Assembly: GCF_900098925.1 (NCBI RefSeq)
Contig: NZ_LT622360.1
Coordinates: 170,384 to 234,383 of the forward strand
Source of the DNA: Bacillus massiliglaciei
GTDB taxonomy: Bacteria > Bacillota > Bacilli > Bacillales > DSM-1321
DNA: 64,000 nt
Reading direction: 5' to 3'
Position 1 is the first letter of the stretch; each line of letters starts with the position of its first letter. Below are positions 1 through 64,000 of the stretch, in pieces. The notes below the pieces were generated by a model. The model saw nothing but the letters and a program-made list of their open reading frames with translations, was not told where the DNA came from and made no database searches. The translations under genes and the position numbers were made by a program.

Positions 1-1
1 A

Positions 2-592
2 GAAAAACGATCTGAATTAAAGCATCACATTTTGAAGCTTGAGACAGCCGGAACGTATGATGAAATTCTTCATCAATTCCATGAAGAAAAGGCTTCTTTT
101 AATGAGGAAAGTAAAGAGTGGGCAGTATTTGCACTTGCCAAGGAAATGCTTGAGAGAACTTTAGAGCAGTTTAAGAAAGAACGCCTTCCCAACGTGATCA
201 AGAAAGCCACAGAGTATTTTTCGATGTTAACAGAAGGAGAGTATATCAAAATAGTTTTCAATCAAGAGACAGAAGCTCTTCAGGCTGTCAGAAAGGATCG
301 GCAGCTTTTTGACGCTTCTGAAGTCAGCCGCGGTACAGCAGAGCAAATTTATGTTTCTTTAAGGCTGGCACTTGCTGCGTACAGTTTTGAAAAAGACCCG
401 TTTCCGATGATCATCGATGATAGCTTTGTAAACTTTGATTCTGTAAGAGCGGGTCTTACTATTCGGCTATTAAAGGAAATTGCCCAGAAGCATCAGATCA
501 TCTTTTTTACCTGTCATGAACATATGCTTCAGCACTTCAGCAGGGAATCAGTCATTGTGCTGGGAGAAAGCAGCTTTTTAATAAATAGATGA
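2..592 (+). CDS. yhaN: YhaN-like AAA/SMC-type ATPase, C-terminal part (5' truncated by window edge)
   Basis: Only the last ~196 residues are present; the frame is open to the left edge. The segment is the C-terminal nucleotide-binding half of a Rad50/SbcC-like ATPase. A coiled-coil-like start is followed by the ABC signature-like SRGTAEQIYVSLRLALA, a Walker B with aspartate pair (FPMIIDDSFVNFD) and an H-loop (FFTCHEH). In B. subtilis yhaN lies just upstream of yhaM, and yhaM follows here after two inserted genes, which supports YhaN over SbcC. In that family the partner is the YhaO phosphoesterase, presumably to the left. DNA end processing or repair is inferred from the family. A strong terminator follows the stop codon. 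Confidence 0.85.
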   Translation, partial: EKRSELKHHILKLETAGTYDEILHQFHEEKASFNEESKEWAVFALAKEMLERTLEQFKKERLPNVIKKATEYFSMLTEGEYIKIVFNQETEALQAVRKDRQLFDASEVSRGTAEQIYVSLRLALAAYSFEKDPFPMIIDDSFVNFDSVRAGLTIRLLKEIAQKHQIIFFTCHEHMLQHFSRESVIVLGESSFLINR

Positions 593-599
593 AAAAAAT

Positions 600-632
600 A
601 CCAGAGAGTCTTCTCTGGATTTTTTTTCGTTT
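600..632 (+). terminator. Rho-independent terminator after yhaN
   Basis: Inverted repeat CCAGAGA-GTCT-TCTCTGG followed by a long T tract, 8 bases after the stop codon. Confidence 0.85.
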
Positions 633-785
633 TTTTGAAATAATAAACATTACCTGTTTTTTAGGAGATAGTAAGATGTGGGAATAAAAGATCATTCTTC
701 CGGATAGGATTATTTACATACTCCTTATAGAAGAAGAATATCATATACTATCAATTATTTTTTAAACAAAGAGAGTGAAGCATAG

Positions 786-1199
786 ATGGATTTATTTACA
801 TTTAATACCCTTACGGATCCGACATTAAACCTTCGGGTTGAAAAAGAGTTTCCCGGTTTGAGATGTGTTGGGGGAAAATATACGGCTGAAAACCATACCA
901 TTACCTTATACGAAAGAGATATCGCGATTCAATGTGAAAGAAAGCTGGGTTCTCTTGAAAGAGTTGAAGAGTATGCCTGGATTATTTATGCTCATGAACT
1001 GGGTCATGCGATGGATCCCTTGCTATCAGAAATGAGTGAGGAATTTTTCAGGACATCGGATTCTGGAATCCTCTACCAGATTGAAAGTAATGCCTGGGAA
1101 ATTGCAAAAGGTTATATTCCGTTTATTGATCAAGACCTATTTGCCCTCATTCGTGAGGAATCACTGCGTCATTGTACGGCGAGAGTAGAAGCTGTCTAA
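786..1199 (+). CDS. Small ImmA/IrrE-like zinc metallopeptidase, uncharacterised
   Basis: A 137-residue soluble protein with a clear zincin motif, YAHELGHAMD (HExxH at residues 70-74). About 25 residues later comes QIESNAWEIAKGYIP, which resembles the third-ligand segment of ImmA/IrrE peptidases (E..A..FA..LLmP) and offers Glu100 or Glu105 as third zinc ligand. No helix-turn-helix partner gene is adjacent, unlike phage ImmA/ImmR pairs, and there is no signal peptide. The ATG has an RBS-like AGAGAGTGA upstream. It is inserted between yhaN and yhaM relative to B. subtilis. Substrate unknown; the assignment rests on the two motifs only. Confidence 0.7.
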   Translation: MDLFTFNTLTDPTLNLRVEKEFPGLRCVGGKYTAENHTITLYERDIAIQCERKLGSLERVEEYAWIIYAHELGHAMDPLLSEMSEEFFRTSDSGILYQIESNAWEIAKGYIPFIDQDLFALIREESLRHCTARVEAV

Positions 1200-1223
1200 G
1201 TCTAAAAATAATCCTTTCAGTAT

Positions 1224-1274
1224 GCCGCTTTAAAAGGGATGGAGAGTATTCTCGATTCCTTTTTGGCGGTTTTA
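1224..1274 (+). terminator. Possible terminator hairpin after the zincin gene
   Basis: GCCGC...GGCGG encloses an imperfect AAAAGG(g)AT..GAG-tatt-CTC.AT.CCTTTT stem and is followed by a short TTTT. The T tract is weak, so this may be only a structured spacer. Confidence 0.45.
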
Positions 1275-1316
1275 GGTTACTGGTAAAGGAGGCGGTATGC
1301 CCCTGTTCACCCAGCA

Positions 1317-1345
1317 TTGACACTGATAATCTATTTCATTAGACT
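1317..1345 (+). promoter_or_regulatory. Sigma-A-like promoter with Fur-like box in the spacer
   Basis: A perfect -35 TTGACA (1317-1322), a 17-base spacer and TAGACT as -10 (1340-1345). The spacer carries TGATAATCTATTTCA (1324-1338), which matches the 7-1-7 Fur box TGATAAT-n-ATTATCA at 11 of 14 non-central positions, the left half exactly. Its place between -35 and -10 of a FhuF-like gene fits iron repression. Motif match only. Confidence 0.5.
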
Positions 1346-1377
1346 GAATATAAAAGAGAATGAAAGGGGGAAGTGGA

Positions 1378-1530
1378 ATGGGGCAAGCGATGTCAGCTTG
1401 TAACAGGGCACTTCCTCAGCTTGTAATAGCGAAGCAAGATGTGCAATGGACAAGCATCATGTATCCTGCTGTTATTTTTAGGGGCGGCAGTTCGCGGCAG
1501 AAGGTAGGAGTGAACGGTTATGGTGAATAG
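1378..1530 (+). CDS. Possible 50-aa leader ORF overlapping the FhuF-like gene
   Basis: An ATG preceded by AAAGGGGGAAG opens a 50-codon frame (MGQAMSACNRALPQ...) that ends 11 bases inside the next gene, in a different frame. It lies downstream of the putative promoter, so a transcript would carry it as a leader. The amino-acid sequence is not recognised. Its RBS looks better than that of the downstream gene, whose ATG has only a moderate GTAGGAGTG, so translational coupling is possible. It may also be chance; conservation would decide. Confidence 0.35.
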   Translation: MGQAMSACNRALPQLVIAKQDVQWTSIMYPAVIFRGGSSRQKVGVNGYGE

Positions 1531-2233
1531 TACATCTGATTTAAAAAAAGAGATAATGGACTATCGTTTATCTTTTCAGCAAGAAGAAGATTTTATTCTG
1601 ATTCAAGACGGTTTAGGCGGAAATCAGGACAGACTTCTGGAATATATGAAGAGAAGGACAGGCGCAAAATCAGACAGGGTTGCTGCTTCTATGTGGATTA
1701 GAAGATATGCTTTCTTTTTGGTCGGCCATTTTTTTGCACTGAGCAAGTACCGCTTTCTCTGGAAAGGCAAGATGGAAAATGTAAGGGTCCTGGATGATCC
1801 GGATGACGAGATTTGTGCAATGCTGACCTATTATTTGGAGGAAGATGAATGGATTGTGGCAGATGAGAAAGAAGTAGCTGAATCCTTTCATTATATATTG
1901 AAAAATTTTGCTTCCTCTATTTTGAATCCTCTTGCATCAGAAACTAAGATTCCTAAAATGGTGATGTGGGAAAATATTTGGAGTTATATTGTATGGATGT
2001 ATTCCCAGCTTCTTGAGGATCCCGAGAGGAAGGAAAGAATTGAACAGGATCTGTCCATCCTTTTCGACGATGCAGTGTGGGATGGAGTGGAGAGGAAGTC
2101 CCCTTTTAAGAAATTGATTGGAAATCAAACGATCTCGGAATATATGAATCCTTTTCAACGGAAGACCTGTTGCTTCTACTACGAAATTGATGGCTATGAT
2201 AAATGCCCTTATTGTCCTAAACTCGGAAAATAG
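1520..2233 (+). CDS. FhuF-like (2Fe-2S) ferric-siderophore reductase family protein
   Basis: A 237-residue cytosolic protein. The C-terminus reads TCCFYYEIDGYDKCPYCP, giving C-C-x10-C-x2-C (Cys217, 218, 229, 232). This is the [2Fe-2S] ligand pattern of FhuF, which reduces Fe(III) from hydroxamate siderophores in the cytosol. The N-terminal ~200 residues are aromatic-rich and helical-looking, as in FhuF-like proteins. RBS GTAGGAGTG lies 5 bases before the ATG. The Fur-like box in the upstream promoter agrees with an iron role. No siderophore transporter genes are adjacent, so the substrate is unknown. The gene stands alone between a zincin gene and yhaM. Confidence 0.75.
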   Translation: MVNSTSDLKKEIMDYRLSFQQEEDFILIQDGLGGNQDRLLEYMKRRTGAKSDRVAASMWIRRYAFFLVGHFFALSKYRFLWKGKMENVRVLDDPDDEICAMLTYYLEEDEWIVADEKEVAESFHYILKNFASSILNPLASETKIPKMVMWENIWSYIVWMYSQLLEDPERKERIEQDLSILFDDAVWDGVERKSPFKKLIGNQTISEYMNPFQRKTCCFYYEIDGYDKCPYCPKLGK

Positions 2234-2280
2234 TAAGTCGAGCAAAAAGTGTCCTTCTAATCAATGATTAAAAGAAGATC

Positions 2281-2307
2281 AAACCATTGTTGAGAAACAA
2301 TGGTTTT
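2281..2307 (+). terminator. Rho-independent terminator after the FhuF-like gene
   Basis: AAACCATTGTT-gag-AAACAATGGTTTTT: an 11-bp perfect stem with T tail. Confidence 0.85.
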
Positions 2308-2376
2308 TGCTTACTGATTCTCCATTAGAAGCTGCGTGTGGTATACTGTATATACTATTTGAACGGAGGCATGGGC

Positions 2377-3315
2377 ATGAAAACTGGTATTATACATTAT
2401 AGCATTGGTGATTCAGTAGATACATATATGTACATTAAATCTAGCACAAAAGCAGTGGCGAGCAATGGCAAGCCTTTTTTGACGTTGATTTTGGCAGATA
2501 AAACAGGAGAAATCGATGCCAAGCTTTGGGACGTTTCTGAAAATGACGAAAAGGCCTTCACAGAGGAATCGACTGTCAAAATTCAAGGAGAAATTCAAAA
2601 CTTTAGAGGCCGGAGCCAACTAAAGATTCGTAATATCCGGTTAACAACAGAGGCTGATGGGGTAGAGAAGGCGGATTTAATTCAGACAGCTCCTCTTAGC
2701 CAGGAAGTGATGATGGAGAAAATCACTCAATACATCTTTGAAATGAGAAATCCTAACCTGCAAAGGATTACTAGATATTTGCTTAAGAAGCATCAGAACG
2801 AGTTTCTTACTTTTCCGGCGGCTACGAAAAATCACCATGAATTCATGTCTGGTCTTGCATATCATGTTGTTTCCATGCTTGATTTGGCCAAGGCGATTGC
2901 CGGTCTGTACCCATCCTTGGATAAGGACTTGCTGTATGCGGGAATCATCCTTCATGACCTTGGAAAAGTTTTCGAATTATCGGGTCCTGTATCCACGGTC
3001 TATACAGTGGAAGGGAACTTGCTTGGGCATATTTCCATCATGGTGAGCGAAATTGGCAAGGCGGCAGATGAATTAAAAATTGATGCAGAAGAGATTATGA
3101 TTCTTCAGCATCTTGTGCTCGCCCATCATGGCAAGGCTGAATGGGGCAGCCCGAAACCGCCGATGGTCCGCGAAGCGGAAGTACTTCACTACATTGATAA
3201 TCTGGATGCTAAAATCAATATGATGGACAGAGCATTGGAAAAAGTAAAGCCGGGCGAATTCACGGAAAGAGTGTTTGCACTCGATAACCGTTCTTTTTAT
3301 AAGCCAAAATTTTAA
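2377..3315 (+). CDS. yhaM: 3'-5' exoribonuclease YhaM (OB-fold + HD domain)
   Basis: A 312-residue protein, close to the ~314 of B. subtilis YhaM. The N-terminal OB-fold nucleic-acid-binding domain includes [20 protein letters not shown] and DAKLWD. A metal-dependent HD phosphohydrolase domain follows, with [19 protein letters not shown] and further histidines (LVLAHHG). In the family it is a Mn-dependent 3'-5' exonuclease for RNA and single-stranded DNA. ATG at 2377 is preferred because GGAGG lies 7 bases upstream, which leaves only 1 base for the ATG at 2371. It is next to yhaL as in B. subtilis and ends with its own terminator. Confidence 0.93.
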
Positions 3316-3327
3316 CTAGACGAAAAG

Positions 3328-3369
3328 TATGCTTCTGATTCCTAATAAGGCGGAAGCATATTTTTTTTG
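3328..3369 (+). terminator. Terminator after yhaM
   Basis: TATGCTTC ... GAAGCATA with a 17-base loop, followed by eight Ts. Confidence 0.8.
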
Positions 3370-3421
3370 ATTCTGCATATTCTCTAGTAAAGCATTGATA
3401 GATTTTCCGGAGGTGGGGGTT

Positions 3422-3622
3422 TTGAGTATTTTAGTATGGCTGCTCTTGGCGGGTATTGTCATCAGTGCCTTTATGTTCGTTCGGGAGGCTAGAGTGGATC
3501 AGACTGCGGAAAATGTATGGATTGAGAAAGAGGGACAGAAATATATCGACAGAATGATGGAAGAAAAGGAAAAACGGGGATTGTTGGAAGAGGAAGAAGC
3601 AAAAAAAGACGGACCAGCTTAA
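3422..3622 (+). CDS. yhaL: Sporulation protein YhaL-like
   Basis: A 66-residue protein with one N-terminal membrane helix (SILVWLLLAGIVISAFMFV) and a highly charged C-terminal tail (EKEKRGLLEEEEAKKDGP). Size, topology and place between yhaM and prsA match YhaL, a sporulation-associated protein of unknown mechanism. The start is inferred to be TTG: a strong GGAGGTGGGG sits 8 bases upstream, whereas longer in-frame starts would place the RBS inside the gene. The stop codon lies in the loop of a bidirectional terminator shared with prsA. Confidence 0.8.
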   Translation: MSILVWLLLAGIVISAFMFVREARVDQTAENVWIEKEGQKYIDRMMEEKEKRGLLEEEEAKKDGPA

Positions 3623-3638
3623 ACTGGTCCGTCTTTTT
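3602..3638. terminator. Bidirectional terminator between yhaL and prsA
   Basis: A-tract, GACGGACCAG-cttaaa-CTGGTCCGTC, T-tract: a 10-bp perfect stem with A and T runs on both sides, serving the two converging genes. Confidence 0.92.
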
Positions 3639-3646
3639 TCTTTTCC

Positions 3647-4501
3647 TTACTGCTGTTCATTGTTGGACAGAGCGTCTTTTAATTCTTTATCTTTAATTTC
3701 AACGTCTGAATCTTTAATTTCTTTATCTAAAATATCCTGCAGTTTAGCCTGGTCAATTTTTGCAACTTTCAGTTGGCGTTCAAGCTCAGCCTTCTTATCT
3801 TCGTAAGATTCCTTAGCTTTTTTATCAGTAAGCTGGATAATGTGATAGCCATAATCGGATTTCACAGGATCGCTGATTTCATTTTTCTTCAATTTATAAG
3901 CTGTCTCTTCAAATTCAGGAACCATTTCTCCTGCCCCGAACCAGCCAAGGTCACCGCCATTTTGGGCAGAGCCTGTATCAGTTGAATTTTCTTTTGCCAA
4001 TTTAGCAAAATCTTCCCCTTTATCCAGCTTCGCTTTGATTTCTTTTGCTTTCTTTTCATCATCGACAAGGATATGTCTTGCCTTGATTTGAGGTTTATAG
4101 TCTTCGTAGGCTTTTTTTACTTCATCTTCAGATACTTTAATATCCTTAATGGCAGCTTCTTCCTGAAGCATGCCAATCTTCAAGGAGCGTTTCAAGTCGT
4201 CTTCTGTTTTAAATCCTGAAGAAGCAAGAGCAGAATCAAAGTTTTCTCCCATTTGATCTTTAAGCTCTTTTAGCCGTGCATCTACTTCTTTATCCGTTAC
4301 TTTATATTTATCAGAAAGAACTTTTTCATATACCAGTTCTTGAAGTACTTGGTCCCCATAACGCTCTTTCAAGACATTGTATAAGTCATCTTGGGAGATA
4401 TCCCCCGCTTTAGATTCTACGACTGCTTTATCTCCGTTATTGCATCCGGTAAGGCCGATCAAACCGGCAGTAACAGCAATCGATAATGCCCATTTCTTCA
4501 T
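3647..4501 (-). CDS. prsA: PrsA post-translocation foldase lipoprotein (parvulin PPIase)
   Basis: A 284-residue lipoprotein. It has a signal peptide with lipobox LTGC (Cys20), an N-terminal chaperone region, a parvulin domain at about residues 135-230 (ARHILVDDEKKAKEI, GGDLGWFGAGEMVPEF, DYGYHIIQLTDKK) and a lysine-rich helical tail. PrsA sits on the outer membrane face and folds secreted proteins; it is essential or nearly so in Bacillus. ATG with AGGAG 8 bases upstream is the start; a TTG one codon earlier is less likely. The gene is monocistronic. In B. subtilis Hpr/ScoC represses secreted proteases that depend on PrsA, and hpr lies just downstream here. Confidence 0.97.
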   Translation of the reverse strand: MKKWALSIAVTAGLIGLTGCNNGDKAVVESKAGDISQDDLYNVLKERYGDQVLQELVYEKVLSDKYKVTDKEVDARLKELKDQMGENFDSALASSGFKTEDDLKRSLKIGMLQEEAAIKDIKVSEDEVKKAYEDYKPQIKARHILVDDEKKAKEIKAKLDKGEDFAKLAKENSTDTGSAQNGGDLGWFGAGEMVPEFEETAYKLKKNEISDPVKSDYGYHIIQLTDKKAKESYEDKKAELERQLKVAKIDQAKLQDILDKEIKDSDVEIKDKELKDALSNNEQQ

Positions 4502-4657
4502 CAAAACATCTCCTAATAATTAAATTATGTCGAAATTCCTAGATCTCATAAATAATACTATAACACATATTGTTTACCAGCCCAAAAAAATATTACAGCA
4601 AAAACCCAAGATTTTTTAAAATTTAGGCAATGGGCCTAACCCATTTAAGGACCCGGG

Positions 4658-4666
4658 CATATGATA
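4658..4666 (+). promoter_or_regulatory. Sigma-K/E-like -10 upstream of YjcZ-type peptides
   Basis: CATATGATA matches the mother-cell sigma-K -10 form CATAnnnTA and lies 30 bases before the peptide start. A short AC-type -35 (CTAAC) is about 16 bases upstream. Motif match only. Confidence 0.35.
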
Positions 4667-4696
4667 ACACGAAGACTTAAAAGGAGGTAAGATTAC

Positions 4697-4825
4697 ATGA
4701 GCAATGTAGGTGGAGGAGATTGCGGTTGTAATACTGGCGGCGGTTACGGATACGGAAGCGGCTTTGCTTTGCTGGTAGTGCTCTTTATATTATTGGTGAT
4801 TATCGGAGCATCATTCTGCTGGTAA
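4697..4825 (+). CDS. YjcZ-family sporulation peptide, 42 aa
   Basis: A 42-residue peptide: a Gly/Cys-rich N-terminus ([18 protein letters not shown]) followed by a hydrophobic helix [17 protein letters not shown], the hallmark of the YjcZ/tiny sporulation peptide family. A very strong RBS (AAGGAGGTAAG) lies 8 bases before the ATG. These peptides are made late in sporulation in the mother cell or forespore membranes; function unknown. A second family member follows 76 bases downstream and probably shares the transcript. Confidence 0.85.
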
Positions 4826-4901
4826 GTATGTTCGTATCTTGGAAGCGCCGGGCTAATTAGCCATCAATTTGATGCTTTTAGAATTGAAAGGGGGAAGAAA
4901 T

Positions 4902-4982
4902 ATGTATGGAAGAAACGGCGGTTTTGCGCTGATAATCGTACTTTTCATCCTTTTGATTATCATCGGTGCTGCCTGGCTGTAA
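4902..4982 (+). CDS. YjcZ-family tiny membrane peptide, 26 aa
   Basis: A 26-residue peptide (MYGRNGGFALIIVLFILLII...), practically only the membrane helix, with the family hallmark GGFALIIVLFILLIIIGA. RBS GAAAGGGGGAAG precedes the ATG. It appears to be a shortened paralogue of the upstream peptide: the hydrophobic segments align residue for residue while the Gly/Cys head is missing. A terminator follows immediately, so the two peptides form a small unit. Confidence 0.85.
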   Translation: MYGRNGGFALIIVLFILLIIIGAAWL

Positions 4983-4987
4983 ATAAT

Positions 4988-5022
4988 AAAAAGGGGAAGC
5001 GGATGCTTCCCCCTTTCTTTTA
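4988..5022. terminator. Bidirectional terminator between the YjcZ peptides and the minus-strand small gene
   Basis: GGGGAAGC-ggat-GCTTCCCC with TTTCTTTT on the plus side and TTTTTATTATTT on the minus side. Confidence 0.85.
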
Positions 5023-5067
5023 CAGTCTGCTGCAGACTGATAAATGACCGAATAAGTATGAAGATTC

Positions 5068-5250
5068 TCAAGTATATATAATTTCAATGTAAGAGGATAA
5101 CAGCATAATTGTAATTAAAATATTGATGGTCCTGAATACTTTAGGCTGACGGTCTTCAGGAATCTCCTTTTGTACACATAAAGAATTGGTCATTTTGTTA
5201 ATATTATATAGGATAAAAAGCGCGAAAATAATAAACCAAAACGAGATCAA
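5068..5250 (-). CDS. Small two-helix membrane protein, unknown
   Basis: A 60-residue protein with two predicted membrane segments (ISFWFIIFALFILYNI and INILITIMLLSSYIEIIY) joined by a polar loop. It starts with TTG 8 bases after a strong AAGGAGGG, which is the main reason to accept it as a real gene. It lies between the sporulation peptides and the yhaJ-like gene, on the same strand as the latter. No family recognised. Confidence 0.6.
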   Translation of the reverse strand: MISFWFIIFALFILYNINKMTNSLCVQKEIPEDRQPKVFRTINILITIMLLSSYIEIIYT

Positions 5251-5336
5251 GCCTGAATCCCTCCTTGCAAAACATCATGTAAGAATACGATACCAAATTA
5301 TAAACAAAAAAGATACAGAAAAATCCTTTGTACCGG

Positions 5337-5876
5337 TCACTCTTCGTTGATGAGTATATCAAATTCTTTCCCATTCTTTTCAATATAACATTTCTGAGGC
5401 ATGCTGATGATGTGTTTCAGATAAATAAAATCTGAAAGACAAAGCCCGATATGTGCTGATAAAAGAATGGAGAAGTAATGGGCATACTGGGTAAAGAGGG
5501 CCATTAAAATAACGAGTAGGATATTAATCAGCATAAAAGGCAGACAGAGCGCGAAAATATAATATCGTTTGGAAACAGGTTCCAACACTTGCATTTTTGG
5601 GACAGGCATCATCATAAATTTTATAGACCATGAGGTTTTAAAATTTTTATAATGTAATAGCAAAGGGATATAGTGTAATAGTTTGTGGACAGGATATAAT
5701 AGAAAGAGGCCAATAATAAATATCAGTTCCAGTCCGTCGTGCAAATTACCGGGTAAAACGGCGCTCATCGCTGTGTAGATTAAAAGAAATGAGATCAACA
5801 TGGTAAGGATGGACAACACTTGAATGCGCTGCTGTCCGTATTGTCTAGCCAAGTTGATGGATTTCAAAGAATTCAT
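5337..5876 (-). CDS. yhaJ: YhaJ-like DUF3267 membrane protein
   Basis: About 179 residues with four predicted membrane helices. Between helices 2 and 3 is PVHKLLHYIPLLLHYKN, corresponding to the HExxH-like site of DUF3267 putative membrane zincins. The glutamate position is occupied by Lys/Leu (HKLLH), so activity as a protease is doubtful. Position next to yhaI and hpr matches B. subtilis yhaJ. The start is uncertain: the ATG used here has GGAGG 12 bases upstream, longer than usual; a GTG twelve codons earlier lacks an RBS. Confidence 0.7.
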   Translation of the reverse strand: MNSLKSINLARQYGQQRIQVLSILTMLISFLLIYTAMSAVLPGNLHDGLELIFIIGLFLLYPVHKLLHYIPLLLHYKNFKTSWSIKFMMMPVPKMQVLEPVSKRYYIFALCLPFMLINILLVILMALFTQYAHYFSILLSAHIGLCLSDFIYLKHIISMPQKCYIEKNGKEFDILINEE

Positions 5877-5990
5877 TGATAATATCAGCCTCCAAAGACC
5901 GTTAAATTTCACCTACATACATTACGATGATTTACATAAAATTGCAATAGAAATTTTAAAAGATATTTGATTGAATGGGGATAAAAGGAA

Positions 5991-6317
5991 ATGGAGAATT
6001 TGGATCAAGAGATCGAAACATTGCGCTATCATCAAAAATTATTAATGAACGTGATTAAACAGCCTGCTGCCAAGCTGGATTTATTGTTTGTGGAAAGGAA
6101 TTTCACTGAGAAGGAATCAGAGGAATTACTAAAGATTTGTGAAGTGATGAGCAAAAAATACGAAATAGAAAAAGCGGAAGGTTTCGTTCATTTTCAACCG
6201 CTTTTTGTTCAACTGGAAGAGATAGTGAATCCGAAAATAAAGGTAAAAGAGCTGGTTCAGGCTTGTTTATCTCAGGGTTTATTTATTCCCTTCATGACTG
6301 AGATGGCTCAGTTCTGA
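5991..6317 (+). CDS. yhaI: YhaI-like DUF1878 protein
   Basis: A 108-residue soluble acidic, helical protein (MENLDQEIETLRYHQKLLM...), similar in size and place to B. subtilis YhaI (~113 aa, DUF1878, unknown function). RBS AAAAGGA is very close to the ATG, so a TTG three codons later is an alternative start. It converges on hpr with a 3-base gap, so the two mRNAs overlap at their 3' ends and no terminator is visible between them. Confidence 0.78.
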   Translation: MENLDQEIETLRYHQKLLMNVIKQPAAKLDLLFVERNFTEKESEELLKICEVMSKKYEIEKAEGFVHFQPLFVQLEEIVNPKIKVKELVQACLSQGLFIPFMTEMAQF

Positions 6318-6320
6318 TTG

Positions 6321-6911
6321 TTAAACCGGCTCAGTTTCCTTTTCAATCTTTTCTTCCTGCTTTTTTTTTGTAATTTTGCCGTTAACATCGGTAAAGTCTT
6401 TTTCTATATTGGAAAAGGAGCGTTCGAATATCTGCATGAAATCTTCGCCGTAAATATTTCGGATGACGGCCATCATTTCAATCATATCTGGGAACTTTCC
6501 GTATAAATCACGAAGGGGCAGTGCGCCGGAGAATGCAGCATTGTTGGCCGGGTCATAGGTTTCCATTAAGTCTAATAGGATTTTTTCACCTTCTGAAGTG
6601 ATTTCGATATACGTGTTGCGCTTATCATTCTCCTTTTTAGAGAATTTTAAAAATCCCCGTTCTTCCAGCTTTTTTGAAAAATTGAACGCTGTTGAAACAT
6701 GCATGACCCCGAATTTAGCTACATCAGAAATAGATGATCCATTAAGATGATAGGCAATCCACAAGATATGATGCTCATTGATGTTTAAGTCATAAGGTTT
6801 AATCCATTGCTGCCAATCTTTTTCAATTGATTTCCAAAGAGCTTTACTTAATTGGGCAATGCGCTGGCTAAAAATCATGGCCTCTTTCATAGAATAATTT
6901 CTCTCTTGCAT
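6321..6911 (-). CDS. hpr: Transition-state regulator Hpr/ScoC (MarR family)
   Basis: A 196-residue MarR-type winged-helix repressor. The core is almost the same as B. subtilis Hpr: [50 protein letters not shown] (recognition helix) and [10 protein letters not shown] (wing). The highly charged C-terminal tail is variable in the family. Hpr represses protease, peptide transport and sporulation genes in the transition state. ATG with AGGTGAG 7 bases upstream is chosen; a GTG four codons earlier overlaps the RBS. Convergent with yhaI. Confidence 0.95.
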
Positions 6912-7079
6912 AATATGGCTCACCTACTTATCAGATTCTGTATATTTATTATGACAATAAAATAAAAATTAATAAAGATAAAGTTTGCTAAATTTTTTGA
7001 ATTTTCCGCAAGGTATAAGATCCTTCTGTTTTTTGGCTGTTAGACCGGCCGAGAAGGGCAGGGGAAGTGTCCGCTGGAT

Positions 7080-7114
7080 ATATGAAAGGATCCGGTACAA
7101 AGAACGTACCGGAT
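7080..7114 (-). terminator. Terminator hairpin after yhaH
   Basis: Minus-strand ATCCGGTAC-gttcttt-GTACCGGAT followed by CCTTTCATAT; good stem, weak T tract. Confidence 0.65.
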
Positions 7115-7120
7115 TGTGTA

Positions 7121-7489
7121 TCATTTCTTTTCACCTGACTGCGGCAGTATATTCTCCAGTTCCTTCAGGGAATTCTCAATTTCCTTAATACTTCCCAATA
7201 ACTCGTTCTTATTTGGTTCAATATCTTGTTTCCAGTCCTGAATAAGAAGCTGAACATCAGAAATGAAGGATTGGATGGATTCTTTGCTTATTTGTGCGGC
7301 CTGCATCGTTTCTTCTTTAATATCGAGGATTTTCATTTTCAGTTCCTTGATTGTGCCAAGGATTTCATCTTTGTTTTGGTTCAGGCGTTCTCTGAGGTCC
7401 TTGCCGGAACTTGGGGCTGTCAGCAACGCAGCAGCGCCTGCAACAACAGAACCAGTCAAGAAGCCTAGAATAATGGATTTCGTTTTCAT
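7121..7489 (-). CDS. yhaH: YhaH, YtxH-domain general stress-type protein
   Basis: A 122-residue protein with an N-terminal small-residue membrane helix of the YtxH type (IILGFLTGSVVAGAAALLTAP), followed by GKDLRERL and a long amphipathic helical tail likely to form a coiled coil (EIENSLKELENIL). YtxH proteins are membrane-associated and often stress-induced; no activity is known. Place between hpr and trpP matches B. subtilis yhaH. Confidence 0.85.
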   Translation of the reverse strand: MKTKSIILGFLTGSVVAGAAALLTAPSSGKDLRERLNQNKDEILGTIKELKMKILDIKEETMQAAQISKESIQSFISDVQLLIQDWKQDIEPNKNELLGSIKEIENSLKELENILPQSGEKK

Positions 7490-7866
7490 ACAATCACCTC
7501 ATTTTCTATTTTAATTTCGCTTTACAGTAGCTAAATCCCTTCTATCCATGAAGAAATGATTCGAATTCAAGGACAAAATAAAAGAGAGGGTATTGATTAC
7601 AAAATACCATATTTTACATCTTAATGGAAGGGAATCTGCCATTTTATCTTTATATCACAAAAATAATATTTAAAACCTCTTTAGCAAAATGCGATATCTT
7701 TTAAGAGTGTGAATTTTCAGATGATAAGTGGATCAGGGAGGATTTGAGTTTCTTTCCGGAAGCACCTATGGGTGGATGCCTGGTTATTTTAAAGAGGTGG
7801 AATAAGGGGAGACAGGGGACAAAACTTCCCTTACTGCTATTCTCTGAGCTCCTCAGAATATTTTAT
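7490..7866. other. Intergenic region with no recognised gene
   Basis: About 375 bases between yhaH and the trpP terminator. It is AT-rich, with no open frame carrying an RBS, no clear structured RNA and no repeat shared with other parts of the window. The yhaH promoter should lie at its left end; no -35/-10 pair stands out. Confidence 0.5.
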
Positions 7867-7905
7867 AAAGAAAAAAGCACCGGAAAATTCATTTCCGGTG
7901 CAGCA
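7866..7905 (-). terminator. Terminator after trpP
   Basis: Minus strand: CACCGGAAA-tgaat-TTTCCGGTG followed by CTTTTTTC. Confidence 0.88.
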
Positions 7906-7907
7906 GG

Positions 7908-8435
7908 TTAACTTTTAACCAATTTTGTTCCTTGATTTGTCCTTTGGAAGATGCTTTTAACAATTGGATAGATAATTGCGATAGCGATTGTATTTAAAAG
8001 TACAGCAGGCAGAACGACCATTGAAAATAATCCAAGGAAAGGCCCTGGAAGACCGACGATGAAATAAGCGGAAGTCAGGAAGACCGTTCCTGAAACGAGC
8101 GTGCCTATTACAGTCAGTACACATATACCAGTGACGGAAGCTGCTGCTTTTCTGAATACCAGAAATAAAGCGAAAAAAACAAAGGCTGTCACAAATTTAT
8201 CGATGATGTTCGGGAATAGGCCGCCTGGGAAGGCGGTTGAAATTCCTGAAATCACTCCGCTTGCCAAAGCAAGAATAAACACATTCTTTTTTTCCGGAAA
8301 TAGGGCAATAGCCAAAAACATCATTAACAGCATCATATCAGGCTTCATTGAGAAAAAAAATCCCGGAATGATAAAATGCAGGGCTGCACCTATCCCAACA
8401 AACAGCGACATGGAAACAAGGGTTTTTGTATTCAT
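7908..8435 (-). CDS. trpP: Tryptophan transporter TrpP (YhaG)
   Basis: A 175-residue integral membrane protein with five or six hydrophobic segments. Characteristic stretches are GAALHFIIPGFFFSMKPD and GVISGISTAFPGGLFPN. It matches TrpP in length and place (hpr-yhaH-trpP-serC). TrpP imports L-tryptophan and is an S-component-like small transporter. The leader carries regularly spaced (G/U)AG triplets overlapping the Shine-Dalgarno (separate entry), which predicts translational repression by tryptophan-loaded TRAP as in B. subtilis. A terminator follows, and serC lies upstream on the same strand. Confidence 0.93.
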   Translation of the reverse strand: MNTKTLVSMSLFVGIGAALHFIIPGFFFSMKPDMMLLMMFLAIALFPEKKNVFILALASGVISGISTAFPGGLFPNIIDKFVTAFVFFALFLVFRKAAASVTGICVLTVIGTLVSGTVFLTSAYFIVGLPGPFLGLFSMVVLPAVLLNTIAIAIIYPIVKSIFQRTNQGTKLVKS

Positions 8436-8443
8436 AAATTTTA

Positions 8444-8466
8444 CTCTCCTCTTCTAAGCTAAACTG
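8444..8466 (-). promoter_or_regulatory. TRAP-binding-like triplet array over the trpP Shine-Dalgarno
   Basis: Reading the minus strand towards trpP: CAG-tt-TAG-ct-TAG-aa-GAG-ga-GAG, then taaaattt and ATG. Four canonical (G/U)AG triplets, or five with the CAG, are spaced exactly 2 bases apart, and the last two form the GAGGAGAG ribosome binding site. This is the arrangement by which TRAP blocks trpP translation in B. subtilis. Nine to eleven repeats are usual, so the array is short. Confidence 0.7.
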
Positions 8467-8553
8467 TCCCCCAGCAGTGCTCTGATGCCTGTGGCGGGAT
8501 TATCCAACAGTATATCACGGTCCGGAATGTTTTAGAAGCAGTTTCTCTTCTGC

Positions 8554-9660
8554 TTATTTTACTGCAGCAGCAGGCTTTCCGGTATAAGATGCCTGGAATT
8601 TTTTCATGAATCCAGCCAGTTCCCGGCAATGGGAAAGCGGAACCGCGTTATAAATAGAAGCCCGGCAGCCGCCAATAGAACGATGGCCTCCAAGACCTAC
8701 AAATCCAGCTTCTTTCGCTTCCTGCAGGAATTGCTTTTCCGCTGCTTCGTCCTGCAGATTGAATGTGACATTCATATAAGAGCGGCTGCCTGGCTCTGCA
8801 TGGCCTTTGTAAAATCCGCCGCTTTGGTCGATAACATCATAAATCGTCAGGGCCTTCTCTTCATTTATTTCAGCTATTTTATCAATGCCGCCTTGTTCCT
8901 TTGCCCAATCCAGGACAAGAGACAATAAATAAATGGCCAGAGTCGGCGGTGTATTGTATAAAGAATTGCTTTTCGCATGCGTCGCATAGTTCAGCATGGA
9001 AGGAAGTTTGTCGTCACTGCTGATTAAATCTTTTCTTATGATGACAACTGTAATACCTGATGGACCAAGGTTTTTTTGCGCTCCGGCATAAATAAGACCG
9101 AATTTGCTTATATCGATCTTTTTGCTGAGTATATCACTGGACATGTCAGCGATAAGAGGAACTTCCCCAGTTTCGGGAAACTCTTTCCACTGAGTTCCGT
9201 AAATAGTATTATTGCTTGTTATATGAAGATAAGCTGCATCATCCTGGATTTGAATCTCTTTTGCATTTGGGATGAAGGTATATTTCTTTTCTTTAGAAGA
9301 AGCGGCAACAAAAGTTTCTCCAACCTTTTTTGCTTCTTTTAAAGCTTTTTCAGACCATGATCCTGTTAGGACATATTCAGCTTTTTTTCCAGGTTTGAGC
9401 AGATTCATCGGGATCATGGAAAACTGGAGACTTGCACCGCCCTGAAGTAAGAGGACTTCATAGTTTTCAGGGATATCAAGCAATTCCTTTAATGAATCAA
9501 TTGCTTTATTATGAATCTGATCGTATTCTGCACTGCGATGGCTCAATTCCATGACAGACATCCCTGAATTCTGGATGTTCAGCCATTCATTTTGTGCTTT
9601 CAATAGAACTTGTTCAGGTAGTGCGGCTGGGCCGGCGTTGAAATTTAATGCTCGTTTCAA
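8554..9660 (-). CDS. serC: Phosphoserine aminotransferase SerC
   Basis: A 368-residue class-V PLP aminotransferase (B. subtilis ~359). It converts 3-phosphohydroxypyruvate and glutamate to phosphoserine and 2-oxoglutarate in serine biosynthesis; the family also acts in pyridoxal synthesis in some bacteria. Visible: FNAGPAALP at the N-terminus, LLLQGGASLQF, and the PLP-lysine segment IYAGAQKNLGPSG; GGHRSIGGCRASIYNA near the end is the substrate-phosphate region. The start is TTG, 7 bases after AGGAGG. Upstream on the same strand is hit, separated by that gene's terminator. Confidence 0.97.
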   Translation of the reverse strand: MKRALNFNAGPAALPEQVLLKAQNEWLNIQNSGMSVMELSHRSAEYDQIHNKAIDSLKELLDIPENYEVLLLQGGASLQFSMIPMNLLKPGKKAEYVLTGSWSEKALKEAKKVGETFVAASSKEKKYTFIPNAKEIQIQDDAAYLHITSNNTIYGTQWKEFPETGEVPLIADMSSDILSKKIDISKFGLIYAGAQKNLGPSGITVVIIRKDLISSDDKLPSMLNYATHAKSNSLYNTPPTLAIYLLSLVLDWAKEQGGIDKIAEINEEKALTIYDVIDQSGGFYKGHAEPGSRSYMNVTFNLQDEAAEKQFLQEAKEAGFVGLGGHRSIGGCRASIYNAVPLSHCRELAGFMKKFQASYTGKPAAAVK

Positions 9661-9771
9661 TTTTCTTCCTCCTATGCGGCAATGTGATAAAGAATTCTGT
9701 CTATTTATATCCTAACAGAAAAAAGAGAAATTGGGAGGTAAATGTGGAATTTTTCTGAAATCCGAAAAGAT

Positions 9772-9816
9772 GTCAAAAAGAGAAAATGGCACCAAGAATG
9801 TTTCTTGATGCCATTT
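9772..9816 (-). terminator. Terminator after hit
   Basis: Minus strand: AAATGGCATCAAGAA-ac-ATTCTTGGTGCCATTT followed by TCTCTTTTTG. Confidence 0.85.
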
Positions 9817-9834
9817 GCCTGCAGACTGAGCTTT

Positions 9835-10257
9835 TTATTTTATATGCTTGGAAATAGAACCCGCGAGTTCCGTTAATTCCTGGGGTGTATAGTCGCTTGT
9901 ATGGGTTTTCCATACTGCTCCGAATCCGTCCCCGTCTCCATAGCGGGGCAGAAGATGAAGGTGATAATGGAAGACGGTCTGTCCTGCTGCTTCGCCATTA
10001 TTATTGACCATGTTCAGCCCAATAGGCTGCAGCTCTTGCTTCAGTGCATGTGCAATCTCAGGCACCGCTTTGAATAATTCCTGTGCAATTTCCGGTGTCA
10101 TATCATAAATGTCTTTCTTGTGAATCTTTGGGATGACCAGTGTATGCCCTTTTGTTACCTGGCTGATGTCAAGGAAAGCCAATACATGTTCATTTTCGAA
10201 TACTTTGGAGCTTGGGATTTCTCCATTGATAATGCTGCAAAAAATGCAATCGCCCAT
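9835..10257 (-). CDS. hit: HIT-family nucleotide-binding hydrolase
   Basis: A 140-residue HIT protein. It has a zinc-type N-terminus CIFCSIINGEIP, the substrate-binding segment VIPKIHKKDIYD and the histidine triad FHYHLHLLPR. HIT proteins of this branch hydrolyse purine nucleoside phosphoramidates or dinucleotides; the physiological substrate in Bacillus is unclear. The ATG has AAAGGATG 7 bases upstream; a longer frame exists but lacks an RBS. As in B. subtilis it is divergent from ecsAB, but a 700-base spacer with a decayed gene now lies between them. Confidence 0.93.
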   Translation of the reverse strand: MGDCIFCSIINGEIPSSKVFENEHVLAFLDISQVTKGHTLVIPKIHKKDIYDMTPEIAQELFKAVPEIAHALKQELQPIGLNMVNNNGEAAGQTVFHYHLHLLPRYGDGDGFGAVWKTHTSDYTPQELTELAGSISKHIK

Positions 10258-10347
10258 GAAAGAACATCCTTTCTGTATGTTTACTTTTTTCAATATATGT
10301 ATGGGTCTGAAGCTGTTTTAATCGTACCACAGCTTCTTTCTTGCCGA

Positions 10348-10388
10348 CAATATAAAACAGGGCACAGCTAATTGCTGCGCCCTGTTTT
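10348..10388. terminator. Hairpin with T tracts on both strands
   Basis: ACAGGGC.CAG-ctaattg-CTG.GCCCTGT, TTTTT on the plus side and TTTTATATT on the minus side. On the minus strand it lies 33 bases beyond the stop of the degraded frame described next and would be that gene's terminator. Confidence 0.7.
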
Positions 10389-10420
10389 TGAAGGGCAGGG
10401 TCTTATGAGCTTCTATCGCA

Positions 10421-10633
10421 TTAGCTAAAATACTCTTCGGCCAACACCTCATTTACCATGTTGTAAATTACAGTTACTGGATGAAGGTTTTGCCATTCAA
10501 AGCTACCATCTCCTATATCTTTAAAGTTTCTTCAACTTTCAAAGCATATTCGATCATTTTTGAATGTGATTTTGGCTATACGTGCAAGACAAACATCTCC
10601 TTGCGCGAAACGATTTTTTGAAGCCTTATCGTC
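10421..10633 (-). pseudogene. Degraded minus-strand coding remnant, unknown family
   Basis: The minus strand has a coding-like frame interrupted by one in-frame TGA (10532-10534). Before it reads ASKNRFAQGDVCLARIAKI..., after it RNFKDIGDGSFEWQNLHP... ending EEYFS and TAA. No start codon with RBS is visible and an upstream TAA closes the frame. A good terminator lies just downstream, which suggests a decayed gene once present between ecsA and hit. The family is not recognised, so this could still be chance. Confidence 0.35.
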
Positions 10634-10669
10634 CAGTTAGTACGTCTTTAACTGACACCCCATTTAACG
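10633..10669 (+). repeat. Imperfect direct repeat, copy A
   Basis: CCAGTTAG.TACGTCTTTAAC and the following TGACACCCCATTTAACG recur 78 bases downstream with few changes. Core shared with copy B: ACGTCTTTAACTGACACC. Confidence 0.7.
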
Positions 10670-10710
10670 TCTGATTATGATCATGAGTTAGAAAGGATTT
10701 CATTGTTTAT

Positions 10711-10745
10711 CCAGTTGAACGTCTTTAACTGACACCTCATTTTAC
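10711..10745 (+). repeat. Imperfect direct repeat, copy B
   Basis: CCAGTTGAACGTCTTTAAC followed by TGACACCTCATTTTAC, same orientation as copy A. Two copies only; origin unknown, possibly ends of a lost mobile element. Confidence 0.7.
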
Positions 10746-10962
10746 ATAAGATTTTTTTAATCCTTCAAATGAAGTCCCTGCCTTCCTTAATATCTTGTTC
10801 AAACGTCCAAAAAACATGAATGGTTATTTATGGAATTAAAAGATGCTCGGACTATAATATGCGAGGGCAATTTGGTAAAATGAAAAAAGAAGTTTATCTA
10901 GATTGTTCTTTTATCTGGTACTTGGTAAAAACATAAAACTGTCTATAGAAGGGATTGTTAGT

Positions 10963-11694
10963 GTGTCATTATTAGAAATTAGCGAACTGGTGGGGGGGTA
11001 TACAAAAACTCCTGTCTTAAAAGGAATCAGTTTTGAAATTCAGCCTAACGAAATCGTCGGTCTGATCGGTCTGAACGGTGCAGGGAAAAGTACCACCATC
11101 AAGCATATTATCGGATTGATGGAGCCGAAAAAAGGAAAGATTTCAATAAATGGAAAGACTTTTGAAGAGCCTGATACGTATCGAAAGCAATTTACATATA
11201 TACCGGAAACACCGATTCTTTATGATGAATTAACACTTGAGGAGCATCTGAAGCTTACTGCAATGGCTTACGGAGTAGAAGAGAGTGTGTATAAACAGCG
11301 AATTGCCGGTTTACTGAAGGAATTCAGAATGGAAAAGCGGCTTAATTGGTTTCCGGCACATTTTTCAAAAGGGATGAAGCAAAAGGTTATGATTATGTGT
11401 GCTTTTTTAGTTCAGCCTGATTTGTATATTGTAGATGAGCCGTTCCTCGGTCTTGATCCGCTTGGAATCCAATCTTTGCTTGACATGATGACCAAAGTAA
11501 AGGAAAGCGGTGCTGGAATCCTGATGTCTACTCATATTTTGGCTACCGCGGAACGGTACTGTGATTCATTTGTGATCCTGCATAATGGAGAAATCAGGGC
11601 AAAAGGAAAGCTGGAAGAACTCCGTGCCGAATTTTCGATGCCTGGTGCCAATCTGGACGATATTTATATCCGGCTTACAAAGGAAGAGCAATAA
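10963..11694 (+). CDS. ecsA: ABC transporter ATPase EcsA
   Basis: A 243-residue ABC ATPase. Walker A GLIGLNGAGKSTTIKH, signature HFSKGMKQKVMIMCAF, Walker B LYIVDEPFLGLDP and H-loop LMSTHILATAE are all intact. EcsA with EcsB affects secretion, competence, sporulation and intramembrane proteolysis by RasP in B. subtilis; the substrate is thought to be peptides. The start is GTG (VSLLEISEL), where B. subtilis EcsA begins, with AAGGG 9-10 bases upstream. Only one base separates its stop from the ecsB start, so the genes are co-translated. Confidence 0.95.
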   Translation: MSLLEISELVGGYTKTPVLKGISFEIQPNEIVGLIGLNGAGKSTTIKHIIGLMEPKKGKISINGKTFEEPDTYRKQFTYIPETPILYDELTLEEHLKLTAMAYGVEESVYKQRIAGLLKEFRMEKRLNWFPAHFSKGMKQKVMIMCAFLVQPDLYIVDEPFLGLDPLGIQSLLDMMTKVKESGAGILMSTHILATAERYCDSFVILHNGEIRAKGKLEELRAEFSMPGANLDDIYIRLTKEEQ

Positions 11695-11695
11695 G

Positions 11696-12904
11696 ATGGA
11701 TATTCAGCTGCTTTGGAAAGAAAGGTTTATTGGATTCAGCAAAGAAATCCAAAGATATTTAAAATATATTTTTAACGGTCACTTTGCTTTTGTGCTTGTG
11801 CTGGGTCTGGGAGGGCTGGCGTATTATTACAGCAATTGGGTGAAGACACTGGACAGCGGTTTTCCGGCTGTCCCCATTGCGGCCTTCATTCTGACCGTCG
11901 TTCTGACAAACAGTCCCGTTCATACTTTTCTCAAGGAAGCGGATACGGTGTTTTTGCTTCCTCTGGAAACAAAGATGGGCAGTTATTTTCAGCGTTCCAT
12001 TTTTTTGAGCTTTATCCTGCAGGGATATATTTTGCTGTTTGTCTTTGCGGCCATAATGCCGATGTATGCGAAGGTGACCGGAGCCGGTATTGGTAATTTT
12101 ATTTTTCTGCTTCTCGCCATGCTTATCTTGAAGCTTTTTAATTTAAATAATCATTGGCTTGCTTTAAAATTTCCGGAGTCTTCGGCTGTCACATGGGATT
12201 GGCTTGTAAGATTTGTGATCAATCTTGTAGCGCTCTATTTTCTGCTTAATGAACATACACTGCTGTTTGCGATTATCCCTGTCTTATTGCACCCGGTCTT
12301 GTATGCTTATTATAAGAGCGCCGTGAAGGGCAATTCGCTCAAATGGGAAAGGCTGATCCACCTCGAAAGCAAGCGGATGCTCGCCTTTTACCGGGTGGCC
12401 AATCTGTTTACGGATGTTCCAAAATTGCGCGGAAAAGCAGCCCGGAGGAAATGGCTTGATTGGCTGCTCGGATTTGTGCCATATCGTCAGGCCTCCAGCT
12501 ACATGTATTTGTACGCACGTACTATTCTTAGGTCCAATGATTATTTAGGATTGCTAGTACGCTTGTCCATAATCGGTTCGGTTGTTTTATATGTGGTTTC
12601 CAATTTGTGGGCAGTCATCCTGGTTACACTTTTATTCCTATATATGACTGGCATCCAGCTGCTGCCGATGTGGAAAGTGCATGAACTGAAAATCTGGGTT
12701 TCGCTTTATCCGCTGCCGGCTGTTATGAGGCAGCAGGCTGTTTTGAAACTGATTGCCTATTTTCTTTTAGCTGAAACGGTCATTTTTGCGCTGGTTTTGG
12801 CTGTAAAAGGTAACTGGCTGCCGGCAGCTTGTTCACTGATTTCAGGCAGTATCTTTATTGCGGTGTTTTTCCAATATGCAAAGAAAAAATTGAAAAGTTT
12901 TTAA
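11696..12904 (+). CDS. ecsB: ABC transporter permease EcsB
   Basis: A 402-residue membrane protein (B. subtilis ~408) with about ten hydrophobic segments, for example FVLVLGLGGLAYYYSNW and FIFLLLAMLILKLFNL. The central cytoplasmic region KLRGKAARRKWLDWLLGFVPY is typical of EcsB. It forms the membrane part of the Ecs transporter. ATG with AAGGAAGAG upstream at the end of ecsA. The third gene of the B. subtilis operon, ecsC, is not here; the operon closes with a hairpin terminator. Confidence 0.93.
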   Translation: MDIQLLWKERFIGFSKEIQRYLKYIFNGHFAFVLVLGLGGLAYYYSNWVKTLDSGFPAVPIAAFILTVVLTNSPVHTFLKEADTVFLLPLETKMGSYFQRSIFLSFILQGYILLFVFAAIMPMYAKVTGAGIGNFIFLLLAMLILKLFNLNNHWLALKFPESSAVTWDWLVRFVINLVALYFLLNEHTLLFAIIPVLLHPVLYAYYKSAVKGNSLKWERLIHLESKRMLAFYRVANLFTDVPKLRGKAARRKWLDWLLGFVPYRQASSYMYLYARTILRSNDYLGLLVRLSIIGSVVLYVVSNLWAVILVTLLFLYMTGIQLLPMWKVHELKIWVSLYPLPAVMRQQAVLKLIAYFLLAETVIFALVLAVKGNWLPAACSLISGSIFIAVFFQYAKKKLKSF

Positions 12905-12914
12905 ATGGAGGAAA

Positions 12915-13023
12915 GAGTGCAGATTATATCGCGCCCTTGAGAGCATCTCTGAAACGAAATTCATGCAGTATATAACCCTGAAATATCAACCTTCTGTGTG
13001 AGGGTTGATATTTTTTTGTCCAC
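12915..13023 (+). repeat. Dispersed intergenic element, copy 1, with terminator
   Basis: The order GAGTGCAGA ... AGCATCTCTGAAACGAAA ... CATGCAGTATA.A ... hairpin ... TATTTTTTTGTCC recurs in related form near 20.8 kb and 30.9 kb. Here it directly follows ecsB. Confidence 0.5.
12981..13018 (+). terminator. Terminator of ecsAB
   Basis: AAATATCAACC-ttctgtgtga-GGGTTGATATTTTTTT. Confidence 0.88.
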
Positions 13024-13120
13024 TCTATAAAAATAGCCCTTTGCACGTACAGCCAGTGCAGGAATACATGCTTGAATGGGTATACTTAGTGTAAGTGAGC
13101 TGTAAGGAAGGAGGAGAGTG

Positions 13121-13753
13121 ATGAAGGGAAGAGAGGCAATTGCCGTTTTGATTTTAACTTTACTTTTTATTCTGATGGCGATTCTGCAAAAGAATAAGAT
13201 CAGCGTGCCTTTGGAAACGGTTATACAAGATGCGCTTTATCATAAAGAAGGGACAGTGATTCATTCGATCTTTGAAAAAGTGACGGAACTAGGGTCTTCC
13301 TTTGTCATATGGACCGGCTGCTTTCTCCTTGTCGGTATTCTCTGGATATCGGGCAGGAGTTATTTAAGTATGGCCGCTGCAGCTTTAACCATAGCTGCCG
13401 GATATCAGCTGAATCATTGGATAAAGGCACTCATTGGAAGGGAAAGGCCGGAATTGAATCCGGCTATTGATGCGACAGGATTCAGTTTTCCGAGCGGACA
13501 TGCAATGATGAGTATGATGTTCTATGGTCTCATTTACTATTTCTTTTTTTTCCATCGGAAGAGCCGCTTCGCTAGATGGGGTGCGGGAGTTCTGATTGGG
13601 ATCCTGATTGGATTAATTGGTATAAGCAGAATCGTATTAAAGGCCCATTATCCGTCAGATGTGCTAGCCGGATTTATGGCAGGAGTTATCTGTCTGTACA
13701 TGATCCTTTCTTTGTACCGCGTTTTATTAGTCCGTATTAAGGAGCGCAGATAG
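13121..13753 (+). CDS. PAP2-family membrane phosphatase
   Basis: A 210-residue membrane protein with the three PAP2 motifs: KALIGRERPELNP (KxxxxxxRP), FPSGHAMMS (PSGH) and SRIVLKAHYPSDVLAG (SRxxxxxHxxxD). About six membrane helices. Family members dephosphorylate undecaprenyl pyrophosphate, phosphatidylglycerol phosphate or phosphatidate at the outer face; which applies here cannot be told. ATG with GGAGG 7-8 bases upstream. It stands alone between ecsAB and the phosphate symporter gene, where B. subtilis has ecsC-yhaA. Confidence 0.9.
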   Translation: MKGREAIAVLILTLLFILMAILQKNKISVPLETVIQDALYHKEGTVIHSIFEKVTELGSSFVIWTGCFLLVGILWISGRSYLSMAAAALTIAAGYQLNHWIKALIGRERPELNPAIDATGFSFPSGHAMMSMMFYGLIYYFFFFHRKSRFARWGAGVLIGILIGLIGISRIVLKAHYPSDVLAGFMAGVICLYMILSLYRVLLVRIKERR

Positions 13754-13835
13754 GAGGGGAAATCATATATCGCTGTCACAATAATTGGCAAAGAGTAAAT
13801 TTTACCATTTCAATATTTTGCCTATGTACGCCTTT

Positions 13836-13852
13836 TGTTAAGGTTTTGTAAA
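13836..13852 (-). promoter_or_regulatory. Candidate PhoP half-site pair upstream of the Na/Pi symporter
   Basis: On the minus strand TTTACA-aaacc-TTAACA: two TT(A/T/C)ACA hexamers at the 11-base period of PhoP boxes, 100 bases before the symporter start but pointing away from it. Weak evidence; functional Pho boxes usually have three or four repeats. Confidence 0.25.
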
Positions 13853-13951
13853 GCTGTTTTGAGATTCTTCTGTCTCTGTTTACTTTAGAGCACTGACCAT
13901 GAATAATGGGGGTATATTGCTGAAAGATGTCGACTGAGGAGATGATGATAA

Positions 13952-15584
13952 ATGGAATTTGATATACAGAAAATGATTTTCGAATTTATTGGAGGACTGG
14001 GTATCTTCCTTTATGGAATAAAAACGATGGGAGACGGACTTCAAAAATCAGCCGGCGATCGGTTGCGGGAAATTCTGGACCGTTTTACAACTAATCCGCT
14101 GATGGGAGTTTTCGCAGGGATTATTGTCACAGTTCTCATACAAAGCAGCTCAGGAACAACAGCTATCACGGTCGGACTGGTCAGCGCTGGATTTATGACA
14201 CTCCGTCAGGTCATTGGTGTTATTATGGGCAACGAATATTGGGACAACGATTACAGCCTTTATCATCGGCTTTGATGTCGGTGCCTATTCTTTACCAATT
14301 CTTGCTGTCGGTGCCGTTTTGCTTTTCTTCTTTAAAAATTTGAAGGTAAACAATGTAGGTCAGATCATGTTTGGGTTTGGTGCTCTGTTTTATGGATTGG
14401 AATTAATGAGCGGCGGCATGAAGCCCCTTCGTTCCCTTGAGTCTTTCCATGATTTGACGGTGAGCCTCAGCGACCATCCGCTGCTCGGTGTCGCAGCCGG
14501 AACCATTTTTACCATTGTTGTTCAAAGCTCAAGTGCAACAATTGGGATTCTGCAGGGCTTATATTCAGAGTCGCTGATTGATATACATGCTGCACTCCCT
14601 GTTTTATTCGGAGACAATATTGGGACAACCATCACGGCTGTTTTGGCTGCTATTGGATCAGCAGTTGCAGCAAGAAGAGCGGCTGCGGTTCATGTTATTT
14701 TTAATCTTATTGGCACCTTACTTTTCATGCTGCTGCTCAAGCCTTTTACTGCATTGATTGTATGGTTCCAAACCGAATTAAACTTAAATCCTGAGATGAC
14801 CATCGCTTTTGCCCATGGGACTTTTAATGTAACGAACACATTGATACAGCTGCCTTTTGTAGCGGTATTAGCCTGGATCGTCACGAAATTGATTCCCGGT
14901 GAAGATGTCTTTGTGGATTATAAAGCAAAACATTTGGATCCGATTTTCATTTCTCAGTCGCCGTCGCTCGCTCTCGGACAGGCAAAACAGGAAGTTATTC
15001 GAATGGGAGAGTTTGCGGTGAAGGGGCTGGAGGATTCGCTTGAATTCCTTCAGACGAAGCAGTCAAAATATAAAGATAATGCTTATCAGATTGAAGAGGC
15101 TCTCAATAATTTGGACAGGAAAATTACTGATTATCTTGTACAGCTGTCTTCCAGTTCGCTTTCAGAAAATGAGTCGGAAGAGCATCATCATTTGATGGAT
15201 TCCATCCGTGATATTGAACGAATTGGCGATCATTACGAAAATATTCTTGAACTGGTGGAATATCAGCTTGCTAACAAAGTGAAGCTGACAGGTTCTGCAA
15301 TGGACGATCTGGAGGAAATGTTTACTCTGACAGTCACGACTGTAAAAGAAGCGCTGACCTCACTGGAAAAACGTGATCAAGGATTGGCCGAACATATTAT
15401 TACCCAGGAAGAAAAAATCGACAAAATGGAACGCCGTTTTCGCAAAAAGCATATTCTCCGCCTGACAAACGGAGAATGCAGCGGTCAGGCAGGCATTGTC
15501 TTTGTTGATATAATCAGTAATCTTGAACGAATTGGCGATCATGCGATGAACATCGCACAAGCGGCAATGAGTGAAAAACAATAA
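13952..15584 (+). pseudogene. Na+/phosphate symporter (NptA/PNaS family, PhoU-like C-terminus), frameshifted
   Basis: Two frames encode one protein of about 543 residues. The first has the N-terminal Na/Pi repeat (QSSSGTTAITVGLVSAGFM) and reads VIGVIMGNEYWDN before stopping. The second continues ATNIGTTITAFIIGFDVG. Removing one A at 14231/14232 gives VIMGTNIGTTITAF, which restores the family motif; the second repeat has intact QSSSATIGILQG and GDNIGTTITAV. The C-terminal ~200 residues are a PhoU-like helical domain. So a one-base insertion breaks an otherwise undamaged gene: either a recent inactivation or a sequence error. Good RBS GAGGAGATGATG and a terminator frame the gene. Confidence 0.85.
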
Positions 15585-15619
15585 AAAAACAGGAGGCCGA
15601 ATAGGTCTCCTGTTTTTCG
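15585..15619 (+). terminator. Terminator after the Na/Pi symporter gene
   Basis: AAAACAGGAGGCC-gaata-GGTCTCCTGTTTTT. Confidence 0.9.
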
Positions 15620-15713
15620 TTCCCCTTGAAATTTGAAATGGAACGTAAAAGGACATTCTTTTCGTTATAATAACAATAGAGATGAAGTCAGAATCAGATA
15701 CGGGGTGAACGGA

Positions 15714-17477
15714 ATGAACAGCAAGAATCATATTGAACGCCGCCTGCATACATTTATACAGGTTTCAAAAAATATTATAACAAATGAAAGTTTAACAAAC
15801 CTGGTGGAAGAAATCATCGAAGAGGTCATTCAGGGAATGGACAAAGCAGATGCCGGGTTTTTACTCCTTTGGGATGAAGATAGGGAGCTTTTGAAAATTG
15901 AAGCTGCTGTAAATTTTAGAGAAGAAATGTATCTCCAAAACACGCTGCTTCCGGGGGAAGGTATTAGCGGTACAGTCTTTGAAAATGGACAGAGTTTGCT
16001 GATCAATACAGAAGAAGACATACGGAAAGCGATGTCCAATATGAGAAATCAGACATTGGAGTATTATCTGAAATCAACAATCGATGCTTTAATTCCAGTC
16101 AGCTGCATCTCTGTCCCCTTGATCCATCAGAATCAAAAAATCGGAGTCCTCACCATTGATAATTTCAAAAATCCGTATTACTTTTCAGAGGAGGATTTAA
16201 GGTTTCTTGAAGCAATTGGGAATCAGATTGCTATCTCCATTGTGAATGCGCGGGCTTATCATGAAAAACAGAAACGGACCGAACAGCTGGAGACGATTCT
16301 TACCTTCCATAATCAGCTGAATGAGGCGGTTCTAAAAGGAAGCGGGCTGCAGTCTCTTATCGAAAAATTGGCGGATATTATACAGCGGCCAATCTATTAT
16401 TTTGACCCATTATTCCGTTTTGAGTTTTCTGATTCTGAAGCGGGTGCGGACATACGATCTTTGCAGGACTGGCTGAGGAAACAGAGTGATTCACTGATTA
16501 GATCTCAGCAGATCCAGGTTATATATACGGGTGAAACGGTATGCGGTCATGCTTTGGCAGTCCAGTCATCATTTGGAACGATAGGCTATATGGTGATTGC
16601 AGGGAACACCTCTTCCCTGGATATTATTAATGAGCTTGTAGTCAAACATGCGGCATCCATTATTGCAATGGAACAAATAAAATTTCAGGAGCGGATGAAG
16701 CATAGGCAGGCGGAAAAAGGAGCACTCTTAAGCGAATTGCTGCAAGGAAATTTAACGGCTGAGGTGCAGAGCTCTCTAAAAAAATTCGGGATGCAGCATG
16801 CAAAGTCTTATTGTTTTCTGTTACTGAGGAATGAAAAGGTAGATTTAGAGGATATGTATCAAGTGATGGCTTTCGAAGAAGAAATTGTGCAAGTGTTTGC
16901 TAAAGAGTATTATGTGACAGTGTTTCCTGACCATAAAGGTCTTTTCATATTGCTCGGAGCTAAATCAAAAGGGGAAGACCATCGTAAGATGATACGCAAA
17001 CAGGCGGCAAGACTGCTGTCTGTCTATTCAGGACTGACTATATGTATTGGAAGGATGGTTAAGAATCTGCAGCATACTGTCATTTCTTACAAGGATGCGG
17101 AACTGTCACTGATGGAAGGTGAGCGTTCTAGTGATGAGACGCGAATCGGAACCTTCAGGGATTTAGGAGTAAAAAGATATCTTATGGAATTAAGTGAGGA
17201 AGATGCAGTGTATTTTGTAGAAGAGATACTTGGAGAAATTCTTACCCATTCAGATTGGACGAACAGGAATGAATGGCTGGTGACCTTGCAAGCCTATCTC
17301 CAATGTAACAAGCATGTAGGCCTGACTGCTAAGAAGCTGCATCTGCATCCTAATACAGTTTATTATCGTCTGCAGCAGCTTCAAGAGAAGCTTTCCTGCG
17401 ATTTGGACAATATTCAGGATATGACGAATCTGTATGCAGCTCTCCTGCTGTATGAGCATCATATTTTCAAGTACTGA
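15714..17477 (+). CDS. GAF-domain transcriptional regulator with PucR/CdaR-type C-terminal HTH
   Basis: A 587-residue cytosolic regulator. The N-terminal GAF sensor lies at about residues 20-195 (LLPGEGISGTVFENGQ; CISVPLIHQNQKIGVLTIDN), followed by a linker helix, a central region with SYKDAELSLMEGE as in CdaR/PucR GGDEF-like folds, and a C-terminal PucR HTH (TAKKLHLHPNTVYYRLQQL). Such proteins sense small molecules and activate catabolic operons. ATG with GGGGTG 6 bases upstream. The nearest possible target is the convergent amidohydrolase-AbgT pair beyond the IS remnant, but there is no direct evidence. Ligand unknown. Confidence 0.85.
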   Translation: MNSKNHIERRLHTFIQVSKNIITNESLTNLVEEIIEEVIQGMDKADAGFLLLWDEDRELLKIEAAVNFREEMYLQNTLLPGEGISGTVFENGQSLLINTEEDIRKAMSNMRNQTLEYYLKSTIDALIPVSCISVPLIHQNQKIGVLTIDNFKNPYYFSEEDLRFLEAIGNQIAISIVNARAYHEKQKRTEQLETILTFHNQLNEAVLKGSGLQSLIEKLADIIQRPIYYFDPLFRFEFSDSEAGADIRSLQDWLRKQSDSLIRSQQIQVIYTGETVCGHALAVQSSFGTIGYMVIAGNTSSLDIINELVVKHAASIIAMEQIKFQERMKHRQAEKGALLSELLQGNLTAEVQSSLKKFGMQHAKSYCFLLLRNEKVDLEDMYQVMAFEEEIVQVFAKEYYVTVFPDHKGLFILLGAKSKGEDHRKMIRKQAARLLSVYSGLTICIGRMVKNLQHTVISYKDAELSLMEGERSSDETRIGTFRDLGVKRYLMELSEEDAVYFVEEILGEILTHSDWTNRNEWLVTLQAYLQCNKHVGLTAKKLHLHPNTVYYRLQQLQEKLSCDLDNIQDMTNLYAALLLYEHHIFKY

Positions 17478-17545
17478 CAGGCAGCTTTTCTTTAAAAGAG
17501 ACAGTGACTGAAGTAAAAATTCTTAGAAGGGGATAGAATTATTAG

Positions 17546-17723
17546 TATGAAATACATTTGAGGCTACTCCAATGGATTTAGCACATTTACCAATACTTAC
17601 ATGTCCCTCTGTTCCTTCAAGATATCTTTTTAGAGCTTATATTTTCTGTTGAGCTGTAAATTTGGCCATAAAGAAACTGCACCTCCAATTGTTAGATGTA
17701 TCTAACAATTCGGGTGCAGTTCA
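17546..17723 (-). mobile_element. Truncated IS3-family (IS150-like) insertion sequence remnant
   Basis: On the minus strand an IS-like end TGAACTGCACCC is followed by an inverted repeat (AATTGTTAGAT...TCTAACAATT), an RBS GGAGG and ATG. The frame MAKFTAQQKI-stop-ALKRYLEGTEGHVSIGKCAK... is the start of an IS3/IS150-type OrfA with an in-frame TAA at codon 11. It breaks off after about 42 codons; the rest of orfA, orfB and the other end are missing. An inactive fragment. Confidence 0.7.
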
Positions 17724-17749
17724 AATTTGATATTTTTAAGTTTTGTCCC
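17724..17749 (+). repeat. Fragment resembling the 3' end of the dispersed element
   Basis: AAATTTGATATTTTTAAG then TTTTGTCCC matches the right arm and tail of the copy near 30.9 kb (AAATTTGATATTTTTTATTT then TGTCC). It directly abuts the IS end, as if the IS had replaced the left part of a copy. Confidence 0.35.
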
Positions 17750-17762
17750 AAACTCATTATCG

Positions 17763-18968
17763 TTATTCAGCAGTCTCCATATATTCCACGGCAGCTGCCC
17801 CTAGCGTTTTGGCTGCAATAAGGAGTGAGCGCTCATCTATATTGAACTTTGGATGATGATGGGGGTATGTTTCCTCCCATTCAGGATCATGAGCTCCTGT
17901 AAAAAAGAACGTTCCTTTGACATGCTCAAGATAATAGGCAAAGTCTTCTCCGCCCATCAGCGGTTCACATTCCCGGACTTTTTTTACTTCAGGGATATTC
18001 TGTACAGCCTTTACCAAAAGTTCAGTTTCTTCCGGATGGTTAACGACTGTTGGATATCCTCTCAGGTATTTATATTCATATTTTGCATCAACGGCTGAAA
18101 CAGTTGATCGAATAACCTGTTCCAATTCTTTTTCAATTAAACTCCGTGTTCCTTCATCAAATGTACGGACCGTTCCTTTTAGAAAGGCGGAATCAGCAAT
18201 AACATTGAATGGATTAAGTGCCTCAAAATGAGCGACAGAGATGACCGCCGGCTGCAGAGGATTTACTCTTCTTGATACAATCTGTTGAGCGTTCATGACG
18301 AATTGTGAGCCAAGCATAATGGAATCTTTGGTCATATGAGGCTCGGATCCGTGTCCGCCTTTTCCTTTGATGGTAATTCTGAACTCATCGGCAGCGGCCA
18401 TGATGGGACCGCTTTTTACCATGATATTGCCAACAGGCTCGGTTGCCCAGAGATGGGTGCCGAAAATAACGTCCACACCATCCAGACACCCGTCCTCAAT
18501 CATGGCAATGGCTCCGCCGGGAGCAAGCTCTTCTGCGTGCTGATGGATAAATACGATGCTGCCTTCCAATTCATCTTTGATCGAATGCAAAGCTTTTGCA
18601 AGGACTAAGAGAGTTGCGGTATGGCCATCATGTCCGCAGGCATGCATAATGCCGTCCGCCTTTGAACGATAGGGGAGATCGTTTTCCTCCTGAATCGCAA
18701 GAGCATCGAAGTCCGCCCTCAGCGCTACTGTTTTCCCAGGTTTTCCTCCCTTTAAGACTGCTACGACTCCGCGTCCGCCGACTTCTGTCCGGACTTCATG
18801 TCCAAGCTTGCGATGATACTCTGCGATATAGGCCGGCGTATGCACTTCTTCGAATGAAAGCTCAGGGTTTTCATGCAGGTAGCGTCGGATTGAAATCACT
18901 TCATCTGAGAGTTGGTTTAAAAAGGAGAATAACTTTTCTTTAGCAGTTCCTGTAACTAGTTTTTCCAT
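17763..18968 (-). CDS. yhaA: M20-family amidohydrolase (YhaA-like)
   Basis: A 401-residue dinuclear metallohydrolase of the M20D branch (aminoacylase/AbgB/IAA-amino-acid hydrolase type). Metal and catalytic segments: LRADFDALAI, MHACGHDGHTA, HQHAEE, GTHLWA and MGGEDFAYY. Family members cleave N-acyl or p-aminobenzoyl amino acids. It matches B. subtilis YhaA in type and neighbourhood (downstream of ecs, beside yhfA). Only 27 bases separate it from the AbgT transporter gene upstream on the same strand, so uptake and hydrolysis of an amidated amino acid is the natural reading. Substrate not determinable. Confidence 0.9.
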   Translation of the reverse strand: MEKLVTGTAKEKLFSFLNQLSDEVISIRRYLHENPELSFEEVHTPAYIAEYHRKLGHEVRTEVGGRGVVAVLKGGKPGKTVALRADFDALAIQEENDLPYRSKADGIMHACGHDGHTATLLVLAKALHSIKDELEGSIVFIHQHAEELAPGGAIAMIEDGCLDGVDVIFGTHLWATEPVGNIMVKSGPIMAAADEFRITIKGKGGHGSEPHMTKDSIMLGSQFVMNAQQIVSRRVNPLQPAVISVAHFEALNPFNVIADSAFLKGTVRTFDEGTRSLIEKELEQVIRSTVSAVDAKYEYKYLRGYPTVVNHPEETELLVKAVQNIPEVKKVRECEPLMGGEDFAYYLEHVKGTFFFTGAHDPEWEETYPHHHPKFNIDERSLLIAAKTLGAAAVEYMETAE

Positions 18969-18995
18969 ATCGGTTCCTCTTTTCTATTAAAGTAG

Positions 18996-20555
18996 TTAAT
19001 TAATATGCATCGGTTCTCCAGGTCCAAGCGGCAGGCCGAGCAAGTACCAGACAGAGAACATGATGATCCATGCAACGGCGAAGAAGAAAGAGTAAGGCAA
19101 TAAGGCAGAAATCAATGTGCCCATTCCAATTGATTTATCATGCTTCCGGGCAAAAGCGAGCAGGATGGCAAAATAGGCCAGCATCGGTGTGATAGGATTT
19201 GTAATGGAATCTCCTATTCTGTAAGCCATTTGAGTAAAAGCCGGACTATAGCCGAGATACATGAACATCGGTACAAAAATCGAAGCCAGAAGCGCCCATT
19301 TTGCAGAAGCACTTGCCACAAGCAGGTTGATGAAAGAACAAATAATAATGAAGCCGATAATCATTGGCAGGCCGGTAAAATTCATGGCCTGCAGAAGTTC
19401 TGCTCCCTTTATGGCCAGAATCGGACCGATGTTGCTCCAAGTAAAGAAGGCAATCATCTGCGCCGCGACGAAGGCCAGTACAATGAAAGGGGCCAAATCA
19501 GCGATCGACTTAAATAATTTTTCAGCCATGTCTTTGTCGCTTTTCAATGTCTTGGCTCCAATCCCGTAGGCAAATGCCGGCAAAAGGAAGAAGAAAAGCA
19601 TGATAGGGACAATGGATGACATGAAAGGGGAATTTAAGAGCGAACCGGTTTCGGCATCGCGCAGCCAGCCGTTTTTAGGAATCGTCACGGCCAGTAAAAG
19701 TGCAATATAACCAGCCATCGTAAAGACGGCATACTTCAGGCCCTTTCTTTCAAGCAATGTAATATTTTCGATTTTTTGGATTTTTCCTTCGTATTTTCCG
19801 AATCTCGGTTCCACAAATTTAACGGTTACCCATGTAGCTACGGCAATTAACAGAATGGTGGAAGCAATCAGGAAATAGTAATTCATCGTTGGATTTCCTG
19901 TATAATCGGCGTTTACCGTTTGTGCGGATTGTTCAGTGATTCCGGCCAATAAAACATCAAGTGAATTGATAATCAGATTGGCACTGTATCCGCCTGAAAT
20001 AGCAGCGTATGTAGCAACGAGTCCAACAATCGGGCTTCTTCCTACGCTCATAAAAATCATGGCTGCAATGGGCGGAAGGACAATGAAAGCTGCGTCTGCT
20101 GCTATATTACCGATCATTCCTGCGAAAATGACGGCGGGAACAATTAAGAATGGCGGTGCGCTAAGTACTGTTTTTTTCATAAATGCCGTAATCAGGCCGG
20201 TTGATTCAGCCAGTCCGACTCCAAGCATGATGACCACAACCAGACCAAATGGCGGAAAAGCGGTGAAATTTCCAACCATATTCGTTAAAATTTCTATGAT
20301 TCCTTCTCTGTTCAGAAGATTCACGGCTTCGATTTTCTTTCCGGTTCCGGGTTCTGTTGCGGAAACCCCCAATGAAGATAGGATGAAGGAAGCTCCGAGA
20401 ATGATCAAAGACATAATTACGAATAGGGTTACGGGGTCAGGGAGCTTATTCCCGGCTTTTTCGATTGCATCTAAAAAGCGGCTTGTCCACTTTTTCCCGT
20501 TAGGGTGATTTGGCGAGGGGGATTGCTCTGGGTTCAGTTTTTCTGCAGCATTCAT
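18996..20555 (-). CDS. AbgT-family transporter (p-aminobenzoyl-glutamate type)
   Basis: A 519-residue membrane protein with about 12 hydrophobic segments. AbgT hallmarks: GNKLPDPVTLFVIM near the N-terminus, GLAESTGLITAFMKKTV, GNIAADAAFIVLPPIAA, YAAISGGYSANLI and RIGDSITNPITPMLAYF. AbgT members import p-aminobenzoyl-glutamate or, in other subgroups, export sulfonamides. The paired M20 hydrolase supports import of an amide followed by cleavage. The two genes form a minus-strand operon. ATG with AGGAGG upstream. No homologous gene sits here in B. subtilis as far as I recall. Confidence 0.93.
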   Translation of the reverse strand: MNAAEKLNPEQSPSPNHPNGKKWTSRFLDAIEKAGNKLPDPVTLFVIMSLIILGASFILSSLGVSATEPGTGKKIEAVNLLNREGIIEILTNMVGNFTAFPPFGLVVVIMLGVGLAESTGLITAFMKKTVLSAPPFLIVPAVIFAGMIGNIAADAAFIVLPPIAAMIFMSVGRSPIVGLVATYAAISGGYSANLIINSLDVLLAGITEQSAQTVNADYTGNPTMNYYFLIASTILLIAVATWVTVKFVEPRFGKYEGKIQKIENITLLERKGLKYAVFTMAGYIALLLAVTIPKNGWLRDAETGSLLNSPFMSSIVPIMLFFFLLPAFAYGIGAKTLKSDKDMAEKLFKSIADLAPFIVLAFVAAQMIAFFTWSNIGPILAIKGAELLQAMNFTGLPMIIGFIIICSFINLLVASASAKWALLASIFVPMFMYLGYSPAFTQMAYRIGDSITNPITPMLAYFAILLAFARKHDKSIGMGTLISALLPYSFFFAVAWIIMFSVWYLLGLPLGPGEPMHIN

Positions 20556-20721
20556 AACATTCCTCCTAGCTGATTTATTTAAATTTTTTGAATGTTTAAA
20601 TTATAATTCGCCCATAAAGAGAAATCTATGGAATTTACCACAAATTATAATCATTTTTTTGGGTTTTTTTATAAAATGTTCCTAAAGGGATGTGAAATAA
20701 GTAAAACATTAAAGAATATCA

Positions 20722-20872
20722 GGGTAAGAATCTGCAGGGAAAATAGGTAGGAGTGCAGAGGGAACTTTTAGGGGCACAGCACAAGCTCGGTCGTACCCCG
20801 GGAAGCGTTCCTGAAACGAAACAACATGCAGCATAAACAAAAAATATGAAATTTCATATTTTTATTTTGTCC
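20722..20872 (+). repeat. Dispersed intergenic element, copy 2
   Basis: GGGTAAGAATCTGC ... GAGTGCAGA ... GCGTTCCTGAAACGAAA ... CATGCAGCATAAACAAAA ... hairpin ... TTTATTTTGTCC. It shares its first half with copy 3, its centre with copies 1 and 3 and its tail with copy 3. It fills the 390-base gap between yhfA and the AbgT gene, which otherwise has no recognisable gene. Confidence 0.5.
20839..20869. terminator. AT-rich hairpin, possible bidirectional terminator after yhfA
   Basis: AAAAATATGAAATTTCATATTTTT: a perfect palindrome flanked by A and T runs. On the minus strand it lies about 80 bases beyond the yhfA stop. Confidence 0.55.
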
Positions 20873-20947
20873 CGCCCTTACCGTCTGGTATGTTTATTGA
20901 CAGCCGCCCTGTTCTTGCTGCAGGGGATGTTTATTTTTCAAATATAG

Positions 20948-22336
20948 TTACATGAGCAGCATAGCGACGATGGTTGTGGCAGCAAGCCCTGCTGCAACTG
21001 GGATCAGATTCCGGCGGGCCAATTCAAACGGGCTGACCCGGCAAATGGCGGCAGCGGGAATTAACGCCCAAGGAATTAAAGTTCCTCCTCCAATCCAAAT
21101 TGCTGCAATCTGTCCGAGAGCGGTTAAAGTGGCTGTGCCTTCGCCAAGTGCGGTACCGAATAGGCGGGCAGCGGAGCCGGCCAGTGATATTCCGGAAAAA
21201 CCAGATCCGTCTAATCCGGTTATAGCGCCTATTCCCGCTAAGGCAACAGCCGCAATTTCTTTTGTCAAGGGAACAATGCTTGCCAATGCTACTCCAAGGT
21301 CATTGACAATTCCCTGGGATCCATTGGGAAGCTCGTTTCCGGTAATCTGTATATAACCGGCATCACCGAGATAAAAAAAGGCCGCTATCGGAATCACTGG
21401 GCCGAAAACTTTGAAACCGAATTGAAATCCTTCTATAAAATAGCCGGTCGTTTTTTCTAGTCCTTTTCTTTTATGGGCTGCTAAGGACAGAAGGAAAAGA
21501 AGGCAGACCGAGGTCCCGCCGATCAGAGCGGTTGCCTCTCCTCCTTGAATCTTCCAAATAGACATTGCCGCCACATCTCCTAAAAAGACCGCCGGAACCA
21601 GAATGGCAAATGCTGTTCTTAGCCGTCCCTTAAGCAAAGTCTTCTCTTCGATGGCAGACTCTTTTTCCTGGAATTCTGATTCAGTAAAAAGGCCGCGCTG
21701 CATATCCCTTTTTAATAGAACAAACGCGGTGATTGTACTGACAGCTCCCATTGTCAGGACTAAAGGAATGCTGGCGTGGAGAATGTCTGAGACTGGCAGT
21801 CCTGCTGCATCCGCTGTCAGCTTCGGTGCGGCCTGGATAATGAAATCTCCAGATAAGGCGATTCCGTGTCCGAACAGGTTCATTGCCATGGCTGCCCCGA
21901 TGGCGGGAAGTCCTGCTCGCAATGCAGCCGGAAGGAGAATAGCGCCAAGGAGCGCTACCGCCGGGGAAGGCCAGAAAAAAGAAGAAATCATCATCATAAG
22001 AAGCCCAATGACCCAATAGGCGAGTACAGGGCCTTTAATCAGTTTCGTGAAAGGGGAAATCATCACATCATTAACACCCGACTGGTTTAAAGCCTTGCTC
22101 AGTGACACAATAATAGAGATAACAAGAATGGTAGGCAGCAGCTCGGTTATGGCAAAAACAAAACTATTAAAGATGCTGCTGACAGAGCCAGTCAGGCTGT
22201 CGGTTGAAATAATAGAAATAGTTAAAATGCCCAACGTGGAAATAATCGTAGTATCAAGCCTCCTGATCATAAAAAGGATGATCAGCAGGATGAATCCTGC
22301 GTATATCCAGTGGAGGCTGCTTAATTGAACGGCCAT
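20948..22336 (-). CDS. yhfA: YhfA-like multi-spanning transporter
   Basis: A 462-residue membrane protein with 11-12 hydrophobic segments. It resembles B. subtilis YhfA in length (~463) and place (beside the M20 amidohydrolase, before hmoB). The repeated small-residue segments (GAILLPAALRAGLPAIGAA; GSAARLFGTALGEGTATL; GQIAAIWIGGGTLIPWALIP) suggest an ion-transporter-superfamily fold. The substrate is unknown. ATG chosen because AGGAG lies 8 bases upstream; longer frames have no RBS. It may form a functional set with the amidohydrolase and AbgT genes, though 390 bases and a hairpin separate them. Confidence 0.8.
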   Translation of the reverse strand: MAVQLSSLHWIYAGFILLIILFMIRRLDTTIISTLGILTISIISTDSLTGSVSSIFNSFVFAITELLPTILVISIIVSLSKALNQSGVNDVMISPFTKLIKGPVLAYWVIGLLMMMISSFFWPSPAVALLGAILLPAALRAGLPAIGAAMAMNLFGHGIALSGDFIIQAAPKLTADAAGLPVSDILHASIPLVLTMGAVSTITAFVLLKRDMQRGLFTESEFQEKESAIEEKTLLKGRLRTAFAILVPAVFLGDVAAMSIWKIQGGEATALIGGTSVCLLFLLSLAAHKRKGLEKTTGYFIEGFQFGFKVFGPVIPIAAFFYLGDAGYIQITGNELPNGSQGIVNDLGVALASIVPLTKEIAAVALAGIGAITGLDGSGFSGISLAGSAARLFGTALGEGTATLTALGQIAAIWIGGGTLIPWALIPAAAICRVSPFELARRNLIPVAAGLAATTIVAMLLM

Positions 22337-22487
22337 GGCTTTCACTCCTGCCTTTTCTGTTTCGAAGAGAAGTCTATGGCTTTGAAGGAGACAAAATCTT
22401 TCTGGAACCAATTCTCTTCTGGAGCAGTATATGAATAGGCTTTTAATTGGTGATTGGGCCGGATGAAATCCCGGCAGTGAAGGAAAG

Positions 22488-22526
22488 ATAAAAGGGCTTA
22501 GAATGCAGACATTCTGAGCCCTTTTG
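22488..22526 (-). terminator. Terminator after hmoB
   Basis: AAAAGGGCTTAGAATG-caga-CATTCTGAGCCCTTTT; on the minus strand followed by TATCTTTCC. Confidence 0.85.
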
Positions 22527-22530
22527 GCAG

Positions 22531-23034
22531 TTACTCCGTAATAAGAGAATATTCAGTTTCATAGGCTGAACCGGAAAAGAGGGGCTTAGTTGATGTCCCT
22601 TTTGTGCTGTCGGCGTAGAATTTCACTTCGGAGTAAGATGGGGAGCTTTTCCAATCCCGATAGGATCTTTCATTTTCCCAAACGGTCAGCAATACATACG
22701 TATCGGATTTAACCGGCCGTAAAAAGCGGAGTGCAATCAGTCCGGCCTCCCTTGAAACCGGAACAATGTTTTTCTTCATTTTAAGCTCAAACATGGATTG
22801 GTCATCAATTTCCACGGGAGTATGATACATGGCTGTGATTCCGTTTTCAGGCCAGTCTCCGACACTTTCGATGACTTCAAACTTTCTTGGTGAGCTGAAC
22901 AGCGTTTTCCCTTCCGTTTCATGAAGCAATAAGGTTTTCTGGCTGTTTTGCATCATCAGGATTTTTTCTTTGGGGTGTTTTTCCTTTTTGGGCTTTAAAA
23001 AATTGTATGAACCGGTTGTGATATATATATTCAT
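22531..23034 (-). CDS. hmoB: Heme-degrading monooxygenase HmoB-like
   Basis: A 167-residue protein with a C-terminal antibiotic-biosynthesis-monooxygenase (ABM) fold, as in B. subtilis HmoB/YhgC (~166 aa). Visible: EVIESVGDWPENG in the N-terminal half, then NIVPVSREAGLIALRFLRP and TVWENERSYRDWKSSPSYSEV. HmoB opens heme to a biliverdin-like product to release iron or detoxify heme. ATG with AAAGGGGGA 7 bases upstream; a longer frame lacks an RBS. Divergent from hemE, so heme breakdown and synthesis genes share the upstream region. pbpF, found between them in B. subtilis, is absent. Confidence 0.88.
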   Translation of the reverse strand: MNIYITTGSYNFLKPKKEKHPKEKILMMQNSQKTLLLHETEGKTLFSSPRKFEVIESVGDWPENGITAMYHTPVEIDDQSMFELKMKKNIVPVSREAGLIALRFLRPVKSDTYVLLTVWENERSYRDWKSSPSYSEVKFYADSTKGTSTKPLFSGSAYETEYSLITE

Positions 23035-23280
23035 GGATGTTCCCCCTTTGCATATAAGTGGTCCAGCTATACAGTGCTGGCTGCTTCTACTAAATTTATA
23101 CCCGAAAAGAGGATAAAATAGTAGATTTTTTGACAATTAATTGTGTTGGCTATACTTCTTTTATCGAAAAAGCTATAGTTAGATGAGATGATTTTTAAAT
23201 TTGTTCATCCTTCTGATATTCTATGTACGAAGATGATATGATACAGGGCATTTTTGCTTGAAAGGTGGATATTAAATTAT

Positions 23281-24321
23281 ATGGTAAATAAAATCACGAA
23301 TGATACATTTCTGAAGGCGGCGCGGGGAGAAAAGACCGATTATATCCCAGTCTGGTATATGCGCCAGGCAGGAAGATCACAGCCTGAATACAGGAAAATC
23401 AAAGAGAAATATTCATTATTCGAGATCACGCATCAGCCCGAGCTATGTGCATATGTCACCCGGCTGCCTGTCGAACAGTATGGGGTGGATGCAGCTGTTT
23501 TATATAAGGATATTATGACACCGCTGCCGGCAATCGGCGTTAATGTAGAAATTAAGTCCGGCATCGGTCCGGTTATTGATAATCCCGTCCGCTCTATGCA
23601 GGATGTGGAAAAACTCGGAGAATTGAATCCTGAACAGGATATTGCCTATGTGCTTGATACCATCAAACTTTTGACGGAAGAACAATTATCAGTTCCGCTG
23701 ATCGGCTTCTCAGGAGCCCCGTTCACGATCGCTTCCTATATGATTGAGGGCGGACCGTCCAGGAACTATCATAAAACGAAAGCATTTATGTATTCTGACC
23801 CGGCAGCCTGGTTTGCTTTAATGGACAAGCTGGGTGATATGGTTATTACATATGTCAAGGCGCAAATCAAGGCGGGAGCTTCTGCTATTCAGTTATTTGA
23901 TTCATGGGTAGGAACATTGAATGTTGAAGATTACCGCCAGTTTATTAAACCGGTCATGGAACGGATTTTCTCCAGCCTCAGAGAGGAGAAGACACCCTTA
24001 ATCATGCATGGTGTCGGAGCAAGCCACTTAGCGCTGGAGTGGAATTCTCTTCCTCTGGATGTTGTCGGACTGGACTGGAGACTGCCAATTTCAGATGCGA
24101 GAAGCCTTGGTGTCACAAAGGCTGTTCAGGGGAATCTTGATCCATCTTATTTGTTAGCATCCTGGGATGTAATCGAAGCTAAGGTGAAGCAAATCCTTGA
24201 TCAGGGAATGGAAAAGCCAGGCTTCATATTTAATTTAGGCCATGGCGTATTTCCGGAAGTAAATCCTGAGACGCTAAAGAGAATGACCGCATTTGTTCAT
24301 GATTATTCTGCACGAAGATAA
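23281..24321 (+). CDS. hemE: Uroporphyrinogen-III decarboxylase HemE
   Basis: A 346-residue cytosolic enzyme converting uroporphyrinogen III to coproporphyrinogen III. The substrate-binding N-terminus [16 protein letters not shown], the catalytic aspartate region [12 protein letters not shown] and [19 protein letters not shown] are intact; ends with [17 protein letters not shown] at 23281; AAAGGTGG lies 12 bases upstream, rather far. A TTGACA (23130) with TATACT after only 15 bases may be a promoter. Co-directional with hemH 92 bases downstream. hemY does not follow. Confidence 0.97.
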
Positions 24322-24413
24322 GAACGGCCTAATACAAGCGGTTCATTTGCTAAATGGAAGGCAAACATACAAAATGGTACATGAAAATAAATCATTATCG
24401 AGGTGTAAATGGC

Positions 24414-25346
24414 ATGGGAAGAAAAAAAATGGGACTTCTGGTTATGGCTTATGGAACGCCTTATACTGAAGAAGATATAGAAAGATATTATACACATATC
24501 CGTCATGGAAGAAAGCCGTCTGATGAGCTGATTGAAGATTTAAAAGGAAGATATAAAGCAATCGGCGGGCTTTCTCCTTTAGCCAAAATTACAGAAGGCC
24601 AGGCAGCTGCACTAGAAGCTGATTTAAACAAAGTTCAGGACAAAATTGAATTCAAGGCTTATCTAGGTCTTAAGCATATCGAGCCGTTTGTTGAGGATGC
24701 TGTTCAAAAAATGAATGAAGATGGGATTACTGAAGCTGTCAGCATCGTCCTTGCGCCGCATTTTTCAACTTTCAGCGTAAAATCATACAATGGGCGTGCA
24801 CAGGAAGAAGCCGCAAAATATGGGATGAAGATCACTTCTGTTGAAAGCTGGTATGATGAGCCGAAGTTCATTCAATTCTGGGTAGATCAATTAAAGAACA
24901 TTGTTGGCTCCATGTCTCCTGAAGAGAGGGAGAATTATGCGCTGATTGTTTCTGCGCACAGCCTTCCGGAGAAAATCCTTCAGTTCGGGGATCCATATCC
25001 CAAACAGCTGGAAGAGACAGCAAAATGGATCGCGGAAGGTGCCGGCGTGAAAGAGTATGCCGTAGGCTGGCAAAGCGCCGGACAGACTCCGGAGCCATGG
25101 CTTGGACCGGATGTGCAGGATTTGACAAGAGATTTGTACAAAGAGAATGGATATAAGGCTTTTGTCTATATTCCTGTTGGATTCGTTTCCACTCATTTGG
25201 AAGTTCTATATGACAATGATTATGAGTGTAAGGTTGTTACAGAGGAAATTGGAGCAAGCTATTATCGTCCTGACATGCCCGATGTGCAACCGCCGTTTAT
25301 CGAAGCTCTTTCAGCAGTTGTCCTAAAAAAACTGGGGAAAGCGTAA
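24414..25346 (+). CDS. hemH: Coproporphyrin III ferrochelatase HemH (CpfC)
   Basis: A 310-residue enzyme, exactly the B. subtilis length. Key segments: [31 protein letters not shown] with the metal-proximal histidine, [11 protein letters not shown], and [16 protein letters not shown] with the conserved histidine and glutamate. In Gram-positives this enzyme inserts iron into coproporphyrin III rather than protoporphyrin. ATG with GAGGTG 8 bases upstream. Second and last gene of this hem cluster: the coproporphyrinogen oxidase gene hemY (cgoX), which follows in B. subtilis, is replaced by a hairpin and yhgD. Confidence 0.97.
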
Positions 25347-25351
25347 TCCAT

Positions 25352-25396
25352 CCAGGCAGCCTGATGAGGGCTGTCTGTGCTTTTATTTTTTCCTGT
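25352..25396 (+). terminator. Terminator after hemH
   Basis: AGGCAGCC-tgatga-GGGCTGTCT with one mismatch, followed by a T-rich GTGCTTTTATTTTTTCC. Confidence 0.65.
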
Positions 25397-25493
25397 TTTC
25401 CAAGTCCGTCCGAAAAGGGTATGATAGAGATAGACCAGCTCTTTTTCAAAAGGTTGATTTACGTTTTGAAAGAGGCAGTTTAGAGGTGTATTT

Positions 25494-26069
25494 ATGGCGA
25501 TCGATCGAAAAAAATTAATATTAGAAGCCGCAACCAAGTCTTTTTCCCTTTTTGGCTACAAAGCGACCACTATGGATCAGGTTGCAAAAATAGCAAATGT
25601 CGGTAAAGGTACAATATATACGTTTTACACGAATAAAGAGGAACTTTTTAAGGAAATCGGGAACCGTCTTATTGAAGAAATGAAGTATGAGGCAGAGCAA
25701 GTAATGAATCCGGAACTTAGCTTTTACGAAAACCTCCATCGGACTGTTTACCGTTTGCTGGAATTCAGGCAGGAACATCAATTATCCATGAAATTGCTTG
25801 AAGAAGAAAGGGAAATTGGGACTCCTGCTGTTCAGGAATTGGTAAAAGAAATGGAAGGGGCTATTGTTTCTTATATAAAGAATAAGCTGCAAAGCGCGAT
25901 TGAGAAAGGATACATTGTTGAATGCGATCCGGAAATCACGGCGTTTGTTATGCTTAAGCTTTATTTAGCACTGATTTATGACTGGGAAAAGAATCATGCC
26001 CCGTTAGAAAAAGAAAAAATTGCTTCCTTATTCGATTTATATCTGTTTCAAGGACTCTCTGCCCGCTGA
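25494..26069 (+). CDS. yhgD: TetR-family repressor YhgD-like
   Basis: A 191-residue regulator. The N-terminal HTH reads AATKSFSLFGYKATTMDQVA and KIANVGKGTIYTFYTNKEELF, followed by an all-helical ligand/dimer domain. Length and position after the hem genes match B. subtilis yhgD, whose neighbour yhgE (a large membrane protein) is absent here, so its usual target may be elsewhere. RBS AGAGGTG upstream of ATG. A strong terminator follows. Confidence 0.9.
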   Translation: MAIDRKKLILEAATKSFSLFGYKATTMDQVAKIANVGKGTIYTFYTNKEELFKEIGNRLIEEMKYEAEQVMNPELSFYENLHRTVYRLLEFRQEHQLSMKLLEEEREIGTPAVQELVKEMEGAIVSYIKNKLQSAIEKGYIVECDPEITAFVMLKLYLALIYDWEKNHAPLEKEKIASLFDLYLFQGLSAR

Positions 26070-26073
26070 CATA

Positions 26074-26112
26074 TAAAAGGCCTGCTTCCTATCGGGAAGC
26101 AGGCCTTTTATG
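26074..26112 (+). terminator. Terminator after yhgD
   Basis: AAAAGGCCTGCTTCC-tatcg-GGAAGCAGGCCTTTT, a perfect 15-bp stem. Confidence 0.92.
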
Positions 26113-26199
26113 TTAGTAAATTTGGGGTAATACAGTTAGGGGAACTGTATTGTATGGAACATCCAGCGAACGAAAGCGGATGGAGGTACCCATCACAGA

Positions 26200-26328
26200 T
26201 TATTCTATCTCCAGGCAATGATCACATTTATTTCCGTAGCATTCATGCTGTTCTTCAATCTTATTACCACAGGACATGCACTGTTTGGCGGGAAGGTTTC
26301 TAAAGAACTCGACACAGCTTTGAATCAT
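26200..26328 (-). CDS. yhfH: YhfH-family small zinc-ribbon protein
   Basis: A 42-residue protein with a four-cysteine ribbon: QCMSCGNKIEEQHECYGNKC and DHC, i.e. CxxC...C...CxxC. It corresponds to the YhfH family (B. subtilis ~46 aa), which lies beside yhfI there as here. Function unknown; metal binding is inferred. RBS AGGAGG 9 bases before the ATG. Divergent from yhfI with 170 bases between. Confidence 0.85.
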   Translation of the reverse strand: MIQSCVEFFRNLPAKQCMSCGNKIEEQHECYGNKCDHCLEIE

Positions 26329-26498
26329 GTAAATCATCCTCCTATATTGATAGAATAATAATTTTCTTGATGGTTACATTGTATTATAACAGTTTGGCTG
26401 TGTCAATATATTGTTTTATAACATGTTTGAAAAAGGTGAAAAGCGAGTCATAATGGTTTATATTATGTGTAGTAAAGACCAAGATGGGGGATGAGACA

Positions 26499-27236
26499 AT
26501 GAAAATTACCGTGATTGGCTGTTGGGGCGGATATCCTGCTAAGAATGAAGCCAGTTCTGGATATTTGCTGGAATATGAAAACTATCGCATTTTGCTCGAT
26601 TGCGGAAGCGGTGTCTTATCAGAATTGCAAAATCACTTGAAACCGGGAGAGTTGGATGCGGTAGTCCTTACCCATTACCATCCCGATCATGTAGCAGATA
26701 TCGGTGTGCTGCAGCATGCCATCTTAATTGACCAATTCTTGGGTCAAAAGAGGGAGAATCCTCTGCCGATTTATGGACATGATTTAGACAAGGCAGAGTT
26801 TGATAAACTTACATATAAAAATATTACGAAAGGAATTGCATACTCAGAAGAACAGCCATTGAAGATCGGTCCTCTCACCTTTACCTTCATGAAAACGGAA
26901 CATCCAGTACCATGTTTTGCGATGAGGATTGAGGCAGAAGGGGATACGATTGTTTATACAGGGGACAGCTCCTATATGGATGAACTGGCCGAGTTCTCTA
27001 AAGACGCAAATGTATTGGTTTGTGAAAGCAATTTTTACAGTGATATGGATGCTTCAAAAGCCGGACATATGACAGCCAAAGAAGCTGGAATTACAGCACG
27101 AAAAGCAGATGTTCAATTGCTGCTGCTGACCCATTTGCCTCACTATGGAGAATTGGAGCAGCTAAAAAAAGAAGCAGCAGAGGAATTCCCAAGGGAAATT
27201 GCCATAGCCAGGTGCAGGCTGGAATTTCAATTATAA
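26499..27236 (+). CDS. yhfI: Metallo-beta-lactamase-fold hydrolase YhfI
   Basis: A 245-residue MBL-fold protein (B. subtilis ~244). The dinuclear site is THYHPDHVAD (HxHxDH), with downstream ligands in KTEHPVPC, TGDSSYMDE and LLLTHLPHY. The branch resembles RNase Z-like or cyclic-nucleotide phosphodiesterase members without the exosite arm; the substrate is unknown. ATG with GGGGGATGAG upstream; a start five codons earlier would put that RBS inside the gene. 30 bases upstream of lplJ, probably one operon, as in B. subtilis. Confidence 0.92.
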   Translation: MKITVIGCWGGYPAKNEASSGYLLEYENYRILLDCGSGVLSELQNHLKPGELDAVVLTHYHPDHVADIGVLQHAILIDQFLGQKRENPLPIYGHDLDKAEFDKLTYKNITKGIAYSEEQPLKIGPLTFTFMKTEHPVPCFAMRIEAEGDTIVYTGDSSYMDELAEFSKDANVLVCESNFYSDMDASKAGHMTAKEAGITARKADVQLLLLTHLPHYGELEQLKKEAAEEFPREIAIARCRLEFQL

Positions 27237-27266
27237 GGAAGCGACAGTTGAGGAGGGTGCAAGAAC

Positions 27267-28256
27267 ATGCTTTTTATCGACAATAAAGGAATAACAGACC
27301 CGCAAATCAATCTCGCAATAGAGGAATTTGCGTTAAGGCATTTAAATATTGATGAAACATATTTACTGTTTTATATTAATCAGCCATCCATCATAATAGG
27401 AAGAAACCAAAATACGGTGGAAGAAATTAATACAGACTACGTGGAAGAACAGGGAATAACAGTAGTCCGGCGCCTGTCAGGGGGCGGAGCTGTCTATCAT
27501 GATCAGGGAAATTTGAATTTCAGCTTTATTACAAAGGATGACGGAGAAAGCTTTCATAATTTCTTAAAGTTCACTGAGCCGGTTGTTAAGGCACTGGGAA
27601 AACTGGGCGTGAAGGCTGAACTGAGCGGCCGCAACGATTTAATGGCCGAAGGAAAAAAAATCTCGGGCAATGCGATGTTTGCAACTAAAGGCCGGATGTT
27701 CAGTCATGGAACACTGCTTTTTAATTCAGAAATGGAACATATTGTTTCTGCGCTGAAAGTAAAGAAAGAAAAAATTGAATCAAAAGGAATTAAATCGATC
27801 AGGAGCCGTGTTGGCAATATTGCGGATTTCATGGAAAAGTCCATGACAATAGAGGAGTTCAGATCGTTTCTATTAAAAAATATTTTCGAAGGAACAGAGG
27901 AAATTCCTGAGTATGTGCTGACGGAAAAGGATTGGGAGAAAATTCATGAAATATCTAAAGAAAGATATCAGAATTGGGATTGGAATTACGGTAAATCACC
28001 CAAATTTGATGTCCAGGCCTCCCATCGGTTCCCAGTCGGCACAATCGATTTTCGCTTTGAAATTAATAAAGGCATCATTCAATACTGCAAAATTTTCGGC
28101 GATTTCTTTGGCGTAGGGGAAGTTGCAGAAATTGAAGATAAATTAACGGGTATACGGTACGAGAAAGAAAAGATTCGGGAAGCTTTATCAGGAGTTGACG
28201 TGAAACATTATTTTGGCAATGTATCAAAAGAAGAACTGCTAAATTTGATTTATTGA
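27267..28256 (+). CDS. lplJ: Lipoate-protein ligase LplJ
   Basis: A 329-residue enzyme (B. subtilis ~331). It adenylates free lipoate and attaches it to lipoyl domains of GcvH and E2 subunits. Visible: NQPSIIIGRNQNTVEEIN, VRRLSGGGAVYHDQGNLNFS (lipoate-binding loop), GRNDLMAEGKKISGNA with the catalytic lysine, and the C-terminal accessory domain ending KHYFGNVSKEELL. RBS GAGGAGGGTGC 8 bases upstream. Downstream are a terminator and lcfB with its own promoter. Confidence 0.97.
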   Translation: MLFIDNKGITDPQINLAIEEFALRHLNIDETYLLFYINQPSIIIGRNQNTVEEINTDYVEEQGITVVRRLSGGGAVYHDQGNLNFSFITKDDGESFHNFLKFTEPVVKALGKLGVKAELSGRNDLMAEGKKISGNAMFATKGRMFSHGTLLFNSEMEHIVSALKVKKEKIESKGIKSIRSRVGNIADFMEKSMTIEEFRSFLLKNIFEGTEEIPEYVLTEKDWEKIHEISKERYQNWDWNYGKSPKFDVQASHRFPVGTIDFRFEINKGIIQYCKIFGDFFGVGEVAEIEDKLTGIRYEKEKIREALSGVDVKHYFGNVSKEELLNLIY

Positions 28257-28259
28257 TAC

Positions 28260-28301
28260 CGGAAAACCGCTTGAAGTTCCATTTTGAGCGGTTTTTCTGT
28301 T
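28260..28301 (+). terminator. Terminator after lplJ
   Basis: AAAACCGCT ... AGCGGTTTTT, 9-10 bp stem with a 14-base loop and T tail. Confidence 0.8.
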
Positions 28302-28339
28302 ATTTAAGTGTGTATTTTCTGGCTTAAGCGAAAATATTC

Positions 28340-28368
28340 TTGCTGGAATGATTTTCTTTTACTATAAT
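28340..28368 (+). promoter_or_regulatory. Sigma-A promoter of lcfB
   Basis: TTGCTG (28340-28345), 17-base spacer, perfect TATAAT (28363-28368). The transcript would start immediately before the FadR palindrome. Confidence 0.7.
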
Positions 28369-28396
28369 ATGAATTGTAAAAACATTTATTGGTAAA

Positions 28397-28414
28397 TGAA
28401 TGATTAATCATTCA
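28397..28414 (+). promoter_or_regulatory. FadR operator upstream of lcfB
   Basis: TGAATGATTAATCATTCA is an 18-base perfect palindrome and matches the Bacillus FadR (YsiA) consensus ATGAATGAnTAnTCATTCAT almost throughout. It lies 29 bases after the -10, where binding would block elongation or overlap the start region. FadR releases DNA on binding long-chain acyl-CoA. Confidence 0.85.
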
Positions 28415-28445
28415 ATATCTTTGAGAGGAAGAAGGGGGAGGGGAA

Positions 28446-29984
28446 ATGAATATATCAGACAGGCTCCGCGAAACTGCTAGGCAAAGCGCTGAGAAATCAG
28501 CCTATTATTTCATGGATCAGGCCGCCACATATGGTGAACTTGATGCCGCTGTAACTAGGTTTGCTGCCGGACTTCATAAATTAGGTATAAAAAAGGGCGA
28601 CCACGTGGCATTACTGTTAGGGAATTCGCCGCATTTTATTATCAGCATGTACGGTGCATTAAGAGCCGGAGCTACGGTAATTCCAATCAATCCAATCTAT
28701 ACTTCTGATGAGATCCGTTACATAATCAATAACGGAGATGTAAAAATCGTCATTGCCATTGATAAGCTTATGCCTGTGTTTAATCAACTGGATCCCGTTT
28801 TAACAAGCGTTCAGCAATACATTATATGTGAAACGGGAGATGGAAACGGAAGTTTGGAATCGCTGTCCAAAAAAATGAAATCGTTTACAAGTTTAATTTC
28901 TTCCGGAACAGCAGACTTTCAAGGCCCTGTATTGGATGAAGAGGATGTTGCTTTGATTCTATATACTTCCGGGACAACCGGAAAGCCGAAAGGAGCTATG
29001 CTGACCCAAAAAAATTTATTTTCAAACGCGAGTGATATTGGCGCTTACGTAAAAATAAATGGGGATGACCGAGTGATCACTGCATTGCCGATGTTTCATG
29101 TCTTCAGCCTTACAGTCGTCTTGAACGCTCCGCTGTTAGCCGGTGCAACTCTCTTAATTGTTCCGCATTTCAGTCCAAAAGAAATTTTCAGATTGATAAA
29201 AAAATATGAAGCTACCGTTTTTGCGGGCGTACCAACGATGTATAACTACCTTTACCAGTATGCAGAAGGAACAGCGAGTGATTTAAAGTCACTGAGGCTA
29301 TGCCTGTCCGGCGGTTCGGCTATGCCGGTAGCCTTGTTGAATTCTTTTGAACAAAAATTTAATGTGCGTCTTTCCGAAGGGTACGGTTTGTCAGAAGCTT
29401 CCCCAGTCACTTGTTTTAATCCGCTGGACCGTCCGCGAAAAGCGGGCTCAATTGGTACTTCCATTCTGAATGTGGAAAATAAAGTAGTGAATCCTTTGGG
29501 TGAGGAACTCCCGCCGGGGGAAGTCGGAGAGCTGATTGTCAGAGGGCCTAACGTAATGAAAGGGTATTACAAAATGCCGGAAGAAACGGCTGCTGCTCTT
29601 AAAGATGGGTGGCTTTACACCGGTGACTTGGCAAGAATGGATGATGAAGGCTACTTTTTTATCGTGGACCGAAAAAAGGAATTGATTATTGTCGGCGGAT
29701 ATAATGTTTATCCCCGTGAGGTAGAAGAAGTATTATATGCACACCCGCAAATTGTTGAAGCGGCAGCGGTCGGTGTACCAGATCCGGCGCTGGGAGAGAC
29801 GGTACATTGTTTTATTGTTCGAAAGGAAGGTTCACTGACTGAAGAAGAAGTGATTGCTTACTGTACTGAGCATCTAGCTAAATATAAAGTTCCCTCCTTT
29901 ATTGAATTTTTGGATGAACTGCCTAAGAATACAACTGGAAAGATTCTTCGCCGTTCCTTAAAGCAGAAAGTCCAGTCAGGCTGA
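28446..29984 (+). CDS. lcfB: Long-chain fatty-acid-CoA ligase LcfB
   Basis: A 512-residue ANL-superfamily enzyme. It activates fatty acids with ATP and CoA at the membrane inner face. Motifs: LILYTSGTTGKPKGAMLTQK (P-loop), LSEGYGLSEASPV, DGWLYTGDLARMD and the C-terminal catalytic lysine region LPKNTTGKILRRSLK. Preceded by a sigma-A promoter and a FadR palindrome, so induction by fatty acids is expected. B. subtilis lcfB (yhfL) holds the same place after lplJ and is a FadR-regulon member. RBS GGGGGAGGGG. Confidence 0.95.
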   Translation: MNISDRLRETARQSAEKSAYYFMDQAATYGELDAAVTRFAAGLHKLGIKKGDHVALLLGNSPHFIISMYGALRAGATVIPINPIYTSDEIRYIINNGDVKIVIAIDKLMPVFNQLDPVLTSVQQYIICETGDGNGSLESLSKKMKSFTSLISSGTADFQGPVLDEEDVALILYTSGTTGKPKGAMLTQKNLFSNASDIGAYVKINGDDRVITALPMFHVFSLTVVLNAPLLAGATLLIVPHFSPKEIFRLIKKYEATVFAGVPTMYNYLYQYAEGTASDLKSLRLCLSGGSAMPVALLNSFEQKFNVRLSEGYGLSEASPVTCFNPLDRPRKAGSIGTSILNVENKVVNPLGEELPPGEVGELIVRGPNVMKGYYKMPEETAAALKDGWLYTGDLARMDDEGYFFIVDRKKELIIVGGYNVYPREVEEVLYAHPQIVEAAAVGVPDPALGETVHCFIVRKEGSLTEEEVIAYCTEHLAKYKVPSFIEFLDELPKNTTGKILRRSLKQKVQSG

Positions 29985-30001
29985 TCGCTAAGTGCCGGCT
30001 C

Positions 30002-30036
30002 AAGATTATCCTAAACGGGATAGTCTTTTTTTATTT
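30002..30036 (+). terminator. Terminator after lcfB
   Basis: AAGATTATCC-taaac-GGGATAGTCTT with G-U pairs, then TTTTTTATTTTT. Confidence 0.75.
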
Positions 30037-30172
30037 TTAAAGGCTTATTTCATGTTATCTGTGCCTTATTTCCCTCATTTGGATGGATAATAGGTGTTCC
30101 TTGATTATGGGAAACAAAACCGTTATCATAGTTAGTAAAAAAATTTTCAACATGAAGAGGAGGAACAGTAGC

Positions 30173-30700
30173 ATGAGGGATGTGACACTGCTTCAAATTT
30201 TTGAACATCGGATCGCTCAAAAATATTTGAATCGTTCCGGAATGGCTCATGCGATTGCGGTCGCATATCATGCATTTAATCTTGCCAAGGAGTACAAGGT
30301 AGATCCGGACACCGCGGCTAAAGCTGGATTTATGCATGACATGGGGCATTTTACTTGGTATCGCAATGGAAAATGGGACTATGATTTATACAAGCAAAAT
30401 GACATTCATCCGATAAAAGGGGCTGAAAGGGCTCATAAATTGTTAATCAGGCTCGGAGAAAACCCGGTTAAAGCAAAAACAATCTCCCATGCCATCCTGT
30501 TTCATACTGATTCTTTTTTACCCTCTAACGACATTGTCCGAACACCTTTGCAGCAGATTGTAAAATGGGCAGATGAAAAGGATGAGGAAGAAGGCGGGCT
30601 GCATCATTATCGAAAAATAACCCCAGAACGTGCAAGGGAAAGTATCATCAGGCTCGATACGCTGATCGATGAAGAAGAAAAGAAAGAATTGCTGTCCTGA
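30173..30700 (+). CDS. HD-domain metal-dependent phosphohydrolase
   Basis: A 175-residue protein with HD-fold ligands: SGMAHAIAVAYHAF, GFMHDMGHFTWYR, SHAILFHTDS and a late aspartate in IVKWADEKDEE. This resembles YqeK-type or predicted HD hydrolases acting on (di)nucleotides; substrate unknown. ATG with GAGGAGG 9 bases upstream; a longer frame starting 30 codons earlier has no RBS. Monocistronic, between lcfB and the M48 protease; not at this site in B. subtilis. Confidence 0.82.
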   Translation: MRDVTLLQIFEHRIAQKYLNRSGMAHAIAVAYHAFNLAKEYKVDPDTAAKAGFMHDMGHFTWYRNGKWDYDLYKQNDIHPIKGAERAHKLLIRLGENPVKAKTISHAILFHTDSFLPSNDIVRTPLQQIVKWADEKDEEEGGLHHYRKITPERARESIIRLDTLIDEEEKKELLS

Positions 30701-30762
30701 TCTAATGACTGGCAGTATGTCATGATTTTAGAGGATAGGGGTAAAGCAGGAAATTCTTAGTA

Positions 30763-30946
30763 TGGGTAAGAATTTACTGGAAGAAATGGATCTTTTGTGA
30801 ATCCAGAGTGAAGGCCCGACACATGGAGGCATCAGTACGTTGGATAAAATTCAGGCCCGGTTCATGTCTCCGATAGTGCAGCATGAACAAAAATATCAAT
30901 TTTCTCTGCTTTCTCTGCGAGAAATTTGATATTTTTTATTTTGTCC
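30763..30946 (+). repeat. Dispersed intergenic element, copy 3, with terminator
   Basis: GGGTAAGAATTTAC ... GAGTGAAGG ... GTGCAGCATGAACAAAAA ... hairpin ... TTTTATTTTGTCC. Related to copies at 12.9 and 20.8 kb. It occupies much of the 530-base gap before the M48 protease gene; the rest of the gap (30950-31231) shows no gene. Confidence 0.5.
30889..30942 (+). terminator. Terminator-like hairpin within copy 3
   Basis: AAATATCAA.TTTCTC ... GAGAAA.TTGATATTT followed by TTTATTTT; stem of about 15 bp with one internal mismatch. Confidence 0.7.
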
Positions 30947-31231
30947 AGGCGTCTATCGACCAGCCGGAGCTCTCGGCATCCATAATTTCCAAATTCAGGA
31001 GACCTTTTGCTGTATATCCGCATCTTCTATCTTATATAATTTAATTATTCGGTGAGCCTTCATTCACTTTGTGCGCTGCACGGCCGCGGGACAATAGTCC
31101 AGCTTGTTTCCGGAGACTTTTCTTTTCTATAACTTTTCCTGCTTTTTTACAGTTTTTTGTGATTTTCGGGTTCTAACCTGTCTAATTTGGACTTACATTA
31201 ATAGAAGGTTCCTATAGAAGGAGGAGGCACA

Positions 31232-32497
31232 ATGACTAGAAAATGGGCAGGCTATGCCGTAGGATTTTTTTTAGTATATTTGGCGGTCATGTACTGGTAT
31301 ATATTTTTCGGGGCTGACACCTCTATTCCTGAGGCACTGAAAGGGACTGGGGCAGATCCGGAAACCTTTTTATCCCCAAGGGAGCTAATGCTCAGTGAAG
31401 AATATTCCGGCATTCGTAATTTTCTCTTTTTTTCCTCAGCTCCATATGAATGGCTCGTCTATTTCTTGATATTGCTGTTTGGCATCTCGCGCCGTTTTGA
31501 GCAATGGTCCAGGATGACTGTACGCTGGAAAATTGTCCGGACAGCTGTTTACCTTTTTTGGCTTTCCCTGCTTACATATATAGCCGCATTTCCTATTTCT
31601 TATATTAGCTACAGTTACAGCAGAAAATATCAAATCAGCACGCAGTCTTTCTCATCGTGGATGAAGGATGAGGTGATCGATTTCTGGGTCAGTTTTGCGA
31701 TGATGCTTCTGATTGTCTCGGTTCTCTACTGGCTCATGAAAAAAGCGAAAAAGAGATGGTGGCTCTATGCCTGGCTGCTGTCGATTCCCTTTTCCATTGT
31801 TCTGATGTTCATCCAGCCAGTTCTAATTGATCCTTTATACAATGACTTTTATCCGTTAAAGAATAAAGAACTGGAAACGAAAATACTGGAGATGGCTAAG
31901 CAAGCGGATATTCCTGCTGATCATGTGTATGAAGTGAATATGGCTGAAAAGACTAATTCACTCAATGCCTATGTAACAGGCATTGGTTCGAATTCCAGAA
32001 TCGTCCTCTGGGATACGACACTTAATAAGCTGGAAGAGAAGGAAATTTTGTTCATCATGGCGCATGAGATGGGGCACTATGTGGAGAAGCATATTTACAT
32101 CGGCATTGGAGGCTACATTCTGCTTACTCTGGCCGGTCTGTGGCTGACAGCGAAGCTGATGAATGGCATTGTCAGGCGCTGGGGCCACATACTGAAGGTC
32201 TCTTCGGTGGCAAGTCTAAGTTCTCTTCCATTATTCCTCCTGCTTATTTCAGTTTTGTCCTTTGTCTCCGATCCGCTGACAAATTATGTTTCCCGATACC
32301 AGGAAACAAGGGCTGATCACTATGCGATTGAAATGACGAAGGATCAAGAGGCGGCCATACACACATTTCAAGAGCTGACCAGGTCAGGGCTCAGTCAGGT
32401 AAACCCGCCGGCACTGGTAAAATGGATTCGCTATTCTCATCCGCCTATGCTGGAAAGAATTGAAGCAGTGGAGAACGGAAAATTGGATACAAAGTAA
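31232..32497 (+). CDS. yhfN: M48 (Ste24-like) membrane metalloprotease YhfN
   Basis: A 421-residue membrane protein (B. subtilis ~426). Five or more membrane helices surround the zinc site FIMAHEMGHYVEKH (HExxH), with a third ligand in RYQETRADHYAIEM. Ste24-type enzymes cleave CAAX or membrane-associated substrates; the B. subtilis substrate is not settled. The N-terminal luminal part and SYSYSRKYQISTQSF are typical of the family. RBS AAGGAGGAGG. In B. subtilis yhfN lies just after lcfB-yhfM and before aprE, which is not here. Confidence 0.92.
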   Translation: MTRKWAGYAVGFFLVYLAVMYWYIFFGADTSIPEALKGTGADPETFLSPRELMLSEEYSGIRNFLFFSSAPYEWLVYFLILLFGISRRFEQWSRMTVRWKIVRTAVYLFWLSLLTYIAAFPISYISYSYSRKYQISTQSFSSWMKDEVIDFWVSFAMMLLIVSVLYWLMKKAKKRWWLYAWLLSIPFSIVLMFIQPVLIDPLYNDFYPLKNKELETKILEMAKQADIPADHVYEVNMAEKTNSLNAYVTGIGSNSRIVLWDTTLNKLEEKEILFIMAHEMGHYVEKHIYIGIGGYILLTLAGLWLTAKLMNGIVRRWGHILKVSSVASLSSLPLFLLLISVLSFVSDPLTNYVSRYQETRADHYAIEMTKDQEAAIHTFQELTRSGLSQVNPPALVKWIRYSHPPMLERIEAVENGKLDTK

Positions 32498-32526
32498 AGC
32501 CGGCAGCTGTATGCCGGCTTTTCCTA
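32494..32526 (+). terminator. Terminator after yhfN
   Basis: AAGCCGGC-agctgtat-GCCGGCTTTTCC. Confidence 0.8.
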
Positions 32527-32707
32527 TGCAATCCATAGGTGAAAAAAGTCTATGAGTCTATTTTTCAGAAAAAACAATCATTTTTCTAACCTATTAATTT
32601 TTAATATAATTAATTAACTCGGATTTATTTGACGGTTTGATTGTAATATTTATGAAACAGGTCAAATGATTGGCTTCGTGTTGCAGTCTATGTGAAGGAG
32701 AAAAGGC

Positions 32708-33517
32708 ATGCGAAATATTTTATTTATCATTTTTGGTTCAGTATTGGTTGGAGTAGCTTATAATTTCTTTTTAATTCCGCATAAGATTTTAAGCAACGGA
32801 CTTAGCGGCATCGCCATATTGCTTGGAATTGTCACTCCTATTAATACAGGAGTTCTCAACTTCTTGCTGAATCTGCCTTTGTTGGTGTTGGGAATCATTA
32901 AGCTTGGCAGGAAATTCATCGGATACACCATTCTCTCAGTAGCAATCTTATCGATCAGTCTGTATTTGATCCCCATTTATGCAATCTCCTCAGAACCATT
33001 TCTATCCACGCTCTTTGGAGGCGTTCTGACCGGTGCAGGTATCGGTATCATATTCAGGGGATCCGGCTCATCAGGAGGGCTGGATATTATTGCTGTCCTT
33101 CTCACAAAAAAGCATGATTTTCCTTTAGGTGCATTGCTTTCTGCTATGAATGCAGTCGTTGTGCTGATTTCAGGCTTTGTATTTGGATGGGATGCCGCTT
33201 TGTATACGCTTGTCAGCATTTATATAACCGGCAAAGTAATTGACACTGTTCACACGAATCATATCAAACTCACGTTAATGATTGTAACCAAACATGGAGA
33301 AGAGATGAAGCAGAAGCTCTTGAGCAGTCTCTATCGGGGTATTACGATCATGGACGGTCAAGGAGCCTATTCAGGTGAAGAGAAAAAGATATTGATGACG
33401 GTTATCACTAGATATCAACTGACTGATGTAAAAGCAATCATTGCGGAAGTCGATCAAAATGCTTTCGTTAATATTACGGAAACAACCGAAGTTGTAGGCA
33501 TGTTTCATAAAGGGTAG
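32708..33517 (+). CDS. YitT-family membrane protein (DUF161 + DUF2179)
   Basis: A 269-residue protein with five membrane helices in the N-terminal half (NFFLIPHKILSNGLSGIAI; GGVLTGAGIGIIFRGSGSSG) and a C-terminal cytosolic DUF2179 domain (ITIMDGQGAYSGEEKKILMT; IIAEVDQNAFVNITETTEV). Bacilli have several such paralogues (YitT, YpjC, YqfU, YvjA, YxkD); which one this is cannot be said. The function is unknown; DUF2179 resembles PII/ACT-like ligand-binding folds. RBS AAGGAG upstream of ATG. Two hairpins follow. Confidence 0.88.
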   Translation: MRNILFIIFGSVLVGVAYNFFLIPHKILSNGLSGIAILLGIVTPINTGVLNFLLNLPLLVLGIIKLGRKFIGYTILSVAILSISLYLIPIYAISSEPFLSTLFGGVLTGAGIGIIFRGSGSSGGLDIIAVLLTKKHDFPLGALLSAMNAVVVLISGFVFGWDAALYTLVSIYITGKVIDTVHTNHIKLTLMIVTKHGEEMKQKLLSSLYRGITIMDGQGAYSGEEKKILMTVITRYQLTDVKAIIAEVDQNAFVNITETTEVVGMFHKG

Positions 33518-33520
33518 GAA

Positions 33521-33545
33521 AAACCCTCCCCACCTAGGGGAGGGT
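33521..33545 (+). terminator. GC-rich hairpin after the YitT-family gene
   Basis: CCCTCCCC-accta-GGGGAGGG without T tract; it precedes a second, complete terminator. Confidence 0.6.
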
Positions 33546-33554
33546 CAGAGTGTC

Positions 33555-33601
33555 GGCAAAAGGCATTGAGAGGATCCCCTCTCGGTGCCTTTTGCCATTT
33601 T
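33555..33601 (+). terminator. Terminator, second hairpin
   Basis: GGCAAAAGGCATTGAGAGG-atcc-CCTCTCGGTGCCTTTTGCC then ATTTT; 19-bp stem with G-T pairs. Confidence 0.85.
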
Positions 33602-33623
33602 GGATGAACTTACGGTTAAAATC

Positions 33624-33711
33624 TGTTGATTTCCGCTTCGAGCACTTGCTTTCCGGGAAGACCCGCTATCGGTGATCGATCTTGTAGGGTCTCACCTGTC
33701 CCGTATTCCTC
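33624..33711 (+). repeat. Degenerate copy of a Bacillaceae intergenic repeat
   Basis: GTTGATTTCCGCTTCGAGCAC ... CTTTCCGGGAAG ... GTAGGGTCTCACCTGTCCCG resembles a GC-richer repeat (beginning GTTGATTTCCGCT, with CTTTCCGCG and GGGGTCTC.CCTG.CCCG) that I recall from intergenic regions of many Bacillus genomes. Only one copy is in the window. An apparent 61-codon frame across it is not considered coding. Confidence 0.45.
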
Positions 33712-33864
33712 CAGTCATGCTCCACCAGCTTGGGACAACTCCACCAGTTTGCCAACAAGCTTTAGTGGTCATTTCTCAAATTCATCTCTGCAAATATAAG
33801 TATCCCCAGAATTTCTCAGGAGAAACCGGCTTTTCCCCAGGTTCCTCGCGATCCTAAATAAGTT

Positions 33865-34029
33865 TCAATGGGAGTTTTCCTTCATAGATACATGTTTTTT
33901 ACGGCTGTTTTTTATCAATTTATTTGCTCTCGCTTTTGCATGTTTAGAATCTAAGAAGGTATGGTCAGCAGATAACAATTCGTTATCCGTACTATCTTTC
34001 CAAATAGGATCCGACGTTTTCGAACTCAT
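33865..34029 (-). CDS. yhzC: YhzC-like small protein, divergent from comK
   Basis: A 54-residue very polar basic protein (MSSKTSDPIWKDSTDNELLS..., HAKARANKLIKNSRKKH) without membrane segment. RBS AAAGGAGTG 6 bases before the ATG. In B. subtilis the small gene yhzC is adjacent to comK; assignment by place and size, since the family has no known function. It shares a 131-base divergent region with comK and could therefore be affected by ComK autoregulation. Confidence 0.65.
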   Translation of the reverse strand: MSSKTSDPIWKDSTDNELLSADHTFLDSKHAKARANKLIKNSRKKHVSMKENSH

Positions 34030-34160
34030 TTGAATCACTCCTTTGTTTTACCCTTTCTTGCCAAATAGAAAGTTTTTGGAATCTTTTTATTATTTTTTTG
34101 CTTTGAAAGAGTAAATTTATGGTACTATTGGATTATATTTATATATAAAGAGGTGAAAAG

Positions 34161-34727
34161 ATGAAAAATAATCATCAAGGTTTAGTAGAAGAGTATGAAA
34201 TAACCCCGCAAACTTTAATCGTTATGCCTTTTGAATACGGCATCAAAATTTATTCCAGAATCATCGAATTGGAAGATGATTTTATTTCTCCCTTCAGGCC
34301 TTTGGATACAATAAAAAAAAGCTGTGAATATTTTGGAAGCAGCTATGACGGCAGGAAGCAAGGGACCAAACAATTAATTGGGATTACACATAAGGCGCCA
34401 ATTGCAATTGACCCGACAAACTCCATTTTTTTCTTTCCCACAACCTCTGCAATGCGTCCCCAATGTGTCTGGATCTCACATGAGCATGTGAAATTTTTCA
34501 AAAGATTGGACTCAAGAAGAACATTGGTCCGGTTTCGCAATAATATTGAGACGGAGCTTGAAATCTCAAGCAGCTCCTTTGAAAATCAGCTACATAGAAC
34601 AGCTTATTTGAAATCAAAATTGAACTCCAGAATTGAAGAAACAAGAAGGAGGGCTCTATACTCCGATAAAGAGATAGACTCAGTCCAGGCATCCGAGCAT
34701 GCAGCCCGTTACCGTCCTGGGATGTAA
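34161..34727 (+). CDS. comK: Competence transcription factor ComK
   Basis: A 188-residue protein (B. subtilis 192). Conserved stretches: GSSYDGRKQGTKQL, GITHKAPIAIDPTN, FFFPTTSAMRPQCVWISHEH, SSFENQLHRTAYL. ComK is the master activator of DNA-uptake genes and binds paired AAAA-n5-TTTT boxes, including its own promoter. The upstream region has imperfect boxes (AATAGAAAGTTTT; AAAGAGTAAATTT) about 40 bases apart, which fits autoregulation but is weak evidence in an AT-rich region. The C-terminus, used for MecA recognition in B. subtilis, diverges (ASEHAARYRPGM). RBS AGAGGTG. Confidence 0.93.
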   Translation: MKNNHQGLVEEYEITPQTLIVMPFEYGIKIYSRIIELEDDFISPFRPLDTIKKSCEYFGSSYDGRKQGTKQLIGITHKAPIAIDPTNSIFFFPTTSAMRPQCVWISHEHVKFFKRLDSRRTLVRFRNNIETELEISSSSFENQLHRTAYLKSKLNSRIEETRRRALYSDKEIDSVQASEHAARYRPGM

Positions 34728-34750
34728 GGGTAAAAGGGGGAATTTACACA

Positions 34751-34786
34751 AAAAAGGCCTTTTCTCTGTCTGGAATCGGCCTTTTT
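34751..34786. terminator. Bidirectional terminator after comK
   Basis: AAAAAAGGCC ... GGCCTTTTT with an 18-base loop; serves comK and the converging membrane-protein gene. Confidence 0.75.
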
Positions 34787-34827
34787 GAAGGAGAGCTTTA
34801 TCTGCTGCCGCCGTTCAAAATACCTGC

Positions 34828-35241
34828 TCAGTCTCTTCGGGAAAATTGATTCAGGGCTCTTTTGAAAAGCAGGATAATAGCAGAGATTACTAGAAAAACA
34901 AGGAAAAAAGCGAGGAATCCCCATAAACCTACTATGGCATCTTCAAACTCCATATTTCCTCTGTTTGTCAGTGCCTGCTGAATTTCAATCGCAAAAACGA
35001 GCACAATCATAAATGTGAAAGTATAGAGAAAAGAAAGAATCGTAATGCCGTATGGAAGGGAAATAAGAATTTTTGAGATTAAAAGCACAAACATAAAAAT
35101 AATAATACCGATAATTCCCATAATCCAGAAGTGGAGGTCTTTATCTGTTAAATTAAGACCAAGTGTGTCAAAAACAAATATCTCTATAAAATCATGCATA
35201 TTATTTACTATGTCTACCATAGTTTGAATAATGTCTTTCAA
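34828..35241 (-). CDS. Membrane protein of unknown function (137 aa)
   Basis: Three to four hydrophobic segments (FWIMGIIGIIIFMFVLLISKI; ITILSFLYTFTFMIVLVFAI; LWGFLAFFLVFLVISAIILLF) with an acidic N-terminus and a basic end (KRALNQFSRRD). TTG start 6 bases after GGAGTG. I do not recognise the family with certainty. It is co-directional with yhjD, 90 bases downstream of it, so they may be co-transcribed; such small proteins with two-plus helices occur near comK in several bacilli. Confidence 0.7.
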   Translation of the reverse strand: MKDIIQTMVDIVNNMHDFIEIFVFDTLGLNLTDKDLHFWIMGIIGIIIFMFVLLISKILISLPYGITILSFLYTFTFMIVLVFAIEIQQALTNRGNMEFEDAIVGLWGFLAFFLVFLVISAIILLFKRALNQFSRRD

Positions 35242-35331
35242 TGTATCACTCCTTATTTGTCTATTATATCAGCCAGATCTCCTGGGCGGAAATAAAAATA
35301 GACAGCCAGGCTAATATGTATGAGCGCTCTG

Positions 35332-35694
35332 TCAGCCTTTATGCATGTTTAAAAAATAACGGATCATGATGGTTTCTGTCATATTTCTCAGGCGGGGATT
35401 GAAATAATTATGCTGCTCCTCATATCCTTTATAGCTGAAAAGGTACATAGTAAACGTTTCATCTCGTCTAATCTCGCGGATCTTGATGTTTTCCTTCCTT
35501 AGATAACGGCGTGCTTCCAACAAATCTTGCTGTACGTTCTTTAAGATTTCTTCTATAAGGGAAGAATAAGGTTTTTTTAATTTAAATGGGCTTATTTCAA
35601 TCACTCTTAAATCTCTGTTTAAAATGGTGGCCACCATAGGAAGATATATGGCTTCTTCAATGATCTCTCTGTCGTGTTCAGGAATACGGGTCAT
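35332..35694 (-). CDS. yhjD: YhjD-like protein
   Basis: A 120-residue soluble protein, exactly the length I recall for B. subtilis YhjD, which also lies just before yhjE. It is predominantly helical (LIEEILKNVQQDLLEARRYL) with aromatic residues near the end (FSYKGYEEQHNYF). Function unknown. ATG with AAAGGAG 9 bases upstream; the frame is open further but without RBS. Divergent from yhjE. Confidence 0.75.
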   Translation of the reverse strand: MTRIPEHDREIIEEAIYLPMVATILNRDLRVIEISPFKLKKPYSSLIEEILKNVQQDLLEARRYLRKENIKIREIRRDETFTMYLFSYKGYEEQHNYFNPRLRNMTETIMIRYFLNMHKG

Positions 35695-35958
35695 CCTGCT
35701 GTCTCCTTTCATTAAGGTTTTAATTTGTAAGAAAGTTTTACAGGAAAAGAACAAATGTTCCCTTTTATATTAATACATTCTTGAGAGGCCCGCAAGGATA
35801 AACGGGAAGAGCGAGGGGCTATTCGCATAAACTTCGATTATCGTTTCCCAAAAATGGGAATGTATGAACATATAAAATCTTTTCTTGTTTTTTTTATACA
35901 AAGTGGTATACCTAAATTAAGAATGATTTTTTTACATACAATTCCAAGGGAGAAAATT

Positions 35959-36573
35959 ATGGATTTTGATTCAATTCGTGAGTGGATTACGCAGGAAAAT
36001 ATATATGAATGGATTCAGGAGTACCGTTCTTTAGGACCGTTTGTGGGAATACTTCTTACACTGCTTGAAGCTTTCCTTCCATTCTTGCCTTTATTTGCTT
36101 TTGTATTAGCCAACGCTAATGCATTTGGTCTGTGGTGGGGCTTCCTTTTTTCATGGGCAGGAGCTGTCGGCGGAGCTTTTCTCGTCTTTATGATTTTCAG
36201 AAAGTATGGACAGGCTAAGTTTTTTCATTTTTTAAAAAAGCATAAGCAAGTGAAAAAACTTATGGACTGGCTTGATTATCATGGGTTTGGGCCGCTGTTT
36301 TTGCTGATGTGTTTCCCTTTTACACCTTCTGCTATTGTAAATGTTGTGGCAGGACTGTCGAAAATAAGTCCTGTTCAATTTGGACTTGCACTCATATGCG
36401 GTAAGTTTGTGATGATTTTTACCATCAGTTACGTAGGGTATGATGTCGTTTCCCTCCTCCATCAGCCAATACGGACAGCAATCGTCTTGATTGTTATTTT
36501 TATTCTCTGGTTTGTGGGAAAAAGAGTAGAAGTCCGTTTAAATAAAAGTATGAAAAGGGAAAAAAGCAAATAG
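35959..36573 (+). CDS. yhjE: YhjE, TVP38/TMEM64 (SNARE-associated/DedA-like) membrane protein
   Basis: A 204-residue protein (B. subtilis ~207) with five membrane segments. Family features: LTLLEAFLPFLPLFAFVLAN, a re-entrant GxxxG region (FSWAGAVGGAFLVFMIFRKYG) and CFPFTPSAIVNVVAGLSK. TVP38/DedA proteins are implicated in lipid scrambling or undecaprenyl-phosphate transport; the role of YhjE is unknown. ATG with AAGGGAG 8 bases upstream. The gene is followed after 37 bases by a signal peptidase gene, the order yhjE-sipV of B. subtilis. Confidence 0.9.
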   Translation: MDFDSIREWITQENIYEWIQEYRSLGPFVGILLTLLEAFLPFLPLFAFVLANANAFGLWWGFLFSWAGAVGGAFLVFMIFRKYGQAKFFHFLKKHKQVKKLMDWLDYHGFGPLFLLMCFPFTPSAIVNVVAGLSKISPVQFGLALICGKFVMIFTISYVGYDVVSLLHQPIRTAIVLIVIFILWFVGKRVEVRLNKSMKREKSK

Positions 36574-36610
36574 ACATCAATAAGGCTTTAGGTGATAGGG
36601 GTGCAGAGCG

Positions 36611-37183
36611 GTGGGAAAAAACAGGAAAGGCTCTTTGTTTGATTGGCTAAAGGCCATCATAGTTGCCGTGATCATTGTTGCTTTAGTAAGGTCCTTCCTT
36701 TTTTCCAGTTATATTGTGGATGGGAAGTCCATGAGACCCACATTAGAGGATGGAAACAAGCTTGTCGTCAATAAAATCAGTTACCAGGTCAGTCATATTA
36801 AACGGTTCGATGTCATTGTTTTTCATGCAAATCCAAAACAAGACTATGTAAAGAGAGTGATTGGTGTACCGGGGGATTCCATTCGTTATAAGGATGACCA
36901 ATTATTCATTAACGGCAAAAGGTATGAAGAGCCATATTTGGATGAATATAAATCTAGAGCTGAAGGGGAGAGTCTGACAGGGGATTTTTCTCTTGATGAA
37001 CTGACGGGTTCTAAAACCGTTCCGGAAGGTAAGCTGTTTGTGATGGGGGATAATCGAATTGAAAGCTCAGACAGCAGGCACTTCGGCTTTATATCCATGA
37101 AACAAGTAGTCGGAAAAGTAGATATTAAATATTGGCCTCTTAAAGATTTAAATTCACAGACTGCTGATCAAACCGGAGAGTAA
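36611..37183 (+). CDS. Type I signal peptidase (SipV-position paralogue)
   Basis: A 190-residue enzyme that cleaves signal peptides at the outer membrane face. One N-terminal anchor (AIIVAVIIVALVRSFLF), catalytic serine in GKSMRPTLEDG, catalytic lysine in YVKRVIGVPGDS and box E GDNRIESSDSRHFG are intact. GTG start after AGGGGTG. Its place after yhjE matches sipV, but at ~190 residues with a full box D insertion it is longer than SipV (~168) and nearer in size to SipS/SipT, so no symbol is given. Likely co-transcribed with yhjE. Confidence 0.93.
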   Translation: MGKNRKGSLFDWLKAIIVAVIIVALVRSFLFSSYIVDGKSMRPTLEDGNKLVVNKISYQVSHIKRFDVIVFHANPKQDYVKRVIGVPGDSIRYKDDQLFINGKRYEEPYLDEYKSRAEGESLTGDFSLDELTGSKTVPEGKLFVMGDNRIESSDSRHFGFISMKQVVGKVDIKYWPLKDLNSQTADQTGE

Positions 37184-37472
37184 AATCCTTTTTGGCCAGT
37201 GCTCGAAATAGGCTTCTGAGAAAATGCCAGGCGAGAATCCTGCTGTCTTCTTGGGAGTTTTTTTAATGTCTGGAAAACGAACGTATGATTGGTTTTTTGT
37301 GATAAAAAGGTGTAAAATAAAAAGATAAACGAATTATTGGAAACTCAGTTTTTATAGAAAAATGTGCTTGAAACTCTGTTATGATTGGAACAGAAGCATA
37401 CCTGCCCGGCAGGTTAGAAAAAGCTGTGAATGGCCCCAGAAATGGGGCTGATTGTATATAAGGAGGTTTCAT

Positions 37473-40400
37473 ATGTCACTCCAATTTCTGATTGGAAGGT
37501 CAGGTACAGGAAAAACGTCATATATTTTAGATGAAATTCGCAGCAGGCTGAGAGAAGAACCGGATGGCAATCCGCTCCTTTATCTGGTGCCTGATCAAAT
37601 GACGTTCTTGTCTGAATATAAGCTGGTGAAAACACCGGATTTGGCAGGCATGGTCAGGACGCAGGTTTTCAGCTTTAGCAGGCTTGCCTGGCGTGTCTTG
37701 CAGGAAACCGGCGGGATGACAAGGATTCATTTGGACAGCGTCGGCGTTAATATGCTGATTAGGAAAATAATAGAAGACAAAAAAGAAGACCTGAAGATGT
37801 TCCGGCGATCAGCCGATAAAACAGGATTCATTGCACAGCTGGAAGAGATGGTAGCAGAGTTCAAGCAGTATTGTATCGAACCTGCTGATATTGCTGCCTT
37901 CATGAAAGGGGAGGAACCTGAGAACGGAATATCAGATAAACTCCATGATTTAGAATTGATTTATCAGGCCTTTGAAGATCGGTTGGCAGGGAAATACCTT
38001 GATTCAGAAGATTACTTCACATTGCTGGCTGAAAGAATGGAGTCGTCATCCTTTTTGAAGGAGGCGGATATTTATCTTGACGGCTTCTATAGCCTAACTC
38101 CTCAGGAATTAATGATTGTCGAGGGGCTGATGAAATACTGCCGCAGTGTTACAGTCTCCCTTACCTTGGATGAAGCGTACAGGCAATCTCCTCCCGAAGC
38201 CCTTCACCTGTTCAGGCAAACAGGAAATACGTATCATCAAATCTATCAGGCGGCTTTGCGGCTTGGGATTCCCGTTTTGGAAGATCTGTTGCTGGAGACA
38301 GAAGGCCGGTTCAGCCAAAATCGGGCTATAAAGCATCTTGAAAGCAATTTTGCTGTCCGCCCTGCAAAAGAGTATAAAGGAAATCCGGGAGTTTCCATTT
38401 CCCAAGCGGTCAGCAGAAGGGCAGAAGTAGAGGGGGTGGCAAGGAAAATCCGGGCTCTTGTCAGGAACGGCAATCTCCGGTACAGGGATATTGCGATACT
38501 TGTCAGGAATGGTGCGGCATACCATGATTTATTGGAGACTGTCTTCAATGATTATCAGATTCCTGTTTTCATAGATACAAAAAGGACCATGCTTAATCAC
38601 CCTTTAATTGAATTGATCCGTTCTACTTTAGAGATTCTGACGGGCAACTGGAGATATGAATCTGTTTTCCGGGCTATTAAAACAGAGCTGCTGTTTCCCT
38701 TGCAGCCTTCTCATGAAAAAATGCGTGAACAAGTGGACAGGCTCGAAAACTATGTCCTGTCACGAGGGATCAAGGGACAGCGTTGGACCTCGCCGGAAAG
38801 GTGGACTTACCGGCGTTTCAGGGGTCTGGAACTAGAAGAAAAGGCTCAGACAACAAAAGAGCTTGAATTGGAAAATGAATTCAATGATCTGAAAGAATTG
38901 TTCACAGTGCCTATTATGAAGCTGGGCCGCCGGGTTAAAAGAGCGATAACCGGACGGGAAATGTCTGAAGCTCTGTACTTGTACCTTGAAGAGCTTCATA
39001 TCCCGGAAAAATTGGAAAAGGCAAGGCTTGAGGCAGAGGAATCAGGTGATTTGGTTGCAGCCAGGGAACATGAACAATCCTGGAATGCCGTCATTGATTT
39101 ATTGGATCAATTTGTTGAGCTGCTCGGAAATGAAGAGGTGAGCCTGAAGAGTTTTTCCACGATTATCGAAACGGGATTAGAGACCCTGGAGTTTTCTCTT
39201 GTGCCGCCGGCTATTGATCAGGTAGTTGTCGCTAACTTGAATCTATCCAGGATTGACGATGTTCATACGGCTTTCGTCATTGGCCTTAATGAAGGAGTTC
39301 TTCCGGGCAAAGTATCAGCAGACGGTATATTTTCTGATAATGATCGGGATGTGCTTCTTTCACGGGGCCTTGAAGTAGCTCCCGGGTCAAGCCTGCGCTT
39401 ATTGGATGAAGAATTTACGGCCTATAAGGCATTCACAACGCCTGCCCAGGCACTCCATCTCTCTTATCCGCTTGCTGATGAAGAAGGGAAGGCTTTGCTG
39501 CCGTCTTCCTATTTAAAGCGGGTACGGGATGTTCTGCCTCATCTTACTGAAACCTTTTATACGAATGATCCTTCCGAATTGCCGGAAGAAGAGCAGGCAG
39601 AATTTGCGGTGAATGCTGATGTTTCCCTGTCCTATTTGACAGCGCAGCTTCAGCTGAAGAAAAGAAATTATCCTATGTCACCGGTTTGGTGGGACGTCTA
39701 CAATGCTCTTATTTCCGATGATTTATGGAAACACGAAACATCAAGAGTATTGTCCAGTTTGTTTTACCAAAATAAAGCACAAGCACTGGCAGAGCATACA
39801 ACAAGGGATTTATATGGTGAAAATATTTCCACAAGTGTGTCCCGCATGGAAATGTTCAACAGCTGTCCATTTTCTCATTTTGCTGCTTATGGATTAAAGC
39901 TGAAGGAGAGACAAGTGTTTCGTCTGGATGCCCCGGATATCGGTGAAATGTTCCATGGCGCCTTGAAAATGATTTCCGATTATTTATATGAAAATCAAAT
40001 TTCCTGGGCCGCACTGACGAAGGAACAATGCATGATGCTTGCAAAAAAAGCGGTGGATAATCTGGCTCCTAAACTTCAGAATCAAATCTTGCTAAGTACG
40101 AACCGCCACCACTATCTGAAACGTAAATTAGAACAGGTAATCGGCAGGGCTTCGCTTGTTTTAAGTGAACAAGCCAAACTAAGCGGCTTTGCTCCGGTTG
40201 GCTTGGAACTGGGATTTGGAAAAAATGGGCAGCTTCCTCCGCTCACATTCACGCTGAAAAATGGAGTGAAGATGGAGCTTATGGGGAGAATTGACCGAGT
40301 GGATAAAGCAGTAGACGGAGAAGGTGTGTTTCTTCGGGTTCTTGATTATAAATCGAGCGAGAAGGAATTAAATGTAAGTGAAGTGTATTATGGGCTGGCT

Positions 40401-40967
40401 TTGCAAATGCTGACATACCTTGATATTGTCATTACTCATTCACAGGAACTGGTGGGAGAACATGCTGTTCCTGCCGGGGTGCTTTATTTCCATGTGCATA
40501 ATCCGGTTGTGAAATCAAAAGGGATGATGAGTTTCGAGAAAATTGAAGAAGAAATCTTCAAGAATTTTAAAATGAAAGGTTTGCTTCTTGGCGAACCGAA
40601 TGTTGTTCAGCTGATGGACCATACGCTTAGTGCGGAAGGATCCAGCAAGTCGAATATTGTACCGGCGGGCTTCAAAAAAGACGGCACATTGTCTGCCGCC
40701 TCAAAAATCGCCAGCAGTGAAGAATTCTCTTTGCTGAAAAATCATGTTCGCCATGTGTATGAAGAAGCCGGAAACCGAATGGTAGAGGGAGATGTAGGAA
40801 TTGCTCCCTATAAATTAAAGGACAGGATGCCTTGCACCTTTTGTTCTTACAAATCTGTCTGCCAATTTGACCAGAGTTTAGAGGATAATGATTACAGAGT
40901 TCTGCAGGCTAAAAAACAAGAAGAGGTGCTGGACATGATCAGAAGGGAGGAGGAGCAGCATGACTAA
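37473..40967 (+). CDS. addB: Helicase-nuclease subunit AddB
   Basis: A 1164-residue protein (B. subtilis 1166). Partner of AddA in double-strand break resection to Chi. Walker A at the N-terminus (LIGRSGTGKTSYIL), a degenerate helicase body, a C-terminal RecB-type nuclease domain (RVLDYKSSEKELN; YYGLALQMLTYLD) and the iron-sulfur cysteines (FNSCPFSHFAAYG; then CTFCSYKSVCQFD) are intact. ATG with AAGGAGG 7 bases upstream. Its end overlaps the addA start by 8 bases, so the subunits are translationally coupled. Confidence 0.97.
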   Translation: MSLQFLIGRSGTGKTSYILDEIRSRLREEPDGNPLLYLVPDQMTFLSEYKLVKTPDLAGMVRTQVFSFSRLAWRVLQETGGMTRIHLDSVGVNMLIRKIIEDKKEDLKMFRRSADKTGFIAQLEEMVAEFKQYCIEPADIAAFMKGEEPENGISDKLHDLELIYQAFEDRLAGKYLDSEDYFTLLAERMESSSFLKEADIYLDGFYSLTPQELMIVEGLMKYCRSVTVSLTLDEAYRQSPPEALHLFRQTGNTYHQIYQAALRLGIPVLEDLLLETEGRFSQNRAIKHLESNFAVRPAKEYKGNPGVSISQAVSRRAEVEGVARKIRALVRNGNLRYRDIAILVRNGAAYHDLLETVFNDYQIPVFIDTKRTMLNHPLIELIRSTLEILTGNWRYESVFRAIKTELLFPLQPSHEKMREQVDRLENYVLSRGIKGQRWTSPERWTYRRFRGLELEEKAQTTKELELENEFNDLKELFTVPIMKLGRRVKRAITGREMSEALYLYLEELHIPEKLEKARLEAEESGDLVAAREHEQSWNAVIDLLDQFVELLGNEEVSLKSFSTIIETGLETLEFSLVPPAIDQVVVANLNLSRIDDVHTAFVIGLNEGVLPGKVSADGIFSDNDRDVLLSRGLEVAPGSSLRLLDEEFTAYKAFTTPAQALHLSYPLADEEGKALLPSSYLKRVRDVLPHLTETFYTNDPSELPEEEQAEFAVNADVSLSYLTAQLQLKKRNYPMSPVWWDVYNALISDDLWKHETSRVLSSLFYQNKAQALAEHTTRDLYGENISTSVSRMEMFNSCPFSHFAAYGLKLKERQVFRLDAPDIGEMFHGALKMISDYLYENQISWAALTKEQCMMLAKKAVDNLAPKLQNQILLSTNRHHYLKRKLEQVIGRASLVLSEQAKLSGFAPVGLELGFGKNGQLPPLTFTLKNGVKMELMGRIDRVDKAVDGEGVFLRVLDYKSSEKELNVSEVYYGLALQMLTYLDIVITHSQELVGEHAVPAGVLYFHVHNPVVKSKGMMSFEKIEEEIFKNFKMKGLLLGEPNVVQLMDHTLSAEGSSKSNIVPAGFKKDGTLSAASKIASSEEFSLLKNHVRHVYEEAGNRMVEGDVGIAPYKLKDRMPCTFCSYKSVCQFDQSLEDNDYRVLQAKKQEEVLDMIRREEEQHD

Positions 40968-42306
40968 AAGCAGCATACCGGAACTTCCGGCAGATGTGAC
41001 ATGGACAGAGGATCAGTGGAAGGCGATTTGGGCTAAGAATCAGGATATTCTGGTGGCAGCTGCCGCGGGTTCCGGAAAGACGGCCGTTCTTGTGAATCGT
41101 ATCATTCAAAAGGTGCTCTCTGAGGAAGAACCAATCAATGTGGATGAACTTCTTGTCGTTACGTTTACGAATGCCTCTGCTGCCGAAATGCGGCATCGAA
41201 TCAGCGAAGCGCTCGAAAAGGCAATCGATGAAAACCCGGCGTCGCAGCATTTGCGGAAGCAGCTGAGTCTGATTAATAAGGCCTCGATTTCAACCTTGCA
41301 CTCTTTTTGTCTGGAAGTGATTCGGAAATATTATTATAAAACGAATATTGATCCAGGTTTTCGCATTGCGGATTCCACAGAGGCGGAACTGCTGCGTGAT
41401 GAAGTGATGGAGGATTTATTTGAAAATCAATATGCTCAAAGCGATAATGAGGCATTTTTCAAATTGGTGGATGCTTTTACCAATGACCGCAGCGATGAAG
41501 AACTGCAGCGTATGGTACGGGCACTCCATGATTTCTCCCGTTCGAATCCAGACCCGGGAAAGTGGCTGGACCAGGCGGTTTCTATGTACGAGCTGGATGA
41601 AACAGCTGAGATTGAAGACCTGCCATTTCTAGCTGCCCTTGCCTTCGATCTCAATTTGCAAATCGAGACGGCCAGAAGTTTGCTTGAAAGGGCCATGGAG
41701 CTGACAAAAGTTCCGGGCGGTCCGGCACCGCGGGCGGAAACGTTTCAGGAGGATTTACAGATTATTGATAGGCTGTCGAAGGCCAGGGAGATTTCATGGG
41801 AGAGGCTGCACGAAGAGATTCAAACAGTCAAATTTCCAACAGCTAAGCGCTGCTCTGGATCTGATTTCAACAAGGATATTGTAGACAGAGCCACTAAATA
41901 CCGGGATAAGGCAAAGAAGGTCATTAAGGGACTGCAAGAAGAGCTTTTCTCAAGAAAACCGGAACATTATCTTCAGGATATGAGGGAGCTAAAGGATTAT
42001 CTGCAAACATTGGTCTCGCTTGTCAAACAATTTGATGAACGCTTTTTTACGGCAAAAGCTGAAAAGAATCTGGTCGATTTCTCGGACCTTGAACATTATT
42101 GCCTGGACATTCTGACAGGCGAAATAGATAAGGGAGTACGTATGCCTTCAGAAGCAGCCCAGGAATACCGCCGTCAATTTAAAGAAGTGCTTGTGGATGA
42201 ATATCAGGATACAAACCTTGTTCAAGAGTCGATCTTGCGCTTGGTGACGGCTGATGGGGAAGAATCCGGCAATTTATTCATGGTTGGAGACGTGAAGCAG
42301 TCGATT
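40960..42306 (+). CDS. addA: AddA helicase-nuclease, 5' exon (interrupted by group II intron)
   Basis: The first 449 codons of AddA, a UvrD-type 3'-5' helicase and nuclease. Visible: Q-motif region WTEDQWKAIWAKNQDILVAA, Walker A AAAGSGKTAVLVNRI, FTNASAAEMRHRI, and Walker B with DEYQDTN. The exon ends inside LFMVGDVKQSI; the protein continues YRFRLAEP in the second exon, restoring the conserved GDVKQSIYRFR. Without splicing, translation runs three codons into the intron and stops (VRP-stop), giving a 452-residue product without the later helicase motifs and the nuclease domain. Start ATG overlaps addB; RBS GGAGGAGG. Confidence 0.95.
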
Positions 42307-42506
42307 GTGCGCCCATAAGGGTGTTGCATATTTCACCATTAGGCGGTGAATTAACTACAGAAACGGTTAATATACCAACCGACTTATCTTGGAGGGAAAC
42401 CGAAGAGGGAGTGTAGCATGTCGGGATAAGTCACGAGTTAGCCTAGACGGAAAAGTTAAGACTGAGTGGCGAGGTATAATGGATAAGTATAAGGAAGAAA
42501 GCTATA

Positions 42507-42632
42507 CTGCTTGAAGAACAGTCCGAGTGGGGCAATGCTCGACCTTCTAGGAAACCGTCTGTAACCTAGAATCCATCCTGCTTTACGTACTATATGGATG
42601 CGATAAAGCATGGGAAAGTGTACTAAATTGAT
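42507..42632 (+). other. Intron exon-binding sites EBS2, EBS1 and delta in domain I
   Basis: CTGCTT (42507-42512) is the exact complement of exon bases -12 to -7 (AAGCAG), giving EBS2-IBS2. AATTGA (42626-42631) pairs with exon bases -6 to -1 (TCGATT) with one G-U, giving EBS1-IBS1; T42632 extends this by a G-U pair to -7. The base just 5' of EBS1, A42625, pairs with the first base of the 3' exon (T), the delta rule of IIA introns. Base pairing was checked by hand. Confidence 0.7.
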
Positions 42633-42905
42633 ACGCTGACCTAGTTTCTGATTTAATAGGATGGACGCACCCACAGATGTGGGTAAAGGATGAACGTTCC
42701 TTCCGAGAACTTATCGAGCCTGTATGCAACATACTAAATGGGGATTACCTAAGTTGGAATGCCAATAATGGCTATGTACAAAGGTACTGAATATCCAATA
42801 TGGTAACGGAGTCCTCGTAGTAGTCTGAGATAGGGAAAGCCTATCACATGGCGAAGGAGGACAGCTTGCAAGGTATAAACAATGACGAAAGGAGCGAAAT
42901 GCTCT

Positions 42906-44525
42906 ATGCAAAATTCAGACGTTGTGTTATACAATCTATCCAAACAAGCTAGTAAAGAAGATTACCGTTATGACAGATTGTACAGAAATCTATACAACAA
43001 AGAGTTCTATATCAAAGCCTATGCAAAGATATACAAAAATAAAGGTAGTGCAACAAAAGGAATAGATGAAGAAACGGCAGATGGTTTTGGGGATGAAAAG
43101 ATAGAATCCATTATCTCTTCATTAAAGGATGAGACATACCAACCAAAACCAGTAAGAAGAGTAAATATCCCAAAGAAAAACGGTAAAACTAGACCGCTTG
43201 GTATCCCGACCTTCACAGACAGAATTGTTCAAGAAGTTTGTAGGATGATGTTAGAAGCAATATATGAACCAACGTTCTCGGAGTTCTCTCATGGTTTTAG
43301 AGAAAAACACAGTTGTCACACGGCTCTTGTTCAAATCCGAAATACATTCACAGGGGTAAATTGGTTCATTGAAGGAGACATAAAAGGATTTTTTGATAAC
43401 ATAAACCATCATGCACTCATAAATATACTTCGTAAGAAAATAAGTGACGAACGCTTCATACGGCTCATTTGGAAATTTCTTAGAGCAGGGTATCTCGAAG
43501 ATTGGAGATATAACAAAACGTATAGTGGAACGCCACAAGGTGGAATTGTCAGTCCGATTCTAGCGAACATTTACCTTAACGAATTTGATAACTATGTTAC
43601 AAAGGAACTAAAACAAGAGTTTGACCAAGGAGAGCCAAAAAAGCGAAAGCGAAATACCGAATATCGCAAATATGATATGAGGAATCAGAGGCTCAAAAAG
43701 AAAATTGATGGGACAACTGACGGAGAAAAAAGAGAAGCCATGACACAAGAATACAAAGAGAATAAGAAGATACTGCTTAATCTCCCCTACTACGAACCCG
43801 AAAATCAAGGATATAAAAGTCTAAAGTATGTAAGGTACGCAGACGATTTCCTAATCGGAGTAAATGGAAGCAAGGAAGATTGCCAATGTATAAAAAATAT
43901 GATTGGTAAATTCTTAAGCGAAAAACTTGAACTAGAAATGTCAGAAGAAAAGACCCTTATCACACACAGTTCTAAGCCTGCAAGGTTCTTAGGATATGAC
44001 ATAATGGTTAGCCATGACCTAACAGTTACAAAGGATAAAAACAATGTTGCAAAAAGAAGTTACCGTGGTTATATCCAGTTAAGAATTCCTAAGGGAACTA
44101 TTGAAAGGGTCATCGTAGATAGAAAAATGGTCAAAGATATCGATGCGAAGCAATGGGATATGCTTCACAGACCAAGATTATTAGGTCTCTCAGACTTAGA
44201 AATTGTACAAACTTACAATGCCGAATTAAGAGGATTATACAACTACTATTCCCTAGCAGAAAATGTATCCAAGAAAATGTGGCAGTTAAAATACGTCATG
44301 GAATATAGCTGTCTTAAAACACTCGCCAACAAATACAAGTCCACAGTTGCCAAAATGAAAACAAAGTACAAACAAGGCAAATACTGGGGAGTTAAGTATC
44401 AAACGAAACATGGTGAGAAAATAGCTTTCTTCTATAAAGACGGTTTCACAAAAAGAAAAGTGAGTCACAAAAAGGATATTGATATAAAACCTAACCTTTA
44501 TGTATATCAAGGTAAAACAATTTAG
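42906..44525 (+). CDS. Group II intron reverse transcriptase/maturase (endonuclease domain split off by frameshift)
   Basis: About 539 residues: RT domain with GIPTFTDRIVQEVCRMMLEA, FIEGDIKGFFDNINHHAL, SGTPQGGIVSPILANIYLNE and the active site LKYVRYADDFLIG, then maturase domain X (LRGLYNYYSLAENVSKKMWQ; KTLANKYKSTVAKMK). The protein helps the intron RNA fold and copies it during retrohoming. The frame stops at KPNLYVYQGKTI just before the expected HNH segment, which continues in another frame. ATG 42906 follows AAAGGAG; an ATG eight codons earlier is an alternative. Splicing may still work because RT and X are intact. Confidence 0.93.
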   Translation: MQNSDVVLYNLSKQASKEDYRYDRLYRNLYNKEFYIKAYAKIYKNKGSATKGIDEETADGFGDEKIESIISSLKDETYQPKPVRRVNIPKKNGKTRPLGIPTFTDRIVQEVCRMMLEAIYEPTFSEFSHGFREKHSCHTALVQIRNTFTGVNWFIEGDIKGFFDNINHHALINILRKKISDERFIRLIWKFLRAGYLEDWRYNKTYSGTPQGGIVSPILANIYLNEFDNYVTKELKQEFDQGEPKKRKRNTEYRKYDMRNQRLKKKIDGTTDGEKREAMTQEYKENKKILLNLPYYEPENQGYKSLKYVRYADDFLIGVNGSKEDCQCIKNMIGKFLSEKLELEMSEEKTLITHSSKPARFLGYDIMVSHDLTVTKDKNNVAKRSYRGYIQLRIPKGTIERVIVDRKMVKDIDAKQWDMLHRPRLLGLSDLEIVQTYNAELRGLYNYYSLAENVSKKMWQLKYVMEYSCLKTLANKYKSTVAKMKTKYKQGKYWGVKYQTKHGEKIAFFYKDGFTKRKVSHKKDIDIKPNLYVYQGKTI

Positions 44526-44722
44526 AACAAAGACTTAGTGCAAGAGAATGTGAACTCTGTGGAGATAATTCTCCCGATACGAAGTTTGAAATTCACCATG
44601 TTAATAAGGTGAAGAACTTAAAAGGCAAAACGTATTGGGAAATGATGATGATTGCAAAACAGAGGAAAACATTAGTTGTGTGTAAGGATTGTCATAACGA
44701 AATTCATAAAACTAGAAGATAG
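44522..44722 (+). pseudogene. Detached HNH endonuclease domain of the intron protein
   Basis: The frame LEQRLSARECELCGDNSP...FEIHHVNKVKNL...VVCKDCHNEIHKTRR is the C-terminal En (HNH) domain, with CxxC...CxxC zinc ligands and both HNH histidines. It lies one base out of frame with the upstream maturase and lacks a start codon or RBS. Adding an A in ACAATTTAGAAC (about 44517-44520) would give T-N-L-E and join the two. Loss of En usually prevents second-strand cleavage and so mobility. Confidence 0.85.
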
Positions 44723-44737
44723 ATATTTGTAAGTGGA

Positions 44738-44832
44738 GAGCCGTATACTCTGAGAGGAGTACGTACGGTTCGGAGGGGAGTGTCTGGAAACCTACTGTAG
44801 AAATACAGCAAGGCGCTGGGGGCTTACCCTAC
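44738..44832 (+). ncRNA. Group II intron domains V and VI
   Basis: Domain V (44738-44771) is 34 bases: GAGCCGTA pairs with TACGGTTC, TACTCT with GGAGTA, the loop is GAGA and the bulge CG. Domain VI follows with AGTGTC/GGCGCT and inner CTGTA-gaaa-TACAG helices, an AGGG/CCCT base stem and a candidate bulged branch-point A at 44826, seven bases from the 3' end. Confidence 0.88.
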
Positions 44833-47238
44833 TATCGGTTCCGGCTGGCCGAGCCCAATCTGTTCCTCGGGAAATATTTACGCTTCAGCCATGATGGAAA
44901 GACGTCCGGACTGAGAATTGATTTAAATCAAAATTTCAGGAGCCGAAAAGAAGTGCTCGATGGAACGAATTATATCTTCCAGCAAGTAATGGGGAAAAAG
45001 GTAGGGGAAATTGACTATGATGAAGATGCACAGCTGAAAAAAGGTGCTCCATATCCGGAGGATGAACAGCACCCGATTGAACTGCATCTGATAGACGGAG
45101 CCCCAAGCGAGGAAACAGATCAGGAACAGGATGCAGCGGAGCCTGGCTTTGAAGCAGAAGGGCTGGAAAATGCCGAATTGGAAGCACGAATGATGGCAAA
45201 ATTAATTAAGAAGGCCATTCAGGAACAGCAGCTGATTTTCGATACGAAAACAAAGCAATACCGTCCGATTATGTATCGGGATATCGTAATCCTTCTTCGC
45301 TCAATGCCGTGGGCTCCCCAAATTATGGAGGAATTTAAGAAACAGGGAATTCCTGTTTATGGGAATTTATCTACCGGCTATTTCGAAGCGACTGAAGTAG
45401 CGATCATGCTTTCGCTGCTGAAGGTGATTGATAATCCGCAGCAGGATATTCCGCTTGTTGCTGTGCTTCGCTCCCCGATCGTCGGATTGAATGAGGAAGA
45501 GCTTGCTCAAATTCGGCTGATGAATAACGGAACATATTATGAGGCTTTGGCTGATTTTTATCGGATGGGCAGCACAACAGAATATCCAGGACTTTACGAA
45601 AAAGCTGCTTCCTTCTATACAAAACTCGTGAAATGGAGAAAGCTTGCCAGAAAGGAAGCATTGTCAGATTTAATTTGGCAGTTGTTCCGCGAAACGAAAT
45701 TTTATGATTTTGCGGGGGGGATGCCGGGCGGAAAACAAAGACAGGCAAATTTACGGGCTTTGTATGACCGGGCAAGACAATATGAAGAAAGCTCTTTCAG
45801 GGGCTTGTTCCGTTTCTTGCGATTCATTGAGAGAATGCAGGAACGCGGTGATGATTTGGGAGCTGCCAGAGCTCTTGGAGAACAGGAAGATGTGGTCAGA
45901 CTGATGACAATCCATTCATCAAAAGGTCTCGAGTTCCCGGTTGTCTTTATCGCAGGCTTGTCCAGGCAGTTTAACCAGATGGATTTGCGTAAATCGTATT
46001 TATTGGATAAGGACTACGGATTTGCTTCAAAATATGTCAATCCAGAACTAAGGATTACGTATCCGTCACTTCCGCAGATGGCATTTAAGAAAAAGAAACA
46101 GCTGGAAATGATTGCTGAAGAAATGCGTGTTTTATATGTCGCCTTAACAAGGGCTAAGGAGAAAATTCATTTAATTGCAAGTGTCAAGGATGCCGATAAG
46201 AGTATTCTTGAATGGTCCGCTAACGGCTCAGGCCAGGAGTGGCTCCTTGATGATTACATCCGGGCAGGAGCGAAAAGCTACCTGGACTGGATTGGTCCTT
46301 CCATCATTCGGCATAGGGACTGCCAATCCATCTCACAAATCGGCAGCGATTCAAATGCACCGGATTTTATTACGGCACATCCTTCAAGCTGGTCGGTCTC
46401 TGTTGTCCCTACTGAAGAGCTGGCCGTGGATAATCAGCAGGAACAAATGGAGGAGGAACAGCTGCTTGAAAGGGTGAAACAGTCAGAAAGGGTGGATATT
46501 TCTTCAGATTTTTCACATCAGATTGAAGAACAGCTTCATTGGGAATACAGCCATTTGGATGCATCTGTTCATCGGTCCAAACAGTCGGTTTCAGAATTAA
46601 AGAGACAGAATGAAGTAAGGGATGACCGAAGCTCCACAGAACTGCTGCGTAAATTCAAGCGGCCTATCACAAAGCGGCCGGCCTTTATGCAGGAAAAAAC
46701 GCTGACTCCTGCAGAGCGGGGAACCATTACCCACTTAGTGATGCAGCATATAGATTTTACAGCAGATGTTACGAAAGAATCTATAGAGGATCTGGTCCGG
46801 GAGTTAATTCGCCGGGAGCTGATGACAGAGGAACAAAGCCTTGCCGTTGTGCCGGAGGCCATTCTCGGGTTTTTCTTGACTCCGGTAGGCCGGCGGATGC
46901 TAAAAGCTGAAGATATCAGGAAAGAGGTGCCGTTCACCATGTCTTTCCCAGCCAGTGAGGCATATCCAGACTGGCGGAATGGTGAGGAAGAAATTCTCGT
47001 TCAGGGTGTAGTGGATTGTTTGTTCGAAGATGAAGAAGGCCTTGTTCTGATTGATTATAAAACGGACGGAATTACCGGACGTTTTGCCAATGGATTTGAA
47101 GGCGCGCGCGATATCTTGGCAGATCGCTATCGGAAACAGCTTGAACTCTATACCAGGGCAATCGAAGGTATTTTAAGAAAAAAAGTTGCTCAGCGCTATT
47201 TATTCTTTTTTGACGGGGCCCACTTGTTAGAATTGTAG
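44833..47238 (+). CDS. addA: AddA helicase-nuclease, 3' exon
   Basis: The remaining 801 codons: YRFRLAEPNLFLG (rest of the motif broken by the intron), IDLNQNFRSR, the 2B/1B region, TIHSSKGLEFPVVFIAG (helicase motif V), MRVLYVALTRAKEKIH (motif VI), an acidic linker, and the C-terminal nuclease with GVVDCLFEDEEGLVLIDYKT and YRKQLELYTRAIE. All helicase and nuclease residues are intact, so the gene shows no decay beyond the intron, which argues that it is still expressed by splicing. In B. subtilis sbcD-sbcC follow; here the gerP operon converges on addA. Confidence 0.95.
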   Translation, partial: YRFRLAEPNLFLGKYLRFSHDGKTSGLRIDLNQNFRSRKEVLDGTNYIFQQVMGKKVGEIDYDEDAQLKKGAPYPEDEQHPIELHLIDGAPSEETDQEQDAAEPGFEAEGLENAELEARMMAKLIKKAIQEQQLIFDTKTKQYRPIMYRDIVILLRSMPWAPQIMEEFKKQGIPVYGNLSTGYFEATEVAIMLSLLKVIDNPQQDIPLVAVLRSPIVGLNEEELAQIRLMNNGTYYEALADFYRMGSTTEYPGLYEKAASFYTKLVKWRKLARKEALSDLIWQLFRETKFYDFAGGMPGGKQRQANLRALYDRARQYEESSFRGLFRFLRFIERMQERGDDLGAARALGEQEDVVRLMTIHSSKGLEFPVVFIAGLSRQFNQMDLRKSYLLDKDYGFASKYVNPELRITYPSLPQMAFKKKKQLEMIAEEMRVLYVALTRAKEKIHLIASVKDADKSILEWSANGSGQEWLLDDYIRAGAKSYLDWIGPSIIRHRDCQSISQIGSDSNAPDFITAHPSSWSVSVVPTEELAVDNQQEQMEEEQLLERVKQSERVDISSDFSHQIEEQLHWEYSHLDASVHRSKQSVSELKRQNEVRDDRSSTELLRKFKRPITKRPAFMQEKTLTPAERGTITHLVMQHIDFTADVTKESIEDLVRELIRRELMTEEQSLAVVPEAILGFFLTPVGRRMLKAEDIRKEVPFTMSFPASEAYPDWRNGEEEILVQGVVDCLFEDEEGLVLIDYKTDGITGRFANGFEGARDILADRYRKQLELYTRAIEGILRKKVAQRYLFFFDGAHLLEL

Positions 47239-47313
47239 AAGGAATCTGTCATTGTCATTTTTAAAACAAGCCGTCTGCATAGAGGAACGGGGAAATCAGT
47301 TTCATTAAGGAAG

Positions 47314-47353
47314 ACCAAAAAGGATCGAGAGATGTCTCCCGATCCTTTTTGGT
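47314..47353. terminator. Bidirectional terminator between addA and gerPF
   Basis: ACCAAAAAGGATCG ... CGATCCTTTTTGGT, a 14-bp perfect stem with A and T runs inside it. Confidence 0.9.
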
Positions 47354-47375
47354 GTGTTTTTTGGACAGGTATTAG

Positions 47376-47594
47376 TCAATTGTTCGCTGTAATCGGCTGG
47401 TCAATTCCATTTACATCAAGTACATTATTGCCGTTCAGGCCATTCCCAGTGAAAATCAGGGCGCCGGTACTGAACGATCCTGATCCGGCAATCGTTTTAG
47501 TAGCGGCTTTTGGAGAAATAACCGCAGCATCTCCAAATAATAGGTTTCCATTTGCAATGGTATTGATTTGAACAGGGCCTACAATAGCTGGCAT
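47376..47594 (-). CDS. gerPF: Spore germination protein GerPF
   Basis: A 72-residue protein that begins PAIVGPVQINTIANGNLLFG and is clearly paralogous to GerPA (PAIVGIVQVINLGSSGVFHV). It has central GSGSFSTGALIF and ends GIDQPITANN. GerP proteins are needed for passage of germinants through the spore coat. Last gene of the gerPABCDEF operon; RBS AAGGAGG. A terminator shared with addA follows. Confidence 0.93.
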   Translation of the reverse strand: MPAIVGPVQINTIANGNLLFGDAAVISPKAATKTIAGSGSFSTGALIFTGNGLNGNNVLDVNGIDQPITANN

Positions 47595-47613
47595 CGTAAT
47601 CCTCCTTTTTTAG

Positions 47614-48015
47614 TCAGCGTTTTATTTCTCCGACTGGTTCATCGGGCTGATTCTCCTCAGGAATTTCCCGTATATGTTTGATGCGGGAAATCATTCGGAC
47701 ATCGCCAGCATTTCCAACTCCGACAACAGAGGATGACGAAATACCGATAATGTCCACGCTATTCACCTGGATGACTGGACTTGGGTTTTCGAAGGAGATG
47801 GATACAGGTTCATCAAGAGGCAGAAATATAGGCGGCCGGCGAAAGACAGGATAATCAAAATGCCCTTCCTGACCCAAAAATGTGCTCTCTTTCCGCTGAT
47901 CGGCTAAAGCATAAGAGACGCCATCAATATAAGACATATCTCCAATTTGTAATAAAGAACTAAAGGATAATGTTTGAACTTCAATGGATTTTACTTTGGA
48001 AAGTCTTCGAAACAT
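47614..48015 (-). CDS. gerPE: Spore germination protein GerPE
   Basis: A 133-residue protein. Conserved pieces: SIEVQTLSFSSLLQIGD and VNSVDIIGISSSSVVGVGNA, the second again a GerPA/B/D-like beta motif (SSS-V-G). The proline-rich middle (VFRRPPIFLPLDEP) and acidic end are variable. Located between gerPD and gerPF with gaps of 3 and 19 bases, consistent with one transcript. Coat permeability function inferred from the operon. Confidence 0.9.
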   Translation of the reverse strand: MFRRLSKVKSIEVQTLSFSSLLQIGDMSYIDGVSYALADQRKESTFLGQEGHFDYPVFRRPPIFLPLDEPVSISFENPSPVIQVNSVDIIGISSSSVVGVGNAGDVRMISRIKHIREIPEENQPDEPVGEIKR

Positions 48016-48018
48016 TTT

Positions 48019-48198
48019 CTAAATCTTTGGTGTCAGAGGCACTAAAGGCCCGATAATTAAAGATTCCGGCGGGGTGTCAAAAGCTGATGAGAGCTGCACG
48101 GTATGGACGTCACCGATCAGGAAAAGTCCAGAACTTGAAACACCGGTTATCTTAATGTCCCCGACACATAATTGATGATTTGTGACATGGAAATCCAT
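48019..48198 (-). CDS. gerPD: Spore germination protein GerPD
   Basis: A 59-residue protein, MDFHVTNHQLCVGDIKITGV then SSSGLFLIGDVHTVQLSS, the core motif of the family. ATG with AAAGGAG 8 bases upstream; a GTG six codons earlier contains that RBS. Lies between gerPC (14 bases) and gerPE (3 bases) in the operon. Confidence 0.92.
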   Translation of the reverse strand: MDFHVTNHQLCVGDIKITGVSSSGLFLIGDVHTVQLSSAFDTPPESLIIGPLVPLTPKI

Positions 48199-48212
48199 TA
48201 CACCATCTCCTT

Positions 48213-48806
48213 TCACGAATTTGTATGGCTGATAAATTGGGTAAGCGCCGTTTGGATATCTGTTTTTACTCTCTCAGTCACCTTTTCCCCGATTCTGTCC
48301 AATTGGGTGAGATGTCGTTCATTTGGCGGAGTTTGATCGATATAGGAGATAATTTTCTGGACCAGCTGCCGTCCGACATCTCCTTTGATCATATCCTTAT
48401 AAGCCGGGTCGATTGTAATGCGCACCTGCTTTTCTGTCTCATGAATCATCTGATCTAACTCGGACATAATCCCATCTGCGATTTCCTGAATCATCCGCTC
48501 TCTTTCAGGAAAGAGGAAAGGGCCTGGAGTGGCTTGAGAGCCGTTCTGCTGGTTTACGGCAAACTCATCTATATTATCGAGGTCACTGGGGTTTAACCCA
48601 ATATTTAATGTGCCGTCAAGGGATTCCACTTTTAATTGGTCAAATTTATATTCAATTCTGTCCACATGCACGGGCGGTCTTTTTTTCATATTCTCCATTT
48701 CTTCACTGAGGCGCTGAAGCTCATGTTCGAGTTTGATGATTCTTTGCTGCTGCATCTCCATATATTGCTGCATTTGAGTAATGTATGAATAGAAATCATA
48801 GTTCAC
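48213..48806 (-). CDS. gerPC: Spore germination protein GerPC
   Basis: A 197-residue protein and the only large GerP member. An N-terminal coiled coil (MQQQRIIKLEHELQRLSEEM) is followed by VHVDRIEYKFDQLKVESLDG and LNIGLNP, then a helical C-terminal part (YIDQTPPNERHLTQLDRIGE). GTG start 8 bases after GAGGTG. The coiled coil suggests it organises the other GerP proteins in the inner coat; that is inference. Confidence 0.92.
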   Translation of the reverse strand: MNYDFYSYITQMQQYMEMQQQRIIKLEHELQRLSEEMENMKKRPPVHVDRIEYKFDQLKVESLDGTLNIGLNPSDLDNIDEFAVNQQNGSQATPGPFLFPERERMIQEIADGIMSELDQMIHETEKQVRITIDPAYKDMIKGDVGRQLVQKIISYIDQTPPNERHLTQLDRIGEKVTERVKTDIQTALTQFISHTNS

Positions 48807-48878
48807 GAAACATTCACCTCGCTGCCCAATTTTGGTAGTAGCAATATATGCGTGAAGCTGGGCGTAGGTGAATGACTA

Positions 48879-49088
48879 TTATCCTGTCGGGGTGAATGGA
48901 GTGAAAGACACTTCATTGCCGTATTCAGGGTTTAACTCAGGCGCCGGTTCTGTAAAGCCGCCCGTATTGGACAGGATAGAATGCGGTTTAATCACTCCGG
49001 CACTGCCGATTTGAAAAACAGAAGAATTGGAAATACTTTCGATTTTTATCATATTGATATGAATGGTCTGCTGAATATTGAAATTCAT
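48879..49088 (-). CDS. gerPB: Spore germination protein GerPB
   Basis: A 69-residue protein: NIQQTIHINMIKIESISN then SSVFQIGSAGVIKPHS, and a Pro/Thr-rich end (PAPELNPEYG, FTPFTPTG). RBS GAAAGGAGACAC. 14 bases downstream of gerPA. Core motif shared with GerPA, PD, PE and PF. Confidence 0.92.
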   Translation of the reverse strand: MNFNIQQTIHINMIKIESISNSSVFQIGSAGVIKPHSILSNTGGFTEPAPELNPEYGNEVSFTPFTPTG

Positions 49089-49102
49089 TTGTGTCTCCTT
49101 TC

Positions 49103-49324
49103 CTAGACATTAAACGTGATAGGCTGATCCACAGAGTCAGAATCATTGGTATTTGTGGAATTATACCCGTTGTACAGCGAAATCGATTCACCTGTATTAA
49201 AAGACCCTGCACCTGCAAATGTTTTGGCCTGGGAATAAGGAGAGACTTTAAAAACATCGCCAACATGAAAAACACCGCTGCTTCCTAAATTAATGACTTG
49301 AACAATTCCTACAATGGCCGGCAT
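49103..49324 (-). CDS. gerPA: Spore germination protein GerPA
   Basis: A 73-residue first gene of the gerP operon: PAIVGIVQVINLGSSGVFHV, GDVFKVSPYSQAKTFAGAGS and VDQPITFNV, matching GerPF at both ends. AAGGAGG lies 8 bases before the ATG. A sigma-K-like -10 (CATACTATA) lies 33 bases upstream, as expected for mother-cell expression during coat formation. Confidence 0.95.
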   Translation of the reverse strand: MPAIVGIVQVINLGSSGVFHVGDVFKVSPYSQAKTFAGAGSFNTGESISLYNGYNSTNTNDSDSVDQPITFNV

Positions 49325-49356
49325 GTTTCTCCTCCTTTACTACATCTATTTCGTTT

Positions 49357-49365
49357 TATAGTATG
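49357..49365 (-). promoter_or_regulatory. Sigma-K-like -10 of the gerP operon
   Basis: CATACTATA on the minus strand fits CATAnnnTA, with an AC about 16 bases upstream (TTCACATG) as minimal -35. Known biology: gerP is sigma-K dependent in B. subtilis. Confidence 0.55.
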
Positions 49366-49482
49366 TCATTCACCCATTCATGTGAAAGGTTCGCCCGACA
49401 GTCAGGAAATTTATGTAAAGAATTCTATGAGTATGCTAAAATGGTGGTAATTCCAAAATTTAATAGATTGGGCGGTGCGGAA

Positions 49483-51075
49483 ATGATGAAACCATTAGTG
49501 TTAACAGATTTTCTTGATCGGGCAGCTTCGGTGTACGGAGAAAAGAAAGCGCTTATAGGAGAAGATAAAATCTTGACGTACCGGCAATTGAATGAAAGGG
49601 TAAACCAGCTGTCATACGGTTTAACCGATTTAGGCATAAAAAAAGGAGACAAAATTGCGTATCTTGCTCCCAATTCAATAGAAATGCTTGAGGGATTTTA
49701 CGGTGTATTTCAGCTTGGAGCTGTCATGGTTCCGCTTAATATCCGTCTTCGTCCAAGCGATTACCTGTTCATCCTTGATCACAGTGAATCCAAAGTGCTT
49801 TTTGTCGATCAGGAGATGTATCACTTGATTGAACCGATCAAAGACCAATTGGCAACTGTAAAACACATTATTGTCCATTATAAAGAAAGTCAAAATATTG
49901 AAATCGATTACAATAAATGGCTCGTACAGTACCCGTCCACTGTATTCCAAAGAGAACTCATCGATGAAAATGATATAGCGACGTTATTATATACGAGCGG
50001 CACAACCGGTGACCCTAAAGGGGTAATGCTGACTCACAGAAGCAATTACCTGCATGCTCTCAGCGCCATGCATCATATTAGAGTCAGTGACCGAGATGTT
50101 CTGCTGCACGTCCTTCCCATGTTCCATGTAAATGGGTGGGGATCCCCATTTTATTATACGTTAAATGGTTCGGCGCAGATTTGTTTTAGAAAGACAACAC
50201 CGGAAATCATTTTCCGGGCTTTACAAGAACATCAAGTTTCCGTTTTACATATGGCCCCCTCTGTCCTGAATTCCATTCTTCAGTATCATGAGAGACATAA
50301 ACAGGTGCTGGATCACGAGATTAGGATCGTTGTGGCTGGTTCTGCTCCGCCCCCGGCTTTCATCAGGAGAGTAGAGGAAGAACTTGGCTGGGAATTCATT
50401 CAGGTATACGGCATGACGGAGTCGGCTCCATTGTCTCTCGTCTCGTCCATTCGTTCAGAGTACCGGCATTTTTCTGACAGAGAGAAATACAATATGAAGG
50501 CGAAAGCTGGACATCAGATGGTCGGATGTGAAGTGAAAGTGGTCACAGATGAGGGAACAGAGGTCCCTAAGGATGGAAAAACGGTTGGGGAAATCATAGT
50601 CAGAAGCCATGGGGTGATGCTGGGGTACTGGAAAAATGAAGAGGCAACGATGAGGGCCATCCAAAACGGCTGGCTGCATACAGGAGATGTGGGGACAATA
50701 GATCAATATGGGAACATAGATATCGTAGACCGAAAAAAGGATATTATCATCAGCGGCGGAGAAAACATTTCGTCTATTGAGGTAGAAGGAATATTATATG
50801 ATCATCCTGATATCATGGAAGCGGCCGTCATTGCGGTTCCTCATGAAAAATGGGGTGAAACGCCTCATGCCTTCATCGTCGCGAAAGAAGGAGTCTTATT
50901 ATCTGAGCGGGATATTATTGATTTTACGAGAGAAAACCTGGCCCATTTTAAGGCGGTCACAGGTGTCAGTTTTGTAAAAGAACTACCTAAAACAGCATCA
51001 GGGAAAATTCAAAAAGTGCATTTGCGCAATGATTATTGGGAAAAAAGCGGAAAGACGGGAAGATTCGTTAATTAG
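49483..51075 (+). CDS. Long-chain acyl-CoA synthetase (ANL superfamily), second copy
   Basis: A 530-residue AMP-forming acyl-CoA ligase. Motifs: ATLLYTSGTTGDPKGVMLTH, QVYGMTESAPLSLVSS, NGWLHTGDVGTIDQYG, KDIIISGGENISSIEVEG, LPKTASGKIQKVHLR with the catalytic lysine. It is nearer to medium-chain or AlkK-type ligases (SGGENISS) than to LcfB, so the chain length is uncertain. ATG after GCGGTGCGGAA; a second ATG follows directly. The frame extends 40 codons upstream through the gerP promoter and is unlikely to be translated. No FadR palindrome seen here. Not at this site in B. subtilis. Confidence 0.9.
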   Translation: MMKPLVLTDFLDRAASVYGEKKALIGEDKILTYRQLNERVNQLSYGLTDLGIKKGDKIAYLAPNSIEMLEGFYGVFQLGAVMVPLNIRLRPSDYLFILDHSESKVLFVDQEMYHLIEPIKDQLATVKHIIVHYKESQNIEIDYNKWLVQYPSTVFQRELIDENDIATLLYTSGTTGDPKGVMLTHRSNYLHALSAMHHIRVSDRDVLLHVLPMFHVNGWGSPFYYTLNGSAQICFRKTTPEIIFRALQEHQVSVLHMAPSVLNSILQYHERHKQVLDHEIRIVVAGSAPPPAFIRRVEEELGWEFIQVYGMTESAPLSLVSSIRSEYRHFSDREKYNMKAKAGHQMVGCEVKVVTDEGTEVPKDGKTVGEIIVRSHGVMLGYWKNEEATMRAIQNGWLHTGDVGTIDQYGNIDIVDRKKDIIISGGENISSIEVEGILYDHPDIMEAAVIAVPHEKWGETPHAFIVAKEGVLLSERDIIDFTRENLAHFKAVTGVSFVKELPKTASGKIQKVHLRNDYWEKSGKTGRFVN

Positions 51076-51086
51076 CGATAAAGCGG

Positions 51087-51117
51087 CACCGGTCAAGCGT
51101 TGGCCGGTGTTTTTTAG
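51087..51117 (+). terminator. Terminator after the acyl-CoA synthetase gene
   Basis: CACCGGTCAA-gcg-TTGGCCGGTGTTTTTT, 10-bp stem with one G-T pair. Confidence 0.88.
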
Positions 51118-51146
51118 GCAGCTGCCGTGATTAGGGAGGAAAGTAT

Positions 51147-52313
51147 ATGGAAAAAAGTGAAAGAATCGCAGTGATCGATATTTTGAGAGGGCTGGCCATA
51201 CTGGGGATTTTTATGGTGAATATGCCTTCTTTTTATACGCCGATTAATTATATGGATGGATATGACAGATGGACGTCTGGGTCAGACCGCTATCTGTATA
51301 TTTTTACGGATATTTTTGCTCAGGCAAGTTTTTATCCGCTGTTTGCTTTTTTGTTTGGATTTGGAGCGGTTATCCTTTGTGAGCGGACTGTGCAAAAAGG
51401 AAAATCTTTTCCGTTTCTCTTTAGTAAAAGACTGTTTGCTTTGCTTGTAATTGGCTGTCTTCATGCCTTTTTTGTATGGCATGGAGATATCCTGATTACG
51501 TATGCTTTGCTGGGCTTCATTTTTCTTTTCTTTTATAAAATGGGAGGGAGGGCGCTTCTTTGGATCGGCTCGCTTTTATATCTTATACCAAATGGATTGT
51601 TAGCCCTTGGGATGCTGGCTGTCACCTTGTTTGAACCATCTTTGGCGGTCTTTCCGACTGATCAGGATATGGTCCGGCAGTCCATGGAAACCTATTCAGC
51701 GGGAACTTTTATGGAGATTATGAGGCAGAGAATTTCTGATTGGTATTATGTGAACAATGGACTTAATGCTCCGTTCTTGTTTCTGTCTATTTTTCCGCTA
51801 TTCTTAATTGGTGCGGGCTTTGCGAAACTTCAGTGGCTGAATGATATTCAAATACATCGGAAGAAGCTGGCGGTATTGGTTTGGGCCGGACTGTTCCTTG
51901 GTCTTGTCTTCAAGTGTTTCCCTTATCTAACGGCTTATAATGCGGGAACGATGTATGTCCAGGAATTTGGCGGCCCATTTTTGTCGATCGGGTATATAGG
52001 CGGGATAGCCCTGCTTTTCCAAAAGAAACAGGCAGCTTTGCTGTTAAGACCTTTAGGAAGCGTTGGACGGATGTCTCTGAGCAATTATTTATTTCAGTCG
52101 TTGCTCTGCTCTTTCCTTTTTTATTCATATGGTTTGGGACTGTACGGAAAGATTTCCTACACGGCTGGCTTCCTGCTTTTGGTGGGAATTTATGCGGTTC
52201 AGGTGTTTCTGAGTGAACGTTGGCTGAGAAAGTTCCGCTTCGGTCCGGCAGAATACATGTGGAGGCTTGCTTACGGTAACACGGCGCATATGCAAAGAAA
52301 AAAAGCGGGGTAA
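51147..52313 (+). CDS. DUF418 family membrane protein (YeiB/YrkO-like)
   Basis: A 388-residue protein with about nine membrane segments. DUF418 signatures: IAVIDILRGLAILGIFMVNM at the N-terminus, FYPLFAFLFGFGA, HAFFVWHGDILITYALLG, and GRMSLSNYLFQSL, then SERWLRKFRFGPAEYMWRLA near the end. The fold is related to acyltransferase_3 membrane enzymes, but no substrate is known. RBS GGGAGGAAAG. Monocistronic. Confidence 0.92.
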   Translation: MEKSERIAVIDILRGLAILGIFMVNMPSFYTPINYMDGYDRWTSGSDRYLYIFTDIFAQASFYPLFAFLFGFGAVILCERTVQKGKSFPFLFSKRLFALLVIGCLHAFFVWHGDILITYALLGFIFLFFYKMGGRALLWIGSLLYLIPNGLLALGMLAVTLFEPSLAVFPTDQDMVRQSMETYSAGTFMEIMRQRISDWYYVNNGLNAPFLFLSIFPLFLIGAGFAKLQWLNDIQIHRKKLAVLVWAGLFLGLVFKCFPYLTAYNAGTMYVQEFGGPFLSIGYIGGIALLFQKKQAALLLRPLGSVGRMSLSNYLFQSLLCSFLFYSYGLGLYGKISYTAGFLLLVGIYAVQVFLSERWLRKFRFGPAEYMWRLAYGNTAHMQRKKAG

Positions 52314-52417
52314 CTGTTTACTCCTCCTGCACCTGAAAGCAGGGGGCTTAGTTTTGTTTTTCAATAAATGGCTATGGTATGATGGACATGTATTTAGTTT
52401 AGGGGAGGGTATTTGAT

Positions 52418-52771
52418 TTGACTCATATTCATATTACGGCATGGGTAATAGGCATTGTTCTTTTTTTCGTTACATATTCCATGCTCAAAAGCGGCAGCCG
52501 AAAAGCAAAAATGCTCCATATGCTTACGCGTTTGTTTTACCTGATTATTATTTTAACAGGCGGAATGCTCGTATCAGGCGTCAGTGACTGGACTATTTAT
52601 ATTCCAAAAATGATTGTTGGTCTGATTGTTATTGCGGCCATGGAGATGGTTCTTGTGCGCCAAGCCAAAGGCAAAAGCACCGGTATGATGATGGGGCTTT
52701 TTGTCCTCGCATTTCTTGTCGTTCTTTACATGGGTTTTTCTTTGCCTCAAGGTTTTCAGTTTTTCAAATAA
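52418..52771 (+). CDS. yisL: YisL-like DUF1516 membrane protein
   Basis: A 117-residue protein (B. subtilis YisL ~118) with four membrane helices: HITAWVIGIVLFFVTYSML, LTRLFYLIIILTGGMLVSGV, YIPKMIVGLIVIAAMEMVLV and MMMGLFVLAFLVVLYMGF. TTG start after GGGGAGGG. In B. subtilis yisL lies near yisN-asnO as here. Function unknown. Confidence 0.9.
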   Translation: MTHIHITAWVIGIVLFFVTYSMLKSGSRKAKMLHMLTRLFYLIIILTGGMLVSGVSDWTIYIPKMIVGLIVIAAMEMVLVRQAKGKSTGMMMGLFVLAFLVVLYMGFSLPQGFQFFK

Positions 52772-52784
52772 TAAGAAATCGCTT

Positions 52785-52836
52785 CAACTGCAGATAAACT
52801 AGTGAAAATGCGTTTATCTGCAGTCTTTTTTATTTC
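52785..52836 (+). terminator. Terminator after yisL
   Basis: ACTGCAGATAAA ... TTTATCTGCAGT, perfect 12-bp stem, 14-base loop, then CTTTTTTATTT. Confidence 0.88.
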
Positions 52837-52839
52837 AAA

Positions 52840-53055
52840 ATAGAAGCAGGGTAATTACCGTTCCAAATAGACGCTTCCGCTGGCGGGACCGATCCGTTTC
52901 CCTCGTTGCCTTCTGTCATATGAAGGCGATGCTTATCCTGGCCGTCTATGAATTTGAAGAAAGAGCAGCTTAATTTGGCAGCCCGCTTGAAAACTAGTTG
53001 TTTGGAGCAGATGGTGCTTGACTACATGGGGATTAAGCGGACAGCGACGAAAACG
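52840..53055. other. Intergenic region with no recognised gene
   Basis: Between the yisL and yisN terminators. GC-richer than nearby spacers (GCTTCCGCTGGCGGGACC; TATCCTGGCCGTC), without a frame carrying an RBS on either strand and without similarity to the dispersed element. Possibly decayed sequence. Confidence 0.4.
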
Positions 53056-53098
53056 CAAAAAGGCATCGAGAGGAGCCTCGCGATGCCTTTTATTATTT
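53056..53098. terminator. Terminator after yisN (bidirectional form)
   Basis: AAAAAGGCATCGAGAGG-ag-CCTCGCGATGCCTTTT with one mismatch; A/T runs on both sides. Confidence 0.85.
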
Positions 53099-53111
53099 GC
53101 CGGGCTGTGGA

Positions 53112-53681
53112 TTAAAATTGAGAATTCACTTTTTCAATAATAATTCTTTTCCCCGTATTGATTGTAAATTCAAACCGGTCATGGTCTTTTTCACCATAGG
53201 CAAAATGATGCTGGATGGCGCATATTTGCAGCCCGTTATCGAAGGTAAAGAAATTCACGCCGGATTGGGCTGAAATAGGTCTGAGGAAAGCCAGCTGATT
53301 ATAGCTGTAGATACAGTCATATATAGAAAATCCAAGAGAATTCAAAGTCGTGATGAATTGGAAAAAAGCATCGTCATTCAGTTCCTCCAATAATTTCTCG
53401 AAGGAATAAATCAATTTTTTTCGGATCCGGATAGGTTCCTGATCTTTCAAAAAGGAAATTTCGCTGCCAAGGATGATTTTCCCTTCTTCTTGAATCATCC
53501 CCTGTCTCCATCTTCCTCCCCGGTATACTTCAACAATTTCTTGATGAAAATCCTCGATTGAAGACGCCTCGTCTGTTTCATCATCAAAGAAAATCCATTG
53601 CTGATTGATGTTTTCCACCGTTCCTTCTGTAAATGCCCTCGTTTGGTTTTTGATAAGTTTCTCTCTTTGATGCTGATTCAT
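53112..53681 (-). CDS. yisN: YisN-like DUF2777 protein
   Basis: A 189-residue soluble protein (MNQHQREKLIKNQTRAFTEG..., YDCIYSYNQLAFLRP, GLQICAIQHHFAYGEKDHDR). It holds the place of B. subtilis yisN before asnO and shares the DUF2777-type outline. Function unknown. RBS AGGTATATT is poor: GGAGG lies 7 bases before the ATG (TTTGGAGGTATATTATG). Divergent from asnO with 232 bases between. Confidence 0.78.
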   Translation of the reverse strand: MNQHQREKLIKNQTRAFTEGTVENINQQWIFFDDETDEASSIEDFHQEIVEVYRGGRWRQGMIQEEGKIILGSEISFLKDQEPIRIRKKLIYSFEKLLEELNDDAFFQFITTLNSLGFSIYDCIYSYNQLAFLRPISAQSGVNFFTFDNGLQICAIQHHFAYGEKDHDRFEFTINTGKRIIIEKVNSQF

Positions 53682-53913
53682 AATATACCTCCAAAAATGG
53701 AATGCCTCACCTACTTTGTAGACAAATTCAACAGAAAATATAATCGTATATTTTTAATAAATATGGACAAATAACCTTCTGCCCATTCTTGCATAGGCTA
53801 TGTTATAGACCAATTTCATTGCTCATCTATTCATATACTTGGTTTGGGGCAGCCGGTCAGCCGATACTTATTAATAAAAAAGAAAATTCTCCGCCCTGGG
53901 AAGGATGATGTTC

Positions 53914-55764
53914 ATGTGCGGCATAACGGGTTGGGTCGATTACCGTAAAGACCTCCGTAAAGAAACGAAAACGATTGAAGCTATGACAAAAACGTTGTCA
54001 AAAAGGGGGCCGGATGATGATAATGTCTGGTGTGAAGTCCCGGTTGCTTTTGGCCACCGGCGCCTGACAGTGGTGGATCCTGTCGGAGGCAGGCAGCCTA
54101 TGGTCAAGACTCACGGAGATAGCAGATATACCCTTTGTTATAACGGAGAACTGTACAATACGGAAGATATCCGCAAAGAGCTATTATTAAAAGGATATTC
54201 CTTTAATGGCCATTCTGATACAGAAGTTTTACTAACTTCTTATATTGAATGGAAAGAAAAATGTGTGGAGCTGTTTAATGGGATTTTTGCTTTTGCGATT
54301 TGGGACGAAAAAGAGCAAAAATTGTTTATGGGTCGCGACCGTCTTGGAGTTAAGCCGCTATTTTACACAGAAAAGAACGGCGGATTCATTTTTGGCTCGG
54401 AGCTTAAAGCCCTGCTTGCCCATCCTGATGTCAAAGCAGAAATTGACAGGGAAGGGCTGGCCGAAGTGTTAGGGCTTGGACCGTCCCGGAAGCCTGGATC
54501 AGGCGTGTTTCTAGGAGTTAAAGAGCTGAGACCGGCTCACGCTCTTACCTTAAGCCAGTCCGGACTGCGGATTTGGCGTTACTGGAATGTAAAAAGTGAA
54601 CGCCATACGGACAGTTTGGAGGAAACATCAGAAAAGGTCCGCTTCTTATTAGAAGATGCGGTAACACGGCAGCTGGTTTCGGATGTTCCGCTGTGCAGTT
54701 TTTTATCTGGCGGTGTCGATTCCAGTGCCATTACAGCCATTGCGGCAAATGCCTACAAAAATGAAGGGAAGGGGCCGTTTCACACATATTCCATTGATTA
54801 TGAGGGAAATGACCAATTTTTCAAATCAAATGCCTTTCAGCCAAATGCTGACGGTCCTTGGATTGAAAAAATGTCTGACGCTTTTCAAACAAGACATCAT
54901 AACTCGATTATTACCCAGGCTGAACTGGTGAATTACCTGACAGATGCGGTTCATGCCAGGGATCTTCCTGGAATGGCTGATGTCGACTCATCCTTGCTTT
55001 GGTTCTGTAAAGAAATTAAAAAAGATTTTGTCGTCGGTCTTTCTGGTGAATGTGCAGATGAGATATTTGGCGGCTATCCATGGTTTCATCGTGAAGATGA
55101 TTTAAATAGGGGCGGCTTTCCCTGGATGAGATCAACTGAAGAAAGGGTTTCCCTTCTGAAGGATTCCTGGAGGGGGAAACTGAAGCTCGATGAGTTTGCC
55201 GCACAATCCTATTTGGATACATTGGCTGAAGTGCCCAGACTTGACGGTGAAACTGGGGAAGCAGCGAGAAGGCGGGAATTATTTTATTTAAATATTCTAT
55301 GGTTCATGACGACTTTGCTCGACCGAAAAGACAGGATGAGCATGGGAGCGAGTCTGGAAGTTCGGGTGCCATTTGCCGATCACCGGCTTGTCGAGTATGT
55401 CTGGAATATCCCGTGGGAAATGAAGATGACGGGCAGCCGTGAGAAGGGGATTTTACGAAAGGCATTGGAAGGATTGCTCCCGGATGAAGTACTGTACCGC
55501 AAAAAAAGTCCATATCCAAAAACACATCACCCAGAATATACTGACAGGGTACAAACGGTTTTAAAAGAAATAATAGATGACCGGAATTCTGTCCTTCATG
55601 AATTATTTGATGAAAAGAAGCTAAAGGATATTGTCTTGACGAAAGGAGAGGCCTTTAAAGTTCCATGGTTTGGGCAGCTGATGTCCGGTCCTCAGCTGCT
55701 TGCCCATTTAGCGCAAATCCATATTTGGTTTAAGGACTATCAGATTCAGCTGATAGACCGATAA
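53914..55764 (+). CDS. asnO: Asparagine synthetase (glutamine-hydrolysing) AsnO-type
   Basis: A 616-residue enzyme (B. subtilis AsnO 614). The start is the ATG giving MCGITGW, because Cys2 must become the N-terminal glutaminase nucleophile; GGAAGGATG lies upstream. Class-II glutaminase domain with GPDDDNVW, FGHRRLTVVDP and CYNGELYN; synthetase domain with the pyrophosphate loop SFLSGGVDSSAITA and VGLSGECADEIFGGYPW. Makes asparagine from aspartate, ATP and glutamine. In B. subtilis AsnO is the sporulation-specific paralogue; the upstream TTCATATACTT could be a sporulation -10, which is weak evidence. Confidence 0.95.
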   Translation: MCGITGWVDYRKDLRKETKTIEAMTKTLSKRGPDDDNVWCEVPVAFGHRRLTVVDPVGGRQPMVKTHGDSRYTLCYNGELYNTEDIRKELLLKGYSFNGHSDTEVLLTSYIEWKEKCVELFNGIFAFAIWDEKEQKLFMGRDRLGVKPLFYTEKNGGFIFGSELKALLAHPDVKAEIDREGLAEVLGLGPSRKPGSGVFLGVKELRPAHALTLSQSGLRIWRYWNVKSERHTDSLEETSEKVRFLLEDAVTRQLVSDVPLCSFLSGGVDSSAITAIAANAYKNEGKGPFHTYSIDYEGNDQFFKSNAFQPNADGPWIEKMSDAFQTRHHNSIITQAELVNYLTDAVHARDLPGMADVDSSLLWFCKEIKKDFVVGLSGECADEIFGGYPWFHREDDLNRGGFPWMRSTEERVSLLKDSWRGKLKLDEFAAQSYLDTLAEVPRLDGETGEAARRRELFYLNILWFMTTLLDRKDRMSMGASLEVRVPFADHRLVEYVWNIPWEMKMTGSREKGILRKALEGLLPDEVLYRKKSPYPKTHHPEYTDRVQTVLKEIIDDRNSVLHELFDEKKLKDIVLTKGEAFKVPWFGQLMSGPQLLAHLAQIHIWFKDYQIQLIDR

Positions 55765-55766
55765 CA

Positions 55767-57633
<1,867 letters not shown>

Positions 57634-57736
57634 TTATTTGTCCTTCACCTATATACCCAGAATTCTTTATGAAGTATCCCAAGTTTGCTTAATTTCTTAA
57701 GATTTCTTGAGAAGTAATAAAAAGGGCAGAGAATCG

Positions 57737-57742
57737 TATAAT
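57737..57742 (+). promoter_or_regulatory. -10 element of the maltodextrin operon
   Basis: Perfect TATAAT 79 bases before the binding-protein start and 14 bases before the cre-like operator. No convincing -35 is seen at 16-18 bases; the promoter may need an activator or the -35 may be degenerate. Confidence 0.45.
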
Positions 57743-57756
57743 AAGTGGAAAGGGAA

Positions 57757-57770
57757 TGCAAACGATTTCA
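57757..57770 (+). promoter_or_regulatory. cre/LacI-type operator
   Basis: TGCAAACGATTTCA matches the CcpA cre consensus TGWAAnCGnTnWCA at all but one defined position. It lies just downstream of the -10. LacI-family regulators such as the one at the end of this cluster bind similar sequences, so CcpA, the local regulator or both may use it. Confidence 0.7.
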
Positions 57771-57815
57771 TTTTAGCGACGGCTGTCGGAGGCCTGTGTG
57801 GGAGGAAGCTGTTTT

Positions 57816-59087
57816 TTGAAGAAATTAATACTATATTTGTCACTGCTCTGCATTACTGCAGCCATCATATCAGGATGCGGGAAACCCGAAAGCAAACAAA
57901 CAGATCATGAGCAAGTTAAGGAAGAAGAACATGCTGAACCGAAACCTGAACAGCTGATAATCTGGAGTGAGCCTGGAACTTATCGGGAACAGCAGGAGAT
58001 GTTAAAAGCTTTTGAGCAAAAATATGGCATACATGTGGTGAATAAAGAAATGGGAATTGCTGATGAGATTCCGGAACAGCTTAGCATTGAGGGACCTGTA
58101 GGAAAAGGGCCGGATGTAGCAGCACTCAGGCACGAGCAAATCGGACGCATGGCAGAGGAAGGGCTTATTCAGGAAATGAAGGTGTCCGGCCGGGTGCTGA
58201 GCAAATTTCTCGACCCGGCGCTGGCTGCCGAAACGTATGATGGAATTCTTTTTGGACTTCCAACATCGGTCGAAACACAGGTATTTTACTATAATAAATC
58301 GAAAATGAAGAAAAACCCAAGGACGCTGCAGGAGCTTTATCATTCCGTCTCAAAAGGGGAAAAAGGAGATACTTATGAATTTATAGCCAATTGGACGGAC
58401 TTTCCGTCGGCATATGGAATAATAGGGGGAATGGGCGGTTACGTATTTAAAGAAAACAGAGGGACGTATGATCCTTCATCCATTGGTTTATCCAACAGAG
58501 GTTCCGTTAAAGCTGCAGAATTTGTACAAAAGTGGTATGAAAATCAGCTTTTGCCTAAAATTCCTTCGGATGAAAATGGGGAAGATTTTCGTAATCGTCT
58601 GTTTTCAGAAGGAAAAGCAGCTTCGATGATAGCAGGACCCGGAGTTTTGAAAAACGAGAAAAATAAAGGAATGGATATCGGTGTGTCTGTCTTGCCGAAA
58701 TTGACCAAAGGAAAAGAGATGACGCCTTTCCTGCATGTCAAAGGCCTGCACGTCACAGCCTTCACCAAATATCCGTATTGGTCAGCTAAACTTGCTGAGT
58801 TTCTTGCCAATGAGCAAAATGCGGAGAAACGATACCGGGCGGCACACGTTATACCCGCCTTAAAGCTGAAGAATGATTCTTTTATCTCCGATGATGAAGA
58901 GGCAGCAGCAATCAGCGAGCAAGCTGAAAAGGCGGTACCCGTTCCAAATGCTCCGGAAATGGAGGCAGTATGGAAGCCGATGGAGACTGCTTATGCAGCC
59001 ATTTCTTCCGGAAGTACAAATACAAAGAAGGATTTAGAAAAAGCTGTACGGAAAATAAAGCAAAATATCCAGAATAACAAAGAATAA
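57816..59087 (+). CDS. Maltodextrin-type solute-binding lipoprotein (MdxE-like)
   Basis: A 423-residue ABC-transporter binding protein. Signal peptide KKLILYLSLLCITAAIISGC with the lipobox ISGC; then the family-1 binding-protein core: LIIWSEPGTYREQQEMLKAF, EEGLIQEM, YDGILFGLPTSVETQVFYYN, KAASMIAGPGV and HVKGLHVTAF. The surrounding genes indicate maltodextrins as ligand. TTG start about 10 bases after GGAGG; a GTG six codons earlier would overlap that RBS. The permease genes that follow in B. subtilis (mdxF, mdxG) are absent: the next genes encode GH13 proteins. Confidence 0.88.
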   Translation: MKKLILYLSLLCITAAIISGCGKPESKQTDHEQVKEEEHAEPKPEQLIIWSEPGTYREQQEMLKAFEQKYGIHVVNKEMGIADEIPEQLSIEGPVGKGPDVAALRHEQIGRMAEEGLIQEMKVSGRVLSKFLDPALAAETYDGILFGLPTSVETQVFYYNKSKMKKNPRTLQELYHSVSKGEKGDTYEFIANWTDFPSAYGIIGGMGGYVFKENRGTYDPSSIGLSNRGSVKAAEFVQKWYENQLLPKIPSDENGEDFRNRLFSEGKAASMIAGPGVLKNEKNKGMDIGVSVLPKLTKGKEMTPFLHVKGLHVTAFTKYPYWSAKLAEFLANEQNAEKRYRAAHVIPALKLKNDSFISDDEEAAAISEQAEKAVPVPNAPEMEAVWKPMETAYAAISSGSTNTKKDLEKAVRKIKQNIQNNKE

Positions 59088-59208
59088 ACAGTGTATCTGT
59101 ATTTTAAAATTTCCTAAATATCCAAAATTTTAAAATTCTTGTTTGACGGGTGGGTTTCAAAAGGCTACGCTAAAGGCGGAAAGAGAGATATAGCTAGGAG
59201 GAGAAGAC

Positions 59209-60699
59209 ATGGGAAGAAGGTTTTTTTCACTTGTCTTGCTTCCGCTGCTTCTTTTTTACGCCTTTCCTGCTGAAGCCGCGCAAAAAGAAGTACGCACATG
59301 GCAAGATGAAATCGTTTACTCAATTATGATTGACCGCTTTTTTGACGGGAATCCAGACAATAACAGAGATACAGATGTGCATGATCCGGCAAGTTATCAT
59401 GGAGGTGATTTTGCAGGGGTCACAAAAAAACTGGATTATTTGCATGATATGGGATTTACAGCCCTGATTCTATCCCCGGTGTTTGATAATGATGAAAAGG
59501 GCTACCATGGATATTGGGTTAACGATTTTTATAAGACGGATGAACATTTTGGCTCCCTTAAGGAGTTTAAACGGCTCGTGAAGGAAGCACATAAGAGAGA
59601 AATGAAAATCCTGCTTGATTTCGATGTTCATCATGTATCAGAAAACAGTCCGCTTTTCAAAGATTCAGAGAAACAGGATTGGTTCCTGAGTCAAGGAGAA
59701 AAGCAGGATACAAATGATTGGACAGCAGGATTGCCGATTATTGATCAAAACCGTCCCGAAGCGAGACAGTATCTCATAGAGGCGGCAAAATGGTGGCTGT
59801 CTTATACAGGAATTGACGGTTTCAGAATGACGGATGTGCAGCAGGGGAGCATCGATTTTTGGATGGCATTTGCCCAGGCGGTTAAATCGGAAAAAAAAGA
59901 TGCCTGCTTAATTGCAGATATGCAGACAGCCGATAAAGAAACCTTTAAAAAGTATAAGGAAGCTGGTTTTGACAGCTACATCAATTATCATGAGATGGAG
60001 CTGCTGCGTAAATCATTCTCTAAACCCGATGAAAGTCTGGAAAGAACCCTGAGCCTTGATCCAGAATTTACAGGAGATCAATCTTTATTGCTGGATCATG
60101 TTACCGCAAAAAGATTTGCGAAAGATGCTGAAAGTTATAATGAGCATCCTGGGACCCGCTGGAAGCTGGCTTTATCTTACACCTATACTGCCCCAGGGAC
60201 CCCGATTGTATTTTATGGAACAGAGATTGCTCTGAATGGGGGAGCAGCACCGGATAATCTTAAGCTGATGAATTTCAAAACAGAACAGGACCTTGTCGAG
60301 TATATAACCAGCCTGGCGGCGGTACGCAAAGCACATCCTTCTCTTGTCCGCGGTGATTTTGAATTACTGTATGAAGAGGGCGGTATGATGGTCTTCAAAC
60401 GAACCTATGCTGGAGAAATAACCGTTACGGCCATCAATAACACATCTAAGACACAAACTGTTCAGCTGGATGAATCAATGCTTGAGGGGAACAAAGAGCT
60501 GAGGGGGACTTTGAACAGTGACTTAGTACGCAGCAAGGACGGCAGCTACACTCTGGTTATGGACCGTGAAATGGCAGAGGTTTATACTGTGGAAAAAAAA
60601 TCCATTATTAATATTCCGTATCTCATTGTAATGGGTTTAGTATTAGCTGTATTTTCCATATTCATCATTCTGATTATTAAGCGCTCGAAGCACGAATAA
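59209..60699 (+). CDS. Membrane-anchored GH13 alpha-amylase homologue lacking all catalytic residues
   Basis: A 496-residue exported protein: signal peptide ending FPAEAAQ, a GH13 barrel, a beta-sandwich C-domain and a C-terminal anchor (IPYLIVMGLVLAVFSIFIIL then KRSKHE). The barrel is recognisable (YHGGDFAGVTKKLDYL, YHGYWVNDFYKTDEHFG, GTRWKLALSYTYTAPGTPIV) but the active site is gone: region I reads DFDVHH for DxVxNH, region II GFRMTDVQQ for GFRxDxxxH (nucleophile Asp to Thr), region III IADM for LGEV (acid/base Glu to Asp), region IV LLDHVTAKRF for FLDNHDTVRF (Asp lost). It cannot be an ordinary amylase. Frame and length are intact with RBS AGGAGGAG, so it is kept as a protein, probably glycan-binding. 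Confidence 0.92.
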   Translation: MGRRFFSLVLLPLLLFYAFPAEAAQKEVRTWQDEIVYSIMIDRFFDGNPDNNRDTDVHDPASYHGGDFAGVTKKLDYLHDMGFTALILSPVFDNDEKGYHGYWVNDFYKTDEHFGSLKEFKRLVKEAHKREMKILLDFDVHHVSENSPLFKDSEKQDWFLSQGEKQDTNDWTAGLPIIDQNRPEARQYLIEAAKWWLSYTGIDGFRMTDVQQGSIDFWMAFAQAVKSEKKDACLIADMQTADKETFKKYKEAGFDSYINYHEMELLRKSFSKPDESLERTLSLDPEFTGDQSLLLDHVTAKRFAKDAESYNEHPGTRWKLALSYTYTAPGTPIVFYGTEIALNGGAAPDNLKLMNFKTEQDLVEYITSLAAVRKAHPSLVRGDFELLYEEGGMMVFKRTYAGEITVTAINNTSKTQTVQLDESMLEGNKELRGTLNSDLVRSKDGSYTLVMDREMAEVYTVEKKSIINIPYLIVMGLVLAVFSIFIILIIKRSKHE

Positions 60700-60785
60700 A
60701 ATTCTCTGCCTGAATGTTTGAAACAAAATTGAGTACCTCCAATCAGCAGGAGAAAGGCATTACGCGATCTAGGGAGGTAAGACGG

Positions 60786-62447
60786 ATGAAAAGAAGCTGG
60801 TGGAAGGAAGCAGTTTGCTATCAAGTCTATCCACGGAGTTTTATGGACAGTAACGGGGATGGAATTGGTGACTTAAGAGGACTGATTGCGAAGCTTGATT
60901 ACCTGAAAGACCTTGGAGTCGATGTTATTTGGGTATGCCCGTTTTATCGCTCTCCGAATGCAGATAATGGCTATGATATCAGTGATTATCAGGCTGTTGG
61001 CACAGAGTACGGGACTATGGAAGATGCAGATGCCCTAATTGAGGAAATCCATAAGCGGGGAATGAGGCTTGTTTTGGATTTGGTGCTCAATCATACAAGC
61101 GATGAGCATCCTTGGTTTATCAAGTCGCGTTCATCAAGGGCCAGTCAAAAAAGGGACTGGTATATCTGGCGGGACGGTACGAATGGAAGGGAACCGAATA
61201 ATTGGGAAAGCATCTTTTCAGGAAGTGCCTGGAAATATGATAAGGAATCAGGCCAATATTATCTCCATTTGTTTGCAGAAAAACAGCCGGATTTGAATTG
61301 GCATAATGAAGAGATGCGAAAAGCACTGTATCAGATGATCAGGTGGTGGCTGGGCAAAGGCATCGATGGATTTCGGATCGATGCGATCACTCATATTAAA
61401 AAGCGCGATGGGCTGCCGGATATGCCGAACCCTTATAATGCCGAGTATGTGCCGGCTTTTGAGATGCATACGAACCAGCTTGGAATTCTCAGCTGGCTGC
61501 AAGAGCTGAAGGCTGAGACATTTTCCCGGTACGATGTTATGACGGTCGGCGAGGCCAACGGGGTTCCCATACACGAAGCGGAGTCTTGGGTGGGAGAGCA
61601 AGCAGGTGTGTTCAATATGATCTTTCAATTTGAGCACCTTGGACTTTGGAAGCGGGGGACAGATCAGACGGTAGATGTTCAAAGTCTTAAACATACTTTG
61701 ACAAAGTGGCAAAAAGGTCTTCACCAGCGAGGATGGAACGCTCTTTTTCTAGAAAATCATGATCAGCCCAGAAGTGTATCAAGCTGGGGAGATGATAAAA
61801 CATATTGGAAAGAAAGTGCCAAGATGATTGGCGGACTCTATTTTCTAATGCAGGGGACGCCTTTCATTTACCAGGGGCAGGAAATCGCAATGACAAACGT
61901 GAAGTTCCCGACGATTGAAGAATATGATGATGTGGGTATGAAAAACTACTATCAATTAGAGACTGCTAATGGCAGGGCACATGAAGAAATCATGGAGATT
62001 ATCTGGCAAAACGGACGCGATAATTCAAGAACTCCGATGCAGTGGGATGCCGGCGAACAAGGCGGTTTTACATCAGGAAAGCCTTGGATGAAGATAAATC
62101 CGAACTATAAAAATATTAATGTGGAACAGCAAATGCAGGAAAAGGATTCCGTCTATCATTTTTATAAAACAATGATTCAGGTCAGAAAAAAATATCCAGT
62201 ATTTATTTATGGAGAGTATAATCTACTATATCCGGACCATTCGAATATCTATGTGTATACAAGAAGTTTTCAAGATGATACAGCTTTTGTTATTTGCAAC
62301 TTCAGCCAGACTTGCCAACACATCGCTATAGGTGAACTGAATGCAGAAAAAGCAGATCTGCTGCTGGCCAATTACCCGCCTGCCCCGATTCCTGCTGACC
62401 AATCATTAGAACTGAGACCTTATGAAATCAGAGTTTATATGAACTGA
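60786..62447 (+). CDS. malL: Oligo-1,6-glucosidase / alpha-glucosidase (GH13_31)
   Basis: A 553-residue cytosolic enzyme of the MalL type (B. subtilis ~561). N-terminus WWKEAVCYQVYPRSFMDSNG; catalytic Asp in GIDGFRIDAITHIKK, Glu in MTVGEANGVPIHE and Asp in LENHDQPRS; QYQ-type region I LVLDLVLNHTSDEHPWF. It releases glucose from isomalto- and malto-oligosaccharides. ATG with GGGAGG 7-8 bases upstream. All residues missing in the upstream pseudo-amylase are intact here. Third plus-strand gene of the maltodextrin cluster; a terminator follows. Confidence 0.95.
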   Translation: MKRSWWKEAVCYQVYPRSFMDSNGDGIGDLRGLIAKLDYLKDLGVDVIWVCPFYRSPNADNGYDISDYQAVGTEYGTMEDADALIEEIHKRGMRLVLDLVLNHTSDEHPWFIKSRSSRASQKRDWYIWRDGTNGREPNNWESIFSGSAWKYDKESGQYYLHLFAEKQPDLNWHNEEMRKALYQMIRWWLGKGIDGFRIDAITHIKKRDGLPDMPNPYNAEYVPAFEMHTNQLGILSWLQELKAETFSRYDVMTVGEANGVPIHEAESWVGEQAGVFNMIFQFEHLGLWKRGTDQTVDVQSLKHTLTKWQKGLHQRGWNALFLENHDQPRSVSSWGDDKTYWKESAKMIGGLYFLMQGTPFIYQGQEIAMTNVKFPTIEEYDDVGMKNYYQLETANGRAHEEIMEIIWQNGRDNSRTPMQWDAGEQGGFTSGKPWMKINPNYKNINVEQQMQEKDSVYHFYKTMIQVRKKYPVFIYGEYNLLYPDHSNIYVYTRSFQDDTAFVICNFSQTCQHIAIGELNAEKADLLLANYPPAPIPADQSLELRPYEIRVYMN

Positions 62448-62452
62448 GCCAA

Positions 62453-62488
62453 AAAGAAGCCGAAGGAAGCGCCGGCTTCTTTTTTATC
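62453..62488 (+). terminator. Terminator after malL
   Basis: AGAAGCC-gaaggaagcgcc-GGCTTCTTTTTT; a shorter inner GCCGAAGG...GCGCCGGC pairing is also possible. Confidence 0.8.
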
Positions 62489-62605
62489 TCGGTGAATTGA
62501 CGAAATACTTGAAATTTATATAAAATTCTCTGGCATACTTTAACGGGTCAGTGTATGATAGAGTCATAAAATGTATATATATTATAAAAAGCCTGCAGGA
62601 GGGGA

Positions 62606-63658
62606 GTGGGAAAACTGTCTATCACAATAAAGGATGTTGCACAGCTGGCAGAGGTAGCGCCTTCCACTGTTTCAAGAGTTATTGCTAACAATCCGCGAAT
62701 AAGTGAAAAAACAAAGGTCCGAGTACGGGAGGCAATGGAAAAGCTGGGGTATCATCCGAACTTTATAGCGAGAAGCCTTGCGAATCAATCTACTAAGATC
62801 TTAGGGCTGGTACTTCCCGGATCTGCGGATGTTTTTTATCAAAACCCCTTCTTTCCGACCGTATTAAGGGGTCTCAGTGAGGGTGCTCAAGAAAATCAAT
62901 ATTCCCTGTTATTAAGCACCGGAAAGACAGAGGAAGAAATTTATGAAGGTGTCGTGAATATGGTACAGGGGGGAATGGTTGATGGGATTATTCTTCTTTA
63001 TTCCAGAGTGAATGATCATATTTTGTCCTATTTGCGCTCTAAGAAATTCCCTTTTGTCCTTATCGGAAAGCCGTTTGATTTCGATGATGAAATCACCTAT
63101 ATTGACAATGATAATTATACCGCTGCTAAAGAAGCGACGTCTTATTTAATAGAACTTGGACACGAAAAAATTGGATTCATTTCTGGTGATTCTGACTATA
63201 TGATGACGAAGGAACGGCTGAAAGGGTATGTGGATGCCCTCACAACCGAAGGAATTCCTATAAAAAAAGAATACATTATTGAAAATGGCGGGGTGGATGA
63301 AGGGGGAAAGCAGACAGCCAAACGGATTCTTTCCTTGGCTGAACCGCCGACAGCTTTGATTATTGGTGATGATCTGCTGGCGCTCGGGATGGCCAATTCA
63401 TTCAGAGAATTAGGAATCAGAGTTCCTGATCATCTTTCCATGATCAGTTTCAACAATGCCTTCTTCTCAGACTTTTCCAGTCCGCAGCTGACTTCTGTGG
63501 ATATTAATATATTTGATTTGGGCTATCAGGCATCACGCTCTTTGATTCACCATCTAAAACATCCGGGAAGCCCTGCAAGCAAAGTCATCATCCCGCATCA
63601 ATTTATAGAGAGATGTTCCTGCAAAGGGTTTGGGAAAATGGCCATGACGATATCATAA
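62606..63658 (+). CDS. LacI-family regulator of the maltodextrin cluster (MalR/YvdE-like)
   Basis: A 350-residue repressor. N-terminal HTH (KDVAQLAEVAPSTVSRVIAN), hinge YHPNFIARSLANQSTK, and a periplasmic-binding-like effector domain (FIGLVLPGS-type start, GHEKIGFISGDSDY, ALIIGDDLLALGMA). Position at the end of the maltodextrin genes suggests it is the MalR/YvdE counterpart; YvdE in B. subtilis regulates the same functions. GTG start lies only 3 bases after AGGAGGGG, so a start a few codons on (a CTG before SITIKDV) is possible. It has its own transcript, as a terminator precedes it. The C-terminal Cys pair (ERCSCKGFG) is unusual. Confidence 0.9.
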   Translation: MGKLSITIKDVAQLAEVAPSTVSRVIANNPRISEKTKVRVREAMEKLGYHPNFIARSLANQSTKILGLVLPGSADVFYQNPFFPTVLRGLSEGAQENQYSLLLSTGKTEEEIYEGVVNMVQGGMVDGIILLYSRVNDHILSYLRSKKFPFVLIGKPFDFDDEITYIDNDNYTAAKEATSYLIELGHEKIGFISGDSDYMMTKERLKGYVDALTTEGIPIKKEYIIENGGVDEGGKQTAKRILSLAEPPTALIIGDDLLALGMANSFRELGIRVPDHLSMISFNNAFFSDFSSPQLTSVDINIFDLGYQASRSLIHHLKHPGSPASKVIIPHQFIERCSCKGFGKMAMTIS

Positions 63659-63697
63659 AAAAGGCAAGCCCATTTGAAAGAGGGGCTTGCCTTGAGC
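63656..63697. terminator. Bidirectional terminator between the LacI-type gene and the SDR gene
   Basis: AAGGCAAGCCC-atttgaaaga-GGGGCTTGCCTT with an A run on the left, which reads as TTTTTT on the minus strand. Confidence 0.82.
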
Positions 63698-63705
63698 AAA
63701 TAACT

Positions 63706-64000
63706 TTATCCATTAACGACTGTACCGCCATTAACATGTAAAACTTGGCCGCTGACATAAGAGGAATCATCACTTGCCAGATATACATAAGCCGGTGCAA
63801 GCTCTTCTGGCTGTCCGGCGCGGCCCATAGGGGTATTTGAACCAAATTTGGCTACATCTTCTTCACTGAAGGATGCTGGGATAAGCGGTGTCCAAATTGG
63901 ACCTGGAGCAACACCGTTGACGCGTATGCCGTCTTTAACGACAGAGTTGGACAGAGCCCGAGTAAAGGACAGAATCGCTCCTTTTGTAGATGAATAATCA
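63706..64000 (-). CDS. Short-chain dehydrogenase/reductase, C-terminal part (truncated by window edge)
   Basis: The last ~98 residues of an SDR oxidoreductase, running off the right edge. It starts within the active-site YSSTKGAILSFTRAL (Tyr-x3-Lys), followed by GIRVNGVAPGPIWTPLIP (typical post-catalytic loop), GRAGQPEELAPAYVYLASDD and the C-terminus SGQVLHVNGGTVVNG. This matches the large Bacillus group of glucose-dehydrogenase-like general stress SDRs (YdaD/YhdF/YhxC types). Substrate unknown; the cofactor region lies outside the window. Confidence 0.92.
   Translation of the reverse strand, partial: DYSSTKGAILSFTRALSNSVVKDGIRVNGVAPGPIWTPLIPASFSEEDVAKFGSNTPMGRAGQPEELAPAYVYLASDDSSYVSGQVLHVNGGTVVNG

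Follow-up and report, generated by a model that had tools for sequence, protein, structure and literature searches.

The addA gene of Bacillus massiliglaciei is interrupted, within a conserved helicase motif, by a group II intron whose relatives occupy the same site in other genomes. In all likelihood this is a mobile ML-type intron that homes to the addA site GDVKQSI^YRFR, spreads by retrohoming and later decays to a splicing-only form. In the window, the whole 64,000-nt stretch of DNA that was analysed, the intron spans positions 42307–44832 of the forward strand (2526 nt) and is inserted in phase 0, separating the Ile codon of the motif from its Tyr codon, as a sequence-only reading had proposed. 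Its limits follow from Rfam, from boundaries shared with other introns at the site and from congeners in which the site is empty.

Directly upstream, addB (37452–40967, +; TIGR02773, 1492 bits) overlaps addA by 8 bases. Exon 1 of addA (40960–42306, +) comprises 449 codons and ends in GDVKQSI, and exon 2 (44833–47238, +) starts with YRFRLAEP and comprises 801 codons and the stop. Both exons match the addA_Gpos profile TIGR02785 (E 6.6e-163 for exon 1; E 9.8e-271 for exon 2, over 44953–47238), and exon 1 also matches chain A of PDB entry 3u44 (E 1.6e-160). Both are open and together give the full 1250-residue frame, with undecayed exons, that the earlier reading had expected on removal of the intron. 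The strip across the empty site, 30 nt on each side of the junction, reads FMVGDVKQSIYRFRLAEPNL and is the same in two uninterrupted congeners. On the unspliced RNA, the first stop lies at 42316–42318 (+), which agrees with the predicted 452-residue AddA fragment. Searches of the genome with each exon yielded no second addA, an intact copy of which had been named as evidence against splicing dependence; besides the window addA, they returned only helicase-type frames of 751 and 762 aa with 27–42% identity. Because the intron interrupts addA, the exons are intact and no second addA was found, we infer that full-length AddA production should depend on splicing, in line with the earlier reading. 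Its remark that bacterial group II introns mostly avoid housekeeping genes agrees with a 2015 review (PMC4424553).

The intron begins with GTGCGCCC at 42307 and ends with CCCTAC at 44832. Its 5′ end, GTGCG, corresponds to the GUGYG-type start of bacterial group II introns. Domains V and VI occupy 44736–44832 (+), where the covariance model RF00029, a check suggested beforehand, matches with 63.6 bits (E 3.6e-10; gathering score 40). This is the sole match in the window at or above a gathering score; the Rfam D1–D4 models had zero matches there. The segment is predicted to fold at −39.9 kcal/mol (z −3.9), and the unpaired A at 44826 in the domain VI fold is the likely branch point. IBS1 (TCGATT, 42301–42306, +) covaries with the EBS1 loop across 14 introns, which locates EBS1 (TATGGA) at 42593–42598 (+), in a loop closed by 42579–42585 and 42604–42610, a stem read by eye. 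In the window copy this pairing holds at four of six positions, with mismatches at −1 and −4. The delta base (A, 42592, +) neighbours EBS1 in the aligned loop and faces delta′ (T) at 44833, with which it would be in contact. Of the kinds of element assigned by hand in the sequence-only reading, domain V, a likely branch A, a partly paired EBS1 and a putative delta were placed here, while EBS2 was not recovered by covariation, a scan of 20 introns giving no clear partner. The candidate CTGCTT in domain I, which pairs with AAGCAG in the window, was rejected as EBS2. It is probably a structural element, since Shimazuella alba and Bacillus wudalianchiensis have introns with identical letters despite different exons.

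The intron encodes a 547-aa protein (IEP; 42882–44525, +) consisting of a reverse transcriptase (RT) with an intact YADD and a maturase domain X, without an HNH domain. The frame matches TIGR04416 (305.3 bits; cut-off 300), RVT_1 and Intron_maturas2, the X domain matches PF01348 (E 7.8e-15), and the closest protein in the PDB is LtrA (E 2.2e-155; runner-up 1.3e-43). The HNH endonuclease part lies at about 44516–44719 (+), in a frame different from that of the IEP. A second copy in the same genome (C17:144164–146690) shows two substitutions relative to the window copy and a length difference of one base, and there the IEP forms a 613-aa frame with the HNH in frame (PF21368, E 6.1e-27). The window copy is a defective member of the ML (LtrA-type) mobile intron lineage. 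Could misassembly of near-identical repeats have produced the C17 copy or the one-base IEP difference? The 18-contig assembly holds two 2.5-kb copies separated by only two substitutions and one length difference, and a further repeated intron has an N at its junction. However, each copy is internal to a contig of about 0.9 Mb and has its own flanks, and the IEP frame of L. xylanilyticus is broken at the same boundary as in the window copy, so that we regard such an artefact as highly improbable.

A search for the same intron in the addA of relatives, proposed by the earlier reading, led to 16 analysed carriers. Fourteen, the window included, have an intron at the exact addA site, and two have a related intron 6 nt upstream. 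Over the sequence covered, the addA frames are open on either side in 16 of 16, in three of them up to a second intron. By junction pattern, ten of the 261 genomes in the family of G576 carry such an intron (nine exact, one 6 nt upstream), as do three of the 397 genomes in the sample of the order (two exact, one upstream). Across 43 genomes of the window's own family, intron DNA was confined to the two own copies and a 472-nt match of 71% in G005, a genome with an open addA. Further candidates were discarded: G008 has a short addA frame (719), but its motif is uninterrupted and Rfam detects no intron there, and the junction-pattern matches in G178, G275 and G545 do not represent introns in addA.

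In the IEP tree, the exact-site introns group as one clade and are therefore not independent inventions of the site. This clade weighs against the proposal that introns struck a conserved motif independently, with no special tie to repair genes. Conservation of the motif speaks for that proposal. Among 15 relatives of the IEP, ten lie in addA, mutS, radC and recA, and five in other genes, as independent hits would allow; as a raw count, the ten in repair genes may point the other way. Six of the 15 are in addA, with L023 placed through G585. Altogether, independent hits remain a rather doubtful explanation.

The recognition loop bears a trace of movement between hosts. In an automatic scan of the 14 exact-site introns, the EBS1 loop ranked first among 531 scan windows and first among 4,248 window-offset tests; in a wider scan of 20 introns it came only third. 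Pairing of EBS1 with the own exon reached 72 of 84 positions, compared with 58.2 after shuffling (p about 1e-4, three loops hand-registered), 64 of 84 with the automatic register (p 0.02) and 57 of 66 in the 11 loops with agreeing registers (p 0.005), p-values that are optimistic, as the introns are related. EBS1 ends in GCT in all six AGY-serine hosts and in two of eight TCN hosts (Fisher p 0.0097). The alignments thus support EBS1–IBS1 covariation of moderate strength across the lineage. Furthermore, identity is higher for the IEP than for AddA between the window and Bacillus sp. MRMR6 (80 versus 61%) and between MRMR6 and Kurthia (81 versus 45%). As the EBS1 loop tends to track the Ser-Ile codons of the host, and as intact IEPs resemble one another more closely than do the surrounding AddA proteins, the sequences show horizontal spread of the intron lineage from species to species.

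The mismatched window copy could also be a recent and poorly splicing arrival, with addA largely off and its exons intact merely through short residence. Its loop letters pair at six of six positions with the codons of MRMR6 and mismatch at −1 and −4 in the present host, and the genome's two copies are near-identical. Yet the exons are fully open with the AddA motifs retained, and introns with equal or worse EBS1 pairing (M. lacus 4/6, G925 4/6, G927 3/6) likewise reside in open addA genes, that of M. lacus for long enough to undergo RT decay. We therefore consider a recent, poorly splicing intron unlikely.

The IEPs of the 16 carriers occur in different states. Nine are complete, three, including the window copy, have a lost or damaged HNH, and four have a mutated RT active site. 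The latter are found at the exact addA site in M. lacus, G176 and G585, and 6 nt upstream in G033. Their frames are open over 439–514 aa with a maturase-domain match; several RT motifs are altered and the HNH is absent. In neutral simulations, the frame stayed open in 0 of 500 runs for each of M. lacus, G176 and G585. Of the RT residues invariant in 11 intact IEPs, these three have lost 32–45%, compared with at most 10% in controls, and conserved X/D residues are lost as well (16–26% versus at most 10%). The excess of RT over X losses was significant for G176 and G585 with an 11-row reference set (p 3e-5 and 4e-5) and weaker with a 15-row set (p 0.03 and 0.04); M. lacus showed no significant excess (0.16 and 0.15). 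G033 had no RT excess (21% RT versus 23% X loss), and dN/dS of the RT part was not above that of X wherever both were measurable. A single origin of M. lacus, G176 and G585 was rejected (p-AU 0.0035); single origins for the pairs M. lacus–G176 (p-AU 0.2) and G176–G585 (0.12) were not, on long branches. G033 pairs with the intact G807 in the IEP tree. These apparent splicing-only addA introns thus have at least three origins. The junction pattern was found in 0 of 23 other genomes of G176's family, which gives no sister species with the RT-dead intron and no sign of its long vertical persistence.

We postulate that the lineage invades, by retrohoming, addA genes of other Bacillales that lack the intron, because the target is near-invariant as protein and similar as DNA, and that the EBS1 loop would tend to adapt to the local serine/isoleucine codons. 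After insertion, full-length AddA would arise only via splicing, with help from the IEP of the same intron through its maturase domain and, for the window copy, possibly also from the intact C17 copy. Selection for AddA would then maintain splicing and leave mobility dispensable, so that the intron would decay, presumably first in the HNH endonuclease, as in the window copy, and next in the RT active site, ending as an immobile splicing-only intron.

Several known systems resemble parts of this scheme. Ll.LtrB resides in a relaxase gene. The addA introns share its ML type, with an IEP closest to LtrA, RT, X and HNH domains in intact copies and probable site recognition by EBS1; they differ in having addA as their home, in the missing in-frame HNH of the window copy and in the mutated RT active site of four relatives. 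A closer counterpart to those four is O.i.I2 in radC of Oceanobacillus iheyensis, likewise a DNA-repair gene. Its ML-class IEP has an open frame but no YADD, and the 2015 review names it as the only known bacterial example (PMC4424553). O.i.I2, as described there, is one radC intron, while addA offers four, of which three share a site and the fourth lies 6 nt upstream, with intact relatives occupying the same sites. The window copy keeps YADD and hence does not belong among splicing-only introns of the O.i.I2 kind. In TeI4h of Thermosynechococcus elongatus, YAGD replaces YADD and mobility is very low, and reversal gave efficient mobility (PMC2882425). Such introns are therefore less rare than the review claims, although TeI4h has a single active-site change, compared with several altered RT motifs and an absent HNH in addA. 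MatK and other degenerate organellar maturases have lost RT motifs and kept domain X in obligatorily spliced genes, as the same review states (PMC4424553). MatK is presumed to act on several chloroplast introns, whereas each addA IEP still lies within its own intron, in a bacterium.

Among related bacteria, Chee and Takami reportedly described in 2005 a group II intron in recA of Geobacillus kaustophilus, likewise a housekeeping recombination gene, though a different one from addA. No report of a group II intron in addA or recJ was found in titles and abstract openings, a literature that mostly excludes subscription journals. Work on how selfish introns turn into fixed, protein-dependent ones has centred on organelles. 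The addA site, a single insertion site in living bacteria, presents complete mobile, endonuclease-defective and RT-mutated forms, with independent repeats, and therefore permits a direct test of whether introns lose mobility as a consequence of residing in an obligatorily spliced gene.

The other end-resection nuclease gene, recJ, is also split by an intron in the window genome (G000), and at the same site in G176, which belongs to a different family. The recJ junction pattern occurs in two of 397 genomes, precisely the two with an exact-site addA intron; discounting G000 as the prompt, we calculate a chance of 2/396, or about 0.005, for this co-occurrence. In B. subtilis, strains that lack AddAB as well as RecJ show a sensitivity resembling that of RecA loss (PMC7031210). 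These observations would suit a regulatory role, in which conditional addA splicing gates recombination and, with the split recJ, both end-resection pathways come under intron control. Against this stand the uninterrupted recJ of G927, an exact-site carrier and the sole further one inspected directly, which shows that not every addA-intron carrier has a split recJ, and G033, which lacks the recJ junction pattern. There is moreover no sensor, and a permissive host or shared donors predict the same pattern. The conditional control of recombination raised in the sequence-only reading found no backing, as no evidence for any condition was seen, and we judge regulation very unlikely. The connection with end resection also raises the question of whether introns find a favoured refuge in recombination genes. 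A more speculative reading, which we consider rather doubtful, is that bacterial mobile introns share a niche in break-repair genes (addA, recJ, recA, radC, mutS), where they have repeatedly become host-dependent, immobile splicing elements; two genomes of different families would then make AddAB and RecJ only via splicing, and the start of recombination would depend on ribozymes and perhaps be tuned by them. The out-of-frame HNH, the C17 copy, the recurrence at the addA site and the split recJ are observations additional to those of the earlier reading.

The group II intron at 42307-44832 divides addA, which directly follows addB (37452-40967), into exons of 449 and 801 codons, both open and both matching the addA profile model. 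An Rfam match places domains V-VI at 44736-44832, and the seventh base from the intron 3′ end is an unpaired A in the predicted fold. The empty-site strip, FMVGDVKQSIYRFRLAEPNL, is the same sequence in two congeners with an uninterrupted addA. Exon 1 shares 70-77% identity with 35 congeners, and is cut short at the intron place in two of the 36 genomes of the genus, namely the genome of the window (G000) and G033. A second intact addA was named in the sequence-only reading as counting against it; own-genome searches with each exon found none in G000 (4.14 Mb, 18 contigs). The intron-encoded protein (IEP) has a 547-aa frame, consisting of a reverse transcriptase (RT) with YADD and a maturase domain; its nearest solved structure is LtrA, and its HNH part is out of frame. 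Group II introns of the LtrA-type kind are well known, and the window intron is a further example; the new part is the addA insertion site with repeated loss of mobility. Titles and abstract starts of the literature searched yielded no report of a group II intron in addA or recJ.

A second copy lies on contig C17 (C17:144164-146690; 2,527 nt). It differs from the window intron by two substitutions and one change in length, and has a 613-aa frame with an HNH match. Its site looks intergenic, and AAGCAGTCGATT is common to both insertion sites, upstream. By eye, this copy stands directly 5′ of a terminator-like hairpin, upstream of an L-lactate dehydrogenase-like gene.

The sequence-only reading suggested looking for the same intron in addA of relatives; exact-site introns were found in other genomes. 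A protein scan of named genomes gave 15 relatives of the window IEP, and in six of these the intron ends adjoin the same addA codons: Bacillus sp. MRMR6, Bacillus sp. EB106-08-02-XG196, Kurthia gibsonii, Lysinibacillus piscis, L. xylanilyticus, and Metabacillus lacus. A seventh addA case, Lysinibacillus sp. 13S34_air (L023), was analysed through G585:C2 as L073. Genomes were further screened for junctions at which GTGYGCCC follows the DVKQ codons within 9 nt, a pattern blind to introns with other ends. It marked addA introns in 3/397 genomes of the order sample (G000, G033, G176), 3/398 of the class sample (G000, G576, G585), 1/24 of the family of G176, and 10/261 of the family of G576, these samples overlapping. 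Two further matches in the order sample and two in the class sample were not introns. With K. gibsonii (G806), L. piscis (G576), and L. xylanilyticus (G840) counted once each, the set analysed comprises 14 introns at the exact site and two, in G033 and G807, lying 6 nt upstream of it.

Intact intron proteins are closer to each other than the surrounding AddA are, with identities of 80 vs 61% (window-MRMR6), 81 vs 45% (MRMR6-Kurthia), and 93 vs 54% (Kurthia-G930). Proteins with a mutated RT active site (RT-dead) show a small gap over AddA when compared to the window (M. lacus 62 vs 56, G176 61 vs 55). In the midpoint-rooted protein tree, all exact-site proteins group together (100/100), and the window IEP branches off first within this clade (100/98).

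Intron columns were scanned automatically for those that covary with the last six bases of exon 1 (IBS1). One hairpin loop, EBS1, tops the ranking among 531 windows and also among the 4,248 tests that cover every offset, and comes third in a wider scan adding introns at other sites. Loop-exon pairing reaches 64/84 positions vs 54.4 in shuffles in the automatic register (p 0.02), 72/84 vs 58.2 with the MRMR6, EB106, and M. lacus loops hand-registered (p about 1e-4), and 57/66 vs 48.7 in the 11 introns where both registers agree (p 0.005), all these p-values being optimistic owing to the relatedness of the introns. EBS1 ends in GCT in 6/6 hosts with AGY serine codons vs 2/8 TCN hosts. The window intron's own pairing is 4/6.

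The 16 intron proteins fall into three states. RT and HNH motifs are present in nine (MRMR6, EB106, Kurthia, L. piscis, G813, G925, G927, G930, G807), G927 having TPKGG in place of TPQGG. Three (window, L. xylanilyticus, G835) retain intact RT motifs with HNH lost or damaged. The remaining four lack HNH and carry a mutated RT active site (M. lacus FADE, G176 YADS, G585 YANA, G033 HAGD), each with motif A also altered. Among known systems, O.i.I2 in radC is the one bacterial IEP without YADD named in a 2015 review (PMC4424553), and the TeI4h IEP is described with YAGD (PMC2882425). As a side observation, the window copy (44516-44525) and that of L. xylanilyticus (L013 6638-6644) both lose the IEP frame at the D/HNH boundary, apparently independently.

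Each of the four RT-dead proteins has an uninterrupted frame of 439-514 codons, with matches to RVT_1 and Intron_maturas2 retained. In neutral simulations with mutation at half the observed distance, the frame stayed open in 0/500 for each of M. lacus, G176, and G585. Residue loss was scored at positions invariant in 11 other exact-site-lineage proteins, C17 standing in for the window. M. lacus, G176, and G585 have lost 32, 38, and 45% in RT and 26, 16, and 22% in X/D (X, maturase domain), compared to at most 10% in either part for the 11 reference proteins each left out in turn. With a 15-protein reference, the losses are 28, 24, and 31% (RT) and 17, 7, and 13% (X/D), with controls of at most 11 and 14%; G033 has lost 21 and 23%. 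RT loss exceeds X loss significantly only in G176 and G585 (p 3e-5 and 4e-5, or 0.03 and 0.04), and not in M. lacus (p 0.16, 0.15) or G033 (0.71). Where measurable, dN/dS is 0.09-0.20 in pairs with an RT-dead protein vs 0.05-0.13 in intact pairs, so the RT parts are still under constraint, as binding to the intron RNA would predict.

A common origin for the three RT-dead cases at the exact site is rejected (p-AU 0.0035), as is a single origin of M. lacus and G585 (0.0008); M. lacus with G176 (0.2) and G176 with G585 (0.12) are not. G033 groups with the intact G807 (100/100). Together, these tests and this pairing indicate at least three losses, a count to be taken with caution, as all four RT-dead proteins are long branches.

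A different group II intron (C15:188507-191293, L084; 2,787 nt, own 635-aa protein) splits recJ of G000 at its DHH motif, where it interrupts the Asp codon in GDYDA(D)GVSST. The recJ junction pattern occurs in 2/397 genomes, G000 and G176, the same two order-sample genomes that carry the exact-site addA intron; since recJ was examined on account of G000, the fair chance figure is 2/396. The G176 intron at this site (976 nt, no frame >60 codons) is 84% identical to that of G000 over 675 nt. The recJ of G927, checked directly, is uninterrupted. B. subtilis is described as resecting ends by AddAB or by RecJ with RecQ or RecS, and without AddAB and RecJ its sensitivity resembles RecA loss (PMC7031210). 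Three genomes hold a second addA intron at DEYQD^T, 89-95 nt before the main one and without a long frame: L. xylanilyticus (L013 3437-4330, 894 nt), G813 (L071 1184-2074, 891 nt), and G807 (L070 1209-2101, 893 nt).

As a raw count, repair genes make up 10/15 insertion genes of window-IEP relatives, including mutS (Shimazuella alba, L018; YAND at the RT active site), radC (Ectobacillus panaciterrae, L017), and recA (Cytobacillus sp. S13-E01, L020). Others are NlpC/P60- or lysozyme-type genes (L015, L019, L022), a FabK-like gene (L021), and a Toprim-like gene (L016), the last two judged from the downstream exon alone. A tie to retrohoming itself is possible but weak; a RecJ effect on Ll.LtrB retrohoming is reported as present in some E. 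coli assays and absent in others (PMC3636086). Repair genes would be conserved enough in sequence to offer shared targets across species, and may be dispensable in some generations, so that partial splicing would be tolerable while loss is selected against. Such conservation and tolerance would help introns both to enter and to turn slowly into splicing-only elements.

The Cytobacillus recA carries an ML-type intron before YSSVRLEV, and further group II matches lie upstream (RF02004 at 2255-2426, RF00029 at 3879-3973); this gene may hold two introns. In G000, at least 33 RF00029 matches score 44.9-45.1 bits (150 of 361 candidates scored). Nine pairs are exactly 1,885 apart and may be scaffolding artefacts, because the junction of the one pair inspected holds N. 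The matches inspected come from an intron that encodes a 419-aa protein, e.g. C12:54459 and 56344 (L081).
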